Shown here piece by piece: positions 1 through 31,570 of a stretch of DNA of 31,570 nucleotides. Under the pieces are notes generated by a model. That model was not told the origin of the DNA. It saw only the letters and a list, made by a program, of their open reading frames with translations, and ran no database searches. How positions within the stretch are numbered: the stretch's first letter is position 1; each line of letters starts with the position of its first letter. The DNA is from a virus. Position numbers and translations under genes: made by a program. Location: the IMG/VR virus record IMGVR_UViG_3300031111_000530, positions 1-31,570 of that record; one strand, written 5' to 3'.

Positions 1-705
1 CGCGGGCCGATGGTCGCCGTGTACTCGGGTCTGCGCTTCAAGGCTGGTTACTACAGCTTCGAGGTGTACCCGTTCAGCGACATTCTCACGCACCGCAACA
101 AGATCCTCGCGGAGAAGGGTATCCGCGTGGAGACGGATGGCGACGGCAAGGAGCGCTACCTGCGCAACGGCAACCGCGGCGAGTACGAAATGAACGACCA
201 GCAGATTCTGCGACAGCCGTGGCTGGCGTACCCGATCCCGATGATCAAGAAGACGCCGATCCGCTGGAGCGCGAAGTACTGGCCGCTCTCGCCCGACTTC
301 CAGCGCGCCGCCGACCTCGCGTCGCTCGAGGAGGCGAACGTGTCGCAGCAGCTCGCCGACATCGCCCGCACGACGCTGCCGTCGGTGATCGCGGGTCAGC
401 TCGAGGCCAACGCGCCGAGCGACGGCACTGGCAAGCTGGCAAGCTCGCAGAACCTCTCGCTCGCCAAGACGAAGGGACTCGCCGCCAAGATGGCAGCAGA
501 AGCCGCTGCGCGGGACGGCAAGCCCCCGCAGGGCGGCGACGGCGACGGTGCGGCCAAGGAGCAGGGCGAGGGCGACAGCGGCCAGCAGACGGGCGCTGAG
601 GGCAACATGAGCGAAGAGGAGAAGGCCGAGGCTCTGCGCTTGGAAGCGGAGGAGGCGGAACGCGAGGAGGCGGAGCGCAAGAAGCAGCTCGGCATCAACG
701 ACTAG
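1..705 (+). CDS. RecT-like ssDNA-annealing protein, C-terminal part (5' end outside window)
   Basis: The reading frame is open from base 1, so the N-terminus lies upstream; 234 residues are visible. Counting from the Met at base 10, residues 14-40 and especially 70-95 (PW, then MIKKTPIRWSAKYWPLSP) match the conserved RecT core, in which a PW is followed by a 'KKT..R...KYLPLSPE'-type segment. RecT/Bet annealases bind single-stranded DNA, pair complementary strands and normally work with a 5'-3' exonuclease, which is not visible here. The last 60 or so residues form a Gly/Asp-rich linker and a charged Glu/Arg/Ala helix ending in KKQL, probably disordered or coiled-coil. It ends 3 bp before the replication initiator gene, so it is the leading visible gene of a recombination-replication operon. 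The internal Met at base 10 is unlikely to be the start because it cuts into the conserved fold. Confidence 0.8.
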   Translation, partial: RGPMVAVYSGLRFKAGYYSFEVYPFSDILTHRNKILAEKGIRVETDGDGKERYLRNGNRGEYEMNDQQILRQPWLAYPIPMIKKTPIRWSAKYWPLSPDFQRAADLASLEEANVSQQLADIARTTLPSVIAGQLEANAPSDGTGKLASSQNLSLAKTKGLAAKMAAEAAARDGKPPQGGDGDGAAKEQGEGDSGQQTGAEGNMSEEEKAEALRLEAEEAEREEAERKKQLGIND

Positions 706-708
706 CCA

Positions 709-1971
709 ATGGCCGCGAACCGAAAACGGCTGTACGCCAAGTTCGAGCGGTCGACGTGGCGCAACCCGACGTTCCGCTACGTGCTGACGGACGACGCGCG
801 GTGGATGTGGGTGCACCTGCTCACGACCCCGCGCGCGTCCAAGTGCCCCGGCTTGATCGAGGCGTCGGCCTTGAACCTGATGGAAGACCTCGGATGGGAT
901 CGGCGGGGAGTCGCTGACGACGCGCCCGAGCACGAGCGCATCGCGCAAGGCGTACAGCGCACGAACGAGGCGCTCGACGAACTCGCGTCGACCATTCGAG
1001 ACGACGGCGTACCCTGGATCATCGTATCGGCAGAGCACCGGATCATCGTGGTGCCGCGCGCCGTCGCGCACGACCTACCAGCGAACCCGAACATCGTCGA
1101 CCACTGGCTGCGCGCGCTCGCGGAGTTTCCAGACACGGAGATCAAGAGGGCGTGGGTCAAGGCGGCTTTCTCAACACTACGCACCGCGTTCGGCAACGAC
1201 GATGGACGAGTCGTCAAGCTCCGCAGCTTGCACTACTCGCTCGCACGCCGACTCGGTGCTACCGGGCCAGACGAAGGCGAACGATCGGATGACGTTTCGG
1301 GATCGATCGAGGGACGTTCGAAGGACGTTTCGACCACGATTGCAAGTCGCAATGGTGACTCGCATCCCGACGACGCCGACACCGAAGGCACAACGTCTGA
1401 CCGGCAAGGCACCGAAAACACAAGGGAACATGAAACCGTTTCGCCCGACGAGTCGGAACCGTCCGCGCCGGAAGGCGACAACGGTTCGCGCACCATTAAC
1501 ATTAGCAATAGCATTAGCAGTAAGAAAGCAAGGGCAGCATCCGCTGCGCGGAAGCAGCCCCGCCAGCGTCAGCGGGTCATAGACGAAACGGTCAAACCGA
1601 CAAACCCGCCGACCGAGTTCACTGACAGGCAAGTCGCGTTCTACCGCGCACTGCAAGAAGCCGAGTACTACGTCAGAGGCAAAGGGATCATGACTGCATT
1701 CGAGGCAGTCCCCGATCCCGTACGCCTAGCGCGCAACCTCGGTGACGCTGACACGTTCCCGCTCATCGATGCAGGACTCGTCAAGCGCCTCGGTGCATGG
1801 ACTCTCGAGAACCGCAGTCGCGCGAAGGTCGACATAGCGAAGTTCATTCTCAACCGCGCACGCTACAGTCAAGAGCGCGGGCACCCCCGACGGGATTCGG
1901 CGCAGCAGGATCGACCGTACCAACACGGCGGAGACCTCGCCGCCAAGGTCAACGCTACGAGGAAGAAATGA
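709..1971 (+). CDS. DnaD/O-like phage replication initiator
   Basis: 420 residues. The first ~150 residues look like the winged-helix N-terminal domain of phage replisome organisers: a small domain that begins with Trp-containing helices, a 'Gly-Leu-Ile-Glu' segment typical of 'cpGlieas..L' wings, then a strand-rich VVPRAV...LPANPNIVDHW segment, where such proteins carry a conserved 'NP.I...W'. A ~130-residue Ser/Thr/Asp/Glu-rich linker follows, then a C-terminal helical domain (about residues 300-400) that could recruit the helicase. The ATGA overlap with the dnaB gene supports an initiator or helicase-loader role. The linker DNA carries phased repeats and an AT-rich hexamer run, which resembles lambda O with its internal origin. 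Family assignment rests on the N-terminal pattern and the context, not on a strong motif. Confidence 0.6.
   Translation: MAANRKRLYAKFERSTWRNPTFRYVLTDDARWMWVHLLTTPRASKCPGLIEASALNLMEDLGWDRRGVADDAPEHERIAQGVQRTNEALDELASTIRDDGVPWIIVSAEHRIIVVPRAVAHDLPANPNIVDHWLRALAEFPDTEIKRAWVKAAFSTLRTAFGNDDGRVVKLRSLHYSLARRLGATGPDEGERSDDVSGSIEGRSKDVSTTIASRNGDSHPDDADTEGTTSDRQGTENTREHETVSPDESEPSAPEGDNGSRTINISNSISSKKARAASAARKQPRQRQRVIDETVKPTNPPTEFTDRQVAFYRALQEAEYYVRGKGIMTAFEAVPDPVRLARNLGDADTFPLIDAGLVKRLGAWTLENRSRAKVDIAKFILNRARYSQERGHPRRDSAQQDRPYQHGGDLAAKVNATRKK
1291..1332 (+). repeat. Three iteron-like GACGTT(T)CG repeats
   Basis: GACGTTTCG starts at 1291 and 1324, and the one-base-shorter GACGTTCG starts at 1313. 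Start-to-start distances are 22 and 11 bp, i.e. two and one helical turns, placing all copies on the same face of the DNA. They lie in the linker-coding part of the initiator gene. Similar but weaker copies (CCGTTTCG, CGGTTCG) occur near 1437 and 1482. This is the arrangement expected of initiator-binding iterons; the coding sequence here is low-constraint, which leaves room for a DNA-level signal. Confidence 0.4.
1495..1524 (+). repeat. AT-rich tandem hexamer run (ATTAGC-type)
   Basis: Five consecutive hexamers read ATTAAC, ATTAGC, AATAGC, ATTAGC, AGTAAG. They are much more AT-rich than the surrounding genome and code for an Asn/Ile/Ser run in the initiator linker. Together with the phased GACGTT repeats about 165 bp upstream this could be the unwinding element of a replication origin. 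It could also simply be slippage-derived linker sequence. Confidence 0.4.
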
Positions 1972-3425
1972 TCGACCGGATACCACCATACGACCAAGAG
2001 GCAGAGCGTGCCGTGCTCGGATCGATACTACTGAACAACACCGCGCTGGCGCACGCGATGCCGATCTGTCAGCCCGAACATTTCTACGTCGAGAGCCTTC
2101 GCCTGCTCTATCAGTCGATGATCGACCTCGCGGAGACAGGCGCAGCGATCGACGCCGTCACGCTCGGAAACCACTTGAAGACGAACGGCAACCTCGAGCG
2201 CGCTGGTGGCGTCACCGTCATGGGCGAACTCACCGACTCGGTGGCGACGGTAGCAAACGTCGAACACTACGCGAAGATCGTCAGGCAGCTGCACGCCGTG
2301 CGCACCATGATCTACGCGACGATGCAAGCGACCGCTCGAGGCTTCACCGTCAGCACGGACAACATCGACGAGTACCTCGCAGAGACGCGGCAAGCAGTCA
2401 CGCTCGCAGCATCGCAGCTCACGCTCGGCAACGGCCCGCAGCAGATCGACGACACGCTGCTGCACCTGTACGACGAGCTAGAGAGAGGAGCGCTGCAGCC
2501 GGGAATCATCAAGACAGGAATCCCGATCATCGACGAGACAACAGGCGGACTGTGGCCCGGCTTGCTTCACATTGTCGCAGCGAGGCCCGCGATGGGGAAG
2601 ACGGCGTTCATGCTCAACATAGCGACGAACGCAGCGCTCGCGGGCAACCGCGTGTTGTTCGTCTCGCTCGAGGACGTCAAGGAGTATCTCGTCGCTCGCA
2701 TGGTCGCTCGCTTCGCCGACATCGATCTGAACGACATCATGCTGCGACGACCACAGGGAGCGGATGCGTGGAAGCGGCTCGTCGACGCAGGCAACAAGAT
2801 CGGCGGACACAAGCCGCTGTGGTTCGAAGACAGCGGCGGGTTGACCTCCGCAGCGATTCACCAGATTGCGGCGGCGCACAAGCAGACGAACGGACTCGAC
2901 TTGATCGTCGCCGACCACCTTGGAGAGGTCGCCGACACCGGAGAGAACGACACGTCGATCGCTACCAACGCGGCGCGCACGTTCCGCAACATCGCCAAGG
3001 AGTTGAACGTGCCTGTCGTCCTCGGTTGCCAGCTCAACCGCAACGTCGAGAACCGCTCGGACAAGCGACCGATGATGTCAGACCTCAGACAGTCGGGAGC
3101 GATCGAGGCAGTCGCACGCGTCGTGTGGTTCCTTTACCGTCCCGGCTACTACGAACCGGACGGCGACGAGCGACACGACCTGCAGCTAATCGTCGGCAAG
3201 GCGAACCACGGCAAGACCGGCATGCTCAGGCTGTGGATCGAACTGAGCCGCATGTGGGTGCGGCAATGGGAATACGAGGACGGACCGTTCCCAGGATTCG
3301 ACCGACCGCCCCAAGAAGCACGCGATGAGGTCCAGACTCGGAAGAAGGGAAAATCGCAGCGCAGTTTCTTTGGCGGCGCGGACGCGCACGACCAGTGGGA
3401 CAAAGGAGGAATAGATGACTACTGA
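1968..3425 (+). CDS. dnaB: DnaB-type replicative DNA helicase
   Basis: 485 residues, close to the usual DnaB length. The N-terminal DnaB domain begins at PPYDQEAERAVLGSIL (residues 6-21). The RecA-like domain has Walker A AARPAMGKTA (204-213), Walker B-like LIVAD (312-316), and the late motifs QLNRNVE (355-361) and SDLRQSGAIE (371-380) followed by VVWFLYR, which in DnaB contain the nucleotide-sensing Gln and the arginine-finger region. It unwinds the parental duplex at the fork as a hexamer. The ATG at 1968 overlaps the stop of the initiator gene (ATGA); an upstream in-frame extension from 1797 would overlap that gene and lacks DnaB homology. Walker B has Ala-Asp-His where 'IDY' is usual, a small deviation. 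Confidence 0.95.
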   Translation: MIDRIPPYDQEAERAVLGSILLNNTALAHAMPICQPEHFYVESLRLLYQSMIDLAETGAAIDAVTLGNHLKTNGNLERAGGVTVMGELTDSVATVANVEHYAKIVRQLHAVRTMIYATMQATARGFTVSTDNIDEYLAETRQAVTLAASQLTLGNGPQQIDDTLLHLYDELERGALQPGIIKTGIPIIDETTGGLWPGLLHIVAARPAMGKTAFMLNIATNAALAGNRVLFVSLEDVKEYLVARMVARFADIDLNDIMLRRPQGADAWKRLVDAGNKIGGHKPLWFEDSGGLTSAAIHQIAAAHKQTNGLDLIVADHLGEVADTGENDTSIATNAARTFRNIAKELNVPVVLGCQLNRNVENRSDKRPMMSDLRQSGAIEAVARVVWFLYRPGYYEPDGDERHDLQLIVGKANHGKTGMLRLWIELSRMWVRQWEYEDGPFPGFDRPPQEARDEVQTRKKGKSQRSFFGGADAHDQWDKGGIDDY

Positions 3426-4566
3426 GGAAAAGGGCAAGCGCGCGGCCCCGAAGCGCAGCAAGGTGAACAGCAAGAAGGCCAACGGGCCAAAGGCCGACGG
3501 GCCGGTGCATGCGGTCAGCGAGACAGCGATCGTCGTGTGCCAGTGCGGGTGTACGTCGTTCAACATCGACAAGCAGACGAAGACGTCGGTGACGCTCGCC
3601 TGTACCAAGTGCGGCGACAAGACCAGCGTCAAGGGACCGGTCGCGCTCGCACAGGTCGACGACAACGAGGTGAAGGCGGCGATCGAGAGGTCGGTGGTGC
3701 GACCCGATCCCGACTACGACCCGAGCGCGGGCAAGGAGAAGAAGCCGACGCTGTCCGAGCAAGGCTACACGATGCTGCGCTTTCGCGTCGGACTCGAAGC
3801 CAAGGAGAACACGATCGACCGCGCGCTAGAGTGCATCCGTGTCCGCAACTGCAACGACGCGGAGTTCAAGGACCAGACGTGGCAAGGCCACGCGCTCGAG
3901 TACCTCTGCGCAGAGCACCTCTCGGGAGAAGACCCGCAGGTGATCGCCATCGTCGACGAGATGCACGAGGAGGCGGACGCGGCGGCGAAGGAGGCGGAAG
4001 AGGCTGGCAAGAAGAAGTCGGCGGTCACGCGCAAGGTGCGCGAGACGCGGCAACGCGTCATGGAACGCGGCGCAGCGCAGATCGGGATCATCGAGAAGAA
4101 GGAAGCACCTAGCGCCAAGCCGAAGCAGCAAGAGCTGCCGCCCGCCAACGAGATCGACCCCGATACAATTCCCGACGACGGCAAGCTCGAGGAGTCGGTG
4201 AAGAAGACGCTAATCGAGTTCGCCGAAGAGTACCGCGAGGACACCGGCGATACGATCGGACTGCTCATCGGCAAGTCGCCAGCGGAAACCATGAAGAAGG
4301 CGGAGCGCGACGGCGGCTTCGCAATCCTCGTCGTCGGCGACGACAACACGAGGACGCGGGCGAACAAGGTGCCGAGCATCTGCTTCTGGATCGAGAAGGA
4401 GCCAGCCGACCGCGCGCTCGAGCTGTCCCTCGAATACGAGGACGCGTTCGATGTTCCAGTCGGACTCGACGTGATAGAGATCGTCCCGGCGGACTTCGAC
4501 AACATGGACCCGAACGAGAAGTGGGAGATGCCCACGTTCTGCCAGAGCCGTCGCGGTCTGGAGTAG
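3415..4566 (+). CDS. Unknown protein with N-terminal zinc ribbon
   Basis: 383 residues; family not recognised. A Lys/Ala-rich start is followed by a zinc-ribbon pattern: CQCGC at about residues 42-46 and CTKCG at about 63-67. The middle (about 180-235) is a long Glu/Ala/Lys-rich helix, probably coiled-coil. The C-terminal ~120 residues (from about 260) look globular and include a GLLIGKSPAETMKKAERDGG segment. It overlaps the helicase gene by 11 bp and has AAAGGAGG just before its ATG, so it is co-translated with replication genes. A DNA-binding replication accessory role is a guess from position and the zinc ribbon. Confidence 0.7.
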   Translation: MTTEEKGKRAAPKRSKVNSKKANGPKADGPVHAVSETAIVVCQCGCTSFNIDKQTKTSVTLACTKCGDKTSVKGPVALAQVDDNEVKAAIERSVVRPDPDYDPSAGKEKKPTLSEQGYTMLRFRVGLEAKENTIDRALECIRVRNCNDAEFKDQTWQGHALEYLCAEHLSGEDPQVIAIVDEMHEEADAAAKEAEEAGKKKSAVTRKVRETRQRVMERGAAQIGIIEKKEAPSAKPKQQELPPANEIDPDTIPDDGKLEESVKKTLIEFAEEYREDTGDTIGLLIGKSPAETMKKAERDGGFAILVVGDDNTRTRANKVPSICFWIEKEPADRALELSLEYEDAFDVPVGLDVIEIVPADFDNMDPNEKWEMPTFCQSRRGLE

Positions 4567-4593
4567 CGGCACTAGGCACCAAGGAGGAACGAC

Positions 4594-4998
4594 ATGAACG
4601 ACCAGCAACCGATCGCGCAGACCATTCTCGCAAACACCGTCGACACGCTGCACGTGTTGAACAAGATGCTGACCAAGGCCGAGGACGCCAACGCAGTCGA
4701 CGACGCCGTCAAGCTCGCGAGGGCGATCGCGGCGATCAAGCGGGACGCGTACGCGGTGCAGGCGAGCGCCGAAGCGAGCGGGCGCATGGCGATGGCCGCG
4801 ATGCTCGGAGGAGCACAGCCCGGTGGCGCGCCAGGCACGCAAGGCCCGCCCGCAGCGCTCGAGCGGCTTCGCAGCATCGGTGACAAGCTCAAGGGCGCGG
4901 GCGTCGGAATGCCCGTCAACGGCGACGACGACAGCCCGAAGCAGGCCGAGGCGGAGGACAAGACCGGCAACGAAAACAACAGCGACAACGAGCGCTAG
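4594..4998 (+). CDS. Unknown small helical protein
   Basis: 134 residues; not recognised. Residues 1-70 are Ala/Asp/Lys-rich and predicted helical. The rest is a Gly/Pro linker and an acidic Glu/Asp/Asn tail. The start is supported by AAGGAGG at 4580-4586, seven bases before the ATG. A preceding 27-bp gap holds nothing else. Its acidic, flexible end resembles small SSB-like or accessory phage proteins, but there is no motif to assign a function. Confidence 0.65.
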   Translation: MNDQQPIAQTILANTVDTLHVLNKMLTKAEDANAVDDAVKLARAIAAIKRDAYAVQASAEASGRMAMAAMLGGAQPGGAPGTQGPPAALERLRSIGDKLKGAGVGMPVNGDDDSPKQAEAEDKTGNENNSDNER

Positions 4999-5031
4999 AG
5001 CATCGACGTGTGGTAAGATTGCCACGCTCTA
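4996..5031 (+). promoter_or_regulatory. Stem-loop and extended -10 before the amidase gene
   Basis: TAGAGC (4996-5001) pairs with GCTCTA (5026-5031), and GTGG (5010-5013) pairs with CCAC (5022-5025), stacking into one hairpin with an 8-nt bulge on the 5' side. The 3' arm ends one base before the AGGAGG at 5033-5038. The loop contains TGG-TAAGAT (5011-5019), an extended -10 motif, but no good -35 is seen. It may act as terminator for the upstream gene, as a promoter, or as a translational hairpin. Confidence 0.4.
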
Positions 5032-5042
5032 CAGGAGGAAGG

Positions 5043-5909
5043 ATGATTATGCGACCGAGCATCAGCTTGACAGGCGAGCCTCTCGACATCGACGACTCGA
5101 TAGTCGTCTGCGGTGACCTCATCGACATCGGCGCTCGCGTGTTCAAGTGGAACGAGCCGGAAGGCTTCAACGGCTACACGAAGAAGCGCGTCGTCGTCGA
5201 GGAGGAGAACAGGAGAACGGGCCGCATCAAGCGCAAGGTGATCAGCGGCCCGCGCTACGACAAGCGGCCTTGCGGCATCGACGACGTGATGCAGTTCTTC
5301 GTCCACCACAGCGGCGGCGACGGGCGCAACCCGAGCGGCATGTACGAGACGCTTTACAACACGCGCAAGCTGTCGGTGCACTTCGCAGTCGAAGACGACG
5401 GTCGGATCTATCAGTTCAACGACGTCGTCGAGCGGTGCTGGCACGCTGGAGGCCACAACAGGATCGCCGTCGGCGTCGAGTGCTGCCTGTATCCCGACGC
5501 CGCCAAGCGTCCGAACTACTACAGCGCGGCCAACCGCAAGCGCACCGGCAACCTCCCGCACAAGAAGGCCGTCGACGTGATCCACGGTCGCAAGCGCAAG
5601 GTGTTCTGCTTCACCGAGCCGCAGGTCGACGCGCTCGCTCGCCTCGCAGCCGGAACATGGATCGCCGTCGAGATCGCACAAGGCATCGAAGCGAGCGACA
5701 TCGTCGCGCCGCGCTTCCCGCGTGACGCGAACGGAGCCATCCCGCGCACCGTAGTGCAGAAGGCCAAGCAGCACGTCGGATTGATCGGACACCTTCAATG
5801 CACGCCGAAGAAGTGGGACCCCGCAGGATTTCCTTGGGAGAAATTCGAAGCACTCGTCGCGCACTACATCAAGCAGTTCCTGCGCGTCGGTGCGAGCTAC
5901 GGGGGGTGA
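5043..5909 (+). CDS. N-acetylmuramoyl-L-alanine amidase (Amidase_2/PGRP type) endolysin
   Basis: 288 residues. The Amidase_2 fold cuts the amide bond between muramic acid and the peptide stem of peptidoglycan. Zinc-ligand candidates are His88/89 in FVHHS, His250 in GLIGHL, and Asp259 in KKWDPAGFPWE. This is the T7-lysozyme/AmpD arrangement with Asp in place of the third Cys, and Lys257/258 is in the place of the catalytic Lys. The CWHAGG motif (132-137) is also typical. An N-terminal ~75-residue extension is not part of the domain. No signal peptide is seen, so export would need a holin. The ATG at 5043 is chosen because AGGAGG lies five bases upstream; an in-frame GTG at 5010 has no such site. 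The lytic transglycosylase gene follows 13 bp later. Confidence 0.85.
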   Translation: MIMRPSISLTGEPLDIDDSIVVCGDLIDIGARVFKWNEPEGFNGYTKKRVVVEEENRRTGRIKRKVISGPRYDKRPCGIDDVMQFFVHHSGGDGRNPSGMYETLYNTRKLSVHFAVEDDGRIYQFNDVVERCWHAGGHNRIAVGVECCLYPDAAKRPNYYSAANRKRTGNLPHKKAVDVIHGRKRKVFCFTEPQVDALARLAAGTWIAVEIAQGIEASDIVAPRFPRDANGAIPRTVVQKAKQHVGLIGHLQCTPKKWDPAGFPWEKFEALVAHYIKQFLRVGASYGG

Positions 5910-5922
5910 ACAGGAGGAACGG

Positions 5923-6741
5923 ATGAAACCGATAACACCGCTTTTGCTTTTGCTGTTCGTGCTTTCGACTTGTGGCATCGCCGCAGTCTCGAGCGACGCG
6001 GGACACCGCGAACAACCGTGGATGAAAGAGGACGCAGCGACCGTCGCTGTCATCGACGAGCACTGCTGCTCGTGTGACGACTGCGAGCAGAACGGGTGCG
6101 ACAACCTCGTCGAGTTCGGCGAGAAGTCGGAGGCGGAGATCAGCCCCGAGCAGATGGTCGCAGAGGTCGAGATGCTTTGGGAAATGTGGTTCGACGACGA
6201 GAACGCACCAGCGAACGACAAGCGTCGCCAGCGCTTCACCGAGTTCGCCGAGTACCTCGTCGACGCTGTGATCATGTACCAGAACGAGCAAACCGACATC
6301 GGCGGACAACTGCCAGGCGCGAAGAACGATCACCTCGTCGTCGCCTACATGGTGGCGAAGGAATCGTCGGTGACGTACGACGTCGTCGGCACGTCGCACG
6401 AGGAGCGCGGCTTGATGCAGCTACATGGCGTCGCGCTCGCTGGCTACTCACCGGACAAGGTGCAGAACAACCCGCGACTCGGGCTGCTGCTAGGCGTCAG
6501 GTGGCTCGCGTCGTTCATTCCACAGTGTCAGCAAGACGGCGCGGGCGGGATCTTCGGAGACGAGTTCGCGTGGGAAGACTCGGACTGGATCGGACCGCTG
6601 TCGGTCTACGCAGGAGGGCCGAGGGGATTTCGGAAAGACGGGAGATGCGCAGAGTTCAGGACGATGCGCGATCGGATCAACGCCGTGCGGATGTACCGCA
6701 CGCGCATCGACCACAAGATGTCGGGGAGCGACTACGAGTGA
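5923..6741 (+). CDS. SLT-like lytic transglycosylase with lipoprotein-like signal
   Basis: 272 residues. A hydrophobic leader (PLLLLLFVL, residues 6-14) ends in LSTC (14-17), which resembles a lipobox with an unusual Thr before Cys. If processed, the protein would be anchored to a membrane. Residues 48-59 hold five cysteines (CCSCDDC..C). The catalytic domain has AKESSVTYD (145-153), with Glu147 as the likely catalytic acid, and GLMQLHG (163-169), both hallmarks of the soluble-lytic-transglycosylase/goose-lysozyme fold that cleaves the glycan strand. It follows the amidase with its own AGGAGG (5912-5917). Together they make a two-enzyme peptidoglycan-degrading set; alternatively this could be a virion-associated or entry lysin. 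Confidence 0.7.
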   Translation: MKPITPLLLLLFVLSTCGIAAVSSDAGHREQPWMKEDAATVAVIDEHCCSCDDCEQNGCDNLVEFGEKSEAEISPEQMVAEVEMLWEMWFDDENAPANDKRRQRFTEFAEYLVDAVIMYQNEQTDIGGQLPGAKNDHLVVAYMVAKESSVTYDVVGTSHEERGLMQLHGVALAGYSPDKVQNNPRLGLLLGVRWLASFIPQCQQDGAGGIFGDEFAWEDSDWIGPLSVYAGGPRGFRKDGRCAEFRTMRDRINAVRMYRTRIDHKMSGSDYE

Positions 6742-7064
6742 TCGAGGACACCGACAACTTGGAAGAGGTGCTTGTGCACCTCATCAAGAACGCGGACCCG
6801 GAAGGCCACCGCCACCCGCGGCTGGTGAAGCTGCTCGACCAAGTCAGGCGCAACGTGTTTCTCGGCCCAAAGTCGCGCGCGTTCATTCGCAAGTGCGTCG
6901 CCATTCTCGACAACGTCGAATGTCGCGGCGTCACCAAGACAGGACGCTGCACGCTCATCAAGGGCAAGCGGCGCTGCGACAACCGAGAGCGGTACGACAG
7001 GTGTCTGCACTACATACCGGTGAGGCCGGTCAACAGAGGAAACCCGATCAAACTCGGAGGGTGA
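6738..7064 (+). CDS. Unknown basic cysteine-containing protein
   Basis: 108 residues, starting at a GTG whose last two bases are part of the upstream TGA (GTGA overlap). The first 50 residues are helical and charged. The second half has four or more cysteines in C(x8)C(x7)C(x8)C-like spacing with many Arg/Lys (GRCTLIKGKRRCDNRERYDRC is the core, split here as positions ~73-93), suggesting a small metal-binding fold. No family recognised. Coupling to the transglycosylase gene shows it is translated from the same message, which does not by itself make it a lysis protein. Confidence 0.6.
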   Translation: MIEDTDNLEEVLVHLIKNADPEGHRHPRLVKLLDQVRRNVFLGPKSRAFIRKCVAILDNVECRGVTKTGRCTLIKGKRRCDNRERYDRCLHYIPVRPVNRGNPIKLGG

Positions 7065-7065
7065 A

Positions 7066-7449
7066 ATGGACAAAGCAGCGAAGGCCGTCGTCGGAGTATT
7101 CGTCGGCGAGCAGAAGAGGCACGAGGGGCGCGTCGTTCGTAGCGAAGCGAAGCTCGTCGAAAAACTCGAGACAGGCGGCACCGTCGGCGAGCTTCTCAAC
7201 GACCCGCACTGGAAGACGCGGCTGGCCGAGCGGTGCGCTCAATTCGGCACTGTGCTCGCCGTCGCCGTCATGCGGCACGAGAAGCAGGGGTGCAACGTCG
7301 CAGTGAACGTCGCGCCGACTCAGGAGCGGCCGCTCGAGCGAAGGGCGAAGAAGCCCGTCACGCGAGGCGGTGTTCCCATCGGCGACCCGGTCACCGGCAA
7401 GCGCACGATGGCGGGCCGTAGGCGCAAGGCGGCGAAGAGGCAGGGATGA
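7066..7449 (+). CDS. Unknown small protein with basic tail
   Basis: 127 residues; not recognised. The N-terminal ~75 residues are mixed helix/strand. The last 40 are very rich in Arg/Lys/Gly (ending AGRRRKAAKRQG) and could bind nucleic acid. CGGAGGG lies just upstream of the ATG. It abuts the preceding gene and overlaps the next by 4 bp (ATGA). Confidence 0.6.
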   Translation: MDKAAKAVVGVFVGEQKRHEGRVVRSEAKLVEKLETGGTVGELLNDPHWKTRLAERCAQFGTVLAVAVMRHEKQGCNVAVNVAPTQERPLERRAKKPVTRGGVPIGDPVTGKRTMAGRRRKAAKRQG

Positions 7450-7865
7450 TCAGCGACGTCAAGCTGCGACGCTGGTGCGAGATGATCTCCGCCGCCGACT
7501 CGAAGTTCGGCTTTCAGCTCGGGATCGAACACGGCACCAAGTGGGAAGCCGAGCCGCCGTATCCCGATCTCGAGGTCGCGTCGGCCAAGGAGACGCACGT
7601 GCGCCGCCTTGTCTTGCAAGAGCTGGTCGTCTCGGCATCCGTGCCGGAAGACGACGACGCCGCAGACCTAGTCGTCACGCGCCTCGTCGCAGAACTCGAA
7701 GACGGGCGCGAAGTCGAACTGAACAGGCACGCGCAAGCAGCGGGCGAGGACGTAGAGACAGAGATACCGATGGACGTCTGCTGCGCATGTGGCGAGCGCA
7801 TCTGCGACCCGAGCATTCGCGAGATGTACGAGGGCAAGCCGTACCACAAGAGGTGCATGTCTTGA
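7446..7865 (+). CDS. Unknown protein with C-terminal treble-clef/LIM-like zinc motif
   Basis: 139 residues. The last 28 residues read CCACGERI...YEGKPYHKRCMS. This is the half-LIM-like pattern 'CxxCgkxI......y..g..yH..C', a zinc-binding knuckle with the ligands Cys, Cys, His and Cys. The N-terminal part has no recognisable motif. It begins in an ATGA overlap and its stop overlaps the TTG start of the next gene. It may mediate protein or nucleic-acid contacts; function unknown. Confidence 0.6.
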   Translation: MISDVKLRRWCEMISAADSKFGFQLGIEHGTKWEAEPPYPDLEVASAKETHVRRLVLQELVVSASVPEDDDAADLVVTRLVAELEDGREVELNRHAQAAGEDVETEIPMDVCCACGERICDPSIREMYEGKPYHKRCMS

Positions 7866-8065
7866 CTCTCGTCGACGCGGTGCTGGCGTTCATGCTCGGC
7901 GGGGCGATCCTCGTCGGCGCGATCGCAGTCGTCGTGTCGTTCGCAGACATGATCAGGGGAGCGAGAAGAAGCGGGTTGCAGGTTCCAGAGGGGAAGCATC
8001 GATGCAGAGAGCGGAGAAAGTCGCTATCCGCTACCAGCGAACGGGAACGCTCGTCGCGTCGGTAG
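7862..8065 (+). CDS. Small single-span membrane protein
   Basis: 67 residues starting at a TTG that overlaps the upstream stop (TTGA). Residues 6-30 (about AVLAFMLGGAILVGAIAVVV) form one clear membrane helix, followed by a basic Arg/Ser-rich cytoplasmic-type tail. The tail-coding DNA overlaps the next gene by 64 bp, so the last third may be nonfunctional. It is short enough to be a holin- or antiholin-like protein, but there is no lysis gene directly beside it. Confidence 0.45.
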   Translation: MTLVDAVLAFMLGGAILVGAIAVVVSFADMIRGARRSGLQVPEGKHRCRERRKSLSATSERERSSRR

Positions 8066-8313
8066 CGATAGCCGTAGTCGGCGACCGCGAGCACCTCGTC
8101 GTCGTCACCTCGCCGTGGGCGGGTGCAGGCAGTGCTGTCGGCTATTGGCCGAGCGGATTCGTTGCTGGCGACATCGCCGCGCACGACGAGCGCAACTACT
8201 TCTGCGCGAAGTTCGGATTCAATCCAGCCGTGCTGTCACGCAAGGCGTTCGCGTACATCAACAAGCTGTACCTCGCAGCACTCGAGGAGGTGACCCGTGT
8301 CGGGCAAGGATGA
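8002..8313 (+). CDS. Unknown protein
   Basis: 103 residues; not recognised. It is strand-rich at the N-terminus (VAIRYQRTGTLVASVAIAVVG) followed by a Gly/Ala loop and a helix. The ATG at 8002 has GAGGGGAAG seven bases before it. It overlaps the small membrane protein gene upstream and the following gene by 17 bp. Confidence 0.55.
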   Translation: MQRAEKVAIRYQRTGTLVASVAIAVVGDREHLVVVTSPWAGAGSAVGYWPSGFVAGDIAAHDERNYFCAKFGFNPAVLSRKAFAYINKLYLAALEEVTRVGQG

Positions 8314-8818
8314 ACTGATAACACGCGCGCAAGCGATAGCAGACGCCACGGGCGACAACCAGACTCGGATCGGCTTCGGTGCGCCAGGGAACCACTTGAA
8401 GAACGTCATCAACGAGATCCATCCGACGGGGAAGGCGTGGGACGAGTCCGTGCGCCTTGGGCCGTGGCCGCTCGCGATGGCGGCGATCGGCATGTACCTC
8501 GACGAGATGCGCGTCGGCCCGAAGGTGCGGGTCGAGGTCGACAACGATCACTTGGTGCAGCTACCCGAAGACATAATCGCGGTGACGGCGATACCGGTCG
8601 GCGGGATCTTGATCACGCTGCTCGGCGGCTACTCGTACGGAGAGGGGCGCGAGGTGATCGTGAAGGACGAAAACGGAAACGCCTCTGTCGCGAACCCGCT
8701 CGTCGTCAACGTGCAGGGCGGCGGCATGATCGACATGGCCGCAGTCGTCACGCTCACGACGCCGTTCGCGTATCTCCGCGTCTACTCGCAGGGCTTTTGG
8801 TATTCGATATGTGGATGA
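8297..8818 (+). CDS. Protein with tail-fibre-type C-terminal beta domain
   Basis: 173 residues from a GTG that has GGAGGTGA seven to ten bases upstream. The N-terminal ~75 residues are helical (KDELITRAQAIADATGDN and on). The C-terminal ~90 residues match a pattern common at the ends of phage tail and tail-fibre proteins: a strand series ending 'vkDenGnAs..nplvVnv.gGg.Id....v.l.tpfayLrvYSqGfWYsI'. That domain usually trimerises or caps fibres. Here it sits in a small protein in an early-gene neighbourhood, far from any visible structural cluster. It may be a minor virion protein; the assignment rests on the C-terminal pattern only. Confidence 0.5.
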   Translation: MSGKDELITRAQAIADATGDNQTRIGFGAPGNHLKNVINEIHPTGKAWDESVRLGPWPLAMAAIGMYLDEMRVGPKVRVEVDNDHLVQLPEDIIAVTAIPVGGILITLLGGYSYGEGREVIVKDENGNASVANPLVVNVQGGGMIDMAAVVTLTTPFAYLRVYSQGFWYSICG

Positions 8819-9453
8819 AGAAAACAAAACCGGCTCGCTGCAAGGAGTTCATGCGCTTTGCTCACTCGACGAAGCCAGCGCCATGTTGCATTTGTCGCGA
8901 GCGACCTTTCGTTCAGCTTCACCATTTTGGCAACGGTGGAGGCGTCGGCATGAAGCCGAGCGACTATCAGGTCGCCAGGGTCTGCAAGACGTGCGCGGAC
9001 GCCTACGAGGTCAAGCACAAGGCGCTCGTCAGAGACGGGCGCTTCGAGGTGCTGGCCGCTTTTCAGCAGGACGCGCTCGAGCTGCATGAGGCGTGGCTCG
9101 CCTCGCTCGAGCAGACGAAGCCGAAGGCGCGGTGCGCCGCATGTCGCTACAACACGAGCGACGGGTGCGCCGCAGACTTCGAGCACATTGAACCGGACGA
9201 GGACTGTGCGCTCGACGAGCTCGTCGAACAGCTCGCTGGCGGGATGCTGGACGACCCCGTCGAGGCACGCGCGTGGCTGGTGGCATGGGCAAACCGCAGA
9301 GCCGCCAACGTCGTGCGGTTCCTCGTCGAGCCGATGATCGAGATCGCGAACTACGAACCCGACGCGGAGGGTGGCTGGCGAGCAGCGTACCGCTCGATGC
9401 GCTTCGTCGCAGCGCAGGCACTCAAGACGGCAGGCATCAAGGTGAACGAATGA
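8809..9453 (+). CDS. HNH/DUF968-like zinc protein
   Basis: 214 residues. Residues 26-66 have CCIC, HH (38-39), GGVGMKPSDYQVARVCKTC. This is the layout of DUF968, an HNH-like phage family with 'C..C....ve.HHi...g.K.sD..vvPLC..cH'. The final His of the usual motif appears replaced (CADAYE), so nuclease activity may be lost or altered. A second cysteine set (Cys108, 111, 119, 132) follows, and then a helical tail. It overlaps the upstream gene by 10 bp and the downstream one by 4 bp. It may bind DNA or act as a recombination endonuclease; the missing final ligand keeps this uncertain. Confidence 0.55.
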   Translation: MWMKKTKPARCKEFMRFAHSTKPAPCCICRERPFVQLHHFGNGGGVGMKPSDYQVARVCKTCADAYEVKHKALVRDGRFEVLAAFQQDALELHEAWLASLEQTKPKARCAACRYNTSDGCAADFEHIEPDEDCALDELVEQLAGGMLDDPVEARAWLVAWANRRAANVVRFLVEPMIEIANYEPDAEGGWRAAYRSMRFVAAQALKTAGIKVNE

Positions 9454-10238
9454 GGCAGCACTCCAAAGCGATCGAGTGGTGTACGCACACCGAGAACCCG
9501 TTTGCCGGGTGCTGGCACGGGTGCAGCTACTGCTACGCGCAGCGCTTCGCCAATCGGCTCGCTGGCATCGAGAAGACGATGCAGGCGGCGCTACGCAGAA
9601 CAGGGATACATTGTTTTGCGCCGGTGGTGTCGCCGTACCTGTTCGAGAAGCTCGACGGCGAACTCGCTCGAGCGCGCAAGCCGCGGCGCATCTTCGTCGG
9701 GTCGATGGGCGACATCGGAGGCCGCGCAGCCTACCACGTCGCGAGCTGGAAGGACGGGCGATTCTGGATCGAGGAGCGGGTGCTGTTGGCGCGGTGGGTG
9801 AAGGAGAGCTTGATCTCGCTCGCCATCGAGCATCCGCGGCACACGTTCTTGTTGCTCACCAAGCGGCCGGAGAACCTGCGCGACGACATCTGGACTGGCA
9901 ACATGCACGTCGGCGTTTCGGTCGCAACCTCGGGAGGTCTACACCGCGCGCGCATCGACAGGCTGCGCGACATCGACACAGCAGGACTGAGGTGGGTTAG
10001 CGTCGAGCCGTTACTCGACAACGACTTCGACCCCGAGGCGCTTCGCGGTGCCGAGTGGGTGGTCGTCGGAGCACAGAGCGGGCCGGGTGCGCCACCGACG
10101 ATCGAGTTCGTGGAGTCAGCGAGGCGCATCGTTCACTGGTGCCGCGTGCTCGGCGTGCCTTGCTTTGTCAAGGAGAACATGAGGCGGGCCGCGACCAGCC
10201 TCGATTGGCCGATGCAAATACCGGAGGTGAAGCCATGA
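9450..10238 (+). CDS. DUF5131 (phage Gp37/Gp68) radical-SAM-like protein
   Basis: 262 residues. The N-terminus has IEWCTHTENPFAGCWHGCSYCYAQRFA. Its Cys21-x3-Cys25-x2-Cys28 is the spacing that binds the 4Fe-4S cluster of radical SAM enzymes, and 'IeWt..TwNP..GC..gC..CYA' is the signature of the Gp37/Gp68 family. IFVGSMGDI, FLLLTKRPENL, HVGVSVAT, RWVSVEPLL and WVVVGAQSG segments are also conserved in that family. The substrate is unknown. Members are common in phages; a three-Cys-motif partner (TcmP) is often adjacent, but I see none here. It lies in an operon with membrane/lysis-type genes. It may modify DNA, RNA or a nucleotide, which is inference. Confidence 0.85.
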   Translation: MRQHSKAIEWCTHTENPFAGCWHGCSYCYAQRFANRLAGIEKTMQAALRRTGIHCFAPVVSPYLFEKLDGELARARKPRRIFVGSMGDIGGRAAYHVASWKDGRFWIEERVLLARWVKESLISLAIEHPRHTFLLLTKRPENLRDDIWTGNMHVGVSVATSGGLHRARIDRLRDIDTAGLRWVSVEPLLDNDFDPEALRGAEWVVVGAQSGPGAPPTIEFVESARRIVHWCRVLGVPCFVKENMRRAATSLDWPMQIPEVKP

Positions 10239-10582
10239 CCGGAAAACAACGAATCACGCTGGCGACGAAGTTCGAGAAGCCCTGGCACCAGAGCAAGAAG
10301 TACCTCGCGTTCCTGCTCATGGAGCTGTTGCTGTCGGCGCTCGCCGTCGTCGCGCTGTTCACGCAGCGCCCGCTCGACTGGCCGCTCGCGGCGTTCATGC
10401 TCGGAGTAGTCGTGACGATGGGCTGCATCGCTCTCGTCTTCAACGGCTATCAGGCCAAGCTCGACATGTACGTTCGAGGCATGGCGCTGACCGGGCAAGC
10501 GCCGAGGTCGCTGTTCGAGAAGTTCTTCGGCACCGAGGACGAGGACAGCGACGACGAGCCGCCAGACGACGGAGAAGCATGA
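10235..10582 (+). CDS. Two-helix membrane protein (holin candidate)
   Basis: 115 residues. Two membrane helices (about residues 25-45 and 50-72) are separated by a short polar turn (TQRPLDW). The N-terminus is basic and the C-terminal ~30 residues are highly acidic (EDEDSDDEPPDDGEA). The start has CCGGAGGTGAAG upstream and overlaps the DUF5131 stop (ATGA). Size, two helices, and position immediately before spanin-like genes fit a class II holin, but the acidic tail is not typical and no holin signature exists to confirm it. Confidence 0.55.
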   Translation: MTGKQRITLATKFEKPWHQSKKYLAFLLMELLLSALAVVALFTQRPLDWPLAAFMLGVVVTMGCIALVFNGYQAKLDMYVRGMALTGQAPRSLFEKFFGTEDEDSDDEPPDDGEA

Positions 10583-10953
10583 TGTGGTGGATCATCGACC
10601 CCAAGTGGGAGAAGGCGATCAAGATCGCGAAGGCGGTCGCGCTGTTTCTATTCGTCGCAGTCGTCGCAGCCGCAGCCGTAGTGCTGATGCGGTCTTGCGA
10701 GCCGCAGACGGACGACGGTGTCGACATCGCCATCGACCACGACACAGCACGCATCGAGGCGGAGCTGGCGGCAGCGAAGGAGCGGGCCGACGCGCTCGAA
10801 AAAGAACTCGGCATCTTGCAGGCAGACGTCGAGGTCATCAAGGGCGAGATCGCAGACAGCGTCCGCCAACGAGAGGAGCTACACGATGCGCTGGATGAAG
10901 CTCGTAGCATCGATGATATTGATCGCATACTCCGTCGCGGCATCGGCAGGTGA
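10579..10953 (+). CDS. i-spanin-like protein (TM helix plus coiled coil)
   Basis: 124 residues. One N-terminal membrane helix (about residues 17-41, after KWEKAIKIAK) is followed by a long periplasmic-type coiled coil (about 52-115; AELAAAKERADALEKELGILQADVEVIKGEI region). This is the Rz/i-spanin architecture, which joins the inner membrane to an outer-membrane partner during lysis of Gram-negative hosts. It overlaps the holin candidate by 4 bp, and the next gene begins 68 bp inside it in another frame, as Rz1 genes begin inside Rz. Sequence families of spanins are very diverse, so architecture and overlap are the only support. Confidence 0.5.
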   Translation: MMWWIIDPKWEKAIKIAKAVALFLFVAVVAAAAVVLMRSCEPQTDDGVDIAIDHDTARIEAELAAAKERADALEKELGILQADVEVIKGEIADSVRQREELHDALDEARSIDDIDRILRRGIGR

Positions 10954-11383
10954 CCCGAAGCCGAAGCTGCGACACGAGATGCCGCCGGGATTCTCGCTGA
11001 CCAAGCGCGTCGCACGAACTCTCGACTTCGACGAGGTCGAGGCGTACAAGTGCTTCACGCCGAGCGAGTACGACATCGTGGCTCGCATCGTCATCGACTA
11101 TCGGTGGTTTTGGGATTACGCGATCAGGATGGAGCAGCTACAGCAGAACCACGAGCAGCAGATCCACAACCTCGAGTTGCAGCTTCAACTTTGGAAGGAC
11201 ACGACGCAGCGGGTCGACGAGAGTCGGCTACTCGCCGTCAAGCTCTTGAAGGAGGAGCGGTCGACAAAGCTCGAGATACGGAGCGGCACAAAGCTCGCGC
11301 TGTGGCTCACAGGCGGCGCAGCGATCCTCGCAGCAATAGTGGCTGCGGGATTCGGCGGCGCGTACGCGGTGGAGAAGCAATGA
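10886..11383 (+). CDS. Secreted, coiled-coil, C-terminally anchored protein (spanin-partner candidate)
   Basis: 165 residues in a frame overlapping the i-spanin-like gene by 68 bp. An N-terminal signal sequence (MRWMKLVASMILIAYSVAASAG) ends in ASA-G, a signal peptidase I site; there is no lipobox Cys. A coiled-coil Gln/Leu/Glu stretch spans about residues 80-125, and a C-terminal membrane helix spans about 136-160. Thus it would span the periplasm with its C-terminus in the inner membrane. The layout is close to, but not the same as, unimolecular spanins, which have a lipoprotein N-terminus. GAGAGGAG lies before the ATG. Alternative: an unrelated periplasmic phage protein. Confidence 0.5.
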   Translation: MRWMKLVASMILIAYSVAASAGDPKPKLRHEMPPGFSLTKRVARTLDFDEVEAYKCFTPSEYDIVARIVIDYRWFWDYAIRMEQLQQNHEQQIHNLELQLQLWKDTTQRVDESRLLAVKLLKEERSTKLEIRSGTKLALWLTGGAAILAAIVAAGFGGAYAVEKQ

Positions 11384-11853
11384 GCAAGCGCAAGTGGGAA
11401 ATGGTCGAGGGGTTGATCAAGGCCGAGAGCGTTCACACGGTCAACACCAAGATCACGATCTACGACGGGAGCCACGAGCACGACCTGTACGTCAAGCTCG
11501 GGTGGGCCGACGGTCGGTGGGTATGGATCGACATAACCGTGTCGCGCTACACCGCCAAGGACCGCGAGCCAGAGGACGCGAAGCTCGTCGACCTTCGGCG
11601 CAAGATGCTCGAGGTGCATCGGCGGCTGCTCGAGGTCGTTTGCGTTCACGCATCCGAGCTGATGCAGTCGGACGAAAGAACCATCGACGAGATCGTCGAC
11701 CACTGGCGCGGCACTCAGTTCGAGCCAGCAGGAACGTGCGAGTCGATCCGCACCGACGAAAACCAGGGGCGCGTGACCTCGCCGCTCGACGCAGCGGCGA
11801 AGCTGATAGCTCGCAAGCGCGGCGGCTGGGAGCGCAAGCTGCGAGCACTCTGA
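11380..11853 (+). CDS. Stand-alone TSCPD-like domain (class II ribonucleotide reductase C-terminus-like)
   Basis: 157 residues. The region DEIVDHWRGTQFEPAGTCES (103-122) followed by SPLDAAAKLIARK (134-146) resembles the C-terminal TSCPD region of B12-dependent class II ribonucleotide reductase ('eIVd.LrGtrFEPaG...p....SiaDyiar.la'). The earlier LYVKLGWADGRWVWIDITVS and LRRKMLEVHRRLLEVV segments fit the 'vfv..Gk.G......ea..Rlisl.Lr' part of such domains. Orphan TSCPD proteins occur in phages; their role is unknown, possibly nucleotide or metal binding or modulation of host reductase. No reductase catalytic gene is in the window. It overlaps the preceding gene by 4 bp. Confidence 0.5.
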   Translation: MSKRKWEMVEGLIKAESVHTVNTKITIYDGSHEHDLYVKLGWADGRWVWIDITVSRYTAKDREPEDAKLVDLRRKMLEVHRRLLEVVCVHASELMQSDERTIDEIVDHWRGTQFEPAGTCESIRTDENQGRVTSPLDAAAKLIARKRGGWERKLRAL

Positions 11854-11860
11854 GGGCAAC

Positions 11861-12043
11861 ATGGACGAAGACGTCATCGAAAGGATCATCGAGGAGCTGC
11901 GCGAGCAGTACGAAGAAGACTCCGAGGTGTTCACTCAGTGGGAGCAAGAATTTATCGAGAGCATCGACGAGCGGAATTGCTGGGATCATCTTTCGCCGTC
12001 GCAACTCGACAAGCTGTTCCAAATCTACGAGGAGCGGATGTGA
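11861..12043 (+). CDS. Small acidic helical protein
   Basis: 60 residues, mostly Glu/Asp/Gln with a helical pattern (VIERIIEELREQYEED). Strongly acidic; possible inhibitor or DNA mimic, but no family is recognised. The upstream GAGGGCAAC is a modest ribosome binding site. Its stop overlaps the GTG of the next gene. Confidence 0.55.
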   Translation: MDEDVIERIIEELREQYEEDSEVFTQWEQEFIESIDERNCWDHLSPSQLDKLFQIYEERM

Positions 12044-12561
12044 CCGACCTCCCGACGATCATCGTTCACCCGAGCACGCTGCTCGACGTCTTGCTCGAAC
12101 GGGTGGAGCGAACGCCCGGCGACCTCGCCGCGTGGCTCGTGGCGAACGAGCAGAGGGAGACGTCACGGAAGGCGGTCGTCGCCAGCGACGGGATGAGGAT
12201 CGCAATCATCAAAACGATCCCTGGCACGTACTCGTGGCAGCTCGAAGCGATGCACTGCACGCATCAAGCGCACGGCACGCACCGCCGCTACGACAAGCTG
12301 TACTCTCGACTGCGCTCGCTCGTCGACTTGGAAGCGCCCCGATGCACTGAGTGCGACGGCTCGGGTTGGATACCGGCCGACACGGATCGCGGACGAACGC
12401 TGCTCATGCTCGCGCAGAATTTCAGGGTGTACCGCGGCGTTCGCATGGCCGACAATGGGTACGAGGTTGAGTCGCTCGACGCGTCCACGCTACGCGACCA
12501 AGTGACTATGTTCGTCGCTGCACAAGCGAAGAAGGAGGTAGCAGATGAAGAAGCGGGTTGA
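12040..12561 (+). CDS. Unknown protein with CxxCxGxG motif
   Basis: 173 residues from a GTG in a GTGA overlap. The N-terminal half is mixed; at about residues 103-109 it has CTECDGSG, one copy of the DnaJ-like CxxCxGxG zinc motif. One copy alone gives only two ligands. The rest includes a helical segment. Not recognised. It overlaps the following gene by 17 bp. Confidence 0.55.
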   Translation: MTDLPTIIVHPSTLLDVLLERVERTPGDLAAWLVANEQRETSRKAVVASDGMRIAIIKTIPGTYSWQLEAMHCTHQAHGTHRRYDKLYSRLRSLVDLEAPRCTECDGSGWIPADTDRGRTLLMLAQNFRVYRGVRMADNGYEVESLDASTLRDQVTMFVAAQAKKEVADEEAG

Positions 12562-12973
12562 GGTCAGATGCAACACCGAGGGCGTCGTCATCGGTGCGCT
12601 CGAGCTGGAGCCGGGCAAGCACAAGATCACGGCGCAGACATTCGTCGACGCGTTCGTGTTCGACGACAAGCAGTACGATCCGAAGGGCAAGGTGGCGAAG
12701 AACCACCAGCTCGCGCGGTGCCCGCACTGTGACGGGTTCCTCGAGATCGTCGGCACCGAGATCGCCGGAGAGAGCATCGGCAGTTCGGGCAAACCGGCGA
12801 AGCGGATCTCTCGCGAGGAGGCAAGGGCCAACGCGCAGCGCGCGGCGCAGTCCATGACGACAGGTCCGCGTGGCCAGCCTTTGGCCGAGCCGGTGTCGCG
12901 GGCGATCGAGAACATTGGCACCGAGCCGACGATGCGGATCGTCCTCGCTCGCACGACCATCGAGATCGACTGA
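12545..12973 (+). CDS. Unknown small protein with CPHC motif
   Basis: 142 residues. The N-terminal ~50 are strand-rich (VRCNTEGVVIGALELEPGKHKIT). A CPHC pair at about residues 58-61 is followed by an Ala/Arg-rich helix. AAGGAGG ends five bases before the ATG, a strong site. Its last base is shared with the ATG of the next gene (TGATG). No family recognised. Confidence 0.6.
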   Translation: MKKRVEVRCNTEGVVIGALELEPGKHKITAQTFVDAFVFDDKQYDPKGKVAKNHQLARCPHCDGFLEIVGTEIAGESIGSSGKPAKRISREEARANAQRAAQSMTTGPRGQPLAEPVSRAIENIGTEPTMRIVLARTTIEID

Positions 12974-13314
12974 TGGACTGCAACGACGTAAGAGCCGAAC
13001 TCGAGCGCACCGAACGCGACCTCGCTCTCGCCCGCAAGGAGGCGGAGCAGCACGCGGCATCGGTGGAGGAGCTGACGCGATCGCTCAACGAGGCCAACGC
13101 GGAGAACCGCGACCTGCGTGAGCGCATCGGGCAGCTCGAGGAGCGGCACGCTGTCGCGCACGGCAACTGGCGCAAAGAACTCGACAAGGTGCGAGGGAGC
13201 TTCGACAACGGCGACGAATTCGTGCTCAACCTTCCCGGCGTGCTCAGTGTGCGCGCTTCCGGCGAGGCCGCACGAATCGTGCTCGAGCAGCTCACGAGGC
13301 CGATCAGCAAGTAG
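12973..13314 (+). CDS. Coiled-coil protein
   Basis: 113 residues. Residues 5-70 form a heptad-type coiled coil (Leu/Glu/Arg-rich, with ALARKEAEQHAASVEELTRS inside it). The last 40 are a compact hydrophobic segment (FVLNLPGVLSVRAS). Translation is coupled to the upstream gene through a TGATG junction. Function unknown. Confidence 0.6.
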   Translation: MDCNDVRAELERTERDLALARKEAEQHAASVEELTRSLNEANAENRDLRERIGQLEERHAVAHGNWRKELDKVRGSFDNGDEFVLNLPGVLSVRASGEAARIVLEQLTRPISK

Positions 13315-13320
13315 TTACTC

Positions 13321-13343
13321 GGCGCGTTGCGCCGTGCAAGCAC
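13321..13343 (+). promoter_or_regulatory. Stem-loops upstream of the 13369 gene
   Basis: GGCGC (13321-13325) and GCGCC (13329-13333) form a perfect stem with loop GTT. It is followed directly by the short palindrome GTGC-AA-GCAC (13334-13343). The ribosome binding site AAGGAGG is at 13354-13360. The 54-bp gap holds nothing else. It could be a U-tract-less terminator for the preceding genes. Confidence 0.35.
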
Positions 13344-13368
13344 AGATAGACCCAAGGAGGGACACACC

Positions 13369-13968
13369 GTGGAAACGAACCAAACCGACAGGAAAGATCC
13401 GCCAGCGAATAGCTACAACCTCGAAGGCCCCGAGGCCGACCTCGTCTGCTTTGCCTGTGGTGGAGTAGGCCCGTTCGAGATCGCAGCCGAGGCGGACGTC
13501 ACCGTCAAGTCAGTCGACGACTGCGTGGCGCTCGTCACCGTGGGTGGCTTTCGGTGGCACGACGACACGATCTGCAAGTGCAGCACATGCGGACTCGTCG
13601 CACGCGTCGGACTGTTCCGCGCACCGACGAGCATGTGGATGTACTCCGCCGAGGACTCGACCGTCGTCGAGGTCGACGTCACCGACCGCGATACCATCAA
13701 GCACAGCGACGGCAAGACGATGGTGCTGGTGGCGCTCGACGATCCGATGTCCGCGGACACGAAGTCGAAGTTCGCAGTAGACCCTGTGGCCTTGCGCGCC
13801 AGCAGGATCGGCGCACTCGAGGACGCGCAGCAGCACCTCGCGATTTTGGAAACACTCGCCGGAGCGATGCTCGACGACGTCGGCTCGCGCCTCGGTGAGA
13901 TCAACATGGCGCTCGACAGCGCCCGAACCACGTCGTCGGAAGACAACGACGCAACGACGGAGGGATGA
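13369..13968 (+). CDS. Unknown protein with two CxxC pairs
   Basis: 199 residues starting at GTG 13369, eight bases after AAGGAGG. Cysteine pairs CFAC (about 27-30) and CKCSTC (about 69-74) suggest a zinc-ribbon in the N-terminal half. The middle is strand-rich and the C-terminal third is helical. It sits one base before the SSB gene and may share its message. No family recognised. Confidence 0.65.
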   Translation: METNQTDRKDPPANSYNLEGPEADLVCFACGGVGPFEIAAEADVTVKSVDDCVALVTVGGFRWHDDTICKCSTCGLVARVGLFRAPTSMWMYSAEDSTVVEVDVTDRDTIKHSDGKTMVLVALDDPMSADTKSKFAVDPVALRASRIGALEDAQQHLAILETLAGAMLDDVGSRLGEINMALDSARTTSSEDNDATTEG

Positions 13969-13969
13969 G

Positions 13970-14458
13970 ATGAACAAGGCAATTTTGATCGGACGACTCG
14001 GCAAAGACCCCGACCTGAGCTACACGCAGAGCGGGACGCCGCGCTGTCGCTTCTCGATAGCGACGTCGGAGAAGTTCACCGACAACCAGGGACAGAAGCA
14101 GGAACGCACCGAGTGGCACAACATCGTTGTGTGGGGCAAGCAGGGCGAGGTGTGTGCGAAGTACCTCGCGAAGGGTCGCATGGTCGGCATCGAGGGAAAG
14201 ATTCAGACCCGCTCGTGGGACGACCAGCAGACCGGACAGAAGAAGTACATGACGGAGATCAACGGCGAGCGCGTTCACTTCTTGCCCAGCGGCCAGCAGC
14301 AGGGCAGCGGAAGCGGCTACGGCGGAGGCGGAGGCAGCGGCCACGGCGGAGGCGGCAGCGGCGACAGCGGGCAGCAGGACGGCGGTGGAGAGCCGCAGGG
14401 CGGCGCTGGCAGCGGAGGCGGGTACGACGGCCCCGACGACGACGACATTCCGTTCTAG
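13970..14458 (+). CDS. ssb: Single-stranded DNA-binding protein
   Basis: 162 residues. The OB fold spans about residues 1-105, with the SSB landmarks MNKAILIGRLGKDPDLSYTQ, FSIATSE, WHNIVVWGK and YLAKGRMVGIEGKI. A Gly/Ser/Gln linker (about 107-155) leads to the conserved acidic tip DDDDIPF, which docks partner proteins in bacterial SSB. It protects ssDNA in replication and recombination with RecT and DnaB. GAGGGATGAG lies upstream of the ATG; in-frame upstream sequence lacks homology. Confidence 0.97.
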   Translation: MNKAILIGRLGKDPDLSYTQSGTPRCRFSIATSEKFTDNQGQKQERTEWHNIVVWGKQGEVCAKYLAKGRMVGIEGKIQTRSWDDQQTGQKKYMTEINGERVHFLPSGQQQGSGSGYGGGGGSGHGGGGSGDSGQQDGGGEPQGGAGSGGGYDGPDDDDIPF

Positions 14459-14468
14459 GAGGTGGCCG

Positions 14469-15413
14469 ATGAGAAATCGTGGAACATGGACGAACGCGAA
14501 GCTCGCGTACCTCGACGAGGTGAAGGACGTCCTCGACAACCTGCGAGGCTACTGGCCGCTGACGCTTCGACAGGTGTACTATCAGCTCGTCGCCGCGCTC
14601 GTCATCGAGAACAACCGAGGCCAATACCAGAAGCTGTCGCGTATTCTCTCGCAAGCGAGACTCGACGGACTCGTGCCGTGGCGCGCGATCGAGGATCGCG
14701 CACGCTCGACGCTCACGTCAGGCGGATGGCAGACGGCGGGATCGTTCGTCCGCTCCGAGGTCGATTCGTTTCTCGACGGCTACCGTCGCGACCTGACGCA
14801 AGGGCAATCGCACGCACTTGAACTGTGGGTGGAGAAGGACGCGCTCTCGCGGGTGTGCCACGACATCGCGTTCGAGTACTGCGTGCCCGTCGTCGTCGCC
14901 AAGGGTTTCAGCAGCGTGAGCTACGTACACCAAGCGGCCGAGCGCATCCGCCGCAACGAGCAGCAGGGCAAGCCGACGAAGATCCTCTACTTCGGCGACC
15001 TCGACCCGTCAGGGTGGGAGATGCTGCCGTCGATGATGCACACGCTGCAAGTCGAAATGGATCTCGAGGACGACGTCGAAGGAATCCGCTGCGCGCTCAC
15101 TCCCGCGCAGGTCAAGCGCTACAGCTTGCCCCGCAGCCCCGACGCCATCAAGACGACCGACTCGCGCGCGAAGAAGTACGTCGCGCGCTTCGGCGCTCTC
15201 GCGGTTGAGCTCGACGCGCTCAAGCCGCAACTGCTGCAGCAGATCATCCGAACGGCGATCGAGGACAACCTCGACATGGACGCCTTTCGGGAGCAGGAAC
15301 AGGAACAGGAACACGAGCGCGGACTGCTCGACGCGCTGCGCGAACGCACGACGGTCTACGTGCAGCAGGAGTGGGCAGAACTCGAAGACGAAGACGGAGA
15401 GGAGGACTGGTGA
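14469..15413 (+). CDS. Spo11/Top6A-like 'Mini-A' protein (toprim)
   Basis: 314 residues. The N-terminal winged-helix-like part has LTLRQVYYQLV (31-41); it aligns with the Spo11/Top6A catalytic segment 'vRdvfY', making Tyr38 (or Tyr37) the candidate DNA-cleaving Tyr. The toprim part has LWVEKDAL (119-126, Glu122), GFSS (146-149) and ILYFGDLDPSG (172-182, Asp177 and Asp179), the metal-binding acid pattern. No TopVI-B-like ATPase gene is nearby. These are the features of the 'Mini-A' proteins described from mobile elements, whose activity is still open: strand cleavage, recombination start or decatenation. The gene is 10 bp after ssb, with GGAGGTGGCC before its ATG, and its stop overlaps the methyltransferase start. 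Confidence 0.8.
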   Translation: MRNRGTWTNAKLAYLDEVKDVLDNLRGYWPLTLRQVYYQLVAALVIENNRGQYQKLSRILSQARLDGLVPWRAIEDRARSTLTSGGWQTAGSFVRSEVDSFLDGYRRDLTQGQSHALELWVEKDALSRVCHDIAFEYCVPVVVAKGFSSVSYVHQAAERIRRNEQQGKPTKILYFGDLDPSGWEMLPSMMHTLQVEMDLEDDVEGIRCALTPAQVKRYSLPRSPDAIKTTDSRAKKYVARFGALAVELDALKPQLLQQIIRTAIEDNLDMDAFREQEQEQEHERGLLDALRERTTVYVQQEWAELEDEDGEEDW

Positions 15414-16099
15414 TGAAGAAGCACCACGACAGGATCGCGAACGACAATTACGAAACGCCGACCGAGATCGCTTGGTGGGCTGTCAACCATTGTCTCGGTA
15501 TCAGCGAGCGATACTGCGGCAAGCCGACGACGCGACTCGCCATGCTCGAGCCGGGATGCGGCGACGTCGCGCCGTTCGCGCGTTCGGCGGCATCGCTCGG
15601 CATCAACTCATTCGCCTGCGACCTGCGCGAGGTTCCGAGGCACAGCGACGTGACGGTCATTCCCGGCACCGACTTCGTGTGCATGCCGGAGCGGGCCGAC
15701 CCGGTGATCTACGGCCAGAAGTACGACGTCATCGCCACGAACCCGCCGTTCGTAATCGGCGAGGAGTTTATCATCCGCTCGCTGGACCTGCTTGCGCCTC
15801 GTGGCGTCGCGGCGTTCCTGATGAAGATGTCGTTCCTCGCCTCGCAGGGGCGGGCGAAGTTCTTTCTCGAGCGCCCGCCCGCCGAGGTTCATATCTTGTC
15901 GAAGCGACCGAGCTTCGCGCACGGCAAGACGGACGCGCAAGAGTACGCGGTGATGTTCTGGAACGGCGAGGAGGTCGACGCCAAGATCCGGAAGAAGTAC
16001 GGCCGCATCTCCCGGCTGTACTGGGAGATCAACGCCGAGTGGTCGAAGCCGGTATTCGGAGACACGGACGGTGAGCGCGTCGTCGTCAACAAGGAGTGA
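15413..16099 (+). CDS. N6-adenine DNA methyltransferase-like protein
   Basis: 228 residues. The Rossmann methyltransferase fold shows motif I MLEPGCGD (44-51), which binds S-adenosylmethionine, and motif IV NPPF (110-113), the catalytic signature of amino-methyltransferases acting on adenine. The N-terminal NYETP (12-16) segment is typical of phage adenine methyltransferases. No target-recognition domain is obvious, and the protein is short. It may protect phage DNA or regulate gene expression. The start overlaps the Mini-A stop (TGATG); a GTG three bases upstream is an alternative start. Confidence 0.85.
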   Translation: MKKHHDRIANDNYETPTEIAWWAVNHCLGISERYCGKPTTRLAMLEPGCGDVAPFARSAASLGINSFACDLREVPRHSDVTVIPGTDFVCMPERADPVIYGQKYDVIATNPPFVIGEEFIIRSLDLLAPRGVAAFLMKMSFLASQGRAKFFLERPPAEVHILSKRPSFAHGKTDAQEYAVMFWNGEEVDAKIRKKYGRISRLYWEINAEWSKPVFGDTDGERVVVNKE

Positions 16100-16101
16100 G
16101 C

Positions 16102-16644
16102 ATGAGCAGACGCAAGACACAGAAGGAACGGGACGCCCGCAAGCTACGTGCGGCAGAGCGGCGCAAGGAGGAGGACAAGGAGGCGTACGACTTCTACAGG
16201 AAGTTTGGCGTTCACCCGAAGGCGGCATCGCCGCGCCGGATGGCGCAGGCGGAGCTGCAGCGCAAGCGCTTCCAACGTCGGCAGCGCGAAGCAGCCGCCA
16301 CGCTCCGCAGCGTGCTCGACAAGGCGAAGCTGCTCGCCGTGGTGCCGGAGGAGTTCGAGTACTGCAACCTCGCTCCGACTACCAAGGAGGCCGTCGAAGC
16401 CTTCGCAGCAGAGATGAAGGCGCACCTCGCCAAGTACGAGGGAACGGAGACACCGAACAGCGTCGTCGACGACGAGGTGCGCGACTTCATGCAGAGCCGG
16501 ATCGACGTGGGCGTACTCAAGGCCGCACCGACGCGGGCGGGATCGATCCCGAAGGCGCGGCTGTTCAAGTCAGGCAAGCTCGTCATACTGCGGCGCGGCG
16601 AACCCGACTACGACTACATGGTCGAGCAGCTCGGCGAGGGATGA
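16102..16644 (+). CDS. Unknown basic protein
   Basis: 180 residues. The first 70 residues are strongly Arg/Lys/Glu-rich and helical, likely coiled-coil or nucleic-acid binding. The remainder is mixed, with a short strand pair (ARLFKSGKLVILRRG) near the end. AAGGAG lies five bases before the chosen ATG; an in-frame GTG two codons earlier is less likely because it overlaps that site. It ends in an ATGA overlap with the next gene. Confidence 0.6.
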   Translation: MSRRKTQKERDARKLRAAERRKEEDKEAYDFYRKFGVHPKAASPRRMAQAELQRKRFQRRQREAAATLRSVLDKAKLLAVVPEEFEYCNLAPTTKEAVEAFAAEMKAHLAKYEGTETPNSVVDDEVRDFMQSRIDVGVLKAAPTRAGSIPKARLFKSGKLVILRRGEPDYDYMVEQLGEG

Positions 16645-17225
16645 GCGACGACTCCACGCTCAAGCACCGCGCGCACGTCAGCGAGGTGCGCGTTCAGCTT
16701 CCCGAGCAGGTAGTCAGCGACGTCGACGAGGGACGACTCACGAAAGAGATGCTCGAGGAGGCGGTGTGGCAGATGGCGCAGTCGGTTGCGCCGCCGCAGC
16801 ACTTCAACGCGCGGTGCTCGACGATTCCCGTCATGCCGCAGCCGGAGCCATCGGAAGAAAGGCAGGCACGAATGACCAAGTACCTCGACAGGCAGCTGCG
16901 GCGCAATCGTCTGTTGAAGGTCGTGTGGGACGCCGTCAACGAGTTGCTCGTCGACAATCTGGTCGAGGGCGACATGCACGGCACAGGCCACAGCTCGCAG
17001 CGGCAGGGACTCGACATCAAGCTGCGGTGGGAGACGCCGAACGAGATCGTTCACCCGAGCGCGTACAGCGGCATCGACAAGGAGCACGCGATCGGTCTGA
17101 CCTGCGCCATGTGTGGCTCGACGTTCGTAGAGGAGTACGCGACCGAAAACGCATCGGTGCATCGGCAGGCGCAAGCGATCATCGACCCGACCGTCGTCGT
17201 CTGCGAGGCGTGCGCCAGCAAATAG
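16641..17225 (+). CDS. Unknown protein with C-terminal zinc knuckle
   Basis: 194 residues. The C-terminal part has CAMC (about 154-157) and CEAC (about 189-192), with His in between, suggesting a zinc finger. The N-terminal half is helical and resembles no family I know. A 71-bp gap with a promoter follows, so it is probably the last gene of the SSB cluster. Confidence 0.6.
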   Translation: MSDDSTLKHRAHVSEVRVQLPEQVVSDVDEGRLTKEMLEEAVWQMAQSVAPPQHFNARCSTIPVMPQPEPSEERQARMTKYLDRQLRRNRLLKVVWDAVNELLVDNLVEGDMHGTGHSSQRQGLDIKLRWETPNEIVHPSAYSGIDKEHAIGLTCAMCGSTFVEEYATENASVHRQAQAIIDPTVVVCEACASK

Positions 17226-17255
17226 GAAACAGGTACACGAACCCGGAAACCGTGA

Positions 17256-17278
17256 TAGACTGCGGGCGATCACCGCAG
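17256..17278 (+). promoter_or_regulatory. Extended -10 promoter candidate with overlapping palindrome
   Basis: TGA-TAGACT (17253-17261) is an extended -10 motif; no convincing -35 is seen at 16-18 bp. CTGCGG (17260-17265) and CCGCAG (17273-17278) form a perfect 6-bp inverted repeat with a 7-nt spacer over the predicted start site, as an operator would. The ribosome binding site CGGAGG follows at 17286-17291. Confidence 0.4.
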
Positions 17279-17296
17279 CACAACTCGGAGGACAAC

Positions 17297-17518
17297 ATGA
17301 CCGACGAAACCAAGCAGCCCGAGAAGAAGACACCGAAGTTCAAGGAGGGTGACGAGGTGCGCCTCGTGAACCAGTGGTCGCAGCAGTTCGGCAGCGACGG
17401 CGTTCGCGCAGTCGTCAAGTCGATCCGGCACGACAAGGACGGCGAGCCGATCTACTTCGTGGACGCCGAGCGCCCGCCGATCCCGGTCCAGACAACCGAG
17501 GCCGAACTGAAAATCTGA
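17297..17518 (+). CDS. Small SH3/KOW-like protein
   Basis: 73 residues. After a Lys/Glu-rich start come strands FKEGDEVRLVN and GVRAVVKSIRHDKDGEPIYFVDA, the pattern of small SH3-barrel proteins ('f.~Gd.V.l......~~g~V..i...~g...y.V'). These often bind RNA or protein. A CGGAGG is six bases before the ATG. It is a separate unit between two non-coding gaps. Confidence 0.6.
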   Translation: MTDETKQPEKKTPKFKEGDEVRLVNQWSQQFGSDGVRAVVKSIRHDKDGEPIYFVDAERPPIPVQTTEAELKI

Positions 17519-17545
17519 CCCTGCTCCGCACCTCCGCCTATATCG

Positions 17546-17574
17546 TGGAAAACCAGTATCCGTGCGGGTAAACT
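17546..17574 (+). promoter_or_regulatory. Sigma70-type promoter
   Basis: TGGAAA (17546-17551) and TAAACT (17569-17574) are separated by exactly 17 bp; matches to TTGACA and TATAAT/TAnnnT are 4 of 6 and good. The predicted start is near 17581. It would drive the structured leader and the HD gene cluster. Confidence 0.5.
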
Positions 17575-17583
17575 GGTAGGGTC

Positions 17584-17760
17584 ATGAACGGACGACCTAG
17601 CACCGCCGGGGGCTTTCCCTGGCCCCCGCACCGCCTCTCGGCTGGTCAAGCACCAGCAACGGGACACGACGAACGCCGTCAGGCGATCCGGTCAGACCGG
17701 CCCGTCGACGTCCCGGCCTATCCGGTGCGAGCACGCGGCGCAGCGTCGTCGACTACCTGA
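17584..17760 (+). CDS. Possible leaderless 58-residue ORF (doubtful)
   Basis: An ATG three bases after the predicted transcription start opens a 58-codon frame ending at 17760. The product is rich in Arg, Pro, Ala and Gly and has no clear fold. The frame covers several perfect stem-loops, which suggests that structure, not protein, is selected. It is listed because a start at the 5' end is typical of leaderless messages; it could act as a leader peptide. Confidence 0.15.
   Translation: MNGRPSTAGGFPWPPHRLSAGQAPATGHDERRQAIRSDRPVDVPAYPVRARGAASSTT
17607..17628 (+). terminator. GC stem-loop, terminator or attenuator candidate
   Basis: CGGGGGC (17607-17613) pairs with GCCCCCG (17622-17628) across an 8-nt loop. 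No T-run follows, so it would be a U-less terminator. It lies about 25 nt downstream of the predicted start of the 17546-17574 promoter, which makes attenuation possible. Confidence 0.45.
17641..17715 (+). ncRNA. Structured leader RNA candidate with three-way junction
   Basis: First, a hairpin GCTGGT (17641-17646)/ACCAGC (17652-17657). Then an outer stem CGGGAC (17660-17665)/GTCCCG (17710-17715), continuing after a small internal loop as CGACG (17667-17671)/CGTCG (17703-17707). It encloses two hairpins: CGCC (17674-17677)/GGCG (17682-17685) with loop GTCA, and CCGGT (17688-17692)/ACCGG (17696-17700) with loop CAG. Junction strands are AA, AT and CC. All pairs are Watson-Crick. No known riboswitch consensus (TPP, cobalamin, preQ1, hammerhead core) is recognised. 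It could be a cis-regulatory leader or a small RNA. Confidence 0.4.
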
Positions 17761-17777
17761 ACGCCAGAGGACACGAC

Positions 17778-18347
17778 ATGGAGAAGACCACGATCAGAAA
17801 AAGGAAAGAGGTACTGTCAGCGATCATCGCGCAGTACCAGCTGCCACTGCGCGGCACGCACGGCGTGGCGCATTGGGCGAGGGTGCTCGAGCAAGGCATC
17901 CGCCTCGCGCACGCCAGCGGCGTCGACGAACGAATCGTCGAGGTGTTCGCGCTACTGCACGACGTCGCCAGGGAACACGAGGACGAGTGCAGCCGCCACG
18001 GTCCGCGCGCGACCAAGTTCTTCGCGAAGCACCGCGACCTGTTCCCGTTCAACCCGTCCGACTGGTATGCACTCGTCGCGGCGATGGCGGACCACACCGG
18101 AGGCAAGCACGCGGACGATCCGCGCATCGCGGTCTGCTGGGATGCTGACCGCCTCGACTTCTGGCGAATCGGGATCATGCCCGACCCCGCGTACATGACG
18201 ACAGCGATCGCGAAACGGATCGCGTCGAGCAAGTCGTTCCAGCAGGAGTGCGCCGAGAGGTTCAACCAGCGCGAAGACCAGACGCTCCCCGCGTGGGTTT
18301 CCGCGCGGTGGCCAGAACTCGCGGCGGCGTGGGAGTCGGAGGCATGA
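17778..18347 (+). CDS. HD-domain phosphohydrolase
   Basis: 189 residues. The HD superfamily metal site is visible: THGVAHW (27-33), LLHDVAREHED (59-69; His61-Asp62), ADHTGG (104-109), and CWDADRLDFWR (120-130). Such enzymes hydrolyse phosphate esters of nucleotides or related compounds. Phage members often act on dNTPs or signalling nucleotides; the substrate here is unknown. The protein is preceded by a 259-bp leader containing a promoter and structured RNA, so it heads a separately regulated operon with the zinc-ribbon genes behind it (ATGA overlap). Confidence 0.85.
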   Translation: MEKTTIRKRKEVLSAIIAQYQLPLRGTHGVAHWARVLEQGIRLAHASGVDERIVEVFALLHDVAREHEDECSRHGPRATKFFAKHRDLFPFNPSDWYALVAAMADHTGGKHADDPRIAVCWDADRLDFWRIGIMPDPAYMTTAIAKRIASSKSFQQECAERFNQREDQTLPAWVSARWPELAAAWESEA

Positions 18348-18601
18348 ACGAGCACAGGCAATGTCCGTTCTGCGCGAGGCTGCTCGAGGTCTACGACACG
18401 ACCGAACCGAAGGCGCGGGCCGTCGGACTCGTGTACCTTCAAATGCGGTGTCCGTCGTGCAACGTCAGGATCGAGGGCGCGGGTGTCGGCATGAAGGAAG
18501 CTCTCGAGCAGTTCGACGCCTCGCGCGAGAAGAGAATCGGCACGACGCCCGACCAGTGGAGAATCAAGCCAGGGCGTACGCGCCGGAGGAGGAAGCGATG
18601 A
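18344..18601 (+). CDS. Lar-like zinc-ribbon protein
   Basis: 85 residues. CPFC (8-11) and CPSC (36-39), followed by a helix (MKEALEQFDAS), match the layout of the Lar/restriction-alleviation-type zinc-ribbon family ('CPFCG......C..C.......eeA...WN.r'). The usual final WN.R is absent and the tail is very basic (GRTRRRRKR). Lar-family proteins can modulate host restriction, but the name is also used for many phage zinc ribbons of unknown role. It overlaps its neighbours by 4 bp on both sides. Confidence 0.55.
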   Translation: MNEHRQCPFCARLLEVYDTTEPKARAVGLVYLQMRCPSCNVRIEGAGVGMKEALEQFDASREKRIGTTPDQWRIKPGRTRRRRKR

Positions 18602-18933
18602 CCATCGGCCCGATCAAGATCACGAACCCGCAAGACGTCCGCCGCGCTCTCATCGACCGGCAGACGATCGCCAGGTACGAAGACGAGGTGCCGCTGCTCA
18701 ACTGTCCCGGCTGCGGCTTGCTCGTGCCCGACTTCGACGGCTTCGGCATCGTCGCGCACCTCGACCCCGACGAGTCGGCACAGCTCGAGGACTTTCCGCC
18801 CGGCTGTGGCTACTGCACGCACCCGACCGCGGACGGCAACGCAGACGGCAAGATGGTGTGCAACCTCTGTGGCGCACTCGAAGGAACAGAGGAGTGGCAA
18901 ACCCGCAGGGGGCGTAGGAATCCCAAGTTCTAG
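18598..18933 (+). CDS. Zinc-ribbon protein with two to three CxxC pairs
   Basis: 111 residues. CPGC (about 36-39), CGYC (about 70-73) and CNLC (about 87-90) form one or two zinc knuckles. A helix precedes them. No family name can be given. The ATG overlaps the upstream stop. A GC hairpin begins at its stop codon, marking a likely transcript end. Confidence 0.6.
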   Translation: MTIGPIKITNPQDVRRALIDRQTIARYEDEVPLLNCPGCGLLVPDFDGFGIVAHLDPDESAQLEDFPPGCGYCTHPTADGNADGKMVCNLCGALEGTEEWQTRRGRRNPKF

Positions 18934-18948
18934 GCGGCGCCAGCCGCC
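18933..18948 (+). terminator. Stem-loop after the zinc-ribbon gene
   Basis: GGCGGC (18933-18938) and GCCGCC (18943-18948) form a perfect 6-bp stem with loop GCCA, starting in the stop codon and followed by an A/T-rich stretch (ACAAATTT). Weak intrinsic terminator candidate. Confidence 0.4.
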
Positions 18949-18960
18949 GACCAACAAATT

Positions 18961-18990
18961 TGCGGGCGTTCGCGAGTTCGCGCTCCCGCA
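18961..18990 (+). promoter_or_regulatory. Hairpin abutting the ribosome binding site of the 19005 gene
   Basis: TGCGGG (18961-18966) pairs with CCCGCA (18985-18990), with two more inner pairs. The 3' arm ends one base before GAAAGGA (18991-18997). It is placed to influence initiation or 5' stability of the next message. Confidence 0.35.
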
Positions 18991-19004
18991 GAAAGGACAA
19001 GCGT

Positions 19005-19574
19005 ATGTCGACATACGACTGGAGCAGCGAGCACGCACGGCAGCGATACCAGCCGCTCGAAATGGCGGAAGACGTCATCGAGGCAGTGAAGACGCTCGCG
19101 GGCCACATGGCGCAACGGCATATCGACGTGGCAGAGGAGCGCGGAGACGAACCGGACGCCGACGAGACACTCAGTTACCGGAACAGCGTCGCCGACGTGC
19201 TGATGCTGATAGTCATGTCGCGCTCGTCGCTGGTGACGTCGATGGTCGACTCGGGAGACGTCGCGCTACTGCCCGACAAGCGAGCCGAGTTCAAGCTCGA
19301 GGACGGCGCGGACTACTGCGCGGGAAACACCGTAATGATCGGCTGCGACGCGAAGCGGTTGATCGCTCCGACCTACCACGCCGCCAAGGAGTCGCTGACG
19401 CGCGTTCTCCGCGTGGGCATGGAGACGGACCCGAAGTCGATGCTCGAGATGCTCGACCCGATCGAGGCGCTCGCGGCGGTGCTTGCTCACAAGGCAGCGG
19501 GCGGGTGCGACTGCGACGAGTGCACCGCACGTCGCGAGGCGGCGAAGGCCAAGGCCGACGGAACGATTCACTAA
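19005..19574 (+). CDS. Unknown helical protein
   Basis: 189 residues, largely helical, with a C-terminal CDCDEC near residues 170-175. No family recognised. AAAGGA lies seven bases before the ATG at 19005; an in-frame ATG at 18960 would put a poorly conserved Arg/Ser segment in front and run through the hairpin, so it is less likely. Confidence 0.6.
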   Translation: MSTYDWSSEHARQRYQPLEMAEDVIEAVKTLAGHMAQRHIDVAEERGDEPDADETLSYRNSVADVLMLIVMSRSSLVTSMVDSGDVALLPDKRAEFKLEDGADYCAGNTVMIGCDAKRLIAPTYHAAKESLTRVLRVGMETDPKSMLEMLDPIEALAAVLAHKAAGGCDCDECTARREAAKAKADGTIH

Positions 19575-19584
19575 GGAGGCGATC

Positions 19585-19776
19585 ATGGATACGTACTGGT
19601 ATCTCGACATTCCGAACAGCGGCAAGCGCGTGTTCAACACGAAGGCCGAGGCGAAGAGCAAGTTCTTCTTTTTCACGTTCGAGGAGATCACGCCCGAGCG
19701 GTTGCAGGAGCTGTACGACGAGCACGGCGACGACATCGTGTTCAGCGACGCGGCGCTCGAGCGGTTCCTCGGCTGA
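19585..19776 (+). CDS. Small unknown protein
   Basis: 63 residues with aromatic-rich strands (YWYLDI, KFFFFTFEE) and an acidic helix. AAGGAGG is five bases upstream of the ATG. The last base of its stop is the first base of the next ATG (TGATG), so the two products are likely made in similar amounts. Function unknown. Confidence 0.6.
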   Translation: MDTYWYLDIPNSGKRVFNTKAEAKSKFFFFTFEEITPERLQELYDEHGDDIVFSDAALERFLG

Positions 19777-20351
19777 TGCCCGTCGAAGCTCGACACGTCG
19801 TGCGGGTCTTGATCTCGCCGGAGACGAGGCGGCTCGCAGAGGCGCAGACCCGCGCGTGCTGCAAGGGTGGCACGTCGAACGTCCGACGTGACGACGAACG
19901 CGGCGAGCAGCTCTACACCGACAACCTCGTCGGGCAGCTCGGCATGATCGCGGTGAACCGCTATCTGCGTGGGCATATCGGCGACTACATGGTGAACCAG
20001 TTTTACGCGAACCTGTATCGCGGAGCGGGCGACGGCGGCTACGACTTCACCGGGTTGAACCTCGACGTCAAGGCGGCGCGGCTCACTGGTGGATCGCGCG
20101 ACCTGCTCGACTACAGGCTCGCCGTTCACACGCGGGAGTGGCACGCCGATTGGGTGTACGTGCTCGTCGTCGTCGACCTCGACGGCAACCTCGCGCACAT
20201 AATCGGGTGGGCCACCGCCGAGGACTTTCCGAACAGCCCGATGCCACCGGACGCCAAGCGCTTCGCGCAGTCGTTCGTGCTCGCCGGGCGAGACTTGAAC
20301 AGGGTGCCGCCGTTTCGTTGGCGGTGGATACCGAAACCGATTGGAGAGTGA
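19776..20351 (+). CDS. PD-(D/E)XK nuclease-like protein
   Basis: 191 residues. The segment GDGGYDFTGLNLDVKAARL (85-103) gives Asp86/Asp90, then Asp97-Val-Lys99 on a strand, the arrangement of restriction-endonuclease-like nucleases ('G.yDf...glniDVKt'). A preceding helix NLVGQLGMIAVNRYL fits the fold. The later RLAVHTREWHADWVYVLVVVD strand is typical too. The target is unknown; host-DNA breakdown or repair are options. It is part of a tight operon. Confidence 0.65.
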   Translation: MPVEARHVVRVLISPETRRLAEAQTRACCKGGTSNVRRDDERGEQLYTDNLVGQLGMIAVNRYLRGHIGDYMVNQFYANLYRGAGDGGYDFTGLNLDVKAARLTGGSRDLLDYRLAVHTREWHADWVYVLVVVDLDGNLAHIIGWATAEDFPNSPMPPDAKRFAQSFVLAGRDLNRVPPFRWRWIPKPIGE

Positions 20352-20352
20352 G

Positions 20353-20910
20353 ATGGAAGCAGGGATCTTGAGCATACCGAGCGGGTGCGTGGAGCTGGAC
20401 AACCCGCCGCCGAGCAACTACAGCGAGCTGGCCGACATCGCGTGGAGGCGCGCGGTGGAGATCACGAAGCTCGACAACGGACACCCGCCGACGGCAGTGT
20501 TCCAGACCGACGAGTGCTATCACATGCTGAACCTCGGCAACCTCTACGGGATGGAGAACCACGCGCTCGGCAAGCAGATCGCCGTCGACGTGATCCACCG
20601 CTACGCGCACGACGTCAACGCGATCGCGTTCGCGCTCATCAACGAGGCGTGGATACTCGACGTGCGCGGCGACGAGGCGGCGGCGGAGGAGGCCAAGCGG
20701 CGCGCAAGAGCAGAAGGACTCGAGCACGCGCCCGGCCGCAAGGAGGTGCTGCTTGTCCACGCGCAGGGGCGAACCGGCGACTGCATTCGCATGGGCGAGA
20801 TCATCCGCGACCAGTTCGGCAACGTCGTCGAGGTCGCGAAGATGGAGCTGCCCGCTGGCATGACAGCCGAGAGCCGCTTCGACGGCGTGATCACGCGGGG
20901 CGAGGCATGA
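20353..20910 (+). CDS. Unknown protein
   Basis: 185 residues; mostly helical with a C-terminal strand-rich end (DQFGNVVEVAKMELPAGMT). No motif recognised. GGAG lies six bases before the ATG at 20353; a TTG four codons upstream is an unlikely start. It ends in an ATGA overlap with the next gene. Confidence 0.6.
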   Translation: MEAGILSIPSGCVELDNPPPSNYSELADIAWRRAVEITKLDNGHPPTAVFQTDECYHMLNLGNLYGMENHALGKQIAVDVIHRYAHDVNAIAFALINEAWILDVRGDEAAAEEAKRRARAEGLEHAPGRKEVLLVHAQGRTGDCIRMGEIIRDQFGNVVEVAKMELPAGMTAESRFDGVITRGEA

Positions 20911-21167
20911 GCAGGCACCAGCTACACGCGAACAAGCTCACCGCCTTCGCGCACTGGCTCGCCGAGCAGGGATGGATCGAGTTCCCCGTTCGCGGCGACT
21001 ACGAGGTGCTGCGCATGAAGCGCGAGGTGCGCGGCGAGGGGTGGCTCATCGTCCATCGACGTCTGACCGTCGACGTCCGCCACGGTCACGAGCATGGACA
21101 CCTGACGCTACACGGCGAAAGCGAGCGGTGGTTCCAGAAGTGGATGGCCACAAGGAGGAGCGCGTGA
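20907..21167 (+). CDS. Small unknown phage protein
   Basis: 86 residues. The pattern NKLTAFAHWLAEQGWIEFPVRGDYEVLRMKR followed by a 'w.iVhrRl' strand (the stretch is given by position: about 9-56) is one I associate with small phage proteins of unknown role. It is a compact alpha-beta domain. It overlaps the upstream gene by 4 bp. Confidence 0.6.
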   Translation: MSRHQLHANKLTAFAHWLAEQGWIEFPVRGDYEVLRMKREVRGEGWLIVHRRLTVDVRHGHEHGHLTLHGESERWFQKWMATRRSA

Positions 21168-22162
21168 AGCACGAGACACTCGTACAGGCTGCGGCTGCGT
21201 GGCTCAAGAAGAACCATCGAGTCGTCGGCACCGAGCTGCAGACCAACGCCAGCGAAACCCCCGACGCGGTCGGGTGGACAGGATGGGGACGCTGCACGGT
21301 CGTCGAGTGCAAGACGACGCGCTCGGACTTCTTTGCCAACGCGAACAAGGTGCACGAGCGCGCAGGCAGCGGCGTCGGACACGAGCGGTGGTTCCTGACG
21401 CCGCCCGCGCTCGTCGAGAAGTCGGAGGTGCCCGAAGGGTGGGGCTTGCTCGAGTACACGCCGAGCGGTCACTCCCGCGGCTACTACATGAAACGCGTCG
21501 TCAAGGCACCGGAGCGGGAACCGAGCAAGGCCGCGCTAGCCGCCGAACGCAAGATGCTCGTCAGCGTCGCAGGCCGATCGCTCGAAGCCGCGTCACGCGT
21601 GGCGCATATCGCGCTCGGCGCAGAGCAGGACAACGAGCCGCGCATCGCGCAGCTACTCGCACGCGCAGGCACCAAGATGGCCGAAGCGGTGCAGGCACTC
21701 CCCGGCATGACGGACAGTCACGACACCGCCGTCATGGAGGCGTGGGCCGGAATGGTCAACGCGCAGCGCAAGGCGCTCGAGCTCTACGGCGCAGACGAAC
21801 TCGAGCTGGCCGAGTGGGACGGCGGCGTGTACGGCGAGTGGTTCCGCATGCTCGAGATCGCCAACGAGAAGATCGACACGCTCAACCGACAGGCCGAGGA
21901 CGACCTCGAGACGGTCGGCTTGCTCGCCGACGTCTGCGACGCGCTGTGGGGAGACGAGGACCGCGCAGCGACTCGCGGCTACGACAACGTGCTCGAGCGC
22001 GCGAAGACGCTCTACCGCTTCGCCAAAGAAGCAGCGCGCTGGCGCGGGCGATGTCGCGAACACGATGTCGACATGGGCCACAAGCCGCGCCAGTTCTCCG
22101 ACCTCGAAGAGTGGGACATGATCGAGAAGGCAGCGCGCCAAGCACTCGACGAGGACAAATGA
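21164..22162 (+). CDS. MmcB-like PD-(D/E)XK nuclease domain plus helical C-terminus
   Basis: 332 residues from a GTG five bases after AAGGAGG. The N-terminal ~120 residues match MmcB-like putative nucleases: a helix (VQAAAAWLKKN), then PDAVGW (33-38), then VVECKTTRSDFFAN (46-59), giving Asp34, Glu48, Lys50 as the metal site. The 'EvK.srsDf' motif is typical of that family. The C-terminal two thirds are helical and unassigned, so the protein is longer than the usual single-domain form. It may process DNA ends or nucleotides; only the motif supports this. Confidence 0.65.
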   Translation: MKHETLVQAAAAWLKKNHRVVGTELQTNASETPDAVGWTGWGRCTVVECKTTRSDFFANANKVHERAGSGVGHERWFLTPPALVEKSEVPEGWGLLEYTPSGHSRGYYMKRVVKAPEREPSKAALAAERKMLVSVAGRSLEAASRVAHIALGAEQDNEPRIAQLLARAGTKMAEAVQALPGMTDSHDTAVMEAWAGMVNAQRKALELYGADELELAEWDGGVYGEWFRMLEIANEKIDTLNRQAEDDLETVGLLADVCDALWGDEDRAATRGYDNVLERAKTLYRFAKEAARWRGRCREHDVDMGHKPRQFSDLEEWDMIEKAARQALDEDK

Positions 22163-22767
22163 CCAACGCATCGACAGAGCTGACCGCCGCGTTCCTGACA
22201 GTCGACGGCTGGTGCGAGGCAGTACGGAGCGCGATCGACATCGGCTGCGAGGCCGGGTGCAGCGCGTGCTGCACGATCCTCGTCAGCGTCACTCTACCTG
22301 AGGCGATGGCGCTCCTCGAGAACGAGCAAGGGCGCAAGGCGTTCGACCGGCACCGCGACAGCGTGGAGGAGTCGGCGCGGCTGTTCTTCGAGCGACACCC
22401 GCAGACGAAAGTCAAGCCGTGGGCCGCGCGCAAGCAGCCGTGTCCGTTCCTCGAGGGCGACAGGTGCAGCGTCTACCGCTCGCGCCCGATCAACTGCCGC
22501 ACGCACCTCGCCATCGAGAAGTGCCGACCGTTTCAAGACGGCAACGGCTACGTCGACGCGAGGGAGATTCAGCACGTCGGCTATCGACTCGCCGTGAACG
22601 CGGCGGCGCGGATCGGCGTGCCGTTCGTGGTCGGCCCGATGCACCCGATGCTCGTCATCGCAGACGAGATCATGACCGCTGGACTCGACGCCGCGCGCAA
22701 GCGCTTCGGTGACGACATGCTCTCGCCGCTACAGGCGGCGGTGTTCTGGGGATGGTGCGAGAGGTAG
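22159..22767 (+). CDS. YkgJ-type cysteine-cluster protein
   Basis: 202 residues. Cys30-x3-Cys34-x2-Cys37-Cys38 and the later PCPFLEGDRCSVYRSRPINCRTH (94-116) with Cys95, 103, 113 and Cys122 match the YkgJ (UPF0153) zinc- or iron-cluster family. Its biochemical role is unknown. A second member is found at 28294-28653. The start overlaps the nuclease gene's stop (ATGA). Confidence 0.85.
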   Translation: MTNASTELTAAFLTVDGWCEAVRSAIDIGCEAGCSACCTILVSVTLPEAMALLENEQGRKAFDRHRDSVEESARLFFERHPQTKVKPWAARKQPCPFLEGDRCSVYRSRPINCRTHLAIEKCRPFQDGNGYVDAREIQHVGYRLAVNAAARIGVPFVVGPMHPMLVIADEIMTAGLDAARKRFGDDMLSPLQAAVFWGWCER

Positions 22768-22775
22768 GCGGCGCA

Positions 22776-22976
22776 ATGGGCGAACCGACACACGTTCGCG
22801 ACCTCGTGCTGCCCGTGCTCGCAGAGATCGCGGAAACCGCGATGAGGCGTGATCGATACGAGGTCGCGTCGATGACAAAGGAAGAGATCCCGGCAGACGG
22901 ATCGGGTAACATGGACGAACACATGGACACGCGAACCCGCAAACCCGCACCCCGCAAGGGTTTCAGCAACTCGTAA
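22776..22976 (+). CDS. Small unknown protein
   Basis: 66 residues from ATG 22776, or 74 from an in-frame ATG at 22752 inside the preceding gene. The helix PTHVRDLVLPVLAEIAETAM is followed by a charged, disordered tail. The AGGTAGG upstream of 22776 favours the shorter form. It is the last gene before an 82-bp gap with two hairpins. Confidence 0.5.
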   Translation: MGEPTHVRDLVLPVLAEIAETAMRRDRYEVASMTKEEIPADGSGNMDEHMDTRTRKPAPRKGFSNS

Positions 22977-22986
22977 CGAACCGCTG

Positions 22987-23002
22987 CGCGGCGCTCGCCG
23001 CG
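22987..23002 (+). terminator. Perfect GC palindrome after the 22776 gene
   Basis: CGCGGCG (22987-22993) and CGCCGCG (22996-23002) are exact inverted repeats around CT. No T-run follows. Likely a U-less terminator, or a DNA palindrome with a binding role. Confidence 0.4.
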
Positions 23003-23019
23003 ACGGTGTCGTCGTGTCT

Positions 23020-23039
23020 GTCGGTTCGGCCGGATCGAC
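23020..23039 (+). promoter_or_regulatory. RNA hairpin before the 23059 gene
   Basis: The 20-nt segment folds end to end as an 8-bp RNA stem with two G-U pairs and loop GGCC. It ends six bases before AGGAGG (23046-23051). The wobble pairs indicate that, if functional, it is read as RNA. Confidence 0.35.
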
Positions 23040-23058
23040 AACAGCAGGAGGCCGCACC

Positions 23059-23601
23059 ATGAGTGACAATCCAGCCGTCGGCGCATTCGTCGACTACTTG
23101 CTCGCCGCTTGGGCCGACAGGGGATTCAAGCCGCAGGGCGACGAGAGAGCCGCAACCCGCGCGCACCTCGTCGAGATGTTCGAGCTGCTCGCCACCGGCG
23201 AGGCGTCGGTGCTCGCAACGATCTACACCGAGGACGGCAGCGACAAGCTGAAGTCTGACTACTTCGGCGCAATGGGGCAGGAGCGGATCGTCGACATGCT
23301 CCGCGTCATTCCGACCGTCGCCGCCAACCTCGCAGCTGGCGCTCGACGCATCGCGCCGCGAGAGCTGGCCGCGCACCTCGCGACCATGCGCGGCGCAGGT
23401 CCGATGGTCGCATCGCAAGTCGCAGACGAGCAACCGCGTCGCGGGAAAGACAGAGAGGACGCGGGTTTGCCGACCGACAACGTCACGCCGCTTCGGAAAC
23501 CCGCGCCACAAGTGGGCGAGAGCGGGTCAAGAAAAAACGACGAGGGGAGCAAGCGAACCCCGGCGACCGGGAACAAAAACAACGGCGAACTGCCTAACTA
23601 G
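23059..23601 (+). CDS. Unknown protein with disordered tail
   Basis: 180 residues. Residues 1-120 are helical (VGAFVDYLLAAWADRGF and following). The last 60 are Lys/Asn/Gly/Pro-rich and probably disordered. CAGGAGG is upstream of the ATG. No family recognised. An unusually AT-rich 116-bp gap follows. Confidence 0.6.
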   Translation: MSDNPAVGAFVDYLLAAWADRGFKPQGDERAATRAHLVEMFELLATGEASVLATIYTEDGSDKLKSDYFGAMGQERIVDMLRVIPTVAANLAAGARRIAPRELAAHLATMRGAGPMVASQVADEQPRRGKDREDAGLPTDNVTPLRKPAPQVGESGSRKNDEGSKRTPATGNKNNGELPN

Positions 23602-23623
23602 CGGAAAACACTGTAGAAAAAGA

Positions 23624-23712
23624 TGCCTCCGAAACCCGAAAAACTGTTGCGAATCGACCGGATAAATCCGATGATCAAAGCATGGTTAGGGTTTCAACAA
23701 ACAACGGAGGCA
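23624..23712 (+). promoter_or_regulatory. Leader with self-complementary ribosome binding site; AT-rich
   Basis: TGCCTCCG (23624-23631) is an exact complement of CGGAGGCA (23705-23712), which is the ribosome binding site of the 23718 gene. In between lie TTGCGA (23647-23652) and GATGAT (23670-23675), a weak 17-bp-spaced promoter, with the inverted repeat CGGAT-AA-ATCCG (23659-23670) over its spacer. Transcripts starting upstream would carry the anti-ribosome-binding site; those from the internal promoter would not. Confidence 0.4.
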
Positions 23713-23717
23713 ACAAG

Positions 23718-24101
23718 ATGGACACCAGCAAGACCAAGGGATTCGAGATCGTCACCGCCGAGGGCGCATTCCACACCAGCACGACGCCCGTCAGCAAGAT
23801 GGCCGAGCTGCTCTCGCTCATGGCCAGCGACCGCACGTTCGTCGTCTGCGAGTTCGACGACGGATGCTTCGACGTGTACGCCGACCTCAACGACTGCCGC
23901 CAGCAGAACGACATGGATGGCGACTTCGACGTGCTCGCCAGCGGGTGCGCCTCGCTGTGGGATGTCAAGGCGTTCGGCGGCGAGCTGCTCGACGCGCTCA
24001 TGGCACTGTTCGAGGGCGAGCTGGCCCCCGAGGCGACGACCGTCTGGAGCGACGAGGCCGCTCAGAAGTACGCCGCGCTCGAGATGCGGGGGGTGTGCTG
24101 A
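23718..24101 (+). CDS. Unknown small acidic protein
   Basis: 127 residues, acidic, with strands (FVVCEFDDGCFDVYADL) and a helix (LLDALMALFEGEL). No family recognised. CGGAGG is seven bases before ATG 23718; an in-frame ATG at 23682 lies upstream of that site and would add 12 non-typical residues. It ends in a TGATG junction with the HTH gene. Confidence 0.65.
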   Translation: MDTSKTKGFEIVTAEGAFHTSTTPVSKMAELLSLMASDRTFVVCEFDDGCFDVYADLNDCRQQNDMDGDFDVLASGCASLWDVKAFGGELLDALMALFEGELAPEATTVWSDEAAQKYAALEMRGVC

Positions 24102-24385
24102 TGTCCCGCCGCCGCTCACTGACCGCCGTTCAGGTCCGCGCCATCCGTCGCATGTACGAGAACCGCATGAGCATCGCGGCGATCTCCGAGTCGCTCGGCA
24201 TCGCCCGATCGACGGTGCAGGAGGTCGCGAGCTGGAAGACCTACACCGACGTTCGCACGCCGGGCGTCGTTCCCTTCGAGCCGCGCAGCGGCAAGCTCAT
24301 GGCGTACAAGCCGACCAACATGACCGGAGTCTTCGTCGCTGTCCCGCTCCCCGTCGACGTCGACCGCGCCCGCGCCTCTCGCTAG
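24101..24385 (+). CDS. Helix-turn-helix DNA-binding protein
   Basis: 94 residues. Residues 7-50 (LTAVQVRAIRRMYEN, then SIAAISESLGIARSTVQEV) form a resolvase/Psq-like helix-turn-helix as found in phage regulators and in homing-endonuclease tails ('Lt..qv..Ir.ly..g.s...iA..lgvsrsTv..i..g.~w..v'). The rest is short and basic/Pro-rich. It is translated with the 23718 gene. Likely a transcription regulator. Confidence 0.7.
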   Translation: MSRRRSLTAVQVRAIRRMYENRMSIAAISESLGIARSTVQEVASWKTYTDVRTPGVVPFEPRSGKLMAYKPTNMTGVFVAVPLPVDVDRARASR

Positions 24386-24406
24386 CTCAACCCCGCACAA
24401 CACAAA

Positions 24407-24430
24407 CGGCGACCGCAACCGCGGCCGTCG
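24407..24430 (+). terminator. Stem-loop after the HTH gene
   Basis: CGGCGACCGC (24407-24416) pairs with GCGGCCGTCG (24421-24430) with one A-C mismatch and one G-U pair; loop AACC. It is followed by TCCATTT. Weak intrinsic terminator. Confidence 0.4.
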
Positions 24431-24446
24431 TCCATTTGGTGGCAGC

Positions 24447-24725
24447 ATGACCCGTGGTGAAGCTGCCCTGTTCTTCTACCCGTTCGCGCTGGCAGCGCTC
24501 GTCGCTCTGCTCTCGCGCGGATGCTTCGCTGTCTTCGGACAAGAGGAGGAGCCATGTCAGACTGGACCGTCGTCATCGAATCGCAACGCTTCAACGCAGA
24601 AGGCGAGCGGACAGCTCCACGAGTCGTCGAGTACGACGGACCAGAAGACCGACAGCAGGAGGCGATCGCCAAGGCGCTCGAGCAGTGGCACGACGAACAG
24701 CAGCAGCAATGCGTCTAGTCATTGA
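24447..24725 (+). CDS. Possible small membrane protein (overlapping)
   Basis: 92 codons from ATG 24447. Residues 6-31 (AALFFYPFALAALVALLSRG and on) form a credible membrane helix, but after about residue 36 the frame runs through the 24554 gene and codes for a Ser/Thr/Lys-rich tail. The ribosome binding site is poor. Either a real membrane peptide with a long overlap, or a chance frame. Confidence 0.3.
   Translation: MTRGEAALFFYPFALAALVALLSRGCFAVFGQEEEPCQTGPSSSNRNASTQKASGQLHESSSTTDQKTDSRRRSPRRSSSGTTNSSSNASSH
24554..24718 (+). CDS. Small unknown protein
   Basis: 54 residues (strand WTVVIES, then a charged helix EAIAKALEQWHDEQQQQ). AGGAGGAG ends three bases before the ATG. No family recognised. 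Confidence 0.5.
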   Translation: MSDWTVVIESQRFNAEGERTAPRVVEYDGPEDRQQEAIAKALEQWHDEQQQQCV

Positions 24726-24749
24726 GCGCGCCGCCGGGTGGTGGTAGCA
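24722..24749 (+). promoter_or_regulatory. Sigma70-type promoter before the paralogous pair
   Basis: TTGAGC (24722-24727) and TAGCAT (24744-24749) are 17 bp apart, and TGG directly precedes the -10 (extended -10). Predicted start near 24756, followed by AAAGGAGGG and ATG 24775. This is the cleanest promoter in the window by spacing. Confidence 0.55.
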
Positions 24750-24774
24750 TCGAACCTCAAAGGAGGGAAACGAC

Positions 24775-25170
24775 ATGGCAGCGGCAATCAAAATCGAAGG
24801 CGTGAACGGCGTCGTTCAAACACTCGTTGGCGCACCGCCGATGCAGTCGATCATCGACGACGAAGACGCGAGGCAGGTGCGTCGCAATCTCACGCGCGGT
24901 GACGCGATCAACTTGACCGGGTGTCGCATCGACAACTCGGAGAACCCCGAGACGATGGCGTACATCAAGTTCTACGACAAGGACGATCCCGACGTCGGCG
25001 TCACGCCGCCGGTGGTGGTGCTGCGCGCCAAGCCAGGCACGATCACGGAGATCACGGTGCGTGCGAAGCTCCCGTACCTTTCGTACGTCGTCCACGCGGA
25101 GCCGGGCAAAGGCGGCACCGACTCGTGTCCGAACCCCGTCCGCGTCACGTACGGGATTTACCCGGCGTAG
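24775..25170 (+). CDS. Beta-rich protein, paralogue 1 (possible virion decoration protein)
   Basis: 131 residues. Residues about 57-100 read AYIKFYDKDDPDVGVTPPVVVLRAKPG and on; this matches a phage pattern 'vYlKlYd......vGt.tPv..l.vpag....', and the rest is strand-rich. The downstream gene shares it (AYIFVYDEGDIEVGVDPPEMVIPVPVG), so the two arose by duplication. Proteins of this type are often small virion surface or decoration proteins, which is inference. It has its own strong promoter and AAAGGAGGG, consistent with high expression. Confidence 0.6.
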   Translation: MAAAIKIEGVNGVVQTLVGAPPMQSIIDDEDARQVRRNLTRGDAINLTGCRIDNSENPETMAYIKFYDKDDPDVGVTPPVVVLRAKPGTITEITVRAKLPYLSYVVHAEPGKGGTDSCPNPVRVTYGIYPA

Positions 25171-25179
25171 GAGAAGGAG

Positions 25180-25614
25180 ATGGCTGGCATGGCAACTTTC
25201 AGTCAAGGAACAGGAGGCCAGCGTTGGCCGTTCGACACAATGCTGACCGGCTTCGAGGTCGGCGGCATCGTCTACGCCGACGTATTCAATCAACCCGTCG
25301 AGCTGACGCAAGCGATCGCCGTGTCCGAGGACAGGGGCATGGGCGACACTACCGCGTACATTTTCGTGTACGACGAGGGTGACATCGAAGTCGGAGTCGA
25401 CCCGCCCGAGATGGTGATCCCCGTCCCGGTCGGCATCGACCCGAACCTGTCGGTGCTTTCCGGTTTCTTCGTCGTCGAGGACGGCGTGCCGGGCCAGCTC
25501 TGGAACGAGCCGACCTTCGCGGTGAACGCGGTGCCGGACGAAAACACCAGGCAGCTGTCGATCCCCGAAGGCCCCGTGTACATCGGTCTGACAGGCGTGA
25601 AGCCCACCGAATAG
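25180..25614 (+). CDS. Beta-rich protein, paralogue 2 (possible virion decoration protein)
   Basis: 144 residues. It shares the 'AYI..YD..D.eVGV.PP..v' core with the preceding gene (about residues 64-90) and has a similar strand-rich end (SGFFVVEDGVPGQLW). The start is either ATG 25180 (GGAG six bases upstream) or ATG 25189 (AAGGAG nine bases upstream). The pair probably forms related subunits. No other virion gene is close. Confidence 0.6.
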   Translation: MAGMATFSQGTGGQRWPFDTMLTGFEVGGIVYADVFNQPVELTQAIAVSEDRGMGDTTAYIFVYDEGDIEVGVDPPEMVIPVPVGIDPNLSVLSGFFVVEDGVPGQLWNEPTFAVNAVPDENTRQLSIPEGPVYIGLTGVKPTE

Positions 25615-25617
25615 AAC

Positions 25618-26112
25618 ATGCAGGGGGTGATCGACATCGCGGACGCGCGCGGCGCGTCGTTCTCGCCGTGCCGTCGCTGGCGCTACGATCTGTGGCGGGT
25701 GTGGGATCGCGGCAAGCCGACGATCGCATTCGTCGCACTCAACCCGTCCACCGCCGACGAGAAGAAGAACGACCCGACCATCCGTAGGTGTCTCCGCTTC
25801 GCACGCGAGTGGGGATACGGAACGATGCACATGCTCAACGCGTTCGGCTATCGCGCCACCGACCCGCGAGACATGAAGGCAGCGGACGACCCGGTCGGCC
25901 CCGGCAACGACGAGGCGATCCTCGACACGGCGAGCCGCGCCGACTTCGTCGTCGTTGCGTGGGGAGTTCACGGCACGCACCGACAGCGCGACGAGCAGCT
26001 TCGAGAGCTACTCGAGGACGTCGACCTGTGGTGCCTCGGGACAACGAAAGCGGGACAGCCGCGCCACCCGCTGTTCATGCGGGCGAGCACGCAACCCGTC
26101 CCGTACAGGTAG
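25618..26112 (+). CDS. DUF1643 family protein
   Basis: 164 residues. RRWRYDLWRVWDRG (19-32), FVALNPSTADEKKNDPTIRRC (38-58), the Asn-Ala-Phe-Gly-Tyr-Arg-Ala segment (74-80) and a late CLGTTKAGQPRHPLFM are the DUF1643 signatures. The family is frequent in phages and mobile elements; its reaction is unknown, with a nucleotide-related role proposed by context only. It lies 3 bp behind the paralogous pair. Confidence 0.85.
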   Translation: MQGVIDIADARGASFSPCRRWRYDLWRVWDRGKPTIAFVALNPSTADEKKNDPTIRRCLRFAREWGYGTMHMLNAFGYRATDPRDMKAADDPVGPGNDEAILDTASRADFVVVAWGVHGTHRQRDEQLRELLEDVDLWCLGTTKAGQPRHPLFMRASTQPVPYR

Positions 26113-26121
26113 GAGGAGCAG

Positions 26122-26559
26122 ATGAAGGCACTGACACTTTGGCGACCGTGGGATCAAGCGATCGTTCACGGCAGCAAGCGGATCGAAAACAGGCCGTGGG
26201 CGCTGTACCCGAACATGGTCGGCAAGCCGATCGCTATTCACGCGGGCAAGCGCTACGACGACGACGGGGCGATCTCGATGCAACTGAGCAAGCTCTACGC
26301 GCCGCCACCGCCAGCCGACTCGCCGCTCGGCATCGTCGGCGTCATGGTCGTCGGCAGTGTCGTGAACGAAAGCGACCCGCGCGCCGACCGCAACGTCCTC
26401 GAGAGCGCGTGGTTCAACGGCCCGTTCGGTTGGGTGCTGACGGAGGTCGCGGCACTCGACGAACCGATCCCGGTCAGCGGCAAGCAGGGACTCTGGACGC
26501 TGCCGCCCGACGTGGAGCAGCGCGTGCTCGAGCAGCTGCCGAGGTTCAGGGGGCGATAG
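26122..26559 (+). CDS. ASCH-domain protein
   Basis: 145 residues. ALTLWRPWDQAIVHGSKRIENRPW (positions 3-26; conserved 'l.l.qPwa.~i..G.K.iEnR.w'), followed by IAIHAGKRYDDD and GIVGVMVVGSVV, identify an ASCH/PUA-like beta barrel. ASCH proteins bind RNA, and some process modified nucleosides. AGGAGGAG is just upstream. The next gene's GTG directly follows its TAG. Confidence 0.85.
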   Translation: MKALTLWRPWDQAIVHGSKRIENRPWALYPNMVGKPIAIHAGKRYDDDGAISMQLSKLYAPPPPADSPLGIVGVMVVGSVVNESDPRADRNVLESAWFNGPFGWVLTEVAALDEPIPVSGKQGLWTLPPDVEQRVLEQLPRFRGR

Positions 26560-26982
26560 GTGGCACGACGCGCCACAGTCGCGAAGCTGCTCGAGGGTGG
26601 TCCGTTCCGCTGCAAGCTCGTCAACCCCGACGCCGACGTCGAGGTGCTGTCGATCTCCGAGGCGGGCGTCAAGGTCCAGACCGAGGCGTTCGGCCGACAG
26701 TTCGTGACACTGGTCAAGGTCGGCGGGTTGCGATGCACGCTGCCACCGAAGCCGCCGTCACCGGCGACCGTGTGGGTGAAGCAGCAGCTCGCGCAGCGCG
26801 ACATGACCTACGACGATCTGTACGAGGCAGCGACACCGCGCATCAAGACGTCGGTCGCTTCCGTGCTCGCGCACCTCTCGCGGGAGAACGACCTCGTCGC
26901 CGTCGGGTCCGAGAAGAAGAAGAAGGGGCGGCGCTGGCGCACGTACCGCGTCTGGAGCCTCGCCAAGAAGGAGAAGCCATGA
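26560..26982 (+). CDS. Winged-helix DNA-binding protein candidate
   Basis: 140 residues from GTG 26560. The N-terminal ~65 are strand-rich. Residues about 75-125 (VWVKQQLAQRDMTYDDLYEA, then VASVLAHLSRENDLVAVG) have the helix-helix-wing layout of winged-helix proteins ('v...l...dlv...g...'), and the end is very basic (KKKKGRRWRTYRV). Likely DNA binding. It overlaps the next gene by 4 bp. Confidence 0.55.
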   Translation: MARRATVAKLLEGGPFRCKLVNPDADVEVLSISEAGVKVQTEAFGRQFVTLVKVGGLRCTLPPKPPSPATVWVKQQLAQRDMTYDDLYEAATPRIKTSVASVLAHLSRENDLVAVGSEKKKKGRRWRTYRVWSLAKKEKP

Positions 26983-27899
26983 ACGACGAAAAGAGCAAAC
27001 CGACCGAGCCGCTATCAATCGACGACATCGATGTCGACGGCGAGATCGTCTGCCCGAAGTGCGGGCAGACCGAACGCTTCAAGGAGCACCAGACCGTCGG
27101 CGAGACGCAGTATCTTCGCTGGGACGAAAGCGGCGGCTGCTACAACTACGAGGAGACAGAGCACGGCGAGGTGATCGAGGCAGAGGAGATCGCCTGCGCG
27201 GACTGTGGCGCAACCGTCGCCGTGAACAACGACACGCTCGCCGACCGCCTCAACCGCCACGCCGAGCATCGGCTCGAGGCGGAGCGGCGCGCGACGGCGG
27301 CGCTCGTCTACCTCGCGGGGAAGATCAGCACGAGCGACAAGGGATCGGCCGAGTGGATTCGCGAAGCGATCTACAGCGCCGACAAGGTGCTCGCGCAGCT
27401 GCTCGAGGCTGCTCGGCTCAACGGCATCGACGGAGAGGTGATCGCCGAGCCGACCGAACCGGCGACGGTCTTCGACGTCGACGTACTGAACCGCGTCATC
27501 GAGGAGAACGACAAGCTGCGCGCGCTCGTCAAGTCGAAAGAGGACGACCTCGCGGCGTTCGAGCAGCGCTACAACAAGACGCTCGGAGTCGAGAACGTCA
27601 ACGGCATCCGGCTGGCGGCATCGATCAGGCACGCCGTCGACGTGCTAAACCGCGCCATGCGTGCAGATCCCGACGCGGTGGCCGAGCTCGTGAACGCGCG
27701 CGTGCCATGCAACCTCTCGCTCGCGAAAGACCCGACGATCCAAGTCGCCGCCGACGGCGACGGTGGCACGTACCGCGTCGGCCTACTCGGGATCGTCAAC
27801 GGGATCTTTGGCATCGACGGCGACGGGTGGGGACCGATCACGGCGAAGTTCGACGACCGCGGCAAGCTCGAAGAGTTCTTCGACAACGGGAGGCGATGA
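26979..27899 (+). CDS. Unknown protein with N-terminal zinc ribbon
   Basis: 306 residues. CPKCG (25-29) and CADCG (72-76) form a zinc ribbon. A helical middle (about 85-220) has coiled-coil character. A C-terminal ~80-residue globular part contains VGLLGIVNGIFGIDGDGWGP. The zinc ribbon recalls the 3415 gene, but no close similarity is visible elsewhere. Function unknown. Confidence 0.65.
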   Translation: MNDEKSKPTEPLSIDDIDVDGEIVCPKCGQTERFKEHQTVGETQYLRWDESGGCYNYEETEHGEVIEAEEIACADCGATVAVNNDTLADRLNRHAEHRLEAERRATAALVYLAGKISTSDKGSAEWIREAIYSADKVLAQLLEAARLNGIDGEVIAEPTEPATVFDVDVLNRVIEENDKLRALVKSKEDDLAAFEQRYNKTLGVENVNGIRLAASIRHAVDVLNRAMRADPDAVAELVNARVPCNLSLAKDPTIQVAADGDGGTYRVGLLGIVNGIFGIDGDGWGPITAKFDDRGKLEEFFDNGRR

Positions 27900-28297
27900 T
27901 GCGAGACGACCTCGAGCCGACCGGAGACTGCTACGCAGCGGCAGGCGAGTACCTGCGCGAGCAGTCGGTGCTCGGCCGAACCGACATCGTCCTCGTGCAT
28001 GGCCGTCCGACCTTACAGCGCCCGCCCTTCGTCAAGTACGGCCACGCCTGGATCGAGTTCACGCAGGATCTGTCGGCGATGTTCGCGCCGCACGAGGCGG
28101 CCAAGCTCGAGCTGTGCATGGACGTGGAGCGCGAGACGATCCTACCGAAGCAGCTGTTCTACATGCTCGGCAAGATCGATCCCGCCGAGTGCTTCCGCTA
28201 CACGTTCCACGACCTGCGCTCGTGGGTAACGATGACCGGGCATTGGGGACCGTGGGAAGGCCCCGAGGCCGTCGGCGCGATCGAGGAGCAGCTGTGA
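27896..28297 (+). CDS. Unknown phage protein (GDCY...GHAW type)
   Basis: 133 residues; two adjacent ATGs (27896, 27899) are possible starts. TGDCYAAAGEYL (9-20), LVHGRP, YGHAWIEF and TGHWGPWEG form a Cys/His/Trp pattern seen in small phage proteins of unknown role. Cys12, His (about 48) and the later Glu could suggest a papain-like layout, but this is speculative. GTGA overlap with the next gene. Confidence 0.55.
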   Translation: MMRDDLEPTGDCYAAAGEYLREQSVLGRTDIVLVHGRPTLQRPPFVKYGHAWIEFTQDLSAMFAPHEAAKLELCMDVERETILPKQLFYMLGKIDPAECFRYTFHDLRSWVTMTGHWGPWEGPEAVGAIEEQL

Positions 28298-28653
28298 GCG
28301 ACAACGGACGACCAGCGCTCGACGGGTGGACCTGTCGTCAATGCGGCCGGTGCTGCGCGCATCCAGGCATGGAGATCGGGCCGCTATTCCGAGACGAGGA
28401 CAAGGGTCAGCGATTCGACACAACGGGAGAGGGCGACAACCGCTACCTTCGCCGCATCGAGGTGTCGGAGGATTGGCACCCGTGCGTGTACCTCGGACCG
28501 GACAACCGATGCACGCGCTACGACGACCGGCCGCTCATCTGTCAGGAGTGGACGTGCCACGAGGACGACCTTCGTTGGCGCTACGCGGATTCGCCAGGGA
28601 TGTTGCAGACGGCTCTCGAGCTATTCGCAGACAAGAAGGAGAAGGTCGCATGA
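28294..28653 (+). CDS. YkgJ-type cysteine-cluster protein (second copy)
   Basis: 119 residues from GTG 28294. Cys14, Cys17, Cys20-Cys21 (CRQCGRCC), then HPCVYLGPDNRCTRYDDRPLIC (positions 62-83) and WTC (86-88) match the YkgJ family in a shorter form than the 22159 gene. The 'C..Y..RP..C' element is its hallmark. It is coupled to both neighbours by 4-bp overlaps. Role unknown. Confidence 0.85.
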   Translation: MSDNGRPALDGWTCRQCGRCCAHPGMEIGPLFRDEDKGQRFDTTGEGDNRYLRRIEVSEDWHPCVYLGPDNRCTRYDDRPLICQEWTCHEDDLRWRYADSPGMLQTALELFADKKEKVA

Positions 28654-28928
28654 CCGACCCGCTCGACGAAATGATCGACGCAGGCACCGAAGCGATCCTC
28701 GCGGGCGTGCGCGGAGACAAGGAGGCGTACAAGCGCCACATCGAACGCGGGAGAGCCGCGTACCGCGCGGCCAAGCACGCCAACATCGAACGGGTGGCCG
28801 AGGCACTCGAGCGAGCGACGGAGACGGACAGGCGGCAGCGGCGCAAGCCGAAGCGCCCCGATAAGCCGCTGACTCAAAGCATGGGCGATCTGCTCAGAGC
28901 GGCAGGCGTCACGAAGGTGGAGGGTTGA
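28650..28928 (+). CDS. Small helical basic protein
   Basis: 92 residues; helical, Arg/Ala/Glu-rich with a basic stretch (RRQRRKPKRPDKP). No family recognised. ATGA overlap upstream; AGGAGAAGG before its ATG. Confidence 0.55.
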   Translation: MTDPLDEMIDAGTEAILAGVRGDKEAYKRHIERGRAAYRAAKHANIERVAEALERATETDRRQRRKPKRPDKPLTQSMGDLLRAAGVTKVEG

Positions 28929-28930
28929 AG

Positions 28931-29116
28931 ATGCAGGAGAAGAAGCGACCGCTCAAGGTCTACACCGTGATCGACAAGCCGGGACAGCCGAAGGGGATCT
29001 GGTTGGAGATCGGCGTGGCGAGCAGGAACAGGGACGGCACCGTCAGCGCCAAGCTCGACGTGCTGCCGGTCAACGGGACGATCCAGATCAAGGAGGCCGA
29101 CGATGCCTCGAGCTGA
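28931..29116 (+). CDS. Small strand-rich protein
   Basis: 61 residues from ATG 28931, with GGAGGG seven bases upstream; an in-frame TTG at 28925 is within that site. Two strand pairs (KVYTVIDKP, GIWLEIGVAS, AKLDVLPV). Unknown function. It overlaps the next gene by 14 bp. Confidence 0.55.
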   Translation: MQEKKRPLKVYTVIDKPGQPKGIWLEIGVASRNRDGTVSAKLDVLPVNGTIQIKEADDASS

Positions 29117-29702
29117 CTGGAGCCTCGTCAAGCTCGACTCGTACGTCAAGTTCGACGGGCGCGACTGGAGGGTGGCCGAGTTCCTCGAGGAGCCGAACAC
29201 GGGCCTCGCTCGTCTCGTTGAGCTGATAGGCGTCGACGAGGTGGTATCGCGTAGCGTCGTTGTACCCGTGGGCTTGCTCGCCGAGCTGGTCGACGCACGC
29301 GACGACGCGAGGATGCTACGAGCCAAGCTCGCGGCACACGAGGAGCAGCTCGACGCCGTGTGGAACGAGGTCAACAGCTGGAATGAGCTGTTCGACACAG
29401 AGGACGAGGGCGCGAAGGTGGCGCAACGAATCTTCGAGCTGATGACGAACCCGCCCGACACGGTCGAGCGACTGACCTCCGCGCTCAACGCTCACGCGAC
29501 GGCGCTCGCCAGCATCGAGCAGGCGGCACGCACACGCGGGTGGAACGAGGAGGTGAACACGCCGCCGTGGTCGTGGCTCGTCGATCGCCTAGTCGACGCG
29601 GAGGAGGACGCGAAGAAGCTGGCGAACGAGCTGATCGAGCAGATCAACAACGAGACGGTTGCGGAGAGTGACGACGCAAGTAATGGGGCCGATCGCGGTT
29701 GA
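29103..29702 (+). CDS. Unknown helical protein
   Basis: 199 residues. The N-terminal ~55 have a strand-rich barrel-like start (YVKFDGRDWRVAEFLEE), and the rest is helical with coiled-coil character. AGGAGGCC lies before the ATG. It is the last gene before the RHH promoter gap. Confidence 0.6.
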   Translation: MPRADWSLVKLDSYVKFDGRDWRVAEFLEEPNTGLARLVELIGVDEVVSRSVVVPVGLLAELVDARDDARMLRAKLAAHEEQLDAVWNEVNSWNELFDTEDEGAKVAQRIFELMTNPPDTVERLTSALNAHATALASIEQAARTRGWNEEVNTPPWSWLVDRLVDAEEDAKKLANELIEQINNETVAESDDASNGADRG

Positions 29703-29759
29703 ATTGTCAACCGTCCAGACCCGACGGCCCGACACGCGTACAAGCCTCGAACGGGAACC

Positions 29760-29808
29760 TTGACACGTACTCGCTGACCCGTACAGACTGTACGCGATAT
29801 GTCCGTAC
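29760..29808 (+). promoter_or_regulatory. Consensus -35, palindromic operator and GTAC array before the RHH gene
   Basis: TTGACA (29760-29765) is a perfect -35. The -10 would be TACAGA (29782-29787, 16-bp spacer) or CAGACT (29784-29789, 18-bp). The perfect palindrome GTACAG-A-CTGTAC (29781-29793) covers it. Further GTAC cores occur at 29738, 29767 and 29805. This is a natural operator for the ribbon-helix-helix protein encoded from 29799. Confidence 0.6.
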
Positions 29809-30005
29809 GCGGGAGGGTGCGAGAAGCACGACTCGAAATCAGGTTGACCGAGCAGGAGAAGCAGTTGCTACGACAAGCCGCCAACGACCGAGGAACGACA
29901 GTCGCCGAGTTCGTCCGAGAGACGCTACTCATGCGGGCGAGAGGCGACGACGAGTGGGCGCGAAGCATGGTGCTCGACGCGCTCACGGAGGCGCTGGCGG
30001 AATGA
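29799..30005 (+). CDS. Ribbon-helix-helix (CopG/Arc-type) repressor candidate
   Basis: 68 residues. ARLEIRLTEQEKQLLRQAAN (10-29) gives the strand-helix A and TTVAEFVRETLLMRA (33-47) the helix B of a ribbon-helix-helix protein, which dimerises and binds DNA by its N-terminal strand. It has no upstream ribosome binding site: the ATG is within about 5 bases of the predicted transcript start, so a leaderless message is likely. An in-frame GTG at 29817 is directly after GGGAGG, too close to be a normal start. The palindrome over its promoter points to autoregulation. Confidence 0.75.
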   Translation: MSVRGRVREARLEIRLTEQEKQLLRQAANDRGTTVAEFVRETLLMRARGDDEWARSMVLDALTEALAE

Positions 30006-30724
30006 CCAAAGCAACGAACAACGGACGCAAGCCCGCCAAGAAGAGCAAGACCAAAGCCGCGCCGAAGAAATCGCCAGCTCCCGCCAAGCGCAAGGCCAAG
30101 CCGAAGAAGGCCAAGCAGCCGCCCCGCATCGCGCCGTCGACCTACAACGCGATGTACCAAGCGTACAAGGAGCGGCAGTCTGTCGCCCACGTCGCCAGGG
30201 CAGCGGGGGTGAGCTACGACACCGCGACACACTACGTCACCGGACCCGGCGCGCCAGACTTCGCGATGGAGCCGATCCGTACGCGGTTCCTACGAGCGGA
30301 GCGCTCACGCCAGCAAGAAGAAGACATGACCGCGGCGAAGGCGGCGAAGATGCGGCTCAAGCTCGTCGACGCGATCCTCAACCTCGCAGAGGGCGAGGGC
30401 GTGCTTCTGCAAGACGACTTGAAGGCGCGTGTCGACGACTACCGCGCGCGACTCGAGGAGTGGAAGAAGGAGAACCCGGCAACGCGCGGCGACCCGCCGA
30501 CAGCGCCGGTGAAGCTCGGACTCGGCTCGCTCGGCAAGCTCGTCGACCGGATGGTGCGAACGGAGCAGTTCCTGCGCGGCGGATACGACTCGAAGATCGG
30601 AGTGGCCGACGCGACTGGCCGCTTCGCGAACTACACCGACGAGGAGCTGCTGCAGCATGCTCTGACCGGGCGCGTGCCGGATCACGACCGCTCGGCGAAC
30701 AACGCCGGAAACGGCGACAGGTAG
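30002..30724 (+). CDS. Basic DNA-binding protein with histone H1-like tail (small-terminase candidate)
   Basis: 240 residues. Residues 1-45 are Lys/Ala/Pro-rich like a histone H1 tail. A helix-turn-helix (about 48-75, YNAMYQAYKERQSVAHVARA and AGVSYDTATHYV) follows, then a coiled helical middle and a C-terminal NYTDEELLQHALTG. The HTH plus helical core and 'y.tdeEl' end resemble small terminase subunits, but no large subunit is in the window. It is coupled to the RHH gene (ATGA), so it may share its operator. Confidence 0.5.
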   Translation: MTKATNNGRKPAKKSKTKAAPKKSPAPAKRKAKPKKAKQPPRIAPSTYNAMYQAYKERQSVAHVARAAGVSYDTATHYVTGPGAPDFAMEPIRTRFLRAERSRQQEEDMTAAKAAKMRLKLVDAILNLAEGEGVLLQDDLKARVDDYRARLEEWKKENPATRGDPPTAPVKLGLGSLGKLVDRMVRTEQFLRGGYDSKIGVADATGRFANYTDEELLQHALTGRVPDHDRSANNAGNGDR

Positions 30725-30733
30725 CAGACGATC

Positions 30734-30749
30734 GCGGGACCGACCCCGC
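30734..30749 (+). terminator. Stem-loop between 30002 gene and queD
   Basis: GCGGG (30734-30738) and CCCGC (30745-30749), loop ACCGAC, followed by ATCGTTT. Weak intrinsic terminator candidate. Confidence 0.4.
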
Positions 30750-30775
30750 ATCGTTTAGCAGGTAAGGGGTTGAAG

Positions 30776-31570
30776 ATGCAGACAATTTCTAAACGGTTTA
30801 CGTTCGAGGCTTCACACCGTTTGCGGTATCACGAGGGCGCGTGCCGCAACCTACACGGCCACAGCTACGCGCTGACCGTCCACGTCGCGGGCGACCGCAA
30901 GACCAGTGGGCCAGCGACCGGCATGCTCGTCGACTTCAAGCAGTTGAAGCAGGCCGTCGAGGGCGTGTTGTTCAGGGGCGAGCTGTACGACGGCGACAGG
31001 CTCGTCGACACGACGCCGTTCGACCACGCCGTCATGCTGCACGAGGACGACGAGCTGTGTGAGCTGCTCAAGGAGCGCGCGCTTGCCCGCCCCGGCGACG
31101 ACGGGAACGCTCACAGCTTCAAGCTGCGCGTCATCCCGATGACAGAGGAGCCGACCGCCGAGTACATGGCGGGGCTGTTCGCTGGGCTGGTGCAGAAGAA
31201 CCTCGACGGACTCGGCGCGGACGTCGACGTGGTGCGCATCGACCTCTACGAGACGGAGACGAGCTGCGCGACGTGGGAAGCCGAGGAGCCGTACGTCTAC
31301 GAGGACGAGGGGCCGGACCTCGACGAGGCGCTCGCTGGCAAGCCGACGCACGAGCTGCTGAACCTCGCACGGAACGTGCTCAAGCACGCGCGCGACCATC
31401 GGCTCAACGACGACGACACGAACGAAGCGTTCGACACGATCCTCGACATGATCAACGACCTCGACGACGGCATCGACCAGCAGGACGCGGAAGACGCGGC
31501 CAAGTGCGAAGATCGTTCGGGCGACTCGGATGGATCGCCGGGACAGGAGGACACCGAGCCGAACGACTGA
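30776..31570 (+). CDS. queD: QueD-like 6-carboxytetrahydropterin synthase with acidic C-terminal extension
   Basis: 264 residues; the last codon ends at the window edge. The QueD/PTPS fold spans about 1-168: FEASHRL (10-16; His14), CRNLHGHSY (23-31; Cys23, His27, His29), the LVDFKQLK segment (51-58), FDHAVML (82-88) and PTAEYMA (126-132), then LYETETSCATW (157-167). His14, His27 and His29 bind zinc and Cys23 is the catalytic Cys. It turns 7,8-dihydroneopterin triphosphate into the precursor of 7-deazaguanines. Residues 170-264 form an unusual Asp/Glu-rich tail. In phages QueD usually serves 7-deazaguanine DNA modification with QueC, QueE and FolE, which are not in this window. ATG 30776 is used; GTAAGGGG is upstream. 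Confidence 0.9.
   Translation: MQTISKRFTFEASHRLRYHEGACRNLHGHSYALTVHVAGDRKTSGPATGMLVDFKQLKQAVEGVLFRGELYDGDRLVDTTPFDHAVMLHEDDELCELLKERALARPGDDGNAHSFKLRVIPMTEEPTAEYMAGLFAGLVQKNLDGLGADVDVVRIDLYETETSCATWEAEEPYVYEDEGPDLDEALAGKPTHELLNLARNVLKHARDHRLNDDDTNEAFDTILDMINDLDDGIDQQDAEDAAKCEDRSGDSDGSPGQEDTEPND

Follow-up and report, generated by a model that had tools for sequence, protein, structure and literature searches.

A conserved candidate structured RNA, probably on the minus strand, in the largest intergenic gap of a phage genome

The 259-nt gap in front of an HD-domain protein gene probably carries a structured, non-coding RNA on its minus strand, i.e., on the strand opposite to the one on which the first-pass annotation had read a structured leader. 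The data presented here show that the gap is non-coding and constrained and that a fold is conserved in it, with a preference for the minus strand. As the best explanation, we propose with moderate confidence that a leftward structured RNA of roughly 200 to 230 nt would be complementary to the leader with which the rightward HD-hydrolase transcript begins, and would exert cis-antisense control.

The window, i.e., the whole stretch of DNA analysed, is a virus record of 31,570 bases, and the gene map places all of its roughly 58 predicted genes on the + strand. With a stop at 17518 and an ATG at 17778, the gap is the largest in the window and has exactly the extent given in the first-pass annotation, whose description can be upheld in part: the elements that it listed are all present, but to call the genome "otherwise gapless" was an overstatement, since the gene map contains 15 further gaps of 25 to 168 nt. 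The locus is made up as follows.

17297-17518, + strand: upstream small ORF of 73 aa without a family match
17519-17777, no strand assigned: non-coding, constrained intergenic gap (gene map, 89.2% identity, negative ORF codon scores)
17546-17574, + strand: TGGAAA-17-TAAACT, promoter-like hexamers assigned to the rightward HD transcript (both unchanged in the relative)
17660-17715, + strand: three-way junction described earlier (20 Watson-Crick pairs here, of which the relative lacks 4)
17778-18347, + strand: HD-domain protein of 189 aa with the Shine-Dalgarno sequence AGAGGA at 17766-17771 (weak PF01966/HDIG matches)

The downstream gene had been called an HD phosphohydrolase; the gene does follow the gap, but its HD/HDIG match is weak. 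The closest bacterial relatives of the protein come almost entirely from planctomycete genomes, mostly at 40 to 48% identity, and distant relatives are found in Vibrio and Roseobacter phages. At the end of the contig (30821-31570), a QueD-like 6-pyruvoyl-tetrahydropterin synthase is encoded, possibly a member of a deazapurine pathway with the rest in the missing part.

The only close relative found was IMGVR_UViG_3300034152_000127. Its DnaB-like helicase is 84% identical, it can be aligned along nearly all of the window to about 26.6 kb, and it is collinear, with the gap at the same place. Exact patterns of three conserved blocks and protein scans in IMG/VR gave no other close relative, and searching 50,697 phage records at the nucleotide level turned up no homologue of the gap. 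A more distant relative, L096, has a topoisomerase in common with the window phage; there, no HD match was obtained and the gap match comprised 15 bases, which is at chance level. Over the gap, 28 of 259 positions differ between the two phages and indels are absent (89.2% identity), compared to an identity at fourfold-degenerate sites of 70.9% in nearby genes and 75.7% genome-wide. The gap identity exceeds this fourfold-site identity of 71 to 76% with a p of about 1e-7 to 1e-9, and the gap is therefore under constraint, with the caution that some stretches are near-identical between the two phages, probably through recombination. At 11084-12730, identical runs of up to 187 nt, far above the surroundings, look like a recent exchange. 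The block 22930-24720 includes the intergenic gaps 22977-23058, 23602-23717 and 24386-24553; identity to the relative in its larger non-coding gaps is 96 to 98%, and this block may be a regulatory region. Within it, 23864-24385 gave weak DNA-invertase/DNA-binding-like matches.

If the constraint acted on DNA, i.e., on a promoter, an operator or a recently exchanged segment, no functional RNA would be needed, and the region, being GC-rich, would fold by chance. Indeed, the longest identical stretch at the locus (63 nt, 17495-17557) does not touch the fold but extends over part of the promoter-like region, the half-sites ACCAGT/ACTGGT, with a spacing of 20 bp, might form an operator, and recombination probably accounts for the near-identity of other stretches. 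We nevertheless regard regulatory DNA without an RNA as highly improbable, since the fold is shared far beyond 86 controls with a similar change number and the changes avoid paired positions more on one strand than on the other (see below).

Could the gap encode a small protein? A 58-aa ORF on the + strand (17584-17760), which would be translated almost leaderless from the promoter, and an ORF on the minus strand (17597-17734) are both open in both phages, an ATG is retained within a variable stretch, and the minus-strand ORF has 7 synonymous versus 4 nonsynonymous codon changes. Against this, the 58-aa ORF has 12 nonsynonymous and 5 synonymous codon changes relative to the other phage, with 4, 10 and 5 changes at codon positions 1, 2 and 3, and thus mostly at position 2, and no match to it was found in Pfam, PHROG or NCBIfam. 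The two ORFs score -0.13 and -0.30 per codon; all candidate ORFs in the gap have negative scores, whereas all called genes have positive ones, the lowest being +0.10. Neither codon scores nor substitution pattern carry a coding signature, and a small protein gene has, in our judgement, hardly any chance of being the explanation. The HD frame is open from 17601, upstream of its ATG. An upstream extension of the HD protein was rejected: it has no start codon and a negative codon score, and homologues encoded by planctomycete genomes begin at or near this methionine, so that the gap is not a missed N terminus. A tRNA/tmRNA scan found none.

The first-pass annotation had read the gap on the + strand, as a 17-bp-spaced promoter at 17546-17574, followed by a 7-bp GC hairpin, a 6-bp hairpin and a 56-nt three-way junction of 20 Watson-Crick pairs. 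The hexamers TGGAAA (17546-17551) and TAAACT (17569-17574) have 8 of 12 matches to a sigma-70-type consensus, which may not be that of the host, and 9 sites as good as this pair are present on the + strand of the window. In the relative, both hexamers are unchanged and 3 substitutions are confined to the 17-nt spacer. No stronger sigma-70 sites were found by a program scan. A second promoter-like pair, CTGACC-18-TATATC (8 of 12; 17539-17544 with 17515-17520), lies in the 63-nt identical stretch and partly overlaps the stop codon of the upstream gene. The gap 29700-29816, beyond the part aligned with the relative, has TTGACA-16-TACAGA plus GTAC repeats, a better sigma-70-like site than 17546-17574. 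The hairpins are found at 17607-17613/17622-17628 (7 bp) and 17641-17657 (6 bp), and the junction at 17660-17715 has an energy of -28.3 kcal/mol.

The energy of folding alone is only mildly unusual. Compared to dinucleotide shuffles, the + strand of the region had a z of -1.9 to -2.3 and its reverse complement one of -1.3; in about 8% of the windows elsewhere in this GC-rich genome the + strand z was at least as low, and about 17 places have a 59-nt stretch that equals the + strand junction in stability. What distinguishes the strands is the comparison with the relative, in which 4 of the 20 junction pairs are lost and none is compensated (two sequences). Two of these four, plus the lost pair at 17643 in the 6-bp hairpin, are C.A mismatches on the + strand, and such mismatches are G.U pairs on the minus strand. 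An inverted repeat at the promoter (17576) likewise has a mismatch on the + strand and a pair on the minus strand. As judged from the two sequences, it is the minus-strand fold, and not the + strand junction, that is conserved beyond chance. The minus-strand fold is predicted to have the following parts.

17592-17750, minus strand: structured RNA core of 56 base pairs, the RNA reading from 17750 to 17592 (shared minimum-energy folds, shift test)
17745-17749, minus strand: closing stem, 5' arm ACGAC, pairing with GUCGU at 17592-17596 (consensus probability 0.96, invariant)
17592-17596, minus strand: closing stem, 3' arm GUCGU
17735-17741, minus strand: second closing stem, 5' arm GCGCCGC, pairing with GCGGUGC at 17600-17606 (probability 1.00)
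17600-17606, minus strand: second closing stem, 3' arm GCGGUGC
17701-17728, minus strand: 24-pair rod, 5' side (17710 CG to UG and 17702 GU to AU keep pairing)
17650-17673, minus strand: 24-pair rod, 3' side
17689-17699, minus strand: apical hairpin of 5 bp in the window, 3 of them conserved
17674-17685, minus strand: apical hairpin, 4 bp (change at 17675, G-C to G.U on the minus strand)
17630-17646, minus strand: hairpin ACC.GCC/GGCGGU
17607-17628, minus strand: 7-bp GC hairpin CGGGGGC/GCCCCCG (single change, located in the loop)
17577 to about 17546, minus strand: terminator-like inverted repeat ACCAGU-(14)-ACUGGU, then UUUUCC, downstream of the core fold

When the minus-strand core (17750 to 17592, 159 nt) was folded independently in both phages, 53 minimum-energy pairs (91%) were shared. 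Control windows of the alignment (n = 254) shared 20% of their pairs on average and none reached 91%; the mean was 26% for the 86 controls with a similar number of changes. The minimum-energy folds of the + strands share 48% of their pairs, a value matched by 5.5% of the controls. In a shift test, in which the observed substitution pattern was moved along the sequence and the consensus energy recomputed, the minus strand of the core, within boundaries picked after the data had been seen, gave a z of -3.84, compared to a mean of -0.43 (standard deviation, 0.85; lowest value, -2.15) for 72 controls. The + strand gave -1.74, also below all 72 controls, and the difference between the strands was as large in 0 of 72 controls. 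Six further settings for the same region agreed on the minus strand, albeit with a weaker signal in the smallest windows, and the result in a wider window was similar. Column shuffling gave a p of 0.025 for the + strand, and 0 of 200 shuffles reached the minus-strand value; the p-values of simple random-placement tests were weaker than those of tests preserving the clustering of substitutions.

The consensus comprises 56 pairs, and 3 of the 13 changes fall on its 112 paired positions, all 3 of them keeping the pair on the minus strand. Two-sided compensation within the 56 pairs was not seen in the two sequences, and a compensatory double change cannot be shown because there is only one homologue. 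One position favours the + strand: in the closing stem of an alternative + strand fold (17598-17742), U-A is changed to U-G. The asymmetry of G.U pairs, by which GC to GU on one strand equals GC to AC on the other, has been used as a basis for calling the reading direction (PMC1892782), and by the same reasoning the conserved fold most likely sits on the minus strand.

If the region instead worked as a structured leader at the 5' end of the rightward HD mRNA, such as a riboswitch, an attenuator, or a transcript-stabilising or antitermination element, one would expect + strand signals, and some are present. The promoter-like hexamers are conserved with changes confined to the spacer, the region directly precedes a Shine-Dalgarno sequence and an HD start that do not differ between the phages, the core has a z on the + strand of -3.3 in the window and -1.6 in the relative (-2.6 and -1.3 on the minus strand), and the + strand shift score is below that of every control. 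Moreover, the direct repeat GGACACGAC at 17662-17670 and 17769-17777 makes an alternative pairing near the ribosome site possible. However, a minus-strand fold should by itself produce a mirror-image signal on the + strand, and the uncompensated loss of a fifth of the junction pairs, the sharing of 48% of the pairs and the absence of an Rfam match argue against a leader. Rfam (release 15) gave no match at the gathering score anywhere in the window, and at relaxed thresholds on both strands the best match in the gap had an E value of 0.19, far below the family threshold, which agrees with the earlier statement that no known riboswitch consensus fits. We therefore consider a + strand leader unlikely, albeit with some chance of being correct. 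Of the two interpretations given in the first-pass annotation, a ligand-sensing leader or attenuator for nucleotide metabolism is thus not supported, the weak HD/HDIG match of the downstream protein counting against it as well, and a phage small RNA gains support in substance, the region being non-coding and constrained and the fold being kept.

Such a small RNA need not be antisense to the HD gene. A free-standing, trans-acting structured RNA read from the minus strand, binding for example a phage or host protein, would be backed by the same fold and strand evidence and would fit the invariant junction segment (17729-17734) and the compact, closed domain. On the other hand, it matches no known family, a covariance model (R1) run on 77 loci and 31 records recovered the two known copies and no further copy or homologue, and antisense action would be the more economical assumption, given the overlap with the HD leader. 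We consider a trans-acting RNA improbable, and slightly more so the specific idea of a new family of compact, multi-branched phage RNAs (core of about 160 nt) that would serve in trans as structured ligands of phage or host proteins (in packaging, host takeover or counter-defence, for instance) and not as antisense regulators.

In the preferred antisense reading, the 5' end of the leftward RNA would lie at 17750 or higher. The search for a promoter on the minus strand gave nothing convincing; the best sigma-70-type candidate, CTGACA-19-GATCGT (17820-17790), is poor by a consensus that may not be the host's, drops to 7 of 12 matches in the relative and is not better kept there. The identity of 33 nt at 17764-17796 in both phages is uninformative on a minus-strand promoter because the ribosome site and start codon of the HD gene sit there. 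From 17750 to 17592, the RNA would fold into a closed multi-branched domain with two closing stems, the 24-pair rod with its two apical hairpins, and two side hairpins, and its 3' end would be formed by the terminator-like hairpin plus UUUU (17577 to 17548), which is weak. This 6-bp repeat plus T-run at 17548-17577 is, by a criterion set post hoc, the only such site on either strand of the window, and minus-strand pairing survives its one change in the relative (C-G to U.G). The hairpin has -7.8 kcal/mol here and -3.2 kcal/mol, with a different favoured fold, in the relative, and a stricter program scan for terminators did not flag the repeat.

Since the terminator-like hairpin overlies the rightward promoter-like sequence, the RNA would be antisense to the start of the HD transcript, as the exact complement of about its first 170 to 190 nt. 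Pairing with the nascent HD leader, collision of leftward transcription with the rightward promoter, or both would lower expression of the HD operon. Since the promoter-like and terminator-like sequences share their bases and the RNA is complementary to the HD leader, cis-antisense control would be the simplest function; transcription, RNA ends, antisense action and its target are what we infer here. With all genes of the window on the + strand, the leftward transcript would stand alone.

Phage antisense RNAs are established, with OOP, sar and aQ as examples; lambda OOP is antisense to cII, and sar is from P22 (PMC12197685), so that the kind is already known, whereas the candidate itself has no Rfam counterpart. 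Like lambda OOP and P22 sar, it would be a short non-coding RNA that runs against the gene direction and overlaps its target transcript; in the candidate, a terminator-like hairpin would stand at the 3' end. Unlike them, it overlaps the promoter and leader of an HD-hydrolase operon and is a branched domain of 56 pairs predicted from sequence; the proposed likeness is one of functional class. CopA/CopT and RNAI/RNAII are plasmid antisense/leader pairs. The candidate resembles them in that a structured RNA would be the exact complement of an mRNA leader that is itself structured, and differs in being phage borne, in having a non-replication target and in being a prediction. With the riboswitches and attenuators of Rfam it has in common a GC-rich folded region extending from a promoter-like site to a gene, but neither strand reaches any family threshold, and it is the other strand that keeps its fold.

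At this candidate structured RNA locus, reading a single strand would have pointed to a riboswitch. The case also shows that as few as two genomes can suffice to suggest the strand of a phage RNA, if one compares how well each strand retains its pairs. If real, the RNA would add a new control element of the antisense type, lying across the start of an HD-hydrolase operon.
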